Source: Flavobacteriales bacterium (GTDB lineage: Bacteria > Bacteroidota > Bacteroidia > Flavobacteriales_D > Sanyastnellaceae). From it: a DNA stretch of 64,000 nt. The notes beneath the pieces are model-generated. The model did not search any database. It saw nothing but the letters and a program-made list of their open reading frames with translations, and was not told where the DNA came from. The stretch's first letter is position 1. Each line of letters begins with the position of its first letter. Position numbers and translations under genes: made by a program. Below, in pieces: positions 1-64,000 of this stretch. Where the stretch lies: NCBI GenBank assembly GCA_030729695.1, contig JANQWV010000047.1, positions 1 to 64,000 on the forward strand, read 5' to 3'.

Positions 1-2
1 AA

Positions 3-266
3 TGGCTTGCGACAAGCAGACTCACGCAGTTCGTGCCGAATGACAACACCTATGTATACGCACGAAAATCTGCCGATGGGAAAAAAGCAATCCTTTGCAT
101 GTGCAATCTGAATGAGACCGCATTCGACTTTCCAATGGAATCTCTTCAGGAAATCACCAAAGAGGTTAAATGTGGAAAGAATATTCTAACTGACGAAAAA
201 ATTTCTTGGGACAAATCCCTTTCAATTCCTGCTAAAGGATTTTCTTTGATTGAAATTTCATTCTAA
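3..266 (+). CDS. C-terminal end of a GH13 alpha-amylase/cyclomaltodextrinase-like enzyme (truncated at left edge)
   Basis: Frame is open from base 3 (WLATSRLTQFVPNDNTYVYARKSADGKKAILCMCNLNE...), upstream of the track start at 33; resembles the C-terminal beta domain of GH13 enzymes. Confidence 0.6.
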   Translation, partial: WLATSRLTQFVPNDNTYVYARKSADGKKAILCMCNLNETAFDFPMESLQEITKEVKCGKNILTDEKISWDKSLSIPAKGFSLIEISF

Positions 267-292
267 TTTTGAACTCAAATAATAATTACCTC

Positions 293-931
293 ATGAAATC
301 ACTTTTTTCACTTGTTACCATTTGCTTGTTCAGCGCAATCTCTTTCGCTCAAGTACAGAAGAAAAATCATGTCACCATTATTAAGATTGACACTTCCAGC
401 ACCGGGCAATTAGACACACTTATATTCAATTTTGAAGGTGATCAGTTGGAAAACATGAAAGACATCATGAAGCAATTTCCTGACATTGACCTTTCCATTA
501 TGGACTCATCGTTCAATTTCAACTTTGACAACAATTTCAACTTCGACAACAACTTTGAAATGCCTCAAGGAATGGTATTCGGAATGCCGAATGAAATGCC
601 TTTCGGATTTGGCGCGCCAGATAATAGTGCTAAAATTGGAATTACTCCCGCACGTTCATTCAAAGGTGAAGGCGTTATGATTGAAACAGTCAGCCCCGTT
701 AGTCTTGGAGCCGCGCTTGGTTTACAAACCGGTGATATCATTGTTGAATTGAATAAACAAGCCATAAACGACTTCGATGAATTGGTTGGAACCCTTCAAT
801 TGTATTCAGTGGGTGACGAAGCGAATATTACAGTGCTTCGCAACGGTAAAAAGAAAAAAGTAACCGGTTACTTCATTCCCGCACAGGCAGGTAATAACAT
901 GCAACGCGAAATCAGAATAACTCGTCCCTAG
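293..931 (+). CDS. Secreted PDZ-domain protein
   Basis: Signal peptide MKSLFSLVTICLFSAISFAQ from ATG 293; PDZ-like GVMIETVSPVSLGAALGLQTGDIIVELNKQAINDFDELVGTL. Confidence 0.75.
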   Translation: MKSLFSLVTICLFSAISFAQVQKKNHVTIIKIDTSSTGQLDTLIFNFEGDQLENMKDIMKQFPDIDLSIMDSSFNFNFDNNFNFDNNFEMPQGMVFGMPNEMPFGFGAPDNSAKIGITPARSFKGEGVMIETVSPVSLGAALGLQTGDIIVELNKQAINDFDELVGTLQLYSVGDEANITVLRNGKKKKVTGYFIPAQAGNNMQREIRITRP

Positions 932-932
932 C

Positions 933-1937
933 CTGAGCACTTCGAAGAAAATACTTTTCGCAGCACTCGATTGGGGGTACGGACATATGACTCGCGGTAG
1001 CGAGCGTATTTCGCAATTCATTCAAGAAGGAAATACTGTTGAAATCGCTTGCTCTGAAAATCAAGAGTCCTTTTTCAAAACAAAATTTCCGTCACTAAAA
1101 ATACACGTTACCCTTCCCAATAACCACATTCAAATTGAAAGCGGCAAAGGTTTGTTCTTCAAATTGGGTCTGCGTGTTTTCGAGTTTAGATCCAACTGGA
1201 AAAAAGAAAAGAATTGGTTAAATAAACATCTCGAAAGCAAATCTTACGACGTAATTTATTCCGACAACCGATACGGATTTTATCACCCGAACGTTCATTC
1301 GGTATTACTTACCCATCAACTCAATTTACCTGGACCGAAGTTTCTCTTACTTCTACCCCAAATGGTTTTGAATAAAAATCTAAACCGTTTCAACGAAATT
1401 GAAATACCCGATTTTAATGAAGAACCTAAACTGAGTGGAAACTTGAGTAGAACAACATCTCGCGTTAACGCCACATTCATTGGTCCACTCAGCCAAATCA
1501 GAAAGAATCATACTTCAACGAAAAAGCAATTGCTCTTAATTCTTTCAGGGCCTGAACCTCAGCGTTCTCGATTCGCGAAAGACATTGTTGAAGAGACCCT
1601 TCAGCTTGGATTTCCAATTGTTGTCGCCGGAGAAAGCAAGTCAATTCCAAAATCAGAATTAGTAAAAGAACTGGGCTATTGCAACAGTGCTGAACTAGAG
1701 AAACTCATGAATGAGTCTTCACACATCGTTTGTCGTTCTGGCTATAGCACGCTAATGGAACTAGCGACCATTGGCAAGAAGGCACTGCTCATTCCTACTT
1801 CAGGACAATTCGAACAAGAATACTTAGCGAAATATTGGGAGGAACAATTTAACTTTCCCACCGCAAACGAAAATGAAATATCGACCAAAGATTTCGTGAA
1901 TTATTTAAACGACAACACACATTTTGAACGACGCTAA
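933..1937 (+). CDS. MurG/GT28-like glycosyltransferase
   Basis: KKILFAALDWGYGHMTRGSERI N-terminus and C-terminal SGYSTLMELATIGKKALLIPTSGQFEQEYLA donor-site-like motif; the conserved N-terminus lies upstream of the first ATG (987). Confidence 0.6.
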   Translation: MSTSKKILFAALDWGYGHMTRGSERISQFIQEGNTVEIACSENQESFFKTKFPSLKIHVTLPNNHIQIESGKGLFFKLGLRVFEFRSNWKKEKNWLNKHLESKSYDVIYSDNRYGFYHPNVHSVLLTHQLNLPGPKFLLLLPQMVLNKNLNRFNEIEIPDFNEEPKLSGNLSRTTSRVNATFIGPLSQIRKNHTSTKKQLLLILSGPEPQRSRFAKDIVEETLQLGFPIVVAGESKSIPKSELVKELGYCNSAELEKLMNESSHIVCRSGYSTLMELATIGKKALLIPTSGQFEQEYLAKYWEEQFNFPTANENEISTKDFVNYLNDNTHFERR

Positions 1938-2379
1938 AAAAGACGAATTTTACATGAAGATGGCCATCAAAGAGGCCATTTACGCATCAGAACAAGACGA
2001 AGTCCCGGTAGGATGTGTGATAGTTGCCGATGACCGAATTATTGCGCGTGGACACAACCTAGTTGAGCGCCTGCACGACTTCACTGCACATGCTGAAATG
2101 CAAGCATTCACTGCTGCTTCGGAATATCTGAGCGGCAAGTCTTTGGATAAATGCACCCTTTATGTAACACTCGAGCCATGCGTTATGTGCGCAGGTGCCG
2201 CGTACAACACCCGAATTGGTCGGATTGTCTTCGGAGCCTTCGACCAGAAAAGAGGGTTTTCCATCTTTCAAACTGAAGATAAAAAACTGCTACACCCTAA
2301 GACTGAATGGATTGGAGGGGTTATGGAAGACGACTGTGCTTCCATTCTGAAACAGTTCTTCGAGAACAAGCGCAAGTAG
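1924..2379 (+). CDS. tadA: tRNA-specific adenosine deaminase
   Basis: HAEMQAF and PCVMCAGA zinc/deaminase motifs; actual start may be ATG 1954. Confidence 0.93.
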   Translation: MNDAKKDEFYMKMAIKEAIYASEQDEVPVGCVIVADDRIIARGHNLVERLHDFTAHAEMQAFTAASEYLSGKSLDKCTLYVTLEPCVMCAGAAYNTRIGRIVFGAFDQKRGFSIFQTEDKKLLHPKTEWIGGVMEDDCASILKQFFENKRK

Positions 2380-2437
2380 CACAAAGCCTACTTTTCCACA
2401 TTTATTAACATTCCTTTTCGAAGCGACGCAAGCCGTT

Positions 2438-2445
2438 TAGATTTG
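2438..2445 (+). promoter_or_regulatory. Bacteroidota -7 promoter element (TAGATTTG) for the SMC-like operon
   Basis: Exact match to TAnnTTTG, 50 bp upstream of ATG 2495; weak -33. Confidence 0.5.
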
Positions 2446-2476
2446 TGTGTTCGGTGCGAATTTGTCGCACAACACA
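2446..2476. repeat. Inverted repeat TGTGTT-cgg-TGCGA-atttg-TCGCA-c-AACACA, possible operator or leader hairpin
   Basis: Both arms read directly; starts right after the -7 element. Confidence 0.6.
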
Positions 2477-2494
2477 TGACCTAAACTTTTTCGT

Positions 2495-5158
2495 ATGATA
2501 ACCCGAATTATTGGGATAAACACCAGCACCTATGTGAACGCGGAAATGCGTTTAGACGATTGCGATTCATTGCAATTGGTAGGTCCTAACAACGTTGGTA
2601 AGTCAACCCTTATTTACACCTTGAACTTCTTGTTCATTGTAGATGGATCGAAGATGTCCTTTTCAGGACAGCGCCGCGGCGACAAGGAGACCATTCATCA
2701 CTACTTCCCTACTCACAATCAGAGTTACATTATTTTCGAAATCAAGAAGAACGATTCCAACTATTGTATCCTTGTTAAACGAGACAGTGATGGTGAATTG
2801 GAGTACTTCCGTTTCACCGGCGAATACAATTCCGATAACTTCTTTAAGAGTGAAGGCGCTCATCAACGCATTCGCAAATGGGATGAGGTTCAAGATGAAC
2901 TTAAAACTGCAGGTGTAGACCTCTACTTATTCAAGAGTAAGACTGAAGTATTCAATACCGTTTATTCAAGAGGAAGGAAGAACGATGCTGCTATCTGGTT
3001 AGAAGATAGCGTTCGCACAGACGGACTTTCAAACAACTTCTCGAAGGTTTATCGTTACTTGATTAACTCGAAGTTAATCACGAACAAGACCTTAAAAGAA
3101 AGTTTGATTGTTGCCGATAACCGTGAAAACGAAGGCTTAAGCTTTTCACAGAAAAACAAAAAAGACATCAACGATTTGCTTCGTATCAACGAAGAAATTC
3201 GCACCGTAAAAAGCATTCAAAAGGAGTTCGAAGAATTCCGTGAAGTGGTGAATTTGTTCAAAGCAAAAACGCGCATCGTTAGCGATTTGGTTTATGCCTT
3301 CGACAAACAATACAACGGAGTTATCAATGAACTTGACAGTTCTCGTTTAGAAAAAGAAAAGCAATATCAAACAACGCTTCTTAATCTGAATGAAAAACTT
3401 AAACCGAAGCAGGAAGAGTTAAACCGTGAAATAGGAAAGCGTGAGTTAGAAGTTGAGATTCAAGAAAAAACATTCATCAATCTTCAAACTCAATTAGATG
3501 AAATTGCTTCTTTCGAGGGAAAGAAATTCTTGGAAGAATCGTTGTTGAATCTCGACGCAAAACGTCGCGAATCGGAAGTGCGCATTACCATGGTCGAGAA
3601 TCAAAAATTAGATTCGAAGAACTTAGAAGCGAAGCTTCAAAAGATTGACATGACTTGCGGCAAGCTTGAAGCGCAAATTAAAAATTACGACGACCAGTTA
3701 ATCCATAAGATCACTGCAAAAGATGACATTCGCAAAATCTTGAACACTGTATTTTCTCAAGAATTCGCGGCGCTTCCAAGCAAATTGGTGAAGAAAAAAA
3801 TCACCAAAGCGGGAACCACGTTAAGCATCTTCGATGGTGAAATTACTTTGCCAAAAGATTTAGTTCTTGCAGACATCCCTTCAGTAAAATCTTTGAAAGA
3901 TGAACTTCAGGAATTGAAGCGTGAAAAAGCTGAACTGGAAAAACTATGGGCGGTTGCACTGAACTTCGACAAAGCGCAAAAAGAGTTGAATACGATTCTT
4001 GCTGACATTGATGAAGTAAAAGAGAAGTTGAACAAGCTGAAGAACAAACCAAAACTTGAAAAAGAAGCCGAAGCGGTAGGAAAAGAACTACGCACCATGA
4101 AGGCTGAAAAAGAAAAGTGTGAGGGTGATTTAAGCAAGTTGAAAAAAGAACTTTCCGACAAAACACTCCTACTCGATTCATTGCGCGAAGAGACGCGTCG
4201 CAGCGAAGAGCGTTTGATTGAATTGAAAAGAAGAAAAGCTGAAATTGAAACCTTCGGAATTATTCCTACAGAATTCGATACAACAGAATCGTTGGATGAG
4301 ATTTACGGAAAAATCAAAATTTCGAATGCCGATCGCGATACGCTGAAAGGCAACAAAGACCGTATGTTCGACCACTTGCGTTTCAAAACGAATTCAGCAA
4401 TGGCCGATGAAGAAGAATTCATCAAGTATGTGGAAGATGAAATTGCATGTATCAACGATAAAGTAAAAAGTATCGATGGTCTATTGGGAAGTATCTCTAC
4501 CCAGTTTGCAAATCCTGCATTCAACCTTCGTAAGCGTTACGAAGAATTCAAAACGTTCGTATACAATCGCTTCAACGAAAGCTTGGCAAAAACAAGAATC
4601 TCGAACATTGAGTCGCTTCGCATTGAACTCGTAGACAACAAGCGCGTATTGTTCGATCTAGAGAGAATTGCTTCGATTGAAAATTTAAATTCGCAATTGG
4701 CTTTCGAGTTTGAACAAGGCGAAGATTTGAAAATCTTGAATCAATACCTCGACAGCGGAAAGACCATTGACTTCGAAGACTTATTCGACATTGAATTGCA
4801 TCTCGATGTTAAAGGAAAACTGAAGCGAGTTGACTTGAAAGAACAAGTTGAATCTGATGGAACTGACCGTATGATTCGTTTGGTTATCGTTATGGCTATC
4901 ATCAACCGTTTAGCTGTTTCAGCGCCAGAGAATAAAATTGCCTTATTCATCGATGAGATTGGAACCATTGACGAGCATAACCGTCCGCAATTGGTTCAGT
5001 TCTGTAAAGAACACAACTTCCTCCCAATCTTCGCTGCTCCGCAGCCGTATGACGGATTCTCGAAGTACTACTTCATCTTCCGTTCGAAAGGAAAAATTAA
5101 TTTAAACGACAAGCAGCACGCTGTGCGTCGTGAAGACCTAAAAATAACTGAAAACTAA
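2495..5158 (+). CDS. SMC/MukB/JetC-like ATPase
   Basis: Walker A GPNNVGKST, long Glu/Lys-rich coiled-coil region, Walker B KIALFIDEIGTID; non-canonical signature-like region SDGTDRMIRLVIVMAIINRLA. Confidence 0.75.
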   Translation: MITRIIGINTSTYVNAEMRLDDCDSLQLVGPNNVGKSTLIYTLNFLFIVDGSKMSFSGQRRGDKETIHHYFPTHNQSYIIFEIKKNDSNYCILVKRDSDGELEYFRFTGEYNSDNFFKSEGAHQRIRKWDEVQDELKTAGVDLYLFKSKTEVFNTVYSRGRKNDAAIWLEDSVRTDGLSNNFSKVYRYLINSKLITNKTLKESLIVADNRENEGLSFSQKNKKDINDLLRINEEIRTVKSIQKEFEEFREVVNLFKAKTRIVSDLVYAFDKQYNGVINELDSSRLEKEKQYQTTLLNLNEKLKPKQEELNREIGKRELEVEIQEKTFINLQTQLDEIASFEGKKFLEESLLNLDAKRRESEVRITMVENQKLDSKNLEAKLQKIDMTCGKLEAQIKNYDDQLIHKITAKDDIRKILNTVFSQEFAALPSKLVKKKITKAGTTLSIFDGEITLPKDLVLADIPSVKSLKDELQELKREKAELEKLWAVALNFDKAQKELNTILADIDEVKEKLNKLKNKPKLEKEAEAVGKELRTMKAEKEKCEGDLSKLKKELSDKTLLLDSLREETRRSEERLIELKRRKAEIETFGIIPTEFDTTESLDEIYGKIKISNADRDTLKGNKDRMFDHLRFKTNSAMADEEEFIKYVEDEIACINDKVKSIDGLLGSISTQFANPAFNLRKRYEEFKTFVYNRFNESLAKTRISNIESLRIELVDNKRVLFDLERIASIENLNSQLAFEFEQGEDLKILNQYLDSGKTIDFEDLFDIELHLDVKGKLKRVDLKEQVESDGTDRMIRLVIVMAIINRLAVSAPENKIALFIDEIGTIDEHNRPQLVQFCKEHNFLPIFAAPQPYDGFSKYYFIFRSKGKINLNDKQHAVRREDLKITEN

Positions 5159-5265
5159 TGTCAACATTACTTACTGCCCCAAACTTCGCAACGCTTTACC
5201 CTTCAAACATTCAAGACATTGAAGAGGTAAAAGTTTGCTACCATTTAGAATCAGAAGAAAAATGA
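5158..5265 (+). CDS. 35-aa micro-ORF between SMC-like and kleisin-like genes (MSTLLTAPNFATLYPSNIQDIEEVKVCYHLESEEK)
   Basis: ATG overlaps the SMC stop (TAATG) and its TGA overlaps the next ATG (ATGA). Confidence 0.45.
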   Translation: MSTLLTAPNFATLYPSNIQDIEEVKVCYHLESEEK

Positions 5266-6458
5266 TTAAAGCCGAACCACGGACCATATTAAACTTCCTG
5301 AACACCTACTTCGATGTGGTGCGCGACTTGTTTGAGTACCAACAACAAGACGGTATCATTACGAAGGAAGTATTCGATATGATTTGTCATAAGCACGGTG
5401 CGCAAATGAAAAGTCGTTTGCGCGAATACCGTGTTGTTCGTTCGATTGGAAGTGATTTCGAAATGCGCGATGTGTATTTCAAGTTAATGGAATTTTTGTT
5501 GTTTGAATTCAAACCGCTTCTTCCTGAAACCATTGAGAAATACAAAGGAGCCATTGCCGAGCTTTTCATGAAGATTCGCAAAAGTGAACATTCCGATCGC
5601 GATATTCTTCAGGAAAGAATTAAAAACCTTTCCGGACAAGTGCGCGAATTCGTTGATTTAGTTGAACGAAATGCTTTCCGTTTATTGGCTGAAACTCGCG
5701 ATTTGAAATCGAACATTGATCGGGTTCAATACCGCGAAAAAGTTCACAAAGCGTCCTTCTGGATTGAATATTACATCCTTCCTTTGAACCGAATTCTCGA
5801 TGTAAATCACAGTGAATCGGTAACCAGCAAGTTGGTTGAAGTGTGTGAATACGCGAACAGAAAACGTCTCGACTACTCCGATGAAACCACGCGTAGTGAA
5901 TATGAAAAACTATACACTCAGCTCATTCAAACCAACCAAGACTTATTGAAGCAATCGAAGATTCTGACCAACGAACTTCTTCCTTTGCTCGAGCGCATTC
6001 GCACAGAATCGCTTATCCTTACAGGGTTCATCGAGTTCTTGCGCAATCCGTACAAAGTGGAAACACCACCATTATTGAAAGGAACGCGCACGATGGTTTA
6101 CGCGAAAGACATGTACTTCAAAGTGCGCGAATTCTTCGAGCAGTTTCAAATTGAAGCACCTGTTATCGTGGAAAATTCAGAAGCTGATTTCGACCGTTGG
6201 ATTTTCGACAGAACTTTATTCAAGGAAAAACTTTCGGCGAGTATGCCTGTGAACGACTTCTTCGGATGGTGTTTCAAAGCTTTGAAAAAAGACTTTGATC
6301 AAATTGAAACAGATAAGTTCTTTGCGGTAACCGGATTGTTATTCGATGAAGAATTGCAAATCGATTATTCGAAGAAAAGCGAACGTGTTTCCATTGAAAC
6401 CACAACATCGATTCTCGATGTGCCTAAATTGAAAATTGAACCCGCTATAAAATTATAA
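5262..6458 (+). CDS. MukF/MksF/JetA-like putative kleisin subunit
   Basis: Tightly coupled downstream of the SMC-like gene; predicted N-terminal winged-helix-like region followed by a helical segment. ATG 5262 chosen over the track's TTG 5235. Confidence 0.5.
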   Translation: MIKAEPRTILNFLNTYFDVVRDLFEYQQQDGIITKEVFDMICHKHGAQMKSRLREYRVVRSIGSDFEMRDVYFKLMEFLLFEFKPLLPETIEKYKGAIAELFMKIRKSEHSDRDILQERIKNLSGQVREFVDLVERNAFRLLAETRDLKSNIDRVQYREKVHKASFWIEYYILPLNRILDVNHSESVTSKLVEVCEYANRKRLDYSDETTRSEYEKLYTQLIQTNQDLLKQSKILTNELLPLLERIRTESLILTGFIEFLRNPYKVETPPLLKGTRTMVYAKDMYFKVREFFEQFQIEAPVIVENSEADFDRWIFDRTLFKEKLSASMPVNDFFGWCFKALKKDFDQIETDKFFAVTGLLFDEELQIDYSKKSERVSIETTTSILDVPKLKIEPAIKL

Positions 6459-6459
6459 C

Positions 6460-7002
6460 ATGGTATATCCAGCGCACCATAGACAAATTGTTGAAGAACT
6501 CATGAGTGGAAAGTTCTTATTGAACAACGAAGAACACTTCAACAGTTTGAAAGAAAACGAATCGTTCTACACTGAATTCTTCAAGATTTCATTCGACTTA
6601 GAATTGATCATGAAACCTGAATTCAGTTACTTACTCAGCAAAGACACTCAAGAAAATTTCTCTCGTGACGTGAGCATTTTCATTGCTATTCTTAGCTACG
6701 AATTGGATCGTGATGGACGCAACTTTATTGAGTCTTTCGACTTCAATGAATTTACTTTCGAAGAGATTGACAACTACTTCTTAAATAGCTCATTCATAGA
6801 TCTAATTGAAAGCAACAAGACCCTGCGTGACAATGAGAGCAGAAGAACTTTGTTGAATGGTATGGCTAGAAGAAATATTATTTATAAAACATTCGAAGAC
6901 CGTTTTACCTTTACACAAGCTTACAAAGTATTTGTAGACTTCGCTAAAGAACTTGCGTTGAAGCGCATCAAAGGCGAACCAGAAACACAAAACGCTGAAT
7001 AA
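6460..7002 (+). CDS. MukE/MksE/JetB-like putative kite subunit
   Basis: 180 aa, starts 1 nt after the kleisin-like stop; SYLLSKDTQENFSRDVSIFIAILSYELDRDGRN resembles MukE/MksE winged-helix region. Confidence 0.5.
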   Translation: MVYPAHHRQIVEELMSGKFLLNNEEHFNSLKENESFYTEFFKISFDLELIMKPEFSYLLSKDTQENFSRDVSIFIAILSYELDRDGRNFIESFDFNEFTFEEIDNYFLNSSFIDLIESNKTLRDNESRRTLLNGMARRNIIYKTFEDRFTFTQAYKVFVDFAKELALKRIKGEPETQNAE

Positions 7003-7460
7003 TGAAAAAACTGTTCTTCACCCTTGCGCTAGCTATAGCATGCCTAGTTAGCAACAACATCAATGCTCAATCGCTTGAACGTCGCGCAGCGATAGACATT
7101 TGCGAATGCTCTCACATCATTGAAAACAATGTGAGTCCGGAGTTTCGTGAAATCATAAACTTCAAGTTAATTGCAGAAACAGAAGATGAATTCAATACTG
7201 CAATGATCACATTCGTGACGAACAATCCAGATAAAGCCGCCAAGGATCTTGAGTGGATGCAGAGCATGAACGACGATAACGGACAATTCTTACGTTGCAT
7301 TTCTAAAATGGAAATGAAATACGACAACACGGAATTGGACACTCCAGAAATGTACAATTCCATTATGGTTGAATTGTATGAGATCGAATGCGACTTTGCA
7401 GCGGCATTGTTCATGTTTGGCGCTGAAGTTCAAGAGGCAGAGGTTACTGAAGGTGAATAA
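7002..7460 (+). CDS. Exported Cys-containing protein of unknown function (paralog A)
   Basis: Signal peptide MKKLFFTLALAIACLVSNNINAQ; CEC motif and two further Cys aligned with the next gene; ATG overlaps the previous stop. Confidence 0.7.
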   Translation: MKKLFFTLALAIACLVSNNINAQSLERRAAIDICECSHIIENNVSPEFREIINFKLIAETEDEFNTAMITFVTNNPDKAAKDLEWMQSMNDDNGQFLRCISKMEMKYDNTELDTPEMYNSIMVELYEIECDFAAALFMFGAEVQEAEVTEGE

Positions 7461-7488
7461 AAATTAAATTAATCAAAACACATAGAAT

Positions 7489-7929
7489 ATGAAAATCAAA
7501 ACTTCAATAGCCATAATTGCTGCGGCGGTAGTTCTCGTTGCTTCCGGATGCAGCATGGGCAAAGAAAAAGAGGTAGCAGCAGATGCTTGTGAGTGCACAA
7601 AAGCTCTCGAAAACAAACTTAGTCCGACGCTCGTAAATATCATCGTTGAATCTTCAAATGCTGAAAATCCTGAAAAAGCTATTGAAGAAAAAATGACTGC
7701 TTTGGATAGCGATCAAATGATGGCAATCGTTCCAGATTTAGAAATTTTAGCCGAGTTGGAAAGTGAAGACGGTGAATTCATTCAATGTGTAAATGGACTT
7801 GAGAAGAAATATGAAAATGCCTACACTTTTAATGAAGAGGAAAGTATGAAAGAAGTGTTGATTGAAATGGAAAAACTAGATTGCGCATTTGGTGTTGCTG
7901 TTCTTAAAATGGGGTTAAACGCAAAATAA
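7489..7929 (+). CDS. Predicted lipoprotein, paralog B of the preceding gene
   Basis: Lipobox-like LVASGC; CECTKALENKLSP, GEFIQCV, KLDCAFG align with paralog A. Confidence 0.7.
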   Translation: MKIKTSIAIIAAAVVLVASGCSMGKEKEVAADACECTKALENKLSPTLVNIIVESSNAENPEKAIEEKMTALDSDQMMAIVPDLEILAELESEDGEFIQCVNGLEKKYENAYTFNEEESMKEVLIEMEKLDCAFGVAVLKMGLNAK

Positions 7930-7950
7930 CAACCTCTAAAAAAACTCTAA

Positions 7951-7982
7951 AGCCCTTGAAAATCAAGGGCTTTTCTTTTTTA
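7951..7982 (+). terminator. Intrinsic terminator of the SMC-like operon
   Basis: agcccttga-aaa-tcaagggct followed by a T-rich tract. Confidence 0.85.
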
Positions 7983-8005
7983 TTCACAATTGTTAATAAA
8001 TGTAC

Positions 8006-8013
8006 TATCTTTG
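8006..8013 (+). promoter_or_regulatory. -7 element TATCTTTG for the DEAD-box helicase gene (about 120 nt leader)
   Basis: Exact TAnnTTTG(C) match. Confidence 0.55.
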
Positions 8014-8134
8014 CGCCGCCTTTAAGGGGCGGGTTTAACTATCACATTTCCTTTTTCTGTTGGCGTAAACAGAATTTAGCTCAGGGAATAAGGTCGTCGA
8101 ATTCAATCCGACATCGGGCGACTAAATAAAATAT

Positions 8135-10039
8135 ATGACAACATTTCAAGAACTTGGTCTATCGAAGACCACAGTTTCAGCTATCGCTGAAATGGGTTTT
8201 GAGAACCCAACACCAATTCAAGAACAAGCTATTCCGCACATGCTTACAGGCACAACCGACGTTGTTGCATTAGCACAAACGGGAACAGGAAAAACCGCTG
8301 CGTTCGGTCTTCCATTGTTAGAGCTTCTTGACTTTCAAAACAAAAAAACGCAGGCTTTCATTCTTGCACCAACACGTGAGTTGTGTGTACAAATTGCGAA
8401 AGACATTCAACGCTTTTCAGCACACACAACCGGAGCGAACGTTGTTCCAGTATATGGTGGTGCAAGCATTGAAACACAAATTCGCGAAATCAAACGCGGT
8501 GCTCAAATCTTAGTTGGTACTCCGGGTAGAACATTAGATTTGATCGAGCGCGGAGTAATTGATTTAAGCGCTGTTGACTTTGTAATTCTAGACGAAGCAG
8601 ATGAAATGCTTCACATGGGATTCAAAGAAGATTTAGATGCAATCTTATCTGAAACTCCAGAAGAAAAACAAACATGGTTGTTCTCGGCTACAATGCCTGC
8701 AGAAGTTTCGCGCATTGCTCGCAACTACATGACCAACCCTGTTGAGATTACTGTGGGTAATAAGAACTCGGGTAACGAAAACATCGAACACGTTTATTAT
8801 GTTACTCACCAACGCGATAAATATTTAGCGTTAAAGAGACTTGCCGATTACAATCCTGATATTTTCGCGATTGTATTCTGTAGAACGAAGGCTGAAACAC
8901 AATCAGTTTCTGAAGCATTAATCAAAGACGGATACAACGCCGATTCAATTCACGGTGACTTGTCTCAAGCACAACGTGATAACGTAATGAAGCGCTACCG
9001 TAACCGTACACTTCAAATGCTTGTCGCTACAGACGTTGCGGCTCGTGGTATTGATGTAAATGACGTTACACACGTTATCCAGTACAACCTTCCTGACGAA
9101 ATTGAAAACTATACGCACAGAAGTGGACGTACAGCGCGTGCAGGTAAAAAAGGAATTAGCATTGTTTTAATTAACATGAAGGAAAACTTCAGAATTAAGC
9201 AATTAGAGAAAATCATTCAAACAACATTTACAAAAGGAACACTTCCTACACCTGCAGATGTTTGTGAGAAGCAATTGCTTCACTTGGTGAATCGTGTGAA
9301 AGAAACTGAAGTGAACCAAGGAAATATTGGGAAATATTTACCAGCTGTTTACGAAGAATTTGCAGACTTCACGAAAGAGCAAGTGATTCAACACTTCGTT
9401 TCTACAGAGTTCAACCGTTTCTTAGAGTATTACAAGAATGCACCTGACTTGAATGTCGATGCTTCTCGCGGTGATGCTCGTGGAGCAACTCCTGGAGTTG
9501 TGAAGATGTACATTAACGTTGGAAAGAAAGATCAATTCACTTTCAACACACTGAAGACATACATTGCTGAAGCAACTGGAGTAAGTGAGCAAGAGATTCC
9601 ATGGTCTGATTTGAAAGACACATTCTCTTTGTTCGAAGTGCGCACGGCGTCTTACGACAAAGTATTGGAAGTATTCAATGCTGGAGTAAAATACCGCGGA
9701 CGTTCTATTCGTGTTGAATCACGTGGCAACCAAGAAGCAGGTATCGGACGTGTTCGTCATCGCGGTAACAAGAGTTATAGCGGCGGATATGAAAACCGCG
9801 GCGGTGGCGAAAGAAGTTCTGGTGGTGGAGATCGCAATTCAGGTGGCGGATACAATCGTGATCGTGGGCCTCGCACAGGTGGATCGGATAGAAGCGCTTC
9901 AGAACGCAGTTCTGGTGGTGGTGAAAGACGCTCTTCCGGTGGAGACAGAAGTTCAACCGGTGGTTCAGCTGGAAGCTCTAGCGGACGCGCTGGTGGATGG
10001 AAATTCAAAGAAGGTGGTGCTAAGAAAAAGAAGTACTAA
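8135..10039 (+). CDS. DEAD-box ATP-dependent RNA helicase with Gly/Arg/Ser-rich tail
   Basis: AQTGTGKTAAF, DEADEM, SAT, HRSGRTARAG motifs; DbpA-like RNA-binding region and RGG-like tail. Confidence 0.95.
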   Translation: MTTFQELGLSKTTVSAIAEMGFENPTPIQEQAIPHMLTGTTDVVALAQTGTGKTAAFGLPLLELLDFQNKKTQAFILAPTRELCVQIAKDIQRFSAHTTGANVVPVYGGASIETQIREIKRGAQILVGTPGRTLDLIERGVIDLSAVDFVILDEADEMLHMGFKEDLDAILSETPEEKQTWLFSATMPAEVSRIARNYMTNPVEITVGNKNSGNENIEHVYYVTHQRDKYLALKRLADYNPDIFAIVFCRTKAETQSVSEALIKDGYNADSIHGDLSQAQRDNVMKRYRNRTLQMLVATDVAARGIDVNDVTHVIQYNLPDEIENYTHRSGRTARAGKKGISIVLINMKENFRIKQLEKIIQTTFTKGTLPTPADVCEKQLLHLVNRVKETEVNQGNIGKYLPAVYEEFADFTKEQVIQHFVSTEFNRFLEYYKNAPDLNVDASRGDARGATPGVVKMYINVGKKDQFTFNTLKTYIAEATGVSEQEIPWSDLKDTFSLFEVRTASYDKVLEVFNAGVKYRGRSIRVESRGNQEAGIGRVRHRGNKSYSGGYENRGGGERSSGGGDRNSGGGYNRDRGPRTGGSDRSASERSSGGGERRSSGGDRSSTGGSAGSSSGRAGGWKFKEGGAKKKKY

Positions 10040-10060
10040 CTTTTAGATAAGACAACAAAA

Positions 10061-10084
10061 AAGGCCGCGAATGCGGCCTTTTTA
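10061..10084. terminator. Bidirectional terminator between helicase gene and yajC
   Basis: aaggccgc-gaat-gcggcctt flanked by A and T tracts. Confidence 0.85.
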
Positions 10085-10099
10085 ATGAGTTAATTTTTC

Positions 10100-10402
10100 T
10101 TATTTCTGTTGGCCTTCGCTAACAGTTCTGTCCGCGCTTAGTGCAACTTTCTCAATACGCATGCGACCTTGATCCAATCCTATCACAACAGTTGTATCGT
10201 CAACCTCTACTACCTTACCGTGAATTCCACCTACGGTTACAATCTTGTCTCCGACAGCAATACCGTCTTGAAACTTCTTCGCTTCTTTCGCCTTTTTCAT
10301 TTGTGGACGAATCATGAAGAAATACATAATAACAAACATTCCGCCCATCATCATTAACATAGGCATCATGCTCTGCTCTCCTTGTGCTTGTAATAAAATC
10401 AT
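10100..10402 (-). CDS. yajC: Preprotein translocase subunit YajC
   Basis: MMGGMFVIMYFFMIRPQMKKAKEAKKFQDGIAVGDKIVTVGGIHGKV. Confidence 0.93.
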   Translation of the reverse strand: MILLQAQGEQSMMPMLMMMGGMFVIMYFFMIRPQMKKAKEAKKFQDGIAVGDKIVTVGGIHGKVVEVDDTTVVIGLDQGRMRIEKVALSADRTVSEGQQK

Positions 10403-10455
10403 TTTGTTTTCTATTTTAGTTTGCAAATGTACTTAATTATAGTCGCTGAAATCAA

Positions 10456-10941
10456 TTACTTCATGCGATCCATTTTAACTCCCGGTTGGGCAGCATCTAA
10501 GGCTTGACCTGATACTTCTCCTTTCAATTTCAAATAATAATCACGAGGTATTCCGTTTGTAGCGACTTGAATGGTCTTCTCTATGCTTCCTGAAAAACCT
10601 GCGCTGTTAAACTCCACTGTTATAACACCGGACTGTCCGGGAGCAATAGGCTCCTTGGGCCAATCTTTTAGGGTTGTACAACCGCAACTCGGTGTCACCT
10701 GCGCAATTTGAAGATCTGCCTTGCCCTTGTTCACGAATGAATAGGCATGCGTAATTTTCTCTCCGACAGCTACTCTCCCAAAATTAAACTCACCTTCTTC
10801 AAAAGAAATCTCAGGCAAGTCACCTTGCACCTGTCCGTTTTCTGCGGAAGGAAAATTCAATAAATCAGAAGTCACTTTACGCTCTTTGCTTTCACACGAA
10901 GCGAAGAAGACCAATAGCGCAAAAAAGAAGTATTTATTCAT
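10456..10941 (-). CDS. DUF1573-like lipoprotein
   Basis: Lipobox LVFFASC; FGRVAVGEKITHAYSFVNKGKADLQIAQVTPSCGCT. Confidence 0.85.
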   Translation of the reverse strand: MNKYFFFALLVFFASCESKERKVTSDLLNFPSAENGQVQGDLPEISFEEGEFNFGRVAVGEKITHAYSFVNKGKADLQIAQVTPSCGCTTLKDWPKEPIAPGQSGVITVEFNSAGFSGSIEKTIQVATNGIPRDYYLKLKGEVSGQALDAAQPGVKMDRMK

Positions 10942-11512
10942 TGTCGTAGGTATAAGACCCGTCAAATTCATCTTCATCAAATATATCATCACCTTCACCA
11001 AACTCATCTTCTTCATCATCAAGATCATCTATATCCGCGCCACCTCCTACTACATCCGCTTCAAACATATCCTGAAACTCCTTACTGTCTTGCGACGGAG
11101 CATCTCCGAATGCCAAAGCAACGCGCGGATAAATTGTACTTGGCTTATCCTTCTTCACTTCCATCAATTCAATATAGAAAATCCACATGCGCATGAAATC
11201 ATACACATATAAAATTTTATCGCCTGGCTTCATAACCATATCCGAGAGAATAGTCGTCGACATCGAAAGCGAATCTTCGTCTACTCCTCCCATATCCATT
11301 AATGAAATCTCTAACCCCTTGCTCCACTCTTCATCACTCAAATAAAAACTCGCCATTTCACCTTGCTCGAAATCGAAGGCATCTAAAACTGCCTTGTGCA
11401 ACGAATCGAAATTCGACTCTGTTTCGATTTCAATGTCGCGAAACACATCTTGCTCGGTATCCATGATTACACGGAACTTGAACAAATTCACCCCACTATT
11501 TTTCTTAGCCAT
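10934..11512 (-). CDS. pRiA4b ORF-3-like protein with acidic C-terminus
   Basis: FKFRVIMDTEQDVFRDIEIETESNFDSLHKAVLDAFDF; PGDKILYVYDF. Confidence 0.6.
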   Translation of the reverse strand: MAKKNSGVNLFKFRVIMDTEQDVFRDIEIETESNFDSLHKAVLDAFDFEQGEMASFYLSDEEWSKGLEISLMDMGGVDEDSLSMSTTILSDMVMKPGDKILYVYDFMRMWIFYIELMEVKKDKPSTIYPRVALAFGDAPSQDSKEFQDMFEADVVGGGADIDDLDDEEDEFGEGDDIFDEDEFDGSYTYDNE

Positions 11513-12176
11513 TTACAGACATTTTTAATTCTTGAATTGTATTTGTTGGATTCGAGCTTGAAAATACAAAGTTTCCAGCAACCAATGCTGTTGCCCCTGC
11601 TGCCTTCAGTTTCGGCGCATTCGTGGCATTCACACCACCATCGACTTCAATAGCCGGCTTGTTCGTTGTATTCGCTAACATCGCCTTCAAACGCTCCAAT
11701 TTTGAATAGGTGTTTTCAATAAACTGTTGTCCACCAAAACCTGGATTAACAGACATGATTAAGATCAAATCAACATCTTCTAACACTTCTTCAATCGCAC
11801 TTAAAGGTGTATGTGGATTTAATGCCACTCCTGCCTTCATACCTTCTGCTTTAATTGCCTGAATGGTTCTGTGCAGGTGTGTGCATGCCTCAGCATGAAC
11901 TGTTAAAATATCAGCACCCACTGCTTTGAAATCAGCAATGTAACGTTCAGGTTGAACAATCATCAAGTGCACATCAAGTGGCTTGGTAGCATGCTTTTTT
12001 AACGCCTTTATCACAGGCATTCCGAAAGAAATATTCGGAACGAATACACCATCCATTACATCTACATGAAACCAATCTGCATCAGATGCATTTATCATTT
12101 CGATATCACGCTGCAGATTTGCAAAATCGGCAGATAAAACCGACGGTGCTATAAGAACTTCGTTTACTTTTGACAT
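11505..12176 (-). CDS. rpe: Ribulose-phosphate 3-epimerase
   Basis: APSVLSADFANL, HVDVMDGVFVPNISFG, VNPGFGGQQF, EVDGGVN motifs. Confidence 0.95.
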   Translation of the reverse strand: MSKVNEVLIAPSVLSADFANLQRDIEMINASDADWFHVDVMDGVFVPNISFGMPVIKALKKHATKPLDVHLMIVQPERYIADFKAVGADILTVHAEACTHLHRTIQAIKAEGMKAGVALNPHTPLSAIEEVLEDVDLILIMSVNPGFGGQQFIENTYSKLERLKAMLANTTNKPAIEVDGGVNATNAPKLKAAGATALVAGNFVFSSSNPTNTIQELKMSVNG

Positions 12177-12221
12177 GCGGCAAAGATACATTTCGTTTTG
12201 TTAGCTTGAATTATTTTTTCT

Positions 12222-12794
12222 ATGGAAGTAGTAGGATTAACAGGAAATATCGGGTCGGGGAAATCGACTATTGCAAAGGTCTTCGTTGCACTCGGAATTC
12301 CTGTTTTCAATTCCGACGACGAGGCCAAGAAAGCATACGCCATTCCTTCCATTCAAAATGAAGTTAAAAAGATTCTCGGAATTGAAATTGACTTTTCGAA
12401 AGACTCCTGGAAATCTGAAATCGCTTCCATCATTTTTTCGAACGTAGAAAAAAGGCTCCGCCTTGAAAAGCTCATTCACAGTTTTGTTCAAGACAAATTC
12501 GTTCGATGGAAATCCATTCAAACTTCAAAATACATCATTCGCGAAGCGGCTCTAGCCGATTCGTTTCAACCCGAAAACTGCGACTGGTTAATTGAAGTGA
12601 CTGCAAACAGAGAAACGCGCCTTCAGCGCGTTATCCTTCGAAGCCGACTTACAGAAGAGGAATTCAACAAACGTGATTCGCTTCAAAAGAAAAACGAGAA
12701 AATCCCTTCCAACAAACTCTTTACAATTGAGAATAACGAAGGAAATAGTATCCTGAATGACATTCTTGCCATTCACGAAAAGCTAAACGCCTAA
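12222..12794 (+). CDS. coaE: Dephospho-CoA kinase
   Basis: VGLTGNIGSGKSTIAKVF P-loop and NSDDEAKKAY. Confidence 0.93.
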   Translation: MEVVGLTGNIGSGKSTIAKVFVALGIPVFNSDDEAKKAYAIPSIQNEVKKILGIEIDFSKDSWKSEIASIIFSNVEKRLRLEKLIHSFVQDKFVRWKSIQTSKYIIREAALADSFQPENCDWLIEVTANRETRLQRVILRSRLTEEEFNKRDSLQKKNEKIPSNKLFTIENNEGNSILNDILAIHEKLNA

Positions 12795-14194
12795 GGCGTA
12801 ACTTCAATAATCTTTGTCTCCACACCTCTCTTCACAAAATTCGAAAGTTCAATCATGAAGTTCGTACGCAATTGATTCAACTCATTGCCGATAGGCTTCT
12901 GAATGAATAATTTTTGAAGATCATTGTACTTCGTAATATCTACCCTGTCATCCCCTGTGCGAATCAACTCCCAATTCCATTCGCCCGGATAAACCATCTT
13001 GTAATCACCGTTGTACTCCGCCCAATCAATCTCGCTTACCTCATTCAACGGATAAACTGAATTGAACAGCGTCTCCCCCGTTTCTGAATCGACCATGCTA
13101 ATTCTGTACTTCATCTGCAGTGAAAACTTCTTGTTCCACTGACGATACTTGACCTTCTTATCACCTATAGTCTTACCTAAATAACCTTTCTTAAAACCAT
13201 AATCATTCAATTTCTGATCCGCTGAATATTCGATAATTTCCCCCAACAATATATACTCAGCTCCAACCAATTTACCCGCTTGGATAAGCGTTTGTTCATC
13301 ATACAGTCCCGACATTCCTAACTTCTGCTCCTCTAGAAGTCTAGAGGTATAGTCGCGATCCAATAAAGTCAAAAACGGATCCTTGTCGTCTAACAACGAC
13401 TGCATCACGTGCGCGCCCATTTCCTTCTCGATATCGTTTTTTACCTTTTCACGATCAACCACAACATAGGCTACAGTAATGCGACCTTGCTTCAGACAAG
13501 ACTCCAACATTTGCTTCGAATCCTTGAAAGATGGATCTACAGATTCAATTATCTTCAGTGCTTCGTAGGCATCTCGAAATCGTCCCTCGCTCATCGATTT
13601 TGTTGCGAGATAATAGTTCGGATATAAGACACACAAACTTTCGAGATAATCCAAATTTGGAAAGTCTTCGAAAAAGCTACGAATCAGGTTGAGCTTAACC
13701 CTTGCATCATTATACTTAAACGCCAGAACATCTGCCTCGGCCTGCTTATATAGCGACTCACAGTAATTTCGCTTAGACTGAACGATAAAGTCCTTCAAGC
13801 CATTGGGTTCCTTCACATCCAACGACTTATTCTTCTCAACGAATGTCAAAAGCTCTGAATACAACTGCTCCGCGTCACGAAGCTTTTCCTGCATGCAAAG
13901 CATACGAATAGGACCATCGTAATTTTCTCTAATTAAGACATCAACAACACGCTTCTTACCAATAAGCGCCTCTTTTGTTTCCTTTCGAACGAGTAATTCA
14001 GAATAAAGACTCAATGCCTTGGAGTACATGCGTGCGTCTTCGTACTCCTTTGCGTCTTGCAACTGAGACTTGTAACTAGAACAACTCACAAGAAAAAAAG
14101 TTGTAAAAACAACCAAAGCCCAAGACCTAATATTTCGAATTTCATTTCTCACTCGCACAAAGTTAAGACCTCGCGACATTTCCACAACACGCAA
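12791..14194 (-). CDS. Lipoprotein with TPR-like N-terminal region and CsgG-like C-terminal region
   Basis: Lipobox FFLVSC; repeated helical region; QAGKLVGAEYILLGEI resembles CsgG-fold lipoproteins. Confidence 0.5.
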   Translation of the reverse strand: MRVVEMSRGLNFVRVRNEIRNIRSWALVVFTTFFLVSCSSYKSQLQDAKEYEDARMYSKALSLYSELLVRKETKEALIGKKRVVDVLIRENYDGPIRMLCMQEKLRDAEQLYSELLTFVEKNKSLDVKEPNGLKDFIVQSKRNYCESLYKQAEADVLAFKYNDARVKLNLIRSFFEDFPNLDYLESLCVLYPNYYLATKSMSEGRFRDAYEALKIIESVDPSFKDSKQMLESCLKQGRITVAYVVVDREKVKNDIEKEMGAHVMQSLLDDKDPFLTLLDRDYTSRLLEEQKLGMSGLYDEQTLIQAGKLVGAEYILLGEIIEYSADQKLNDYGFKKGYLGKTIGDKKVKYRQWNKKFSLQMKYRISMVDSETGETLFNSVYPLNEVSEIDWAEYNGDYKMVYPGEWNWELIRTGDDRVDITKYNDLQKLFIQKPIGNELNQLRTNFMIELSNFVKRGVETKIIEVTP

Positions 14195-14283
14195 TTAACA
14201 CTTCTGTATTGAAAACCATTCAGATTCATTGTCAAAAGAATCAAAGAAAACATTCTTTTTGAGAAACACTTAATCACAACACT

Positions 14284-14358
14284 ATGGATATTCGTACTAA
14301 AAAATGGGTTCTTCTAACTCTCTCCATTGTTAGCGTTTACCTTTTCGTTTTTAATTGA
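14284..14358 (+). CDS. 24-aa single-TM micro-ORF (MDIRTKKWVLLTLSIVSVYLFVFN)
   Basis: Hydrophobic segment after a positively charged start; TGATG overlap with the next micro-ORF. Confidence 0.4.
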   Translation: MDIRTKKWVLLTLSIVSVYLFVFN

Positions 14359-14471
14359 TGCTTTCAAAATTCAAAGAATTTTATAAAGGCTACTTCCCTT
14401 GGTTTGTAGACGTATGGTATTATTTGGTGATAATTATTGTTTTTATTGTCTGTGCAATTATTTGGTTGTAA
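14358..14471 (+). CDS. 37-aa single-TM micro-ORF (MLSKFKEFYKGYFPWFVDVWYYLVIIIVFIVCAIIWL)
   Basis: C-terminal hydrophobic helix; ATG overlaps the preceding TGA. Confidence 0.45.
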   Translation: MLSKFKEFYKGYFPWFVDVWYYLVIIIVFIVCAIIWL

Positions 14472-14483
14472 CTTTGAGTTACG

Positions 14484-15080
14484 ATGTTCATTAGCAATTT
14501 TTACTTCATAGCCCTTAAGCCAAGCCTTCCTGAAGAGCTTGAAACTCGCGCTATACAAGAAAACCTGCTAGCGCCAAACAATCTAGAGTCCATTGTTAAG
14601 CCCGTTTATCTTCCTTTGTCTTTTCAGTTCAACACCGATGAAGACGGAATATTTGAACTCGGAAACGCTTTGCAAAAGGCTTTGAACAACATTCCAAGCT
14701 TCAACTTGGTTCTAAAGAATATCGTCTTCAACTCTGTTTTCAAACAAATAGCCATTCAACCGAAACCCAGTGTTCAGCTCGTAGAAATTCAAAACAAAAT
14801 TGTAGAAGTACTTTTGGAATGGAACAACTTCGCACATTCTCCTGTTTCGTTTGAATTCCCGAAAGCTGAAGTGGCATTGGCTCGCAGCAATTGGAGCATG
14901 ACTGATTTCGAAAAAGCAAAATTAAAAGCGCTAGAACTTTCATTGAATCAGTCCTGGACCATTGAAACCGTTTCAATGATGGAATGGACTTCTCAAGGTT
15001 GGAATGAAAAATTCTTCTTCCCTCTCGAAGATCAAAGATTACTTCGTAATCAATCCAATACTATCTTGCAAGACAAATAA
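14484..15080 (+). CDS. 2'-5' RNA ligase (2H phosphoesterase)-like protein, apparently degenerate
   Basis: Overall LigT-like layout with LSFQF and AEVALAR where HxT/S motifs are expected. Confidence 0.4.
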   Translation: MFISNFYFIALKPSLPEELETRAIQENLLAPNNLESIVKPVYLPLSFQFNTDEDGIFELGNALQKALNNIPSFNLVLKNIVFNSVFKQIAIQPKPSVQLVEIQNKIVEVLLEWNNFAHSPVSFEFPKAEVALARSNWSMTDFEKAKLKALELSLNQSWTIETVSMMEWTSQGWNEKFFFPLEDQRLLRNQSNTILQDK

Positions 15081-15091
15081 GTCTTGTAGTT

Positions 15092-16336
15092 ATGCCAAAA
15101 TCATTCGATAAAAAATTAGGTCTTACTATACTTGTAGCCTCTTTGGGTTACTTCGTAGACATCTACGATCTGCAACTCTTCAATATCGTAAGCAAAGAAA
15201 GTCTTCGTGGCATTGGCATAACCGACGAGAACCTAATCAAAACACTTGACTACAGTTTATTTCTATGGCAAATGTCGGGAATCATTTTAGGCGGACTTAT
15301 TTGGGGAATTCTGGGCGACAAACGCGGGAGAAAAAAAATACTCTTCGGTTCTATTCTTATCTATTCTTTGGCAAACATTGCGAATGCTTTTGTTACCAAT
15401 GTTGAAGCCTACTCCATCATTCGCTTTATAACAGGCATTGGTCTTGCCGGAGAATTAGGCGCAGCCGTTACGCTCATCAACGAATCCATGTCGAAGGAAA
15501 AACGAGGCATCGGAACCATGATTATTGTAACCATGGGCGCGCTCGGAGCCGTTGCCGCTGTTGGCATTCACAAACTTCAATTCACCATGCTTGGATTAGA
15601 ATCTTGGCAGATGTCCTATATCATAGGTGGGTGTCTAGGGTTGTTGCTTTTGTTCATGCGTTTTCAAACTTTCGAAAGTGAGATGTTCGACAAGGTGGAA
15701 AAACAAAAAGTACAACGCGGAAATTTCTTCATGCTATTTAAAACGAAGGAACGAGCACTGCGCTATTTATCATGCATTGCCATCGGACTTCCCGTTTGGT
15801 TTTGCGTTGGTTTGCTCATTAAGTTTTCTGACAAATTCGCAACCGTATTAGAAGTCGAAGGAACCATTGACCCCACAACGTGCATCATCTTTTGTTACCT
15901 CGGTCTTTCCGGAGGAGACCTCATTTCAGGCTTCATTAGTCAGTTCCTAAAAAGCAGAAAAAAAATCATCTTCTTCTATCTCGGAACAACGGTTATCATA
16001 AGCCTATACTTCCTCTTGGTTCATCACCATTCTGTAAACACATTCTATGCGCTAGCCGCACTGCTTGGCGCAACAACGGGTTACTGGGTATTGTTTGTTT
16101 CAAACGCAGCAGAACAATTCGGAACGAACATTCGCTCAACCGTTGCTTCAACTGTTCCCAACTTCGTGCGTGGATCAACTGTTCCAATAGTCTTAACCTT
16201 CAAATACATAGAGCCTAGTTTCGGAGTCATCAACAGCGCCTTAATCATAGGCGGAGTAACCATAGGAATTGCGGCAATAGCCCTCGCCTACTTGCCTGAA
16301 ACATTTGGAAAAAACCTCAACTTCATTGAAGAATAA
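15092..16336 (+). CDS. MFS transporter
   Basis: Multiple TM helices, GILGDKRGRKKILFGS loop motif, ETFGKNL C-terminus. Confidence 0.9.
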   Translation: MPKSFDKKLGLTILVASLGYFVDIYDLQLFNIVSKESLRGIGITDENLIKTLDYSLFLWQMSGIILGGLIWGILGDKRGRKKILFGSILIYSLANIANAFVTNVEAYSIIRFITGIGLAGELGAAVTLINESMSKEKRGIGTMIIVTMGALGAVAAVGIHKLQFTMLGLESWQMSYIIGGCLGLLLLFMRFQTFESEMFDKVEKQKVQRGNFFMLFKTKERALRYLSCIAIGLPVWFCVGLLIKFSDKFATVLEVEGTIDPTTCIIFCYLGLSGGDLISGFISQFLKSRKKIIFFYLGTTVIISLYFLLVHHHSVNTFYALAALLGATTGYWVLFVSNAAEQFGTNIRSTVASTVPNFVRGSTVPIVLTFKYIEPSFGVINSALIIGGVTIGIAAIALAYLPETFGKNLNFIEE

Positions 16337-16337
16337 A

Positions 16338-18470
16338 ATGAAAAAAATTATCGCAATTGCATGCCTCACTTCTCTCGTTGCATGCAAACAAGAAATCGCT
16401 GTTATGCAAATTCAACAACCTCAAAACAAGAACATTCAAGACACCACTTTCGGATTCTTTGGCACCAAAGTACACGATCCTTTTTACGGACTTGAAGACG
16501 ACGGAAGCGCTCGCACCATGCAGTGGGTGAAAGATGAGCAAGCGATTACAGAAAAATATTTAAGCGGAGAAAAAATGCGCAACGAGATTCGCGAGCGCTT
16601 CACTTCCATTTTCAATTTTGAAAAAGTAAGTGCTCCCGACAAGCATGGCGATTATTATTTTTTCTGGAAGAACACCGGGCTGCAACCGCAAGCGGTGTGC
16701 TATGTAAAAAAAGGAATGCGCGGTGCTGAAAAAGTTTTTATTGATCCGAATGAATTAGATCCGAAAGGACTTACAACATACAGTTTACTCGACTCTAACG
16801 ACGATCACACCTTAATGGCTGTGGCAGTTAGCAAGGCCGGTAGCGATTGGAGTAACATTCATATTTTCAATATTGAAACTGGAGAAGAAGTTGAAGCGCC
16901 AATTGAATGGGTGAAGTTCAGTGGTGCGTCTTGGTTTGGAAATGGATTCTTCTACAGCCGCTATCCAGCGCCAGCTGCAGGAGAAGTTCTAAGCGGAAAC
17001 AACATGAATCACGCGGTCTACTATCACATCTTAGGAACAAGTCAAGATTCTGACAAACTTGTTTACGAAGACAAAAACAATCCGACATACTACAACAATG
17101 CAGGTTTAAGCGAAGACAAGCGCTACCTCTTTATCACATCTGCTCCTGGAACTGATGGCTACGCCGTCTATTACAAAGACATTGCAAACGGCGGAATGAA
17201 TTTCATTCCACTATTCACAGACTTAAGTCATCACAGTTCTGTGGTGGAAATAGCTATAGACGGAGAACTCATAGTGCACACAGATGTAGATGCGCCAAAT
17301 TACAGATTGGTAAAAGTGAATCCGGCTAATCCGAATCCCAAAAACTGGAAAACAATCATTCCCGAAGACAAGCGTTTGTTGGAAGGTGTTTCCACCTGCG
17401 GTGGAAAATTATTCCTTCATTACCTCAACATGGCCAACACCGAAATTGAAGCCTGCGACTATGAAGGAAAAAACATCAAGAAAATAACGCTTCCCGATGG
17501 AACCGGCACTGCAAGCGGATTCTCAGGCAAGCGTCAAGACAAGACATGTTACTTCACCTTCACTTCGTTCACCTATCCGGGAGTCATCTATTCGTTCAAT
17601 GTTGAAGATCTTACCTACGGTGAATATCACAGACCTTCGGTCGATTTCAACATGAATGACTACGAAAGCAAACAAGTTCTCGTGACGTCGAAAGACGGAA
17701 CACAAGTCCCTCTCTTCCTCGTTCATAAAAAAGGACTTGTGTTAGATGGAAATAATCCAACACTGCTCTACGGATACGGCGGATTCAACATTTCATTAAC
17801 GCCTTCATTCTCTTCTTCGCGCTTAATACTACTCGAACAAGGCGGCGTATTCGCTATGGCGAATCTTCGCGGTGGCGGCGAGTTTGGAGAGAACTGGCAC
17901 AAAGGCGGAATGCTTTACAACAAGCAAAACGTCTTCGACGATTTCTTGGCTTGCGCAGATTACCTCATCGAAAACAAATACACTTCAACACAAACATTAG
18001 GAATTGAAGGCGGGTCAAACGGAGGGCTTTTAGTGGGCGCTTGCATGACGCAGCACCCTGAAAAATTCGCTGTTGCTTTTCCTGCTGTTGGAGTGTTAGA
18101 CATGCTTCGCTACCATCACTTCACAGTTGGAAAAGGATGGATTCCGGAATACGGAAGCGCCGACGAATCGGAACAAATGTTCAACTACCTCAAAGGCTAT
18201 TCGCCTTATCACAACTTGAAACCCAACACGAATTATCCTGCGACCATGGTTATGACTGCAGACCACGATGATCGCGTAGTTCCAGCACACAGCTTCAAGT
18301 TCGCAGCCATGCTTCAAGAATGCACAACGAACGAAAGACCTGCACTTATTCGCATTGAAACAAGCGCAGGACACGGCGCAGGAAAAAGCACTGAACAAAT
18401 CATTGCGGAACAAACAGACAAGTGGACCTTCTTCTTCAAAAACGTTGGACACAATTATTCTTTGAAATAA
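16338..18470 (+). CDS. Prolyl oligopeptidase family (S9A) lipoprotein
   Basis: Lipobox LTSLVAC; GIEGGSNGGLLVGA serine motif; HDDRV and AGHGAG. Confidence 0.93.
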   Translation: MKKIIAIACLTSLVACKQEIAVMQIQQPQNKNIQDTTFGFFGTKVHDPFYGLEDDGSARTMQWVKDEQAITEKYLSGEKMRNEIRERFTSIFNFEKVSAPDKHGDYYFFWKNTGLQPQAVCYVKKGMRGAEKVFIDPNELDPKGLTTYSLLDSNDDHTLMAVAVSKAGSDWSNIHIFNIETGEEVEAPIEWVKFSGASWFGNGFFYSRYPAPAAGEVLSGNNMNHAVYYHILGTSQDSDKLVYEDKNNPTYYNNAGLSEDKRYLFITSAPGTDGYAVYYKDIANGGMNFIPLFTDLSHHSSVVEIAIDGELIVHTDVDAPNYRLVKVNPANPNPKNWKTIIPEDKRLLEGVSTCGGKLFLHYLNMANTEIEACDYEGKNIKKITLPDGTGTASGFSGKRQDKTCYFTFTSFTYPGVIYSFNVEDLTYGEYHRPSVDFNMNDYESKQVLVTSKDGTQVPLFLVHKKGLVLDGNNPTLLYGYGGFNISLTPSFSSSRLILLEQGGVFAMANLRGGGEFGENWHKGGMLYNKQNVFDDFLACADYLIENKYTSTQTLGIEGGSNGGLLVGACMTQHPEKFAVAFPAVGVLDMLRYHHFTVGKGWIPEYGSADESEQMFNYLKGYSPYHNLKPNTNYPATMVMTADHDDRVVPAHSFKFAAMLQECTTNERPALIRIETSAGHGAGKSTEQIIAEQTDKWTFFFKNVGHNYSLK

Positions 18471-18471
18471 A

Positions 18472-20751
18472 ATGAAAAAGATGCGCCTCTTAACATTCGC
18501 ATCATTGGTTGCATTCGCAAATTTTTGTTCGGGTCAACTGATTGAAAAAGTCAATGTATTTATCGGCACCAATAAAATGGGCCACACCTTTCCCGGTGCT
18601 ACTGCGCCTTTCGGAATGGTGCAACTTTCTCCTGAAACGAAACGGGCAAATTTCTTCAACGAGAAAGGGGAATACAACAGCGAAGTATACAATTACTGCT
18701 CGGGATACCAATACCAAGATTCGGTTATACAGGGATTTGCGCACACGCATTTTTCAGGAACCGGACACTCCGATTTAGGTGATTTCTTGGTGATGCCAAT
18801 AACAGGAAACGTGGATTTGAAAGCAGAAAACTTTCAGTCTTCCTTTCAACATAAAAATGAAAAAGCCCTTCCTGGTTTTTACAGTGTAATGCTCGATGAT
18901 CACAAAATTCTTGCAGAGCTCACCGCCTCTGATCGGGTGGGATTTCACAGATACACGTTTCCTCAAAATGAAAATCCGGAAGTCGTTCTAGATTTCACTT
19001 ACAACATTTACAATTACGATGGAAAAAATGTCTGGACTTTCATTCGCGTTGAAAACGATTCGCTCATTACCGGCTATCGCATAACCAGCGGTTGGGCGAA
19101 AACAAAAACTGTTTATTTCGCGGCAGCCTTTTCTCAACCCATTTCAAATTACACAACCGCAAACCTTAGCGAGCAAGACTACAAAGGCTTCTATCGCAAA
19201 TTCAATCAGTCTAAAAATTTTCCAGAAGCTGCCGGAAAAGAAATTCGAATGTTATTGGAATTCGAAAAAAGCGACAGCCCTCTTCAAATCAAATGGGCCC
19301 TTTCGAACACCAGCACAGAAGGCGCTTTGAAAAATCTTCGAGCGGAAATCCCACATTGGAATTTCGATTTAACGAAAAAAGAAACGCAAGCGAAATGGGA
19401 ACATGAACTTGAAAAAGTAACGATTCAAATTCCAGATAAGAACAAAGAATCCGTTTTCTATACGGCACTTTATCACACCTGCCTCTCGCCAGTTCTTTAC
19501 GAAGATGTAGACGGCCATTACAAAGGGCTAGATCAGAACATTCACAACTCCGAAGGATTTGAAAATTACACCGTCTTTTCGCTTTGGGACACCTACCGCG
19601 CGCTGCATCCGTTGTTCAACCTTATTCAGCCAACGAGAAACAACAACATGATTCACTCTATGCTTGCACATCAGAAGCAAAGTGTGCATCACATGTTACC
19701 CGTGTGGAGTCATTACGCCAATGAGAATTGGTGCATGACTGGCTATCATGCGGTCTCTGTTATTGCAGATGCTGCAGTGAAACAAGTTGGAAATTTCAAT
19801 TTGAAAGAGGCATACAAAGCATGCGACCAAACGGCTTGTGTAGATTATTTCGAAGGGTTAAAAGACTACATTGAAATTGGTTTTGTACCTGAAGACAAGT
19901 CAGGAGTTTCCGTGAGCAAGACGTTGGAATACGCCTACGACGATTGGTGCATTGCGCAACTCTCTTCACTCACCAACAAATCGGAAGTAACCATGGGTTA
20001 CGCCAAATACTTCATGCGATCAGAATCATATCGCAACGTCTTCAATTCAAACACAGGGTTTACACAACCGAAACTCAGCACCGGTGAATGGAAGAAACCC
20101 TTTGATCCGCTCGACACGCATGGACAAGGATTCATCGAAGGGAACTCATGGAATTTCAGTCTGTACATTCCACACGCCATTCCAACTATGATTGAATTAA
20201 TGGGTGGAAAGAAACGATTTGAAGAGCATCTCGATTCGTTGTTCACAATGCACTTGGATGACAAGTACATTGAAAAGAACGAAGACATAACGCGCGACGG
20301 AATTATGGGGAATTATGTGCATGGAAACGAGCCAAGTCATCACGTGCCCTATTTATACAACTACACTTCTTCGCCTTGGAAAACGCAAGAACGTGTGCAT
20401 GCCATTGCGAATAAATTCTACACCAATGAAACCAATGGTTTATGTGGAAATGACGATGCGGGGCAGATGTCTGCTTGGTATGTCTTTTCTGCGCTTGGTA
20501 TTTATCCCACTTGTCCAGGCAGCGTCAATTACGACCTCGGCTCCCCATTGGTAAACGAGGCATTCGTTAAATTGGAAAACGGAAAGACCATACAAATCAA
20601 AGCAAGCAAACTGAACGACAAGAACATTTATGTGAAATCTGTAAAATGGAATAGCAAAGAAATCGGACTTCAAATCTCACATTTAGATTTAGTTCAAGGC
20701 GGTGTTCTCGAATTTGATATGACTTCGAAACCGAAGAAACTAAAAAAATAA
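18472..20751 (+). CDS. GH92 family alpha-mannosidase
   Basis: VNVFIGTNKMGHTFPGATAPFGMVQLSPET; GNDDAGQMSAWYVFSALGIYPTCPG. Confidence 0.93.
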   Translation: MKKMRLLTFASLVAFANFCSGQLIEKVNVFIGTNKMGHTFPGATAPFGMVQLSPETKRANFFNEKGEYNSEVYNYCSGYQYQDSVIQGFAHTHFSGTGHSDLGDFLVMPITGNVDLKAENFQSSFQHKNEKALPGFYSVMLDDHKILAELTASDRVGFHRYTFPQNENPEVVLDFTYNIYNYDGKNVWTFIRVENDSLITGYRITSGWAKTKTVYFAAAFSQPISNYTTANLSEQDYKGFYRKFNQSKNFPEAAGKEIRMLLEFEKSDSPLQIKWALSNTSTEGALKNLRAEIPHWNFDLTKKETQAKWEHELEKVTIQIPDKNKESVFYTALYHTCLSPVLYEDVDGHYKGLDQNIHNSEGFENYTVFSLWDTYRALHPLFNLIQPTRNNNMIHSMLAHQKQSVHHMLPVWSHYANENWCMTGYHAVSVIADAAVKQVGNFNLKEAYKACDQTACVDYFEGLKDYIEIGFVPEDKSGVSVSKTLEYAYDDWCIAQLSSLTNKSEVTMGYAKYFMRSESYRNVFNSNTGFTQPKLSTGEWKKPFDPLDTHGQGFIEGNSWNFSLYIPHAIPTMIELMGGKKRFEEHLDSLFTMHLDDKYIEKNEDITRDGIMGNYVHGNEPSHHVPYLYNYTSSPWKTQERVHAIANKFYTNETNGLCGNDDAGQMSAWYVFSALGIYPTCPGSVNYDLGSPLVNEAFVKLENGKTIQIKASKLNDKNIYVKSVKWNSKEIGLQISHLDLVQGGVLEFDMTSKPKKLKK

Positions 20752-22677
<1,926 letters not shown>

Positions 22678-22678
22678 A

Positions 22679-23767
22679 TTATTCTTGAGTTGCAGGTTTA
22701 CGGAATGGCAGCAAGCGCAATTCCTTTTCAAAGTTAATTAAAAATGCTTGCCAATAGCGCGCTGCAGTAGTATTGTCTTGAAGAACCGATGGCCTTCCAA
22801 CATCCCCTGCTTCGCGAATGCTCTGAATCAACGGAATTTCTCCAATAACAGGAAGATTCAAACTCTCTGCAAGGCGCTTCGTTCCGCCTTCACCAAAAAT
22901 GAAATACTTGTTTTCTGGAAGTTCTGCTGGCGTGAACCAAGACATATTCTCTACCAATCCCAATACTGGAATATTTACCGCCGGCAATTGGAACATCGCT
23001 ATTCCCTTACGCGCATCTACAAGCGCAACCTCTTGCGGCGTGCTCACCACAACAACTGCAGAGATTGGCAACGTTTGTACAATACTTAAATGAACATCGC
23101 CCGTCCCGGGAGGAAGATCAACAATCATATAATCCAATTCTCCCCATTCAACATCGGTGATCATTTGATTCAAAGCTTTCGTAGCCATTGGACCGCGCCA
23201 AACAACCGCTTGATCACCTTCCGTGAAAAACCCGATACTCAATACTTTTACACCATGTGCGTCTACAGGAGCCATTACTTTCTTTCCATCTACTTCTATG
23301 AGTCTTGGTTTTTCCAATACCACATCAAACATAGTTGGTGCAGATGGTCCGTAGATGTCGGCATCTAACAACCCTACTTTATGTCCCAAAGCTGCTAGAC
23401 CTGCAGCCAAGTTCGAAGACACAGTGCTCTTGCCTACGCCACCCTTTCCACTCGCAACAGCAATAATGTGTTTTACGCCTGGAAGAATTCTGCGCAACTC
23501 ACCGCTCCTCTCATCTCCTGCTATCGCTTCAACATGAACCTTAACTTCAAATTCATTTCCAAGCACGCGTTGTATAGCGAAGACACAAGCCTCACGCATG
23601 CGTTGTTTGGCATGCATTGCAGGATTACTCACTTTTACTTCCAACTCAATCTCATTCCCTTCTGCGCGAATAATCTTTACTAGATTCAAGGTCACAATGT
23701 CCTTCTTCAAATCTGGTTCTTGCACGTTCGCTAACGCCTCTAAAATTGCTGCTTTTGAAACACTCAT
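22679..23767 (-). CDS. Mrp/ApbC iron-sulfur carrier ATPase
   Basis: MIP18-like N-terminus; ASGKGGVGKSTVSSNLA; DADIYGPSAPTMF. Confidence 0.95.
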   Translation of the reverse strand: MSVSKAAILEALANVQEPDLKKDIVTLNLVKIIRAEGNEIELEVKVSNPAMHAKQRMREACVFAIQRVLGNEFEVKVHVEAIAGDERSGELRRILPGVKHIIAVASGKGGVGKSTVSSNLAAGLAALGHKVGLLDADIYGPSAPTMFDVVLEKPRLIEVDGKKVMAPVDAHGVKVLSIGFFTEGDQAVVWRGPMATKALNQMITDVEWGELDYMIVDLPPGTGDVHLSIVQTLPISAVVVVSTPQEVALVDARKGIAMFQLPAVNIPVLGLVENMSWFTPAELPENKYFIFGEGGTKRLAESLNLPVIGEIPLIQSIREAGDVGRPSVLQDNTTAARYWQAFLINFEKELRLLPFRKPATQE

Positions 23768-23771
23768 AGTA

Positions 23772-24470
23772 TTATTTTTTCGGCATTCTTGCCTGAATGT
23801 ATTTAATCTTTCTTCCTTCCTTCAACCACATTTGCTCGTAGAATGTTCTTATCTCCAAAACATCTTTCAACTTCTCGTCTATCGTTTCTAAAAATCCCGA
23901 TTCGTAAATGTTGTCGTCATGTAAAACGATTTCTGCTCCCATCAAAGGAATCTCGCGCAAAGCACGCTCGTAGAGCGCTGGATTGTCATGCTTAATGTGA
24001 ACAATTCCCTCCGACTTCAACATGCGTTCATAGCGCTTCATATAAAAGCCTGAGGTGATTCTTCTGTTTCCATCGTGATCATTCGGCATCGGGTCTGAAA
24101 ACGTAAGCCAGATTTCATCCAATTCATTGTCAGCGAAAAACGCGTCAATGAATTCAATTCTCGCTCGAAGAAAAGCCACATTGGTCAACCCCATTTCAAG
24201 AGACTCTTTTGCCCCTTTATGAAAACGATGTCCTTTAACGTCGATCCCTAAATAATTCTTATCTAAATTTCGCTGCGCTTGTCCAACCGCATACTCCCCT
24301 TTCCCACAGCCCAATTCAACAACAAGCGGATTATTGTTCTTATAGAATTCATCGCGCCACAATCCTTTCATGAACGTCGCTTTCTCGCGAATGATTGGCA
24401 TTAAGTTCGGTTCGAACACATGCGGAAACGTCTTGTTTTCAGCCCACCGTTTTAACTTATCCTTCGCCAT
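23772..24470 (-). CDS. trmB: tRNA (guanine-N7-)-methyltransferase
   Basis: VVELGCGKGEYAVGQAQ; IWLTFSDPMPNDHDGNRRI. Confidence 0.93.
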   Translation of the reverse strand: MAKDKLKRWAENKTFPHVFEPNLMPIIREKATFMKGLWRDEFYKNNNPLVVELGCGKGEYAVGQAQRNLDKNYLGIDVKGHRFHKGAKESLEMGLTNVAFLRARIEFIDAFFADNELDEIWLTFSDPMPNDHDGNRRITSGFYMKRYERMLKSEGIVHIKHDNPALYERALREIPLMGAEIVLHDDNIYESGFLETIDEKLKDVLEIRTFYEQMWLKEGRKIKYIQARMPKK

Positions 24471-24471
24471 A

Positions 24472-24882
24472 TTAACTTCCTATAAACACCGCTCGCCATG
24501 CCTCTGGAATGGCTTGCGGACGTTTGTCCTTGTGATTGAAACAAACCAGAACCGATTTTCCTGTTGCGCATAAACGTTCGCCAACAACAACACGGTAACA
24601 CACCGAAAAACTCTTATTGCCAACATGCTCAACCCACAACCGAATGTTCATTCGGTCGTTTAAGAAAACAGGATAGATGTAATCTATTTCATTTCGAGCA
24701 ACAATAACTCCGTCTTCATTCCAATTCCAAATTCGCGCTACGCGCTCTTTGAAATAAGCCATACGAGCTTGCTCGAAATAACTGAAGTATACAGCATTGT
24801 TCACATGACCCATGGCATCTATATCCGCGAAACGAATTTCAACAGATGTCTCGAAAATCTCTTTCCCTTCGGGCTCTTCCAT
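24472..24882 (-). CDS. Hotdog-fold acyl-CoA thioesterase
   Basis: RFADIDAMGHVNNAVYFSYFEQAR. Confidence 0.9.
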   Translation of the reverse strand: MEEPEGKEIFETSVEIRFADIDAMGHVNNAVYFSYFEQARMAYFKERVARIWNWNEDGVIVARNEIDYIYPVFLNDRMNIRLWVEHVGNKSFSVCYRVVVGERLCATGKSVLVCFNHKDKRPQAIPEAWRAVFIGS

Positions 24883-24923
24883 AAAGTAATTTTAGAGCAC
24901 AAAGATAATTCCGAGTGGCAGTT

Positions 24924-26321
24924 CTATTTAGAAAAAACTTGATAACCGTATGGAGCCAAAGCGCGTTGATTTCTAGAGTAAAGCGAAAACGTTTCACTGT
25001 TGAAAATGCTTCTAAAATCTCCATCTGGAGCATCATCTGTAAAGTTGAATACCTGCGGCTTATCTGAGAAATTCAAAAGAACAACAACTTGGCGATCACC
25101 GTTGGTGCGAACGTATGCGTACAACACGTCGTCGTTGGATGTCTTTATCTTTTTGAAGGTTCCACCAAACTCGCCGTTCCACAAGGCCGGATTCTCGTGG
25201 TGAACCGCAAGCAAGCGCTTGTAGAAATCACTGTTTACATAATTGTTGAAGTATGCCGTGTCTTTATCGAAGAATCTCAAGCGCTTTGCATTTCCTTTGG
25301 CGTCTACTTCACCTCCTTCTTGAGAAGTGTATACCAACGGCATTCCTTGAAGAGTAAACGAAAGCACATCGAACAATTTTCGTTTCGCTCCGTATCGCTC
25401 ACCTCCTGTTCCATTCCAAGTATTCTCATCGTGATTGGTGGTGAATCCCATACGATACGCACTCTTTTGGAAAGCAGTATCTGATTTCGCCATGTACTCA
25501 TCGAAAGCATAAAGCGACTTTTCTCCTTTGGCCACAGCGTTCATAATGCCCATTAATTCCCAACTGTATGACATATCGAATGCCTTCAAATGGTGATCTT
25601 TTTGCTCAGCTTCCGCTAACATAAAGACAGGCTTAATAGCATCCAATGCCGCGCGCGCATCGTTCCAAAATTCCGTTGGAACATTCATCGCTACATCGCA
25701 ACGGTAACCATCTATTCCACAATCTCTCACCCAATATTCCATCGCGCGAATCATTTCTTTTCGCAACTCAACGTTGTCATAATTTAAATCCGCAACATCA
25801 GACCAATCTGGTACCGGAGGAACAATGTTTCCATTCGCATCATGTGTATACCATTCCGGGTGCTGAAGAACCCACGGATGATCCCAAGCGGTATGATTCG
25901 CAACCCAGTCGAGAATTACATACATACCCAACTCATGGGCCTTGTTTACCAAGCGTTTAAAATCTTCTGTAGTACCGAACTCTGGATTTACACCCGTGTA
26001 ATTTTTTACACTGTAGTAACTTCCTAAACTTCCCTTTCTGTTCAATTGTCCAATTGGGTTAATTGGCATAAGCCAAAGAATATCAACTCCCAGTGAATCA
26101 ATGCGAGGAAGATCTTTTTCCAATGCAGCAAAAGTTCCCGCAGCAGTGTGCTGACGTACGTTTACTTCATAAATGGTTGCATTTTTAGACCAACTAGGAT
26201 GACGCACAACTTTGGTTTCAGAATACCCAATTTGCTTAGCCTCTGAAGTGTAATCTTGGTTTTTAGTCACACCGCAACTTGTCAAAGCAACTGCCAATAA
26301 AACGAATAATTTATTTTTCAT
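24924..26321 (-). CDS. GH13 alpha-amylase family lipoprotein
   Basis: Lipobox ALTSC; VILDWVANHTAWDHPW, DGYRCDVA, TNHDENTWNG. Confidence 0.93.
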   Translation of the reverse strand: MKNKLFVLLAVALTSCGVTKNQDYTSEAKQIGYSETKVVRHPSWSKNATIYEVNVRQHTAAGTFAALEKDLPRIDSLGVDILWLMPINPIGQLNRKGSLGSYYSVKNYTGVNPEFGTTEDFKRLVNKAHELGMYVILDWVANHTAWDHPWVLQHPEWYTHDANGNIVPPVPDWSDVADLNYDNVELRKEMIRAMEYWVRDCGIDGYRCDVAMNVPTEFWNDARAALDAIKPVFMLAEAEQKDHHLKAFDMSYSWELMGIMNAVAKGEKSLYAFDEYMAKSDTAFQKSAYRMGFTTNHDENTWNGTGGERYGAKRKLFDVLSFTLQGMPLVYTSQEGGEVDAKGNAKRLRFFDKDTAYFNNYVNSDFYKRLLAVHHENPALWNGEFGGTFKKIKTSNDDVLYAYVRTNGDRQVVVLLNFSDKPQVFNFTDDAPDGDFRSIFNSETFSLYSRNQRALAPYGYQVFSK

Positions 26322-26362
26322 GTTGAAGGAAATACTTAGTGTCAAATATACACGAAGGTCTC

Positions 26363-27250
26363 TTAATTCGAACGAAGAATTTTCCACAAACGAATAGACC
26401 CGTCATCGCTTGCGGAGAGAAGAAGACCGTTTTTAAGAAAATGCAAAGCATTCACGCTTCGAGTGTGTGCGCCTCCACAAAGGAAATCTAGCGTTTCTGC
26501 GTCCCACACTTTAATCTCCTTATCACGACTTCCTGTAACAAAAACATGACGTTTAGGGTGAAAGGCAATGGCATATACATTTCCCTTGTGTGCTGTAAAG
26601 TTTACAACGGGATCATAATTTTTCTTTGAATTCCAGAGATAAACCTCACCGTCTCTTCCTCCTGTTAAGAGCACACTCTTTTTTGGATGAAAAGCACAAG
26701 AAGCCACACCCAATTCATTCACTTTCTTTTTTTCAATCGAATTGAAGAAAATCGGATCTACGATTTCCATCTCTCCGTTTGCAAATGGAAAAGCCAATTC
26801 TGGCTTGTGCGTGCTAACTGCAAATCGTCGGATTTTAGAATCGGAAAGTGGAATTGTTCTTACATAGTTCGCATCTGATCTGTTCCATTCAATAACATTG
26901 CCATCCGCGCCGACACTCAAAATCTTATCCTCTACAATTTTAATATCAAATACACCACCCGGGTGAACCTTGTAATTCTTGATTTCCTTCTTATCTTGAA
27001 TATCTACAACACTTAATGTGTTCTGCTGACAACCAATCCACAAAAAATGAGTTGTTTCGTCGTATAGCAACGAAAACACTGCTCCTGTTGTTTTAACTTG
27101 AATCTCTGATGAAACGCCGTATTCAGTATTCCATTCGGAAACCAAACCATTTGCTGAAGCTGTAAAAAAAGAATCTGCATGCGTACCATCAGCAATAGCA
27201 TACAACGGTGTTTTCATATCCCCGAAAGAATCCAACAACTCCAACTTCAT
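26363..27250 (-). CDS. WD40 repeat protein
   Basis: Repeats ending VYLWN, IKVWD, IRLWK. Confidence 0.9.
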   Translation of the reverse strand: MKLELLDSFGDMKTPLYAIADGTHADSFFTASANGLVSEWNTEYGVSSEIQVKTTGAVFSLLYDETTHFLWIGCQQNTLSVVDIQDKKEIKNYKVHPGGVFDIKIVEDKILSVGADGNVIEWNRSDANYVRTIPLSDSKIRRFAVSTHKPELAFPFANGEMEIVDPIFFNSIEKKKVNELGVASCAFHPKKSVLLTGGRDGEVYLWNSKKNYDPVVNFTAHKGNVYAIAFHPKRHVFVTGSRDKEIKVWDAETLDFLCGGAHTRSVNALHFLKNGLLLSASDDGSIRLWKILRSN

Positions 27251-27315
27251 ATTGCTAATGTAAAATAAAAAAGGGACCGAAGTCCCTTTTTAAATTAAGT
27301 CAAAAGCGTATTGAA

Positions 27316-27606
27316 TCAATATCCTTGACGGAATCCACCTTCTCTACGGTTAGAAGAGGCACGTGGACGGTCTTCAGCTTCTTTAACGTTGATCTTGCGA
27401 CCTTTCATTTCAGCTTGGTCTAAAGCGTCAATTGCATTGCGCGCTTCAGCATCATCTGACATTTCAACAAAACCAAAACCGCGTGAACGACCGGTATCAC
27501 GGTCAGTAATCACTTTAGCAGAAGCTACTTCACCATATTGAGTGAAGATTGCTTGGAGCTCATCGCTCGTAAGACTGTAGTTCAGTCCAGAAACAAAAAT
27601 GTTCAT
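27316..27606 (-). CDS. RRM RNA-binding protein
   Basis: RNP2 IFVSGL; RNP1 RGFGFVEM. Confidence 0.95.
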   Translation of the reverse strand: MNIFVSGLNYSLTSDELQAIFTQYGEVASAKVITDRDTGRSRGFGFVEMSDDAEARNAIDALDQAEMKGRKINVKEAEDRPRASSNRREGGFRQGY

Positions 27607-27741
27607 AAAAAAAATAAAAATTAATTAATGCTTACCCTTCACTTAGTTGACTCCTTCAAGAAGACTTCAAATCTACGTTTGGAATAAGCTTTAACAAAGA
27701 TAGACGAATTTTTCAAACACGCAAGAAAAACAACATTTTTC

Positions 27742-28566
27742 TTAGATTAAGATTTCGAGATCAACTTCATGTCCTGCATGCGAGCGGATATTGAACACTT
27801 GCTGATTTTCTAAAATCAAGTATTGACCAACAATTCCCTTCAACTTTCCCTCGTAAATACTTTCTGGCGCTAACTTCCAAGTCTTTGGATTGACAGGCCT
27901 GTCCTCACATGGAAACTGAATATCCCAAACTTTGTCCTCGTCATCTATGAAGTCTTGATAGGCATCTGGAATTTCAAACAACAAATTTTCTTTTGCTTCA
28001 AGCAAACTTGAACTCCTCGTGACGAGCGGCTGTAACATTCCTTTCCAATTTGATTTATCAGAAACATGCTCCTTCAACAAGACTTCAAACTCCCCAGCCA
28101 ATTGTCTGTAAGGCACTCTTGCGAAAACCAAACCTTGACGAGCACCCTGATCTATCCATCGTGAAAGTAAGTTTCGTTCCGAAGTAACTCCTACCTTAAC
28201 TCCTGAAGTAAAGGACAGGTATACTATGTGTGGAATAAGGTGATTCGCTCGCTCCCACTCCATATCCCCGCGAAGAGCAACCCCCTCATGTGCCTTGCAC
28301 AACTCCGGATGAATAATGCAAGGCGAGGCATTGGACGAATCTTGAAATCCACTCCAACACAACCCCTCTCCAAATGTCTTATTCAATTTTTCTCCATGCA
28401 GAACGCATCGAATGTCGCCTGTAGCCCTCAATCGAATTTGTTTACCAACACATTCATTCAGGTTCAACTCTCCCGTTAAATCCAAATTGTCATAAAGCGG
28501 AAGAACATAATGTGCCTCGCCACTTTCCGACAAAGTCGTCCGCATTTTTCTTAAATGAGTCTTCAT
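27742..28566 (-). CDS. DUF2797-like protein
   Basis: CIIHPELCKAHEG and YLSFTSGVKVGVTSERNLLSRWIDQGA. Confidence 0.75.
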   Translation of the reverse strand: MKTHLRKMRTTLSESGEAHYVLPLYDNLDLTGELNLNECVGKQIRLRATGDIRCVLHGEKLNKTFGEGLCWSGFQDSSNASPCIIHPELCKAHEGVALRGDMEWERANHLIPHIVYLSFTSGVKVGVTSERNLLSRWIDQGARQGLVFARVPYRQLAGEFEVLLKEHVSDKSNWKGMLQPLVTRSSSLLEAKENLLFEIPDAYQDFIDDEDKVWDIQFPCEDRPVNPKTWKLAPESIYEGKLKGIVGQYLILENQQVFNIRSHAGHEVDLEILI

Positions 28567-28620
28567 AATTTTGAAACAAAGAAAAAGAATACTATATTCG
28601 TTTTAACAAATTCTTTCAAT

Positions 28621-29559
28621 ATGAAGAAACAACTACTCTCTCTTTTTGCATTTAGCACGATTCTCTCGGCATCTGCGCAAACCATTTTATTCGAAGATAA
28701 CTTTGATTCATACACTGCTGGATCAGGGCTTGTAGCTCAAAATGTCTCTTGGGCATACTGGAGTGCGGCCTCTCCATCTGATGCTACTGTTAGTTCTGCC
28801 TTCGCAAGCAGCGGAGCGAACAGCGTTAATGTGAACGGTACTACTAATGACCTCGTATTACCCATTGGACCCTTTTCCTCTGGGAAATATGACATAAAGT
28901 TTAAAATGTATCTTCCTGCAGGTTCTGGTGGATATTTCAACGCGTTACATACCTGGTCGGGATCATCGGCAACATACCAATGGGCATGCGATGTATTCTT
29001 TGACGGAACTGGCGTTGCAACTTGGACAACAGGTGGAACTCCAGGAGGTGCTGTAACTGTGGGAACCGACACTTGGTTCGATGTTCAAATAACCGCAGAT
29101 ATGGATAACGATCTTGGTCGAATCTACTTGAATGGTGTTCCTGCAAACGAATGGCAATGGAGCTTAAACAACGCAAATGGAAATGCTGGTGCAAACACTC
29201 TTGCTGCTGTAAATTTTTACGGAACGAACGCTTCAAACACCAGTGGAAACTACTACATCGATGATGTTCAAGTTATCGAATCTACTGGAGTTTCTGTTAA
29301 GCCTTTGGCTTCTGAAAAGATCTCTAAAGTGTCTATTTATCCAAACCCAACTAACTCAAATTTCAGCATTGAAATCCCTGAGAGCTTTGTTGGTGGTGAA
29401 ATTAGCATCATTGACCTAACAGGTAAAGTTGTAGTGAAAGAGCGCGTAACGCAAAGCTCGATTAAGCGTATCGATGTTTCCACTTTAAACGACGGCATTT
29501 ATTTGATTCGCATGAATAACGGTACTGTTCAATTCACTGACAGACTGGTTAAGAAATAA
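28621..29559 (+). CDS. Secreted protein with T9SS type A sorting domain
   Basis: Signal peptide; SIYPNPTNSNFSIEIP...LNDGIYLIRMNNGTVQFTDRLVKK. Confidence 0.9.
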   Translation: MKKQLLSLFAFSTILSASAQTILFEDNFDSYTAGSGLVAQNVSWAYWSAASPSDATVSSAFASSGANSVNVNGTTNDLVLPIGPFSSGKYDIKFKMYLPAGSGGYFNALHTWSGSSATYQWACDVFFDGTGVATWTTGGTPGGAVTVGTDTWFDVQITADMDNDLGRIYLNGVPANEWQWSLNNANGNAGANTLAAVNFYGTNASNTSGNYYIDDVQVIESTGVSVKPLASEKISKVSIYPNPTNSNFSIEIPESFVGGEISIIDLTGKVVVKERVTQSSIKRIDVSTLNDGIYLIRMNNGTVQFTDRLVKK

Positions 29560-29581
29560 TAGAACATTTTTCTTACAAGGA

Positions 29582-29614
29582 AAGGAGCCAATTCATTGGC
29601 TCCTTTTTATTTTT
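29582..29614 (+). terminator. Intrinsic terminator
   Basis: aaggagccaa-ttca-ttggctcctttttattttt. Confidence 0.85.
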
Positions 29615-29715
29615 GGACCAATAGTTGAAAAGCGCAACTCACAATTTGAATCATTCAAAAGTTTTCAATTGTGAAAAGCAACGTATACCTAACTTTGAAC
29701 GTCTATTAGAGAGTT

Positions 29716-31254
29716 ATGAAATTTATGAAAGCGAAAACCTTATTCTTCCTGCTTATTTCTATAAGCTTCTTTGCATCTGCTCAAAACAAACAATCAAATC
29801 TCCCTTATTCCATCAAAGGAAAAATTGAGGGACTTCAAAATGTAGATATCTATCTAGCCAATTATTACGGGAACAAATTGTATTACAACGACACTTGTCA
29901 TGTAGATGCTAAAGGAAATTACGAATTCGCAGGAAAGCCTTTCAACGAATGCGGGAAATACGCCTTGGTTATGCCTGGGCCACGTTATTTTGATTTCATT
30001 GCCTCTGACGAGCAAATCATATTGAACTGTTCTGCAGATGCGGATTTAAGTAAGATTGAAGTCGTTCAATCTAAAGAGAACAAACTCTTCTTTGATTATA
30101 TCAGGTATATCAATGGTAAAAGAAACGTTCGCATACCTCTCGACAATTGCATCAATGACTCGTTAAAATCAGAAGGCGATAAGAAACCATGTATTGAAGA
30201 ACTTACCAAGTTGAACAGCGAGGTAATCAATTACCAGAAGGAACTTATAAAAAACAACCCTACTTCGCTTTTCGCGAAATATCTCCGCATGGGAATGGAA
30301 GAAGATATTCCTGATGCGCCTTCCAATATTGCAGAAGATAAAAAACAAGAGTGGCAATACTACTGGTACCGTCATCACTATTGGGATCGTTGCGACTTGA
30401 AAGATCCGCGCATGGTCCGCGATGGAGCATTTCACAAACTTGTTGAGGATTTCATCACCAAAACACTTCCGCAAATTCCTGATACCGTATGCTCTGAAGT
30501 TCAAAAAATAATAAGCGCAACCGCCGGTAACGAGGAAACCTTTAAGTACATCACACACTTCGCAACATATACTGGAGAGACTTCTAAGATTATGTGTATG
30601 GACGAATTGTTTGTATTCATGATTGACAATTACTATTCAAAAGGAATGTGCAATTGGGTGAAAGAAGATAAGTTGAAAGAGATGAAGGAAGCAGCAGATA
30701 AGAAGCGTGACTGTCGTTGCGGTGAAAAAGCACCTGACATTATTCTGCCTGATACTTCAGAAAAGAATTGGGTATCTATGTATAAATCCCGCGGCGAGTA
30801 TACGCTCATGGTTGTGTGGGAAAGTTCATGCGGACATTGCAAAAAAGAAGTTCCTCTTCTACTCGAATTATACCACAAATACAAAGACAGAGGATTCGTA
30901 GTTTATGCGATTGGCAACGACTATGAGAATAACAAATGGGTTGATTTCATTAACGAGCATAAACTTGATTGGATCAACGTAAGCGACACGCCTGAAATCA
31001 TGAAGCAGGAAAAAGCAACCGAATTAATCTATGGCGGTGTGACGACATTGAAGAGTTTGAATTATCGCACTACTTGGGACGTGACAAGCACTCCTAAAGT
31101 TTTCTTAATGGACAAGGACATGAAGATTATTGCGAAGTCTCTGGGTGCAGAACAACTCGACCAACTTCTTGAGAATCTTTACAAAGGAGAAAAAGTTGAG
31201 ACCAATAAGTTTCAAGAAACCGAATACGAAGACGCTAACACGCCTCACAAATAA
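29716..31254 (+). CDS. Secreted TlpA-like thioredoxin-fold protein (CGHC active site)
   Basis: Signal peptide; VVWESSCGHCKKEVPLLLELYHKY; TSTPKVFLMD. Confidence 0.85.
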   Translation: MKFMKAKTLFFLLISISFFASAQNKQSNLPYSIKGKIEGLQNVDIYLANYYGNKLYYNDTCHVDAKGNYEFAGKPFNECGKYALVMPGPRYFDFIASDEQIILNCSADADLSKIEVVQSKENKLFFDYIRYINGKRNVRIPLDNCINDSLKSEGDKKPCIEELTKLNSEVINYQKELIKNNPTSLFAKYLRMGMEEDIPDAPSNIAEDKKQEWQYYWYRHHYWDRCDLKDPRMVRDGAFHKLVEDFITKTLPQIPDTVCSEVQKIISATAGNEETFKYITHFATYTGETSKIMCMDELFVFMIDNYYSKGMCNWVKEDKLKEMKEAADKKRDCRCGEKAPDIILPDTSEKNWVSMYKSRGEYTLMVVWESSCGHCKKEVPLLLELYHKYKDRGFVVYAIGNDYENNKWVDFINEHKLDWINVSDTPEIMKQEKATELIYGGVTTLKSLNYRTTWDVTSTPKVFLMDKDMKIIAKSLGAEQLDQLLENLYKGEKVETNKFQETEYEDANTPHK

Positions 31255-31257
31255 ACA

Positions 31258-31806
31258 GTGAGTCACTTCGACTATTTGCGCACTGGCATGCTTCGCAATG
31301 AAGTGGATGTTTATGTGGGAATGTGGAATGTGAATCCCGCTGAAATAAAGAAATTTATTTCAGACTTCAACGAGTTGACGAAAACGCAGCAACGCAAAGG
31401 CGTTTGGATTCTCGATCATCTTTCGCAGAAGAATTCCGCTTCGGTTCAGCCTTATCGAGATTACATATATGACTTGGTTACACAATCAAAAGACTCTTCT
31501 GTTCGCAGAGAGTCTTTTGGCATTTTATACAACCTTGAACTTACGGAAGAGCAAGACGGAAGAATGCTCGAAAGAGCTTTCTGCGCGCTGAGTTCGTTCG
31601 ATGTTGAGACAGCAGAGAGGCACCATGCATTGCAATGGGTTTTGCGCGCAGCGAAATCTTACTCCGAATTGTATGATGAAATTATTGCTGGAATTGAACT
31701 CGTGAAAGACATTGGAACGCCTGCCTGGAAGCGATACAGTTCGAAATTAATTCTTAAACTAGAGATTACAAAGGCGAAAGCCTTTAGTTCGAAAGCAAAG
31801 AAATAA
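31258..31806 (+). CDS. Conserved-looking protein, probable helical repeat; GTG start
   Basis: Open frame starting directly after the thioredoxin-fold gene; no clear family. Confidence 0.6.
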   Translation: MSHFDYLRTGMLRNEVDVYVGMWNVNPAEIKKFISDFNELTKTQQRKGVWILDHLSQKNSASVQPYRDYIYDLVTQSKDSSVRRESFGILYNLELTEEQDGRMLERAFCALSSFDVETAERHHALQWVLRAAKSYSELYDEIIAGIELVKDIGTPAWKRYSSKLILKLEITKAKAFSSKAKK

Positions 31807-32680
31807 TCTCCGCGGAAACATCTCCCTTCTGAACATCGAATTGACGCACATGTGGCTTGTTTCGGTACCAAGTCATTTGTCGCTTTGCGTAATTTCTTGT
31901 GTTCTTCTTTATCTCAAGAATGGCCTCCTCTTTCGAACAAGAACCTTCGGTAAATTTAAAAATCTCCTTGTACCCAACAGTGTTTAACGATTGAAGATGT
32001 TGCATGGATTGAAGACCTTGAACCTCTTCAAACAATCCCTCTTCTACCATTTTATCTACACGCATGTTGATTCGATCATAAACCCATTCACGTTCGCCTG
32101 AAAGAAACACGTGAATAATTTTCGCATCAATAGCGTCGCTCGATTTCGTGCGTAATTCAGAGAAGGGTTTGCCTGTAATTTGAATGACTTCCAACGCACG
32201 AATAACGCGATGTGCATTTTCTAAATCAACACTTTCCGCGAAATCGGGATCTTTCGCCTTTAGCTCTTCCACCAGAACGAAAAGTCCTTCTTCTTCACAT
32301 CTTTGATTTAGCGCATTTCTAATTTCCTTGTCTCCGGGTAATTCATCCAAGCCGTAAAGCAAGGCGTCCATATAAAGCATGCTTCCTCCAACAACAACAA
32401 CAACTTCATTCGATTGAAACAGCTCTTGAATTTTAGCTCTAGCATCGCGTGAAAACATACCCGCGGTGTATTCTTCTTCAACAGATAAAAAAGAAATGAA
32501 ATGATGACGTGCAGCATTCAACTCTTCCATCGAAGGACGAGCTACGCCTATGGACATTTCCTTGTAAAATTGACGTGAGTCGCAAGAAACAATTTCGGTT
32601 TGAAAATGGTTGGCTAATGAAATGGCTAAAGCTGTTTTACCGACTCCCGTGGGTCCTGAAATAGCGATGACCGTTTTCAT
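31784..32680 (-). CDS. miaA: tRNA dimethylallyltransferase
   Basis: ISGPTGVGKTALAI, SCDSRQFYKEMSIGVARPS, RQMTWYRN. Confidence 0.95.
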   Translation of the reverse strand: MKTVIAISGPTGVGKTALAISLANHFQTEIVSCDSRQFYKEMSIGVARPSMEELNAARHHFISFLSVEEEYTAGMFSRDARAKIQELFQSNEVVVVVGGSMLYMDALLYGLDELPGDKEIRNALNQRCEEEGLFVLVEELKAKDPDFAESVDLENAHRVIRALEVIQITGKPFSELRTKSSDAIDAKIIHVFLSGEREWVYDRINMRVDKMVEEGLFEEVQGLQSMQHLQSLNTVGYKEIFKFTEGSCSKEEAILEIKKNTRNYAKRQMTWYRNKPHVRQFDVQKGDVSAEIISLLSN

Positions 32681-32686
32681 TGATGA

Positions 32687-33628
32687 TTAAATCAATCCTC
32701 TTCCAACCTTTTTGATCTTCCCTTCTTCAACCATTTTCGGCATAATGGTATCCAATACGCCGTTAATGAATGTTGCAGACTTCGGCGTGCTATAGAACTT
32801 CGCCAACTCAATGTATTCGTTCATGGTTACTTTCGTTGGAATGCTTTCAAAATAGATTGCTTCTGCAATAGCCATTTTCAACAACACCAAATCCATGATT
32901 GCAATACGATCGGTTTCCCAGTTTGGAGTAACGAGAGAAACACGTTCTTTTGTATCTGCGCCTGTTGCAAGTGTCTTGCGGAACAACTGCCTGCAAAACT
33001 CCTCCTCCTCGTCTCCTTCCTTCCACAAAGGAAGAAATTCAATGTCGGTATCTGTTTCTTTAATTGACTTCAATGAACGCAAAACCATACTTGCCGTAAG
33101 GTCTAAATCATCGTTCCAGAAAATACCTTGATCTTCAAGATAATCATGCATTAACTCGAAGTTCACCAAATGACGTTTGAACAACTTCACCACAATCTCT
33201 TTATCGTGCTCAAAGCCGCGCTCTTCGCTCGCCAAGTAGGCTTGGTATTCTTCGCAATCCTGAATATCCTTGAACATCTGCTTCAACAAATCACGATTTT
33301 CAGTCCACTTCAGGTGGTTATCCTTCATGGCTTTTTCCAACGATTTGCTGTGAGACAAAATGCGCAATACCGCATTCGCCGCGAACTTCGTGTTCGGATG
33401 AAGATCTTCGTGGCTAGGCAGTTTCTTATTCATTCCGGCTTCAATTTTCTCAATTGAAAGCGAATGCATTTCCACCATTAACTGAATGAAGGCTACATAC
33501 AAATCTCTGAAACGATTCACGCTTTCAAAAAGCATTTTCTCGTAAGATGCCGCGTTCGGCTCTTCGTCATTGTAATAGGCAAATAATACCTGTAAAACTT
33601 TAATTCGAATGTGTCTTCTGTTTAGCAT
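32687..33628 (-). CDS. nusB: Transcription antitermination factor NusB-like
   Basis: MLNRRHIRIKVLQVLFAY; EYIELAKFYSTPKSATFINGVLD. Confidence 0.9.
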   Translation of the reverse strand: MLNRRHIRIKVLQVLFAYYNDEEPNAASYEKMLFESVNRFRDLYVAFIQLMVEMHSLSIEKIEAGMNKKLPSHEDLHPNTKFAANAVLRILSHSKSLEKAMKDNHLKWTENRDLLKQMFKDIQDCEEYQAYLASEERGFEHDKEIVVKLFKRHLVNFELMHDYLEDQGIFWNDDLDLTASMVLRSLKSIKETDTDIEFLPLWKEGDEEEEFCRQLFRKTLATGADTKERVSLVTPNWETDRIAIMDLVLLKMAIAEAIYFESIPTKVTMNEYIELAKFYSTPKSATFINGVLDTIMPKMVEEGKIKKVGRGLI

Positions 33629-33645
33629 AATTCTTCCCCCTCTAA

Positions 33646-34740
33646 TCAATATCTAGTTTTAATATTCGCAATCGATTGAATGCGTTGCTCTGCCATTTGA
33701 TTTGCTGCCAAGTAAGAAGGAATACCCTTTTCTTTTGAAGCTGAATAAATCTTAAGTGTTGTGTCGTAAATCTGCTCTGCTTGCGCAAGCGAAGCTTGAC
33801 GGTTGTACCCGACAATTTCCCAGTAGCAGTTGATGATTCCACCTGCATTCACCAAGTAATCAGGTGCATACAGAATTCCTTTGTCTAAAACGCGTTGACC
33901 GTCTTCCGTTTCAACTGCCAACTGGTTGTTTGCTGCACCGCAAATAATTCCACAAGACAATTGCTCCAGTGTTTCTTTGTTCACCGTTGCGCCAAGTGCG
34001 CAAGGGCTATAGATGTCCATTGGAGTCGTGTAAACTTCTGATGGAAGAATGGCCTTAACCCCATACTTTTTCACAACATCGTTTACTCTGTCTTCATAAA
34101 TATCAGTGATGATAACATGAGCGTTTTCTTTCACCAAATACTCTACAAGGTATTCTCCAACATGTCCCACACCTTGAACAACGATGGTCTTTCCCGCAAG
34201 CGAATCGCTTCCTGTTTGTTCTTTTACACTGGCCTTCATTCCCATGTAAACACCGTAAGCAGTAACCGGACTTGGATCTCCGCCGCCGCCCATATAATCT
34301 GGCAAACCAACTACGTGATCCGTTTCCATCTTCACGTATTCCATGTCACGTGTTCCGATACCCACATCTTCTGCAGTAATGTATCTTCCACCTAAACCGT
34401 CTACGAATTTTCCAAAGCTGCGCATAAGCGCTTCGTTTTTATCTTTTTTGGAATCTGCAATAATCACAGCTTTACCTCCACCGATGTTCAAACCGGCAAG
34501 TGCGCTTTTATAGGTCATTCCACGAGAAAGACGAAGAACATCTGTCAATGCATCGCCTTCAGAGGCATACATCCACATGCGCGTTCCGCCTACTGCAGGT
34601 CCTAATGTTGTGTTGTGAATTGCGACGATGGCTTTTAATCCGGTTGCATTGTCTTGACAAAAGACCACTTGTTCGTGGTTATGCAACGCCATTCTTTCGG
34701 TAACTGCAGACATTTCTGCAGAGCTGTTTTGTTGAGTCAT
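33646..34740 (-). CDS. Glu/Leu/Phe/Val dehydrogenase (leucine dehydrogenase-like)
   Basis: GPAVGGTRMWMY, LAGLNIGGGKAVI, VVQGVGHVGEYLVEYL. Confidence 0.93.
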   Translation of the reverse strand: MTQQNSSAEMSAVTERMALHNHEQVVFCQDNATGLKAIVAIHNTTLGPAVGGTRMWMYASEGDALTDVLRLSRGMTYKSALAGLNIGGGKAVIIADSKKDKNEALMRSFGKFVDGLGGRYITAEDVGIGTRDMEYVKMETDHVVGLPDYMGGGGDPSPVTAYGVYMGMKASVKEQTGSDSLAGKTIVVQGVGHVGEYLVEYLVKENAHVIITDIYEDRVNDVVKKYGVKAILPSEVYTTPMDIYSPCALGATVNKETLEQLSCGIICGAANNQLAVETEDGQRVLDKGILYAPDYLVNAGGIINCYWEIVGYNRQASLAQAEQIYDTTLKIYSASKEKGIPSYLAANQMAEQRIQSIANIKTRY

Positions 34741-34811
34741 AAAAAATGATTTCCTATTGAAAGGTTACCTTTCAACCGCGAATTTAGCGCTTAACTATGA
34801 AAGTTCCGCTA

Positions 34812-35045
34812 TTATTGAAGAATTTCGTCAATGGCAACAGCCAATCTGCGATCTCTTTCGGTAACTACATCTCCGGCGTCGTGAGTACTTAATTCAACGC
34901 GAACATAATTGTAAACGTTAAACCATGCTGGATGATGACCATGTTTTTCAGCCAAGAATGCTACTCTTGTTAAGAATGTAAATGCTTCTTGGAAGTCTTT
35001 GAAACGAAATTCTCTAACGAGTTTATTGTCCAATTCGCGCCACAT
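34812..35045 (-). CDS. Pterin-4a-carbinolamine dehydratase
   Basis: [34 protein letters not shown]. Confidence 0.93.
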
Positions 35046-35158
35046 AGTGCTTTAATTTTCCCAAATGTACACTTTTCTTCCAACCATTCACATTCAACAT
35101 TGAATAATTGACAATCATTTAAAATGAAACGAGAGGATATTATTACCAAATTTGAAAC

Positions 35159-35863
35159 ATGGTAAACGGACAATGTCTTCTTTCATTCATTCCCATGCGC
35201 GCTGAATCTTCTGATCGCAGTGAACAAGTTAGTCAACTAATTTTTGGTGAAACCTATGAAGTTCTTGAGGAAAACGAAAAGTGGTACTTCATTGAAGCAA
35301 GCTTTGACCAATACCGCGGTTGGATTGACAAAAAGCAATTCTCACCGCAAGTTTTCGAGGTTGACACACATCGTGTTTTTGCTTTTCCAAGTGCTCTCCA
35401 AGCATTCGAAAACAAATACATTCTTATGCCGCTCGGCGCTTTTGTACCCGAAGATTTTCAGAACCAATTGTTGACTCTCAATGAAGCGCTTGCTTTATTC
35501 AAAACTTACATTGGAGTCCCTTATGTTTGGGGCGGCAAGACCAATTTCGGATACGACTGTTCCGGATTTACGCAATCCTTTTTCAAAACACTTAGGATTT
35601 CTCTCAAACGCGATGCGTATCAGCAGGCTACAGAAGGAACGGATGTCATGCTCCTTTCAGAAGCAAAAACAGGAGATCTAGCTTTCTTTGATAATGCAGA
35701 CGGAAGAATTACGCACGTTGGAATAATTCTGGAAAACAATGGAACCTTCGAGATACTTCATGCCTCCGGCGAACTTCGAATCGATATCCTGGACCATCAG
35801 GGTATCAATAAAAAAAGCGAAGGTTATTCGCATAACCTTCGCCTCATTCGTAGAATACTTTAA
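35159..35863 (+). CDS. SH3 + NlpC/P60 (C40) peptidase
   Basis: YVWGGKTNFGYDCSGFTQ; ITHVGIILEN. Confidence 0.92.
   Translation: MVNGQCLLSFIPMRAESSDRSEQVSQLIFGETYEVLEENEKWYFIEASFDQYRGWIDKKQFSPQVFEVDTHRVFAFPSALQAFENKYILMPLGAFVPEDFQNQLLTLNEALALFKTYIGVPYVWGGKTNFGYDCSGFTQSFFKTLRISLKRDAYQQATEGTDVMLLSEAKTGDLAFFDNADGRITHVGIILENNGTFEILHASGELRIDILDHQGINKKSEGYSHNLRLIRRIL
35810..35842 (-). terminator. Intrinsic terminator for the minus-strand metalloprotease, inside the 3' end of the NlpC/P60 CDS
   Basis: gcgaaggttat-tcgc-ataaccttcgc (11-bp perfect stem) with an adjacent A-tract, i.e. T-tract on the minus strand. Confidence 0.8.
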
Positions 35864-35866
35864 CTC

Positions 35867-38446
35867 TTATTTTGCGCTCAACGCATCTTCAATTAATTTA
35901 ACCACGTGCGCTCTGTGTGCTTTAGTTAACGGGCTACCTGCAACATTACCCACTTCCATTTTTTGAATACGCTTCAATTCAGATAACGCTACTCCTTGAG
36001 AAACGTAATCATATTTGTTTTTCAAATCAAGCATATCAATAAGTCTGTGAGTGTATTTAATTTGAAGGTTTTGACGAACTGTATTCACTTCACCCTTCAA
36101 ATCAGATTCAAAAATTGCCTGCGTTAAATCGTACATCACTTCATCAATGGAGTATGTATTTCCATACATGTAGCTATCAATGATTCTTTGATGAACACGC
36201 GGATGCATCAAGTGATTCAGACATTCCGATTGCATATCTAAAATACGATCGTGAATTTTCGGATCATCACTTTTCGAATATTGACTAAAGCCTCTTCTTT
36301 GATCCAACAAGTAATTGAAAGTTGGAATAGCCTCGCTCCAAACATCGCCTGCAAATGCATATTTCGCCAAAGCCTTCATGGCTTCTTTTTGTTTCACTTC
36401 TGAAACTGGCTCAAGCGGCTTCACTGAAGAACCTTGTCCGGCGTATGCTCTGTCGTAATGTACACCACCAATCTGACGAGTCATTACACTTGTTTGAGTG
36501 CCATACTCTTTCGTTGCAATTAAAAACGACTGAAGCAACTCAGCATAACTTTCATTCGACGTAATCAAATGTTCTTTCAGTTTAGGCAGAACAACTTTAA
36601 CCAACTCGCAACGCTCTGCGCCATATGCAACAGGGTCACTAGAAAGATCGAAAATATTTACATCAGGATCAATTCCTCTTCCGGGCGTGCGCATGTCATC
36701 TCCATCGTTTCCGTATGCCAATTGATGCTCAATGCTTCTTGCTGTTATCTTATCTAAACGTTCTTTCTCCTTTTGCTCATCAGACAGCGCCTGACTATAT
36801 CCGTACTCAATCACCCACTTGTCATAAGGTCCAACTTTCACATCGCAATACAAAGCTTGTTCCTTCGGATTTAATTGATAATTGAACGCAGGATATTCCA
36901 TCACAGAATTCGCCAAACCTTCCTTATTAATCTTCTCCACATTCTTAATGTCTGAAACAGATTGAAGCGTACTTGCACGCATGTTGTGTGTAAGACCAAG
37001 GGTATGTCCAACTTCATGAAGAACCAAACGGTACAACATCTGACGAACAATTTCTTGCTTCTCTAAATCGCTTGCTCCTAATACGTTTGCAGCACTGGTT
37101 CCGAAAATTAATTGTTCGTTGCTCATTGCAGCAGCATTACACAAGAATGGATTACGTGCTCCTTTTTCCTTCAGCAACTGCTCTTGCTCTGCGGTTAATG
37201 AACTTCCAAGACGGAAAGTGCGGTCTGCATATACGCGATTGGTTAAAGCAACCCATTCCAGCATGATGTCTGCTCCTAAAATCTCGCCAGTGCGCGGATT
37301 AACGAAACTTGGACCATAACCACCAAATGGCGGCGCTGGAGTAGATGTCCAACGCAAAACATTGTAACGAATGTCTCCTGCATCCCAAGTTGCATCATCG
37401 GGTTGTTGCAAGCAAACAACGGCATTCTTGAATCCTGCAGCTTCAAATGCCACATTCCAACGCTCTACAGCCTCTTTAATTAATGGACGAAACTCAACTG
37501 GCGTGGTGTTTTCCATCCAGAATGTGATTGGCTGAATGGGCTCACTCAAACTTTCATTTGGATTTTTCTTTTCTAAATTCCAACGGTGAATCACATCTCT
37601 CCAAGGTGTTGCAGAAGCAACAGTCATGTCGTTCACTTGTGTGGTGAAGTAACCAATTCGCGGATCGTCGAAACGAGGTTTAAAGTTGTTTTGCGGAACA
37701 GATAAGAACGAATGTTGGTATTGAACGGTTACGTTTCTTCCATCGGCAACAGCATCTCCACCAATGCTTGGAGAACTCGTTTCGTATACATAAGACACGA
37801 CAATTTCAGAATTCTCTTTGTAGGTGCGAATAGAATTCACCTTCGACTTTTCTTTGCTCAAACTTCCCAACGGTGCATCTCCTCCGCGTTGCGCAGGCCT
37901 TTTTACCAATTGCATTTTTTCTGATAACAACAAAGCGTCTCCGTCGATAAGCATTTTGCTTCCATCGAGGCTTGTTGCTTCAATTTTCTCAGATGCTAAA
38001 ACAGGGTTATTGATGTTCGAAGAAGAAGATTTGCTAATTGCATTTGAAGGATCGTAGTAATAGTTCGTGTTCGGTTGAACAATTTCTAGGCGCTCATAAT
38101 TCTTTTTGAAAACGACAATCTTCGAATCTCCGAACGCACCTTTGTGATAGCCTGTTTCAACCGGAGCATTTTCAATGTAATTGAAATAGATGAACTCTTG
38201 ATTCAATTGAGCCTTTTGAATTTCAATGTATGTTTTACCTGTAACAGTATCTGTGTAAAAAGTTAGAAGACCTTCTTTCTTCTTGCACTTCTTCACTAAA
38301 TCGCCAAATTTATCTTCTGGCTTTTTCTCTTCTTTCTTTACCGGCTCCTTTTTCTTTTTTACAGGATCAACCGTTCCGTATGCCGGAAGTACCAATAATC
38401 CCGAAAGGGCAATGGCAAACAATACTAGATGCTTTTTCATTTTCAA
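35867..38446 (-). CDS. Secreted zinc-dependent metalloprotease (DUF5117/DUF4953-like)
   Basis: Signal peptide; HEVGHTLGLTHN metzincin motif; NSVMEYPAFNYQ. Confidence 0.9.
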   Translation of the reverse strand: MKMKKHLVLFAIALSGLLVLPAYGTVDPVKKKKEPVKKEEKKPEDKFGDLVKKCKKKEGLLTFYTDTVTGKTYIEIQKAQLNQEFIYFNYIENAPVETGYHKGAFGDSKIVVFKKNYERLEIVQPNTNYYYDPSNAISKSSSSNINNPVLASEKIEATSLDGSKMLIDGDALLLSEKMQLVKRPAQRGGDAPLGSLSKEKSKVNSIRTYKENSEIVVSYVYETSSPSIGGDAVADGRNVTVQYQHSFLSVPQNNFKPRFDDPRIGYFTTQVNDMTVASATPWRDVIHRWNLEKKNPNESLSEPIQPITFWMENTTPVEFRPLIKEAVERWNVAFEAAGFKNAVVCLQQPDDATWDAGDIRYNVLRWTSTPAPPFGGYGPSFVNPRTGEILGADIMLEWVALTNRVYADRTFRLGSSLTAEQEQLLKEKGARNPFLCNAAAMSNEQLIFGTSAANVLGASDLEKQEIVRQMLYRLVLHEVGHTLGLTHNMRASTLQSVSDIKNVEKINKEGLANSVMEYPAFNYQLNPKEQALYCDVKVGPYDKWVIEYGYSQALSDEQKEKERLDKITARSIEHQLAYGNDGDDMRTPGRGIDPDVNIFDLSSDPVAYGAERCELVKVVLPKLKEHLITSNESYAELLQSFLIATKEYGTQTSVMTRQIGGVHYDRAYAGQGSSVKPLEPVSEVKQKEAMKALAKYAFAGDVWSEAIPTFNYLLDQRRGFSQYSKSDDPKIHDRILDMQSECLNHLMHPRVHQRIIDSYMYGNTYSIDEVMYDLTQAIFESDLKGEVNTVRQNLQIKYTHRLIDMLDLKNKYDYVSQGVALSELKRIQKMEVGNVAGSPLTKAHRAHVVKLIEDALSAK

Positions 38447-38490
38447 AATTTAGATAGGCGAATATAAATCAGGTTACGTTAAAAATAACT

Positions 38491-38498
38491 TACCTTTG
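38491..38498 (+). promoter_or_regulatory. -7 element TACCTTTG upstream of mgtE
   Basis: Exact TAnnTTTG match. Confidence 0.45.
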
Positions 38499-38538
38499 CC
38501 TTGGTAAAAAAATTAACCCTTTAAATGGAATCCTCCCC

Positions 38539-39924
38539 GTGCAGTTCGAACTTACAAAAGAGTTGTTGGCAGACCTCCGCAAATGGATAGGCGAGGGGAA
38601 GGATAGTGCTGTACACGAATTTACCAAAGATCTACACCCAGCAGACGTTGCTGAAATCATCAATGAGCTTCCTACCCAAGAAGGTGTATACCTCTACCGC
38701 ATTCTCGATGAAGAGAGCGCCGCAGATGTAATGCTTGAATTGGATGAAGACATTCAAGAGACTTTACTTTCAAATCTTACCAGCCGAGAAATTGCGGAAG
38801 AGTTAATTGAAAACATTGACTCTGATGACGCGGCCGACGTACTCGCGGGCTTAAGTGAAGAAAAGCAAGAAGAGGTCATTGCCTTACTTGAAGACGAAGA
38901 GCAAGCGAGCGATATCATGGACCTCATGACCTACGCCGAAGGTACGGCAGGGGCATTGATGGCTGTGGAAATGGTTACTGTAAAACAATACTGGACCGTT
39001 GCGCAAGCGATTCGTGAAATGAGGAAGCAAGCCGAGGACATCGATAATATTTACACCATTTATGTTGTAGACGAAGAAGATCATCTACTTGGCACGCTCA
39101 GTATGAAAGCGCTCATATTTGCTTCTGCAAGCATGCGCACAACTCTTAGCGAATTATACAAAGAATCAAAAGTTAGAACGGTTGAAGTTGAAACGCCTGC
39201 CGATGAGGTCATGCGCATCATGAAGAAATATGACTTAGTCGTTCTTCCTGTTCTCGATGAAGAGAAAAAATTAGTTGGAAGAATTACCATTGACGACGTG
39301 GTAGATTTGATGCAAGAAGAAGCCAATCGCGATTACCAATTGGCGAGTGGTATCTCTGAAGACGTTGAATCGGGAGATAGCATTTGGACACTCACCCGCG
39401 CAAGGCTTCCGTGGTTATTGATTGGAATGATAGGTGGAATGAGCGGCGCCTATATCATTGGCGTATTTGATATTACTGAATACCCAGCAATGGCCGTTTT
39501 CATGCCACTTATTGCGGCTACAGGTGGAAATGTTGGAGTACAATCTGCCGCACTTGTTGTTCGCGCCCTTGCTAATCAAAGCGCATTTGACGAAACGGTT
39601 TGGCAAAAATTAGTAAAGGAATTTGGAGTAGGCTTATTGAACGCAAGTGTTTGTAGTGCCCTTATTTTCTTAGCAAGCCAACTGTTTCATTTCGAATTAT
39701 TGTTAAGTCTTACAGTATCACTTGCATTATTCTGTGTAATCATTTTCGCAAGTATCAGCGGAACCTTTTTCCCTCTGATGTTAGACAAATTAAAGATCGA
39801 CCCTGCTTTGGCTACCGGTCCGTTCGTTACAACCGCGAACGACATTGTTGGACTGATTATCTATTTCAGTGTAGGACATTACTTCCTTACCCATTTCACC
39901 TCGTTACCCTATAGTTTATTCTAA
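38539..39924 (+). CDS. mgtE: Magnesium transporter MgtE; GTG start
   Basis: LHPADVAEIINELP, CBS domains, GGNVGVQSAALVVRALA and TANDIVGLIIYF. Confidence 0.95.
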   Translation: MQFELTKELLADLRKWIGEGKDSAVHEFTKDLHPADVAEIINELPTQEGVYLYRILDEESAADVMLELDEDIQETLLSNLTSREIAEELIENIDSDDAADVLAGLSEEKQEEVIALLEDEEQASDIMDLMTYAEGTAGALMAVEMVTVKQYWTVAQAIREMRKQAEDIDNIYTIYVVDEEDHLLGTLSMKALIFASASMRTTLSELYKESKVRTVEVETPADEVMRIMKKYDLVVLPVLDEEKKLVGRITIDDVVDLMQEEANRDYQLASGISEDVESGDSIWTLTRARLPWLLIGMIGGMSGAYIIGVFDITEYPAMAVFMPLIAATGGNVGVQSAALVVRALANQSAFDETVWQKLVKEFGVGLLNASVCSALIFLASQLFHFELLLSLTVSLALFCVIIFASISGTFFPLMLDKLKIDPALATGPFVTTANDIVGLIIYFSVGHYFLTHFTSLPYSLF

Positions 39925-40862
39925 TGGGAAAAAGAATCTTATTCCTCGAAACAGTTCATCCAATACTTGCCGAGAAACTTATCGAATTAGGATTTGAATG
40001 TGAGTTCAATTATAAAATTACTTACGACGAATTACTTGAGGTGATTCCCTCATACAACGGCATTGTGCTTCGAAGCCGCATCTCTTTCGACGAACAACTT
40101 ATTCAAGCAGGAACTAATTTGGAATTCATAGCCCGAAGTGGTTCTGGACTTGAAATTATTGATCTTGAAAGCTGTGAAAAGAATAGTGTTAAAGTATTTT
40201 CTTCTCCGGAAGGAAACAGTGATGCAGTTGGCGAGCATGTAGTTGGAATGCTCCTTGGGTTGGCCAATAACATTCATTTAGCGAACGCTAGTATTCGAAG
40301 AAAAGAATGGCTTCGCGAAGAACATCGCGGATTTGAAATCAAAGGAAAAACGATTGCGCTGATTGGCTTCGGACACATGGGGCAGAGCGTTGCTAAAAAA
40401 CTTTCTGGATTTGAAGCCTCCGTGATCGAGTACGATAAGTATACCGAACAATCATTCGGTTCATTGGCTAAACGTGTTCCACTTCAAGAAATATTTGAAA
40501 CGGCCGATGTTGTTAGTTTGCACCTCCCCTTAAGTGAAGAAACAAAAGAATACGCTAACGCAGCCTTCTTCAATTCATTCAAAAAGAAAATTGTATTCAT
40601 CAACACTTCGCGTGGAGGTCACGTAAACGTCCAAGACTTAATGAGTGCGATTGATAGTGGGATTGTTTCGCATGCAGCACTTGACGTACTTCCATTCGAG
40701 AAATCATCGTTAGAAGGATTGAATGACAACCCGCTTTTCGAAAAACTTCTTACCTACTCTAACGTCTTACTTACTCCGCACGTTGCTGGTTGGACGAACG
40801 AGAGTTACTACAAACTGTCTTATGTTTTATTTGAAAAAATAAAAGGGCATTACGCCCTTTAG
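39924..40862 (+). CDS. D-isomer-specific 2-hydroxyacid dehydrogenase (phosphoglycerate dehydrogenase-like)
   Basis: GFGHMGQSVAKKL; HLPLSEETK; NTSRGGHV; DVLPFEK. Confidence 0.9.
   Translation: MGKRILFLETVHPILAEKLIELGFECEFNYKITYDELLEVIPSYNGIVLRSRISFDEQLIQAGTNLEFIARSGSGLEIIDLESCEKNSVKVFSSPEGNSDAVGEHVVGMLLGLANNIHLANASIRRKEWLREEHRGFEIKGKTIALIGFGHMGQSVAKKLSGFEASVIEYDKYTEQSFGSLAKRVPLQEIFETADVVSLHLPLSEETKEYANAAFFNSFKKKIVFINTSRGGHVNVQDLMSAIDSGIVSHAALDVLPFEKSSLEGLNDNPLFEKLLTYSNVLLTPHVAGWTNESYYKLSYVLFEKIKGHYAL
40842..40860. terminator. Hairpin overlapping the last codons of the dehydrogenase CDS; terminator for the minus-strand gene and possibly both
   Basis: aaagggc-attac-gcccttt with an A-rich flank on the left. 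Confidence 0.7.
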
Positions 40863-40863
40863 A

Positions 40864-41412
40864 TTATTTCTTCAAACAACGAATTCGCTCTTTCTCCCAA
40901 GCGGCTTTCGACTCCTTTGAAAATGCTTTGTCGAATTCTATTTTTCTTGATTTCGAGCTGTACATGCATCGCGCATAGGGATTCGACTGAAGCTCTTCGC
41001 TGAAACCTTCCACTGAAAGCTCCATTGAAACTTGAAGCTCCAAAACAAATCCTATTTTCCAATCTTTATCGGGAATGTTGTCAGTTACCACTTCAAGCAT
41101 TTTTGTGAGGTATCCATCCTTTTCAAAAGAAATGTGATAAAGGCCATTGGGACGGAGGAAAAACTCAAAATTACCTCTATCGCTAAACGTATCGAATGTT
41201 GCTTTCTTTGATTCAGTTCCAATCAATTCAACCGTAATACGAGTGGGCATTTCAGCATCGGTGTCATTCGCTATTGTAACACCGTTTACATAAACCAACT
41301 TATCGTTTTTCTTTTCAGCAGCTAACCAATCTGGCAAACTCTTTTTCTGAGCAGTAGCGTCGAATGCTAGTGCTTGAAATGCAATGAACAATAGAAAGAA
41401 TAATCGTGACAT
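40864..41412 (-). CDS. Secreted hypothetical protein
   Basis: Signal peptide MSRLFFLLFIAFQALAFDATAQ; carboxypeptidase-regulatory-like beta region. Confidence 0.75.
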   Translation of the reverse strand: MSRLFFLLFIAFQALAFDATAQKKSLPDWLAAEKKNDKLVYVNGVTIANDTDAEMPTRITVELIGTESKKATFDTFSDRGNFEFFLRPNGLYHISFEKDGYLTKMLEVVTDNIPDKDWKIGFVLELQVSMELSVEGFSEELQSNPYARCMYSSKSRKIEFDKAFSKESKAAWEKERIRCLKK

Positions 41413-41457
41413 TTCCGTTTGAATTTTTATAAAGATATGAAAATACTTTTTGTGAGA

Positions 41458-41997
41458 TTATGGATTGTTCCGCTTTCTGAAGTTTGCATAGGCACGAACA
41501 GCGAACGTTAATATGAGACCAATACCAATGATACTTAATACTCCCCATACCCAGCTCAACTCATCTTTTCGAACAACCAAGAAAACCACTGCAATCAAAA
41601 CCAATGTACTTACTTCATTCAGCATGCGCATGTGATAGGCCTTGTATGTCTTGCGATCTTCGTACAAATTCTTAAAAATGCGCTGACCCAAAATTTGGTA
41701 AGCAAACAGACAAATCACAAAAAAGAGTTTCAACAGCATCCACGGTTGTGAAAGGTATCCCGGGTTGAAATACAACAACCAAACTCCCCAAATAAGCGTC
41801 AATATTGCGCTTGGCCAAGTTATGATGTACCACAAGCGCCACTCCATGATTTTGTATTGCTTAATCAAAATCTCGCGCTCTAACTCATCTTTTTTCTCTT
41901 GGGCTTCTGCATGGTAAACAAAAAGTCTGAAGATGTAAAACAAACCCGCAAACCAAGTCACAACAAAAATGATATGAAGTGCTTTAATCGTATCCAT
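41458..41997 (-). CDS. HemJ-like integral membrane protein
   Basis: KALHIIFVVTWFAGLFYIFRLFVYHAEA; IMEWRLWYIITWPS. Confidence 0.85.
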   Translation of the reverse strand: MDTIKALHIIFVVTWFAGLFYIFRLFVYHAEAQEKKDELEREILIKQYKIMEWRLWYIITWPSAILTLIWGVWLLYFNPGYLSQPWMLLKLFFVICLFAYQILGQRIFKNLYEDRKTYKAYHMRMLNEVSTLVLIAVVFLVVRKDELSWVWGVLSIIGIGLILTFAVRAYANFRKRNNP

Positions 41998-42512
41998 TAC
42001 ACAAACAAAGCTTTAAGTTCAGTGGCCTCTTCGGGCTTCATTTTTCCTGCTAAAATCAATCTGAGCTGTCTTCTTCTTAATGCTCCTTCGTAACGATTCT
42101 TCTCTTCTTTTGTTTCTGGAAGTAATTCGGGAACATGAATTGGGCTTCCCATTTGATCAACCGCAACGAAGGTATAAATTGCCTCGTTGCATTTAATCAT
42201 TTCACCCGTCGTATGGTGTTCAACGTAAATGTCCATGAAGACTTCCATAGAAGTGGCAAAACTTCTAGAAACTTTTGCTTCGATAACAACAATATCGCCC
42301 AACTTTATAGGATGTTGAAACGACACATTGTTAACTGCAGCTGTAACAACAACGCGCTTACAAAGACGATGTGCAGAAATAGCAGACGCAACGTCTAACC
42401 AATTCAGTAACTGTCCACCCATAAGGTTTCCAAGCGTATTCGTATTTTCAGGAAGAACGATGTGAGTTGCAATCGTTAATGTTTCTTTTGCTGATACCTG
42501 TTTCATTCCCAT
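41997..42512 (-). CDS. Acyl-CoA thioesterase (hotdog, YciA/BACH-like)
   Basis: NTLGNLMGGQLLNWLDVASAISAHR. Confidence 0.9.
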   Translation of the reverse strand: MGMKQVSAKETLTIATHIVLPENTNTLGNLMGGQLLNWLDVASAISAHRLCKRVVVTAAVNNVSFQHPIKLGDIVVIEAKVSRSFATSMEVFMDIYVEHHTTGEMIKCNEAIYTFVAVDQMGSPIHVPELLPETKEEKNRYEGALRRRQLRLILAGKMKPEEATELKALFV

Positions 42513-43513
42513 TTGTTTTTAATTTTATTATAAGCCTCTTCCACATGATTAACTTGGATAACATCGATGCACTTGTTATGCATTCCATATTTGCAATGAT
42601 TCCCTAACTTCGAACAAGGTCTCCCCTTTCTTTTCGCTTGCAAGTATGTTGTGTGCATGTGCTCTCCCACTAATGGCTTCGGCCTGTATACGCCCATTCC
42701 TAAATCAGGGGTTGTGCATCCCCATAAAGCAATAATATCTTTTTTGAATGCAGCTGCAATGTGCATCATTCCGGTATCTCCGCAGATAACCGCTTTTGCT
42801 TTCTCCACTAATCTTGCGCTTTCATGAACGCTACATTTTCCAATTAAATCAAGATGAAATGGTGAGTGATTCAATTGTATTGAATCTTCCTTTCCTCCTA
42901 CCCAAACAATTCGTTCATCATGAAAATGACCGGACAATTCCATCCAGTTTTCTTCACTCCAACGTTTTCCTTCATGTGCCCCACCCACGGCGATCACAGT
43001 ATATCCTTCTTCAATAAACGTCTCTGGAACTATATCTTGAATTGCATTCGTTGTTGAAGGAATGAAATACTCCAAACCTTTCCCATCATTTTCTAACTTG
43101 AAGGTTTTTAGAGTATCTAAATAACGATCTACAATATGTTGAATTGGCCCCTTCCACATATTCAAATTAACCTGAATCCATTTGCGGAAATTCTGCTTGT
43201 TCACATGAAAAGACAGCGCTCCCAACTTCTTAAGTATACTGCGAGAACGCAAGCTGTTTTGCAAATCAATGATGTAATCAAAATTCTCTTCTTTCAATTC
43301 ATTGAAAACCTCCATCCCACTTTTTTCGACTGCCCAAATTTTATTAACGAACGGATTTGCTTCGTTAACAAATGCGAAACGCTTTTGAGTAAGCAAATGC
43401 ACTTCCGCGCCATGCGGTAATTGTTCTTGCAAAATTCTATAGATAGGAGAAGTCAGCACAATATCTCCGATACTGCTGAACCGAATCACTAAAATTTTCG
43501 CCCTAGAATTCAT
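42503..43513 (-). CDS. GT9 (ADP-heptose:LPS heptosyltransferase-like)
   Basis: KILVIRFSSIGDIVLTSPIYR; CGDTGMMHIAAAF. Confidence 0.93.
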   Translation of the reverse strand: MNSRAKILVIRFSSIGDIVLTSPIYRILQEQLPHGAEVHLLTQKRFAFVNEANPFVNKIWAVEKSGMEVFNELKEENFDYIIDLQNSLRSRSILKKLGALSFHVNKQNFRKWIQVNLNMWKGPIQHIVDRYLDTLKTFKLENDGKGLEYFIPSTTNAIQDIVPETFIEEGYTVIAVGGAHEGKRWSEENWMELSGHFHDERIVWVGGKEDSIQLNHSPFHLDLIGKCSVHESARLVEKAKAVICGDTGMMHIAAAFKKDIIALWGCTTPDLGMGVYRPKPLVGEHMHTTYLQAKRKGRPCSKLGNHCKYGMHNKCIDVIQVNHVEEAYNKIKNKWE

Positions 43514-43546
43514 TTCGGGTGCAAGATACATTCAAAAGGAACTCCC

Positions 43547-43554
43547 TACTTTTG
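43547..43554 (+). promoter_or_regulatory. -7 element TACTTTTG immediately upstream of tatD
   Basis: TAnnTTTG match with ATG only 4 nt downstream. Confidence 0.55.
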
Positions 43555-43558
43555 CGAA

Positions 43559-44326
43559 ATGATAATTGATACGCATAGCCACGTTTATTTAGATGTTTTC
43601 AAGGAAGATTTAGCGGAAGTTGTTGAACGCGCGAAGTCGTTCGAAGTTGGAAAAGTTCTACTTCCGAACATAGACGAAGCAAGCATTGAGCCCATGCTCG
43701 CATTGTGCAAAGACTATCCTGTTTTTTTCTACAGCATGATTGGCCTGCACCCGTGTGATGTGAATGACGACTATGAAGAAGTTTTGGGGCGAATGAAAGC
43801 GCTTATACCTGTTGTAAAGCCTGTTGGCATTGGCGAGACGGGAATTGATCTTCATTGGAAACAAGACAACCTCGCTATTCAGAAAAAGTCGTTTATCGAG
43901 CAAATCAATTGGGCAAAGGAATTCGATTTACCGCTGATTATTCATGCACGCGAATCGTTTAAAGAAATTTTCGAGTGTCTCGATGAGCATGACAGTCCAG
44001 CATTGCGAGGCGTTTTTCATTGTTTCACTGGAAATGAGACTGAGATAAAAAAAATCTCTTCCTACCACAACTTCTATTTCGGAATCGGAGGAACTTCGAC
44101 CTACAAAAAGAATCAAGATGGAAGTATCCAAAAAATTCCACTTGAGAAACTCGTTGTTGAAACCGACGCTCCCTTTTTATCGCCTGTCCCGAATCGAGGA
44201 AAAAGAAACGAACCTGCCTTCATTACGCATACCGTTGAATTCATTGCAAAATCTTTAGGTATGACGTTCGATGAAACTGCTGCGCTGACTACCAAAAATG
44301 CGAAGCGTTTGTTTAAGTTGGATTAA
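43559..44326 (+). CDS. TatD family hydrolase
   Basis: MIIDTHSHVYLD; GIGETGID; VETDAPFLSP. Confidence 0.95.
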   Translation: MIIDTHSHVYLDVFKEDLAEVVERAKSFEVGKVLLPNIDEASIEPMLALCKDYPVFFYSMIGLHPCDVNDDYEEVLGRMKALIPVVKPVGIGETGIDLHWKQDNLAIQKKSFIEQINWAKEFDLPLIIHARESFKEIFECLDEHDSPALRGVFHCFTGNETEIKKISSYHNFYFGIGGTSTYKKNQDGSIQKIPLEKLVVETDAPFLSPVPNRGKRNEPAFITHTVEFIAKSLGMTFDETAALTTKNAKRLFKLD

Positions 44327-44350
44327 TTCTCGCTGAAATTAACAAGCATA

Positions 44351-44375
44351 AAAAAGCCCTCTGTCGAGGGCTTTT
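44351..44375. terminator. Bidirectional terminator between tatD and tRNA-Val
   Basis: aaaagccctc-tgtc-gagggctttt. Confidence 0.85.
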
Positions 44376-44380
44376 GAAGT

Positions 44381-44454
44381 GGGAATTACTGGGTTCGAAC
44401 CAGTGACCCTCTGCTTGTAAGGCAGATGCTCTGAACCAGCTGAGCTAAACTCCC
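44381..44454 (-). tRNA. tRNA-Val (TAC)
   Basis: Cloverleaf on reverse complement GGGAGTT...CTTACAA...AATTCCC. Confidence 0.95.
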
Positions 44455-44507
44455 TTCCGTTTTCAGGAGTGCAAATATATAAAGTGTATTTGATTCTCCA
44501 AAAAAAA

Positions 44508-44942
44508 TTATGCGTTTTCTTCCGATTCCTCTTGGGTATTTTCCTCAGAAGCCTCGAAATCAAGCATATCACGACTTTTCAAAAGTCCGTACCAGCTAAA
44601 TAATTTTTTAATATCACTATCATAAACGCGATCTTCATCGAAATCAGGAAGTACTTTTTTGAACTCTTCGCGAAGAGCAGCTCCTGTCAAATTACTCGAT
44701 GGTCCTTCTCCGCCGCCGTAAACATTCTTCATGTTAGTAAGAACCTGCTTCAAAGGAACATCTTCCTCGTAAGTAAACATGCTAATGTCGGCGAGGGTGC
44801 TTACGCGTTGAGTACTCAGGATTGGCTGACGCTTGCCGTCAACTAATGACTCTGCTACTACAGCAACTTTTCCTGCTGACACCACTTTAAACAATCCAGA
44901 TTTTCCGGATACTGAAATAATTTTTTCCAACTCTGTTGCCAT
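44508..44942 (-). CDS. DUF5606-like protein
   Basis: LEKIISVSGKSGLFKVVSAGKVAVVAESLVDGKR. Confidence 0.75.
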   Translation of the reverse strand: MATELEKIISVSGKSGLFKVVSAGKVAVVAESLVDGKRQPILSTQRVSTLADISMFTYEEDVPLKQVLTNMKNVYGGGEGPSSNLTGAALREEFKKVLPDFDEDRVYDSDIKKLFSWYGLLKSRDMLDFEASEENTQEESEENA

Positions 44943-45029
44943 ACTTTTTTTTTGAATGGTGGCAAATCTAATCAGTTCGAATAGAAAATTATCAATTAGT
45001 CGTATAATTTTTCTCTCTAACTTGGTCCC

Positions 45030-46052
45030 ATGAATGCAAACATTCTTATTCTTTACGCTGGTGGAACCATTGGTATGTGGGAAGATCCTGCAACTGGAAC
45101 TCTTATTCCACTCGACTTAAAAGACCTCAATAAATACTTGCCCGAAATACAAGGACTCAATGTGAGTTATGAAGGCATTTCTTTGAAAACGCCGATAGAC
45201 AGCGCTGAACTTACTCCAACTGTATGGACGGAATTGGTTGAAATAATTGAGTCTAAGTATTCAGAGTTTGATGGATTTGTCATTCTACATGGTACAGATA
45301 CCATGGCTTATACAGCATCTGCTTTGAGTTTCATGATTCAGGGGTTGAATAAGCCCATTATTCTCACGGGATCACAACTTCCATTGGGGCGATTGCGAAC
45401 TGACGGAAGAGAGAACTTTATAACCGCCATTGAGATAGCTTCCAAAAGGAAGAATAATGAACCTTTAGTTCAGGAAGTTGCCATATGTTTTGGTGAGCGC
45501 CTCATGCGTGGAAACCGCAGTTGGAAGGCGAATACGGAGATTTTTGATGCATTCGACTCTCCTAATTTCGGGAATTTAGCAACAATTGGAACGCATATTA
45601 TTTTCAACGAACAGCTCCTATTCCGATCGAATAAGCCATTAAAGTTTATTAAGGAAATGACCGAAGGTGTTGGCGTATTGAAGTTGTATCCCGGAATTCT
45701 TCCATCATCAATTGAATATGCATTGGCCCGACCTAACATGAAGGTCTGTATCATAGAATCCTTTGGAGCTGGGAACGTACCAAGGAACGAGGAATTTCTG
45801 AAGGTGTTCAAAGACGCTATTGAACGAGGTGTTTCAATAATTAATATTTCTCAATGCAAACGCGGAAGAGTCGACGAAAGATTATACAAAACTGGAAAAG
45901 CCTTTGCTGAAACAGGTGCGATTTTCGGCTATGATTTAACGTTCGAAGCAGCAATCACAAAGAGTATGTACCTGTTGGCTCAAGGGTTTCAGGGGAAGAG
46001 TTTTCGAGAGGCGCTTCTGGAAAATATCGCTGGCGAACTCAGTGAAACTTAA
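45030..46052 (+). CDS. Type I L-asparaginase
   Basis: ILYAGGTIGM and GFVILHGTDTMAYTASALSF. Confidence 0.95.
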   Translation: MNANILILYAGGTIGMWEDPATGTLIPLDLKDLNKYLPEIQGLNVSYEGISLKTPIDSAELTPTVWTELVEIIESKYSEFDGFVILHGTDTMAYTASALSFMIQGLNKPIILTGSQLPLGRLRTDGRENFITAIEIASKRKNNEPLVQEVAICFGERLMRGNRSWKANTEIFDAFDSPNFGNLATIGTHIIFNEQLLFRSNKPLKFIKEMTEGVGVLKLYPGILPSSIEYALARPNMKVCIIESFGAGNVPRNEEFLKVFKDAIERGVSIINISQCKRGRVDERLYKTGKAFAETGAIFGYDLTFEAAITKSMYLLAQGFQGKSFREALLENIAGELSET

Positions 46053-46091
46053 TTAGCAGGAGATTTAAAAATTGATTCGTACTTTCGCAGA

Positions 46092-48326
46092 ATGCGCACA
46101 AAGCTTGCTGTACTGCTTTTTGTACTTCTAACTATATCATCATTCGGGCAATTTGTCACGAATGGTAGTGCGTTCGCGACAAGTAGTAATTGCTTTACCC
46201 TTACTCCTCCTGTTAATACGCAACTCGGTTCAGTATGGGCAACGTCTACGATTGATTTAACACAAAGTTTCGACCTAAACTTCACCATGAGTTTTGGTGC
46301 AAATGACGCCGGTGCCGATGGAAATTGTTTCATTCTACAACCCACTGGCACCAACGTTCTTGGTATTGGAGGCGGTGGAATGGGGTTCGAAGGAATTCCT
46401 GTCGGATTTGCTGTTGAATTCGATTCCTATGCGAACGGAAGTCCAAACAACGATCCCTGGTATGACCACATTGCTTTCTTGAAAAACGGCAGTGTGAATC
46501 ATGGTACTGCAAACAATCTTGCAGGTCCTGTTCAAGCCAACGCAACTAATGCAAATATTGAGGATAATGCCAGTCACCAGGTGCGCATGGTTTGGGACGC
46601 TCCTACTACAACATTTAGTTGTTATTTCGATTGTAATCTTAGGTTGAGCGCAAACATTGACATGGTCAACTCGATCTTCCTGGGAAATCCAATTGTGTAT
46701 TATGGTTTCGCGGGGGCAACGGGTGGGCTGAATAACCTTCAGACAGTCTGCCTTCCAAGTAACGTTAATCCTCTCCTTACCCCTCAACCTACATGCGAAG
46801 GAGGAATACTGACGCTTAACGCACCTTCCAATGCTGCAACTAACATTGTTTGGGAACCAGCCGGTATTATTGACAATCCAAACGCGTCTACCATTAACGC
46901 CATTCTCGCCTCAGACACAACCTTTACTGTTTCCTACTCAGATTTTTGCGGCATCCCCCATCAATATTCAGTTCTGGCTACTACTGTGCCCTATCCGACT
47001 ATCACAGTTCCCGCCGATTCAATTGTTTGCGATAACAGCGTGCTGACATTGAATGCTCAAGTTACAGGAGCGTATACGAATATGATATGGTCGACAAATA
47101 CGGGATCAATATTAAGTGGACAAACCACTACTGCCCCTTCCGTTTCAGGTGCAGGAGCCTATACCTATACCGCCTTCAACGGTAATTGCAGCGTGAGTGA
47201 TATCGTTAATGTTTCTGAATTGCTTTACCCAACTGCAACTTGGTCCGACAGCGTCTATTTCTGCACCGGTGAAAGTATTGTGCTTGACCCGCTGTCAAAT
47301 GCTACAGACTTCAGCTGGGCTCTTGATGGATCTCTTTCACCAACACTTACAGTGAGCTCCGGAGGAAATTATACCGTTCTTCTTTACAACGACTTTTGCT
47401 CTGTTGCTGAAAGCATTATCGCATATGAAGTTTCTCCACCAACACTTTATCTTGGACAAGATCAATTTCTGTGTATTGGAGAAACGGCGACAATCAATTC
47501 AAACTTAACAGGACTTTGGAGTATCGGAGGAGTTTCAAATCAAATGACTACAACGTCAACAGGGCCTTATTTTCAGACCTTAAACACTCTTGGCTGCATC
47601 AGCGCAGACACCGTGAATATAACTTTTCAATTCCCTCCAATTGTTTCATTGGGAAATGACACTACTATTTGTGAAGGAACAATTTTAAACCTTGATGCAG
47701 GTGCTCCCGGAACCTGGAATACAGGCAACTTTACAACACTTTTGCCTGTAAGTGCTCCCGGAAACTATAGCGTGGTCGTGAATGACGGCGTTTGTATTTC
47801 ACTGGACAGCATTGATATTTATATGGACTTCGCTCCACTTGACGTGCTTCCTGACTCAATAACACAATGTTCTGATTTACCCATTACGCTAAACGCCGGA
47901 GAAAATTTAGCTGAATCATTTAGTTGGAACACTTCTGAAACGACGTCTTCAATTACTCCGACAGTGACTGGCACATACACCTTAACTGCTACGAATTACT
48001 GCGGCACGCGCACTGAAAACATTGAAATCATCTATGAAAAATGTGAATTCACATTGTTTGTACCGAATAGTTTCACGCCAAACAACGACGGGGTGAATGA
48101 CGTTTGGTTCCCTGTGTTTGACGAACTTGATGTTATTGAAATTACCGTATTTAATCGCTGGGGAGAACCTGTTTTCGAAGGGGATAAACAGCACTTCTTT
48201 TGGACCGGAAATGTGCGTGACGGGGACTATTTCGCTCCGGATGGGGCTTATGCATATAAAATACGATATAAATCCAAATTTGGAGACAGCGAAATCATAT
48301 ACGGACACATCGTTCTATCTAGATAG
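46092..48326 (+). CDS. Large secreted protein: L-type lectin-like domain, Ig/PKD-like repeats, T9SS type B (gliding motility-associated) C-terminal domain
   Basis: FVPNSFTPNNDGVNDVWFP...ITVFNRWGEPVFEG...APDGAYAYKIRY C-terminal signature. Confidence 0.88.
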   Translation: MRTKLAVLLFVLLTISSFGQFVTNGSAFATSSNCFTLTPPVNTQLGSVWATSTIDLTQSFDLNFTMSFGANDAGADGNCFILQPTGTNVLGIGGGGMGFEGIPVGFAVEFDSYANGSPNNDPWYDHIAFLKNGSVNHGTANNLAGPVQANATNANIEDNASHQVRMVWDAPTTTFSCYFDCNLRLSANIDMVNSIFLGNPIVYYGFAGATGGLNNLQTVCLPSNVNPLLTPQPTCEGGILTLNAPSNAATNIVWEPAGIIDNPNASTINAILASDTTFTVSYSDFCGIPHQYSVLATTVPYPTITVPADSIVCDNSVLTLNAQVTGAYTNMIWSTNTGSILSGQTTTAPSVSGAGAYTYTAFNGNCSVSDIVNVSELLYPTATWSDSVYFCTGESIVLDPLSNATDFSWALDGSLSPTLTVSSGGNYTVLLYNDFCSVAESIIAYEVSPPTLYLGQDQFLCIGETATINSNLTGLWSIGGVSNQMTTTSTGPYFQTLNTLGCISADTVNITFQFPPIVSLGNDTTICEGTILNLDAGAPGTWNTGNFTTLLPVSAPGNYSVVVNDGVCISLDSIDIYMDFAPLDVLPDSITQCSDLPITLNAGENLAESFSWNTSETTSSITPTVTGTYTLTATNYCGTRTENIEIIYEKCEFTLFVPNSFTPNNDGVNDVWFPVFDELDVIEITVFNRWGEPVFEGDKQHFFWTGNVRDGDYFAPDGAYAYKIRYKSKFGDSEIIYGHIVLSR

Positions 48327-48383
48327 GACGTTGAGGTTATTTGAAATTTCAGCATATCAAGTTTTTCAATACTTTTTCGCTTT

Positions 48384-48450
48384 GCTCTAGGGAAATAAGT
48401 TGATTTAAAATGATAGTTCTATCATTTTTATATGAATTTCCCATAGCTAT
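48384..48450. repeat. Nested inverted repeats; inner AAAATGATAG-TT-CTATCATTTT (48407-48428)
   Basis: Perfect 10-bp inner arms; outer GGGAAAT/ATTTCCC arms. Confidence 0.65.
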
Positions 48451-48499
48451 TTTTTGTCTTTTCGTTTTTCAAAAATGAATTTTGAAAACAAAAAAACGC

Positions 48500-49135
48500 A
48501 TGAACAACCAAGTACTTTCAAGAGACCAACGCGTAAGTATATTAATCTGGATTTCTCTAGCCGCGTTCTACTTAACTTACAAGGAGATTGCTGCGTTCTA
48601 TTATCCGACAAGTAGCATTGTCTTTCAATACGCCCCCCCCGTAACCGTTAACGCAGACTCTTCCATTGTGAATCCACAAGAGTATTTCACAAAAGAGAAA
48701 ATCACATCGATTGAAATAAACAGTGCAGACTCAAACGACTTGATTAAGCTAAAAATCCCAAGTTATTTAATCTCGAAAATTCTCCTTTACCGTGACCAGC
48801 TCGGAGGGTATGCGAGTAGTTTCCAACTTCTTGAAATCTATCACTTCCCCGAAAATATTTTCGAGCGAATTCATCCTTTATTAAAAGTGAATATTGATCT
48901 TATTCAACCTCTTGGAATCAACTCAAAATCTGAAGAAGAAATGACGCTCCACCCCTATCTAAGCTACAAAGAAGCGAAAGCACTTGCCCTCTATCGGAAG
49001 AACAACGGGTTAATTCAAAATCAAGAAGAATTTGATAAAATAATTGCAATCGCCACTGAAACAAAAGACAGATTAAAGCCTTATCTTGCAAAGGATTTCC
49101 AATCTTATGCAAACACTACAGGAAAGAGTCCGTGA
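48500..49135 (+). CDS. Helix-hairpin-helix (ComEA-like) protein with N-terminal TM
   Basis: SIEINSADSNDLIKLK and a second HPYLSYKEAKALALYRKNNG unit. Confidence 0.7.
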   Translation: MNNQVLSRDQRVSILIWISLAAFYLTYKEIAAFYYPTSSIVFQYAPPVTVNADSSIVNPQEYFTKEKITSIEINSADSNDLIKLKIPSYLISKILLYRDQLGGYASSFQLLEIYHFPENIFERIHPLLKVNIDLIQPLGINSKSEEEMTLHPYLSYKEAKALALYRKNNGLIQNQEEFDKIIAIATETKDRLKPYLAKDFQSYANTTGKSP

Positions 49136-49640
49136 ACTCATAATAGACATACCGAATTTCCCAATTGAAGGAATTATCTTTAAAGACATTTTACCGTTAT
49201 TTCGTCATTCTGATTTGGTGAAAGAACTCGTTTCAGAAATGGCAAACGAACTCCGCGTTCACAATCCAACTGCACTAGTCGCTATGGAAAGTCGAGGATT
49301 TCTGTTGGGAATGCCTTTGGCCCTAGAGCTTAACATCCCTTTTGTTTGTATTCGAAAAAAAGGCAAACTCCCGGGTGAAGTAAATGGAATTTCTTATACT
49401 CTCGAGTATGGCCAAGCTGAAATTGAAATTCAAAAATCCGCATTATCGCCGACCGACCGCGTAATACTGCACGATGATGTTCTTGCTACTGGCGGGACTG
49501 CAAATGCGGCTGCCCAGCTTATTCAAGATACAGGAGCGCAACTCGTAGCATTTTCTTTTCTTATGGAATTAAATTTTCTAAATGGAAGAGAAATCATTGG
49601 TTTGAATAACGTCGCCATCCATACTTTTGCACAGTTTTAA
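49107..49640 (+). CDS. apt: Adenine phosphoribosyltransferase
   Basis: DIPNFPIEGIIFKDILPL; RVILHDDVLATGGTANAAAQL; overlaps the preceding CDS by 29 nt. Confidence 0.93.
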   Translation: MQTLQERVRELIIDIPNFPIEGIIFKDILPLFRHSDLVKELVSEMANELRVHNPTALVAMESRGFLLGMPLALELNIPFVCIRKKGKLPGEVNGISYTLEYGQAEIEIQKSALSPTDRVILHDDVLATGGTANAAAQLIQDTGAQLVAFSFLMELNFLNGREIIGLNNVAIHTFAQF

Positions 49641-49660
49641 AAATTTAGAATAACTACACC

Positions 49661-50800
49661 ATGAACTTCAAACAAGAAGAAAGCGAAGCAATGATCTCGC
49701 AAATGGTACGTGACTTCGCTGAAAAAGAGATCAGACCGAACGTCATGCACTGGGACGAAGAACAAATTTTTCCAAGAGAATTATTCAGCAAGATGGGTGA
49801 GCTCGGCCTTATGGGCGTCCTGGTTCCTTCAGCATATGGTGGGGCTGGATTGGGATACTACGAGTACATTTCATGTATTGTTGAAATTTCCAAGGTATGC
49901 GGCTCTATTGGATTAAGCGTTGCCGCACACAATTCACTTTGCACGAATCACATTTTGGAATTCGGAAACGAAGAACAGAAACAAAAATACCTTCCTAAAC
50001 TAGCTTCAGGCGAATGGGTTGGTGCTTGGGGACTAACTGAAGCGAATACAGGTTCAGATGCTATGCGCATGAAGTGCACCGCTGTTAAAGACGGTGAACA
50101 TTGGATCATCAACGGTACTAAGAACTGGATTACTCACGGAATTAGCGGTGAAGTTGCAGTTGTGCTTGTCCGCACGGGCGATCTTCTCGATTCACATGGA
50201 ATCACGGCCTTCATCGTTGAAAGAGATACACCGGGTTTCCGAGGAGGAAAAAAGGAAAACAAATTAGGCATGCGAGCATCAGAAACTGCTGAACTTATTT
50301 TCGAAGACTGCCGCATTCACGAAAGTCAGATTTTAGGAAAGGTTGGAGATGGATTCGTTCAAGCCATGAAAATATTAGATGGAGGAAGAATCAGTATTGG
50401 CGCACTTTCACTTGGCATAGCAAAGGGGGCGTACGAAGCCGCTGTTCAGTATTCGAAAGAAAGAGAACAGTTCGGAAAACCTATTTCTCAATTCCAAGCT
50501 ATCGCATTTAAAATTGCAGATATGAGTACCGATATCGAAGCTGCTGAATTGCTGCTTCTTCAAGCCGCTCACTTAAAAAACAGCAAAAAGAAACTCACCA
50601 AAGAATCAGCCATGGCGAAGTATTATGCCTCTGAAGTAGCAGTACGTGTGGCAACTGAGGCCGTTCAGATTTTTGGTGGTTATGGCTACACGAAAGACTT
50701 CCCTGTAGAGAAATTTTACCGCGATTCAAAACTTTGCACCATTGGTGAGGGAACCTCTGAAATTCAAAAATTAGTAATTTCTAGAGAAATTCTTAAATAA
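49661..50800 (+). CDS. Acyl-CoA dehydrogenase
   Basis: [49 protein letters not shown]. Confidence 0.95.
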
Positions 50801-50802
50801 GA

Positions 50803-50833
50803 TTTGGATAATCAAAAAAGTTCATTACTTTTG
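50803..50833 (+). promoter_or_regulatory. Promoter TTTG-N19-TACTTTTG for rpsU
   Basis: Both -33 and -7 elements at 19-nt spacing. Confidence 0.7.
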
Positions 50834-50860
50834 TCGCCCAATTAAAGAAACAGAAAAGAC

Positions 50861-51055
50861 ATGTTAATTATTCCAGTAAAAGAAGGCGAAAGCATCGACA
50901 AAGCACTTAAGAAGTTCAAAAAGAAATTTGAAAGAACTGGTGTTGTTAAAGAATTGCGTGCTCGTCAACAATTCACTAAGCCAAGTGTTCGTCGTCGTGA
51001 CGAAATCAAACATGCTGTTTACATTGCTGCTATGAAGCGTGAAGAGAATTCTTAA
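50861..51055 (+). CDS. rpsU: Ribosomal protein S21
   Basis: IIPVKEGESIDKALKKFKKKFERTGVVKELRARQ. Confidence 0.97.
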   Translation: MLIIPVKEGESIDKALKKFKKKFERTGVVKELRARQQFTKPSVRRRDEIKHAVYIAAMKREENS

Positions 51056-51076
51056 TTGAGTTGAACAATATTTATG

Positions 51077-51112
51077 AAAGGTCTTGGGTTATCCCAAGAC
51101 CTTTTTTATTTT
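51077..51112 (+). terminator. rpsU terminator; overlaps the track's xerC-like ORF start
   Basis: aaggtcttggg-ttat-cccaagaccttttttattt. Confidence 0.88.
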
Positions 51113-51118
51113 CACCAA

Positions 51119-52009
51119 GTGAACACCACCCCATTCTTCGATTATCTAACCAGCGAAAAGAGATCCTCTGTTCACACTGTCTCTGCTTATCGCAGCGACA
51201 TCGGTCAATTCGAAGAATTTATGCAGCTTCATTTCGAAATCGCTGAAATTGCTTCAGTCAATTCTACGCATGTCAGAAGCTGGATAAGCGAGTTGATGAC
51301 TCAAGAAATATCTGAACGAAGTATTCATCGTAAACTATCAGCACTGAATGCATGGTTTCGATTCTTGCTCAAGCGAAAAGAAATCAGTGTCAATCCAGCT
51401 AAAGGTGTCACCAAACCCAAACGCCCCTCTCGCCTTCCTGAAACGCTGCAAGAGCAGCAAGGTTTGGATTTATATCGACTCGAAGATACAGAAATTTCCT
51501 CAGAGAAAGAAAATGCACTACTTATTCAGTTGTTTTATGAAACGGGTATTCGTCTGTCAGAAATGATGGGATTAAAGCACAAGGACATTGACTTCGGGAT
51601 TGGTCAAATTAAAGTTTTAGGGAAGCGAAACAAAGTAAGGTACGTGCCCGTTAATGATGACATGATACAGAAGTTGAAACGACATATGGTAGAGTCACAT
51701 TCCATTGGCGCTGATAGTGCCTTGTTTCAGAATGAAAAGGGACAAGCTTTAAGCCGATCAAGTTTTTACCGAAAAGTAAAATCCGCTCTATCGCTTGTTA
51801 CGACACAAAAGAAAAAAAGTCCGCACGTATTGCGTCACAGCTTTGCAACGCACATGCTAAACAATGGTGCTGACTTAAATCACATAAAGGAAATACTCGG
51901 ACATGCTAATTTAGCAGCAACACAAGTGTATACGCATCTGAGCACGGATCGTTTGAAGAGAATTCACGCTCACCTGCACCCAAGAGAAAATAAACCACCT
52001 AAAAATTAA
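51119..52009 (+). CDS. Tyrosine recombinase XerC/XerD-like; likely GTG start
   Basis: Catalytic ETGIRLSEM, HVLRHSFATHML, LGHANLAATQVYTH; upstream ORF extension lies in the rpsU terminator. Confidence 0.92.
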   Translation: MNTTPFFDYLTSEKRSSVHTVSAYRSDIGQFEEFMQLHFEIAEIASVNSTHVRSWISELMTQEISERSIHRKLSALNAWFRFLLKRKEISVNPAKGVTKPKRPSRLPETLQEQQGLDLYRLEDTEISSEKENALLIQLFYETGIRLSEMMGLKHKDIDFGIGQIKVLGKRNKVRYVPVNDDMIQKLKRHMVESHSIGADSALFQNEKGQALSRSSFYRKVKSALSLVTTQKKKSPHVLRHSFATHMLNNGADLNHIKEILGHANLAATQVYTHLSTDRLKRIHAHLHPRENKPPKN

Positions 52010-52014
52010 TCGCT

Positions 52015-52305
52015 ATGCAAATCACAGTTCAAAGCATTCATTTCGACGCCGATGTTAAATTGATCGAATTCGCAGAAGACAAAACAAAGAAATTAGGTGT
52101 TTTTCACCCTGCAATTCACAAAGCTGAAATTATTTTAAGACTGGACAAAAATGCCGACCAAGAAAACAAAATCGCCGAGATTTTATTAAAAGTCCCTGGA
52201 ACAGAGCTCTTTGCAAAAAAGCAATGCAAGTCATTTGAAGAATCTGTAGATTTGGCCGTAGATGCTTTGAAGCGTCAGATTGAAAAAAATAAGGAAAAGC
52301 AGTAA
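52015..52305 (+). CDS. Ribosome hibernation promoting factor-like
   Basis: MQITVQSIHFDADVKLIEFAEDKTKKLGVF; short HPF/RaiA layout. Confidence 0.85.
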   Translation: MQITVQSIHFDADVKLIEFAEDKTKKLGVFHPAIHKAEIILRLDKNADQENKIAEILLKVPGTELFAKKQCKSFEESVDLAVDALKRQIEKNKEKQ

Positions 52306-52321
52306 AAAAATTGCTTTAGAG

Positions 52322-52352
52322 TTTGGATATGTAAAAATAATAACTACATTTG
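52322..52352 (+). promoter_or_regulatory. Promoter TTTG-N19-TACATTTG for tRNA cluster
   Basis: Both consensus elements at 19-nt spacing. Confidence 0.7.
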
Positions 52353-52417
52353 CACCCCTAATTTACGGATTAGGGGTGTTTTGTTGTAGTTCTTTGAATC
52401 ACTAAAAACGTTTTTAC

Positions 52418-52491
52418 GCCGGTGTAGCTCAGCTGGCCAGAGCAGCTGATTTGTAATCAGCTGGTCGGGGGTTCGAATCCCTCCACCGGCT
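52418..52491 (+). tRNA. tRNA-Thr (TGT)
   Basis: Cloverleaf; loop TTTGTAA; encoded CCA follows. Confidence 0.95.
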
Positions 52492-52496
52492 CCAAA

Positions 52497-52579
52497 GGGG
52501 AGATACTCAAGCGGCCAACGAGGACAGACTGTAAATCTGTTGGTGTACACCTTCACAGGTTCGAATCCTGTTCTCCCCA
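52497..52579 (+). tRNA. tRNA-Tyr (GTA)
   Basis: Class II cloverleaf with long variable arm; loop CTGTAAA. Confidence 0.95.
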
Positions 52580-52624
52580 CTCTTTAGCGGCTAATAGGGT
52601 GGAATGACTGTCGGTCACTTAAAA

Positions 52625-52697
52625 GCGGGAGTAGCTCAGTTGGTAGAGCATTAGCCTTCCAAGCTAAATGTCGCGAGTTCGAGCCTCGTCTCCCGCT
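52625..52697 (+). tRNA. tRNA-Gly (TCC)
   Basis: Cloverleaf; loop CTTCCAA. Confidence 0.95.
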
Positions 52698-52711
52698 CTA
52701 CTTCCCCATCA

Positions 52712-52783
<72 letters not shown>

Positions 52784-52901
52784 CTACAGAGTAATATAAG
52801 AAAATTTTAGCGTAAACGTGCTAAGTGATTGAAGTCTTGCAATAGAACAAATAGAAAAGGCTATTAAATTAAAGCGATAAAAAACACAAAAAAAACAACC
52901 A

Positions 52902-54089
52902 ATGGCTAAAGAATCATTTGACCGTTCCAAACCCCACGTGAACATTGGAACTATTGGTCACGTAGACCACGGTAAAACTACGTTAACCGCTGCCATCACT
53001 ACTGTTTTGGCTAATGCAGGTTTAGCAGAGAAGCGTGATTTCGCTTCTATCGACAACGCTCCAGAAGAAAAAGAGCGTGGTATCACTATCAACACTGCGC
53101 ACGTTGAGTACGCTACAGAAAACCGTCACTACGCTCACGTTGACTGTCCAGGTCACGCCGATTACGTTAAGAACATGGTTACTGGTGCTGCACAAATGGA
53201 CGGTGCTATCTTAGTTGTTGCAGCTACAGATGGTCCAATGCCACAAACACGTGAGCACATTCTATTAGGTCGCCAAGTTGGAGTTCCACGTATCGTGGTA
53301 TTCATGAACAAAGTTGACATGGTAGACGATCCAGAATTGCTTGAGTTAGTTGAAATGGAAATTCGTGAATTACTTTCATTCTACGAATATGACGGAGACA
53401 ACACTCCAGTTATCCAAGGTTCTGCTTTGGGTGCATTAAACGGAGATGCTAAATGGGTAGCTATAGTTATGGAATTAATGGCTGCAGTTGACTCTTGGAT
53501 TCCAATCCCTCCGCGTGAAACTGAAAAACCATTCTTGATGTCTGTTGAAGACGTGTTCACGATCACTGGTCGTGGTACTGTTGCAACTGGACGTATCGAG
53601 CGTGGTGTAATCAACACAGGTAACGAGGTTGATATCATTGGTTTCAACGAAGAAAAATTGAAGTCAGTTTGTACTGGAGTTGAAATGTTCCGTAAGATCT
53701 TAGATCGCGGAGAAGCTGGTGACAACGTTGGTTTGTTGTTGCGTGGTATTGAAAAGAGCGATATCCGTCGTGGTATGGTTATCTGTGCTCCAGGTTCAAT
53801 CAACCCTCACACTGAATTCAAAGCTGAGATCTACGTATTGAAGAAAGAAGAAGGTGGGCGTCACACTCCATTCCATAACAAATACCGTCCACAGTTCTAC
53901 TTCCGTACAACTGACGTAACTGGAGAGATTTCTCTAGATGCTGGTCGCGAAATGGTACTTCCTGGTGATAACGTATCTATCACAGTTAAGTTGATTGCTC
54001 CAATCGCAATGGATAAAGGTCTTCGTTTCGCAATCCGCGAAGGTGGCCGTACCGTTGGTGCTGGACAAGTAACTGATATCATTAAGTAA
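52902..54089 (+). CDS. tuf: Elongation factor Tu
   Basis: [35 protein letters not shown]. Confidence 0.98.
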
Positions 54090-54104
54090 TTTTTACTACA
54101 CATA

Positions 54105-54142
54105 GTGAAGACGGAAACTGCATAAGTTTCTGTCTTCACTTT
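54105..54142 (+). terminator. Hairpin downstream of tuf
   Basis: gtgaagacggaaact-gcat-aagtttctgtcttcac then TTTT. Confidence 0.65.
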
Positions 54143-54164
54143 TGACATTTATAGAAACAACCTT

Positions 54165-54235
54165 ACGGGCGTAGTTCAATGGTAGAATAGCGGTCTCCAA
54201 AACCGTTGATCTTGGTTCGAGTCCAGGCGCCCGTG
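54165..54235 (+). tRNA. tRNA-Trp (CCA)
   Basis: Cloverleaf; loop CTCCAAA. Confidence 0.95.
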
Positions 54236-54250
54236 CGAAAATTAAAAGTT

Positions 54251-54448
54251 ATGGCAGCAATTATCACATATTTGAAGGAATCATACGATGAGTTGATGAA
54301 CAAGGTAACTTGGCCTACTTGGAAGGAATTACAAGAAAGCACAGTGCTTACATTCATTTCAATTCTAGTATTTGGAGCTTTGATTTTCTTAATGGACTTT
54401 GCCTTTGGCAAAGGAATCATTAAGATGATTTATGATTTTATTGCCTAA
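54251..54448 (+). CDS. secE: Preprotein translocase subunit SecE
   Basis: ESYDELMNKVTWPTWKELQESTVLTFISILVFG; between tRNA-Trp and nusG. Confidence 0.95.
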   Translation: MAAIITYLKESYDELMNKVTWPTWKELQESTVLTFISILVFGALIFLMDFAFGKGIIKMIYDFIA

Positions 54449-54465
54449 CTTAACAACTCGGAATA

Positions 54466-55014
54466 ATGAGCGACATTGAAAAAAAGTGGTACGTGGTTCG
54501 CGCCATTAGCGGGAAGGAAAAAAAGGTTAAGGAATTTATTGAGAGCGAAATTAAAGCTCGTGGTCTTCAAGATTACGTGAGCCAAGTTCTTATTCCAACC
54601 GAGAAAGTTTTCCAAATCCGTAATGGGAAGAAAGTGAGCAAAGAGCGTAGCTACCTTCCGGGTTATGTCTTAATTGAAGCTAATCTAATCGGAGAAGTAC
54701 CTCACATTATTCGCAACGTGACCAACGTGATCGGATTCTTAGGTGCTGAGAAGAGAGGTGAGCCTATCGCTCTTCGCTTATCTGAGGTGAATCGCATTTT
54801 AGGCAAAGTAGATGAGTTAGCAGAAACTGGTGAAGAGTTAAACATTCCATTTGTAGTTGGAGAGAACGTAAAGGTTATCGACGGTCCGTTCAATAACTTC
54901 AGCGCTATAGTGGAAGAGATTAACGAAGACAAAAAGAAGTTAACTGTTAGTGTTAAGATTTTTGGACGCAAGACTCCTGTGGAGTTGAGCTATATGCAAG
55001 TAGAAAAAGAATAA
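54466..55014 (+). CDS. nusG: Transcription termination/antitermination protein NusG
   Basis: KWYVVRAISGKEKKVKEFIE; LPGYVLIEA; VKVIDGPFNNFSAIVEEI. Confidence 0.97.
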   Translation: MSDIEKKWYVVRAISGKEKKVKEFIESEIKARGLQDYVSQVLIPTEKVFQIRNGKKVSKERSYLPGYVLIEANLIGEVPHIIRNVTNVIGFLGAEKRGEPIALRLSEVNRILGKVDELAETGEELNIPFVVGENVKVIDGPFNNFSAIVEEINEDKKKLTVSVKIFGRKTPVELSYMQVEKE

Positions 55015-55024
55015 ACGCGCTTTT

Positions 55025-55074
55025 GGTGTTTAACGTAATCTTATAAGGTTACGCTTCGCTTCCCGTTAAGCACC
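55025..55074 (+). promoter_or_regulatory. Structured leader upstream of rplK-rplA (possible L1 autoregulatory element)
   Basis: Outer GGTGTTTAACG/CGTTAAGCACC and inner CGTAATCTTATAAGGTTACG inverted repeats. Confidence 0.45.
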
Positions 55075-55100
55075 GGAACAAAATAAATAAAATAAGTAAT

Positions 55101-55538
55101 ATGGCGAAAGAAGTAGCTGGTTTTGTAAAGCTGCAAATCAAAGGAGGCGCCGCTAACCCTGCACCACCAGTAGGACCTGCATTAGGTTCTAAAGGTGTAA
55201 ACATCATGGAGTTCTGTAAGCAATTCAATGCTAGAACTCAAGATAAAGCTGGAAAAGTGTGCCCTGTGTTAATTACTGTTTACAAGGATAAATCCTTCGA
55301 CTTTGTAATTAAGACTGCTCCTGCCGCTGTTCAACTGTTAGATGCCGCCAAAGCTAAGCAAGGTGCTGCAGAACCTAACCGTCAGAAAGTGGGTAGCGTA
55401 ACTTGGGAACAAGTTAAAGCTATTGCAGAAGATAAAATGCCTGACTTAAACTGTTTTACCGTTGAGTCTGCCATGAAAATGGTAGCTGGTACAGCACGTA
55501 GTCTAGGTATACAAGTAACCGGTGAACGCCCTTTTTAA
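55101..55538 (+). CDS. rplK: Ribosomal protein L11
   Basis: [36 protein letters not shown]. Confidence 0.98.
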
Positions 55539-55555
55539 TCAGAGGTAATTAAGCA

Positions 55556-56248
55556 ATGGGAACCCTCAGCAAAAAAATGAAAGCCGCAGTGGCACAGTAC
55601 GATAACACAAAAACGTACTCGTTGCCCGAAGCAGCGTCGCTTGTTAAGAAAATTACAAGCACAAAGTTTGACGCGTCTGTGGATCTTGCCGTTCGCCTCG
55701 GAGTAGACCCGAAAAAATCCAACCAAATGGTTCGTGGAACTGTATCACTTCCTCACGGAACTGGTAAAGACGTTCGCGTTTTAGTACTTTGTACTCCTGA
55801 CAAGGAAGCAGAGGCTAAAGCAGCAGGCGCAGACCACGTAGGATTAACGGAATACATCGACAAGATTAAGGGCGGATGGACCGACGTTGACGTTATTATT
55901 ACCACACCTAGCGTAATGGGACAGGTTGGAGCTTTAGGTAGAATTCTCGGTCCTCGAGGATTAATGCCTAACCCTAAAACCGGTACAGTTACGATGGATG
56001 TTGGAAAAGCTGTTACAGAAAAGAAGGCTGGTAATATCGACTTTAAAGTTGATAAAGCTGGTATCGTTCATGCAAGTATTGGTCGTGTGTCTTTCGATGC
56101 GCAACAATTGGCTGAAAATGCGAGTGAATTAATTTCTACTTTGGTGAAATTAAAGCCTTCTGCTGCAAAAGGAACTTATATGAAGAGCATCTATGTTTCT
56201 TCAACCATGAGTCCAAGTGTTCAAGTTGAAACCAAATCAGTGAGCTAA
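55556..56248 (+). CDS. rplA: Ribosomal protein L1
   Basis: [44 protein letters not shown]. Confidence 0.98.
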
Positions 56249-56277
56249 TCGCTGGTTAAATCGGAGGATTGTACTTT

Positions 56278-56790
56278 ATGAACAAAGAACAAAAGAACAC
56301 AGAAATCGCCGAGTTAGTGGAAATGTTGAGCAATGCTCCCATTTTATATATCACTGACACGGTTTCCTTAAACGCCGAGGCAACCAGCAATCTTCGTCGC
56401 GAATGCTTCAAACAAAACGTGCAAATGCGCGTGGTGAAAAACACCTTGTTGAAGAAAGCGATGGAGCGTGTTGAAGGAACTGACTTCTCTGGTCTATACC
56501 CTGTGCTGAAAGGCAATACAGCGGTAATGATTGCAGAAGTTGCAAACGTTCCAGCTCGTTTGATTAAGGATTTCAGAAAAGGTACAAATAAGCCAGCCCT
56601 TAAAGGTGCGCTTATTCGTGAAGACATATACGTTGGAGATGATCAGTTAGACACCCTTGTTGCTCTGAAGAGCAAAGAAGAGTTGGTTGGCGAAATCATT
56701 GGATTGTTGCAGTCACCTGCTCGCAACGTTATTTCTGCACTTTTGAACCATGCTGAAAAACAAGAAGCGCAAGAGGAACATAGCGCCTAA
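56278..56790 (+). CDS. rplJ: Ribosomal protein L10
   Basis: Position and L10-like sequence between rplA and rplL; ATG 56278. Confidence 0.95.
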   Translation: MNKEQKNTEIAELVEMLSNAPILYITDTVSLNAEATSNLRRECFKQNVQMRVVKNTLLKKAMERVEGTDFSGLYPVLKGNTAVMIAEVANVPARLIKDFRKGTNKPALKGALIREDIYVGDDQLDTLVALKSKEELVGEIIGLLQSPARNVISALLNHAEKQEAQEEHSA

Positions 56791-56830
56791 TATGTTCCAA
56801 TTTTAATAGAAACGATTAATATCAAATACA

Positions 56831-57202
56831 ATGGCAGATTTGAAAGCAATGGCTGAAGGCCTCGTTAATCTTACCGTTAAGGAAGTTAACGAATTAGCTA
56901 CCATTTTAAAAGACGATTATGGAATTGAGCCAGCTGCTGCGGCAGTTGTTATGGCTGGTCCAGGCGCTGGTGCTGCAGCTGCAGAAGAGCAAACATCTTT
57001 CGATGTTATTCTTGCTGATGCAGGTCCAAACAAATTAGCAATAGTTAAATTAGTGAAAGATCTTACTGGTCTTGGCTTGAAAGAAGCTAAAGATGTAGTA
57101 GACAAAGCTCCATCTCCTTTGAAAGAAGGTGTTTCTAAAGACGAAGCAAACGGCTTGAAAACACAACTTGAAGAAGCAGGAGCAAAAGTTGAAATCAAGT
57201 AA
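56831..57202 (+). CDS. rplL: Ribosomal protein L7/L12
   Basis: [36 protein letters not shown]. Confidence 0.98.
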
Positions 57203-57222
57203 GATTACGACATTGAACCTCA

Positions 57223-57266
57223 GTTTAGGCCTTACCTTCGGGTGGGCCTAAACTTGTTTTTTATTT
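57223..57266 (+). terminator. rplL-rpoB intergenic hairpin with T-rich tail (attenuator candidate)
   Basis: gtttaggcc...ggcctaaac followed by ttgttttttattt. Confidence 0.7.
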
Positions 57267-57327
57267 CATGACGGGAAAGCCCGTCAGTTTTTGTGCATAG
57301 GATTTATAACCTTTAAAACGAAACACT

Positions 57328-60300
57328 TTGGCAACGCTAAAGAAACTAACTGAGCGAGTTAATTACTCCTCGACCAAAAATTTTTACGAGTACCCTGATT
57401 TCCTAGAAATTCAGCTAGCCTCGTTTAAAGAGTTTTTTCAACTCGAAACCAATCCTGAAAACCGAGTATCAGAAGGTCTATTCAAAGTATTCTCTGAGAA
57501 CTTCCCTATTACAGACACGCGCAACCAGTTCGTGTTGGAGTTCCTAGATTACTTCATCGACCCTCCGAGATATACCATAGAAGAGTGTATCGAACGCGGA
57601 CTTACGTACAGCGTTCCTCTTAAAGCGAAATTAAAACTTTATTGTACCGACCCAGAACACGAAGATTTCGAAACCATCGTGCAAGACGTATACTTGGGTA
57701 CCATTCCTTACATGACCCCTCAAGGTTCGTTCGTGATCAATGGTGCTGAGCGTGTAATTGTTTCTCAATTGCACCGTTCTCCAGGTGTGTTCTTCGGTCA
57801 ATCACGTCACGCGAATGGCACCAAATTGTATTCTGCTCGTATCATTCCATTCAAGGGTTCTTGGATTGAATTCGCGACAGACATCAACAATGCCATGTAC
57901 GCTTATATCGATCGTAAAAAGAAGTTACCTGTAACTACCCTACTTCGTGCTATCGGATTCGAAAGCGATCGTGAAATCCTTGAAATATTCAACCTTGCTG
58001 AAGAAGTTAAAGTTTCTAAAGCTGGATTGAAAAAAGTTGTAGGTCGTAAACTAGCAGCACGTGTGTTGAAAGTTTGGATCGAAGACTTCGTAGATGAAGA
58101 TACTTCTGAAGTAGTTTCTATCGAGCGTAACGAGTTGATCCTTGATCGTGACGTTGTTCTTGAAGATGCACACATCGATATTATCGTTGAAAGCGGAACT
58201 AAAGTAATCGTTCTTCACAAAGAAGAGTCGAATGCTGCTGATTTCACTTTGATTCACAACACCCTTCAGAAAGATACTACCAACTCTGAAAAAGAAGCGG
58301 TTGAGTATATCTATCGTCAATTGCGTAACGCTGAACCACCAGATTTGGAAACAGCTCGTGGCGTAATCGACAAGTTGTTCTTCTCTGAACAACGTTATGA
58401 CCTTGGTGAAGTAGGACGTTTCCGTATCAACCGCAAGTTGGGATTGAACATGTCTCTTGATCAACGTACATTAACGAAAGACGATATCTTAAGCATCATT
58501 CGTTACTTAATCGAGTTGGTTAACTCGAAGGCAGACGTAGATGATATTGACCACTTGTCGAACCGTCGTGTTCGTACAGTTGGTGAACAACTATACAATC
58601 AATTCGCAGTAGGTTTAACTCGTATGGCTCGTACCATTCGTGAGCGTATGAACGTTCGTGATAACGAGGTCTTCACTCCTATCGACTTGATTAACGCAAA
58701 AACATTAAGCTCGGTTATCAACTCGTTCTTCGGAACCAACCAGCTTTCTCAGTTCATGGACCAAACGAACCCACTTTCCGAAGTTACCCACAAGCGCCGT
58801 ATGTCGGCACTTGGTCCAGGTGGACTTTCGCGTGAGCGTGCAGGTTTCGAGGTTCGTGACGTACACTACACCCACTACGGTCGCTTGTGTACAATTGAAA
58901 CTCCTGAAGGACCAAACATTGGTTTGATTTCTTCTCTTTGCGTTTATGCTAAAATTAACAAATTAGGTTTCATTGAAACTCCTTACCGCAAGGTTGAAAA
59001 TGGTAAAGTTTCAATGAACAACAACGGAGTAACATACCTTACTGCTGAGGACGAAGATTCTAAAGTAATTGCACAAGCAATTGCAGATATCGATGATTCA
59101 GGTAAGTTCCAAGGAACAAAAGTGAAAGCTCGCTTGGAAGGTGACTTCCCAGTTATCGCTCCAGCAGCTGTTGCATACATGGACGTTGCTCCAAACCAAA
59201 TCGCTTCCATCGCGGCATCGCTTATTCCTTTCTTGGAGCATGATGATGCTAACCGTGCGTTGATGGGATCGAACATGATGCGTCAAGCCGTACCACTTCT
59301 TCGTCCAGAAGCTCCTATTGTTGGAACTGGATTGGAAGCATACGTTGCTAAAGATTCTCGTGTTCTTCTTACCGCAGAAGGTGATGGTGTGATTGAATAC
59401 GTAGATAGCGAAGAAATTCGTATCAAATACAAGAGAAACGAAGACGATGAGTTGGTTAGTTTCGACAGCGCTACGAAGTCTTACAACGTTCGCAAATTCG
59501 GAAAGACCAACCAAAGTATGTGTATCAACCTTCGCCCTATGGTGAAGAAAGGAGACAAAGTTACTTTTGGACAAATTTTGGTTGAAGGATATGCTACACG
59601 TAAAGGCGAACTTGCTTTAGGTCGTAACTTGAAAGTGGCATTCATGCCTTGGAAAGGTTACAACTTCGAGGATGCTATCGTGATTTCTGAGCGAGTTGTT
59701 CGTGATGACTGGTTCACTTCTATTCACATCGACGAGTACACCACTGAAGTGCGTGATACAAAACGTGGTGTTGAAGAATTGACTTCAGACATTCCAAACG
59801 TTAGCGAAGAGGCTACACGTGATCTTGATGAAAACGGTATCATTCGCGTTGGTGCTGAAGTTAAAGAAGGAGATATTCTTATTGGTAAAATCACTCCTAA
59901 AGGAGAAACTGATCCAACCCCGGAAGAAAAACTTCTTCGTGCAATCTTCGGTGAGCGCGCTGGTGATGTAAAAGACGCTTCGTTGAAAGTTCCACCAAGT
60001 GCAACAGGTGTTGTAATTGGAAAGAAATTGTTCAGCAGAACGGTTAAAGAAAAGAAAACAAAGAACAGTGCAGATAAAGCAGTTCTTGAAGCATTAGACA
60101 AAGACCACGATAAGGACAACGGTGAATTGAAAAAGATTCTTGTTGACAAGATTTTAGCTATCGTTAAAGATCTTCCTTGTCAAGGTGTATTCAACTACTT
60201 CAAAGAAGAGCAAATCAAAAAAGGAACGAAGTTCAATGCTAAAGTTCTTTCTGCAATTGATTACAGTGTTGTAAATACAGAGTCTTGGACGAAAGATGAA

Positions 60301-61152
60301 AAAGTGAATTCACTTATTCGTCGTTGCGTTCACAACTTCAACTTGAAGCACAACGAATTGTTGGGTTCGTACAAGCGTATGAAATTCCAATTAACTGTTG
60401 GAGACGAACTTCCAGCAGGTATCGTGAAGTTGGCGAAAGTTTATATTGCTCAAAAACGTAAATTACGTGTGGGTGATAAGATGGCTGGTCGTCACGGTAA
60501 CAAGGGTATTGTTGCGCGTATCGTTCGCGATGAAGACATGCCATTCTTGGAAGATGGAACTACAGTGGATATCGTGTTGAACCCACTAGGGGTACCATCA
60601 CGTATGAACTTAGGTCAGATTTACGAAACCATCTTAGGATGGGCTGGTCAAAAAACCGGACAATCTTTCGCAACGCCTATTTTCGATGGTGCATCTATGG
60701 ATGATATCATTAATCAAACAGACGCTGCAGGTGTTCCACGCTTTGGAGTAACTTACTTGTACGATGGTGGTACTGGTGTTCGTTTCGAACAACAAGCTAC
60801 TGTAGGTGTGATTTACATGATCAAACTGAGCCACATGGTAGACGATAAGATGCACGCTCGTTCAATCGGACCATACTCGTTGATTACACAACAACCATTG
60901 GGTGGTAAAGCACAATTCGGAGGTCAACGTTTCGGGGAGATGGAAGTATGGGCATTGGAAGCATACGGTGCTGCCAATATCCTTCAAGAAATTCTTACCG
61001 TTAAATCTGACGATGTAATCGGAAGAGCGAAGACATACGAAGCGATTGTTAAAGGAGATGCCATGCCACAGCCAGGTATTCCTGAATCGTTCAATGTATT
61101 GTTGCATGAGTTAAGAGGATTAGGATTAAGCATTAATCTGAATCAGAATTAA
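57328..61152 (+). CDS. rpoB: RNA polymerase beta subunit; TTG start
   Basis: Full-length RpoB with [12 protein letters not shown] motif. Confidence 0.98.
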
Positions 61153-61203
61153 TTCAACATACAACGAAAAGAAATTTTAACATAGACATTCAAACTGCAC
61201 AAA

Positions 61204-64000
61204 ATGCTTCAAGCAAAAAAAGTAGCAAAACCAACCAGTGATTTTAAATCAATCACTATCTCATTAGCTTCACCAGAAGAGATCTTAGAGAGATCTTCTG
61301 GCGAGGTAATGAAGCCTGAAACCATTAACTATCGTACCTATAAGCCGGAGCGCGAAGGTCTTTTCTGTGAAAAGATTTTCGGTCCGGTTAAAGACTACGA
61401 ATGTCATTGCGGAAAATACAAGCGTATCCGTTATAAGGGTATTGTTTGTGACCGTTGTGGTGTTGAGGTTACTGAAAAGAAAGTTCGTCGCGAGCGTATG
61501 GGACATATTTCCCTTACTGTTCCAGTAGCTCACATTTGGTACTTCCGTTCACTTCCAAATAAAATCGGATACCTTTTAGGTATGCCTTCTAAGAAACTAG
61601 ATCAAATCATTTATTACGAACGTTATGTTGTAATTAATGCCGGTCCTGTAACAGATGCAGAAGGTAGCGGGTTGGAAGCTGGACAATTCTTAACTGAAGA
61701 AGAATACTTGGATATCCAAGAACAACTTCCACGCGAGAATCAATATTTGGATGATAAAGATCCAAACAAATTCGTAGCGAAAATGGGTGCTGAAGCACTT
61801 CATGATTTGTTGGCTCGTTTAGATTTAGATGCATTGTCATTTGAATTGCGCGACAAGGCAAACCGTGAGACTTCACAACAACGTAAAAACGAAGCGTTAA
61901 AGCGCTTGAGTGTTGTTGAAAGCTTCCGTGATGCAAACACTCGTGTAATCAACCGCCCAGAGTGGATGATCACGCGTGTAGTTCCGGTTATTCCACCAGA
62001 ACTTCGTCCACTTGTTCCATTGGATGGTGGTCGTTTCGCAACTTCCGATTTGAATGACCTTTACCGTCGTGTTATTATCCGTAATAACCGTCTTAAGCGT
62101 CTTTTAGAAATTAAAGCACCTGATGTAATCTTGCGTAACGAGAAGCGTATGCTTCAAGAAGCGGTAGATTCATTGTTCGATAACAGCCGTAAATCTTCTG
62201 CTGTTAAGACTGAAAGCAACCGTCCGCTTAAATCACTTTCAGATTCTTTGAAAGGTAAGCAAGGTCGTTTCCGTCAGAACTTATTGGGTAAGCGTGTTGA
62301 CTATTCTGCTCGTTCGGTAATTGTCGTTGGACCAGAATTGAAACTTCACGAATGTGGATTGCCAAAAGATATGGCAGCTGAGCTTTTCAAACCATTTATC
62401 ATTCGCAAGATGATTGAGCGTGGTATTGTGAAGACAGTTAAATCTGCAAAGAAAATCGTAGATAAAAAAGAAGCAATTGTTTGGGATATCCTTGAAAACA
62501 TTTTGAAAGGTCACCCAGTATTGTTGAACCGTGCTCCTACCCTTCACAGATTAGGTATTCAATCTTTCCAACCAAAATTGATTGAAGGAAAAGCAATTCA
62601 ACTTCACCCACTTGTTTGTACTGCATTTAACGCTGACTTTGATGGTGACCAAATGGCTGTTCACGTTCCACTTGGAAGTGCTGCAATTTTGGAAGCCCAA
62701 TTGTTAATGTTAGGTTCTCACAATATCCTTAACCCTGCGAATGGTGCGCCAATCACGGTTCCTTCGCAAGATATGGTCTTGGGTCTTTATTACATTTCTA
62801 AAGGCCGCGAGGGTACCGACGAGAAACCTTGTCGTGGTGAAGGAAGAACTTACTATTCGAAAGAAGAGGTTATTATCGCCTTCAACGAAGGACAATTAGA
62901 CTTACACGCATTCATTAAAGTACGTTGGTACGATATGAATGACGAGCCAAGTATTATTGAGACTACTGCTGGACGTGTATTATTCAATGCAATTGTTCCA
63001 CCAGAAGTTGGATTCATTAATCAACTTCTTACGAAGAAAGCCTTACGTGATATCATCGGAAACATTCTAAAGATTGTTGGTATTGCTCGTGCTGCGAAGT
63101 TCTTAGATGACATGAAGGATCTTGGATACTATTGGGCGTTCAAGGGTGGATTGTCGTTTAAATTAACAGACGTAGTTGTTCCTAACGAGAAAGAAAAACT
63201 TGTTGGAGAAGCGACTAACAAAGTTGCTGAGGTATTCGAGAACTATAACATGGGTCTTATTACCAACAACGAACGTTACAACCAAATCATTGACATTTGG
63301 ACGAACACGAACTCGCGTTTGACAAACATTCTTATGGATCGTTTGAAAACAGACCAACAAGGATTCAACAGCATCTACATGATGTATGATTCTGGAGCTC
63401 GTGGATCGAAAGAACAAATTCGTCAGTTAGCAGGTATGCGTGGTCTGATGGCTAAGCCACAGAAGAACGCTGCTGCAGGTGGACAAGACATGATTGAGAA
63501 TCCGATCTTGGCAAACTTTAAAGAAGGTTTGTCGATCTTAGAGTACTTCATCTCTACACACGGTGCTCGTAAAGGTTTGGCCGATACTGCATTGAAAACG
63601 GCGGATGCGGGTTACTTAACTCGTCGTCTAGTTGACGTTGCTCAAGACGTAATTATTAACGAAGTAGACTGTGGTACACTTCGCGGATTGAATACAACTG
63701 CATTGAAGAAATCTGATGAAGTTGTTGAAAGCCTTCGCGATCGTATCTTAGGTAGAACTTCAGTTCACGATGTATACCACCCAGAAACAAACGAATTGCT
63801 TGTTGAAGCGGTTCAAGAAATTTCTGAAGAGATTGCAGATGCTATTGAAGCAGCTGGAATTGAAGAAGTGGAAATTCGTTCAGTATTAACCTGCGAAAGC
63901 AAGCGTGGAGTTTGTGCGAAGTGTTACGGTCGTGACCTTGCCTCTGCTCGTTTGGTTCAAGAAGGATTGGCTGTTGGTGTTATCGCTGCACAGTCTATCG
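61204..64000 (+). CDS. rpoC: RNA polymerase beta' subunit (truncated at right edge; absent from ORF track)
   Basis: Zinc-binding CHCGKYKR...[23 protein letters not shown]; open to the window end. Confidence 0.98.

Follow-up and report, generated by a model that had tools for sequence, protein, structure and literature searches.

A nuclease-free MksBEF-type operon in Flavobacteriales and its putative descent from a Wadjet-like system

Introduction

SMC ATPases, kleisins and kite proteins are the subunit classes of MukBEF, MksBEF and the Wadjet proteins JetABC, and in MksBEFG and Wadjet JetABCD a nuclease is added to them. The E. coli genes are ordered mukF-mukE-mukB, and the mks operons of Pseudomonas are ordered mksFEBG (PMC10123090). 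MksBEF of Pseudomonas aeruginosa consists of three subunits, an SMC, a kleisin and a kite protein, works without a nuclease subunit and coexists with SMC (PMC7485682). Defence systems have been proposed, as a speculation in the review literature, to be the origin of MukBEF and MksBEF (PMC10586767). Here, we analysed a window (the whole 64,000-nucleotide stretch of DNA, from a Flavobacteriales bacterium) that carries an SMC-kleisin-kite operon, and compared this operon with its relatives in other Bacteroidia.

Results

The operon is one tight unit of six ORFs, encoding an SMC ATPase, a 35-aa protein, a putative kleisin, a kite protein and the exported proteins EX1 and EX2, and it is closed by a terminator:

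2495..5158, + strand: MksB-like SMC ATPase, 887 aa (Pfam DUF3584, AAA_21, Walker motifs)
5158..5265, + strand: conserved small ORF, 35 aa, MSTLLTAPNFATLYPSNIQDIEEVKVCYHLESEEK, between SMC and kleisin and overlapping both neighbours (coupled)
5262..6458, + strand: putative MksF-like kleisin, 398 aa (predicted fold; AlphaFold, Foldseek)
6460..7002, + strand: MksE-like kite, 180 aa (Pfam PF21980 MksE)
7002..7460, + strand: exported protein EX1, 152 aa (signal peptide by eye)
7489..7929, + strand: lipoprotein-like EX2, 146 aa, paralog of EX1 (lipobox by eye)
7949..7973, + strand: intrinsic terminator ending the operon (11-bp stem, 3-nt loop, U tract)

The ORF junctions are, in order, TAATG (5156-5160), ATGA (5262-5265), 1 nt, TAATG (7000-7004) and 28 nt. 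Five junctions require six ORFs, and the one that the first-pass annotation had left unnamed is the 35-aa ORF. The ORF lengths and coordinates in that annotation were reproduced from the sequence, and the junctions, the strong terminator and the Walker A and Walker B motifs that it listed were all found.

The 887-aa protein has the makeup of an SMC-type ATPase of MksBEF. It matched Pfam DUF3584 (1.2e-15) and AAA_21 (3e-5), and it carries the Walker A motif GPNNVGKST, the signature-like ESDGTDRM, the Walker B motif IALFIDEIGTID and a long coiled coil. A PDB profile search with it returned coiled-coil noise. Nine relatives, the most distant at 54% identity, showed no change in the Walker motifs and catalytic residues, and within the genus the protein showed 97-98% identity with a dN/dS of about 0.02-0.03, indicating strong purifying selection. 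The 180-aa protein was identified as an MksE kite by its match to Pfam PF21980 (1.9e-17, 64.5 bits against a curated cut-off of 27).

No sequence family was found for the 398-aa protein: searches of PDB and Pfam with the single sequence and with a profile gave nothing credible, and neither MukF nor MukE of E. coli showed sequence similarity to it in a profile comparison. The structure check proposed earlier for a kleisin fold placed MukF and JetA at the head of the Foldseek results. With a first AlphaFold model (13 homologs, mean pLDDT 59.5), the top nine matches were MukF or MukBEF chains, followed by JetABC; with a better model (43 homologs, mean pLDDT 76.7), JetA came first and MukF chains were among the best matches after it. 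These scores are modest, with a best E of 2.4e-3 and no TM-score reaching 0.4, and the order of the matches differs between the two models. The likeness to MksF/MukF-type kleisins is one of fold and not of sequence. Because of this fold resemblance and the position of the gene in the operon, we take the 398-aa protein as a probable kleisin that resembles MukF and JetA most in its predicted fold, the fold support being moderate rather than decisive.

A scan of genome contigs gave 108 relatives, most of them recorded as MAGs of Bacteroidetes, Flavobacteriales or Bacteroidia. The order SMC-kleisin-kite was present in all 63 complete-gene loci of this first set, across which no further gene was conserved and the neighbours varied, being partly housekeeping genes. 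With loci added later, 122 had all three genes, some of them from the same genome twice, and 89 remained after removal of near-copies; the order was invariant in about 120 related Bacteroidia loci. The three proteins of this conserved operon may act as one ATPase complex on the chromosome. Among close relatives in the window's genus, the core was 97-99% identical, whereas the three upstream genes reached 77-95% and the exported genes 68-89%; the downstream DEAD-box helicase gene was conserved to the same degree as the core. The distribution of MksE across genera of the window's order is patchy. One same-genus genome at 96% completeness (G002) was found without MksE, which may reflect a loss or an assembly gap.

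The gap between the SMC and kleisin genes holds a JetD-like gene of about 265-280 aa in six loci (L126, L169, L170, L212, L218 and L227). About 115 related loci have no nuclease in the operon, and a seventh, L100, has a C-terminal remnant only, in the same slot (tblastn 1e-4). By sequence the two nucleases tested matched known families weakly (JetD_C, 0.013 and 7e-4; PADLOC JetD, 0.004 and 7e-4). An alignment of all six showed invariant E and DxD residues, a pattern which we take to be typical of Toprim. L227, with its nuclease, has aroC and topA as neighbours, as do nuclease-free relatives, and L115, whose core is 95% identical to that of L227, has a short junction where L227 has the nuclease. 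Several other arrangements were seen. Genome G730 carries two copies, one divergent, nuclease-bearing and adjoining an SbcCD-like pair (L212, G730:C31:5000-20000), and the other nuclease-free and in another setting (L213, G730:C18:50000-65000). In L091 (9685-14180) the gap measures about 4.5 kb and seems to have received an insertion, namely two long ORFs whose starts resemble signal peptides. Another insertion in the gap is seen in L062 and L172, where an oppositely oriented ORF of 297 aa lies beside the small ORF.

No JetD/MksG nuclease was found in the window operon or in the rest of its genome, where a profile of the six nucleases had no match; this genome is 88.6% complete, so the absence is not absolute there, and same-genus genomes at 95-99% completeness agree with it. 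The MksE family match, the predicted kleisin fold and the inspection of the slot thus bear out the first-pass annotation of an MksBEF-like operon with the order SMC-kleisin-kite and no nuclease, and the genome-wide search for JetD that it proposed returned none. Nor did any of the tested MksE-bearing genomes yield JetD_C. Among genomes without a nuclease in the operon, the six-nuclease profile gave one clear match elsewhere, in family member G025 (L250, G025:C24; E 3e-15), in a 289-aa frame that lies apart from the mks operon and is possibly another JetD-like system. Weak matches to the profile in frames of about 560-650 aa presumably represent different Toprim proteins, for instance primase.

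The six loci with a nuclease fall at scattered places on the tree and six changes are needed, so parsimony alone cannot choose between gain and loss and would accept six gains. The ancestral locus may accordingly have been nuclease-free, with JetD-like genes entering the SMC-kleisin gap several times, and in L227 and L126 the nuclease is indeed more AT-rich than the core. However, the G+C content of the nuclease is near that of the core in L169, L170 and L212, the slot and the nuclease family are always the same, and the divergence of the nuclease tracks that of the core (Mantel r 0.72, 8 of 720 permutations), a correlation which fits repeated nuclease loss from a Wadjet-like ancestor. Because of the shared slot, this correlation and the degraded stub in L100, loss appears favoured, and we consider repeated gain unlikely.

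In the window's family (clade f1), the same gap contains an ORF of 32-42 aa in nearly all loci for which the slot is covered, and this ORF is absent from other clades. It ends in the motif EV[KR]xK[YF][HN]L. Its codon-position differences were 0.28/0.15/0.51 and pN/pS in the motif was 0.22; this concentration at third positions and the low pN/pS indicate that the small ORF is coding. A remnant of the nuclease or of the kleisin was considered and rejected, since profile comparison gave a probability under 1%. The simplest guess is that the product may be an accessory peptide, or a fourth component of the complex.

We also examined which other condensins these genomes encode. ScpA (PF02616) was found in 0 of 247 genomes of the window's order, the window genome included, although across the phylum 251 of 299 genomes have it. 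It was absent from 72 of the 73 MksE-bearing genomes; the exception, G244 (L169, G244:C1:1178000-1194000), is the only genome with both ScpA and MksE, and it retains a JetD-like nuclease in the operon. Canonical Smc (TIGR02168) was above the cut-off in 0 of 40 genomes, and Smc-ScpAB, looked for as an ScpA kleisin together with a canonical Smc, was not found in the window genome. Neither ScpA nor this MksE was present in 219 of the 247 genomes of the order, indicating that not all of its members need one of these two kinds of condensin and that the association of MksE with ScpA absence is lineage-bound; as the absence is inherited by shared descent, single genomes do not count as independent evidence. 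A Hi-C study reports the same puzzle for two gut Bacteroidetes, which have no recognised condensin (PMC10197239). On balance, we favour the reading that the operon encodes a Wadjet-derived, nuclease-free SMC-kleisin-kite condensin that probably serves the chromosome, in a lineage without Smc-ScpAB.

Alternatively, the operon may still be an anti-plasmid or anti-phage system which, having no nuclease of its own, would compact or silence foreign circles or recruit a nuclease in trans. Such a role would agree with the JetD-like nuclease of its relatives, one of which (L212) adjoins the SbcCD-like pair, and with the patchy occurrence across genera of the order. However, the rest of the window genome yielded neither a nuclease of the JetD-like family nor JetD_C, and PADLOC on the window proteins gave no defence match beyond weak ones. 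Moreover, presence throughout the genus at 97-99% identity beside housekeeping-type neighbours is unlike a mobile defence system. A residual role in defence therefore seems improbable to us, and we retain the chromosomal condensin as the preferred reading.

The signal peptide of EX1 ends in NAQ and EX2 carries a lipobox, VASGC (both by eye), and the two are paralogs, as had been noted before (27% identity, E 3e-16); neither gave a family match. EX1, which is under purifying selection, follows mksE directly in same-genus loci, where, as in the window, it is start-stop coupled to mksE, so co-expression within the genus stays plausible. EX2 occurs in only three same-genus loci (L038, L041 and L042). 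The neighbourhood check proposed earlier had a divided outcome, in that the core order is kept across Bacteroidia, whereas no other genus examined has the exported genes next to the operon. The claim of the first-pass annotation that the exported proteins replaced the nuclease did not hold, because the nuclease slot is the SMC-kleisin gap and the exported genes lie downstream of it, in the window's genus only. Despite the coupling of EX1 to mksE and the selection on it, it is very improbable that EX1 and EX2 cooperate with the SMC complex to link the state of the chromosome with the envelope, as in division or in anchoring to the surface, since all other genera keep the core without them and the ATPase-envelope link suggested at first thus finds no comparative support. 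We judge EX1 and EX2 to be genus-level neighbours or passengers, a pattern unlike that of a subunit.

Discussion

The condensin reading proposed above implies the following course of events. The ancestor would have been a four-gene, Wadjet-like system with the order SMC-nuclease-kleisin-kite, from which the JetD-like nuclease was then lost. In the present complex, an SMC dimer would be bridged by the kleisin and the kite and, by analogy with MukBEF, MksBEF and JetABC, may entrap DNA and extrude loops by ATP hydrolysis, thereby serving as the chromosome condensin where Smc-ScpAB is lacking. A wider and more tentative possibility, which we hold to be rather doubtful, is that Bacteroidia without Smc-ScpAB have repeatedly made a Wadjet-like complex their chromosome condensin through nuclease loss, and that the 32-42-aa peptide in the slot became a new fourth subunit. 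The operon and its relatives present one locus in three states, with an intact nuclease, with a stub and without a nuclease, in genomes without Smc-ScpAB, which makes a route from defence to housekeeping testable.

Compared with known systems, the operon would share with Smc-ScpAB the role of a chromosomal condensin, and its kleisin and kite belong to different families. With E. coli MukBEF it shares the resemblance of the predicted kleisin fold to MukF, and the MksE Pfam family that its kite matches also detects an E. coli protein, as seen in a control; the gene order SMC-kleisin-kite differs from that in E. coli. MksBEFG and Wadjet have the same subunit classes, and in related loci the operon includes a JetD-like nuclease. 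The window operon itself has none, and its order is B-F-E, or B-(G)-F-E with relatives included, in contrast to the mksFEBG of Pseudomonas. As the nuclease was searched for and not found, the operon is not classed as Wadjet. P. aeruginosa MksBEF is likewise used without a nuclease subunit; that complex coexists with SMC, whereas the window genome yielded no Smc-ScpAB, and the window's family, in a different lineage, has in addition the small ORF. Judged by gene content, the window operon is a nuclease-free complex of the MksBEF type, with a probable role as a chromosome condensin.
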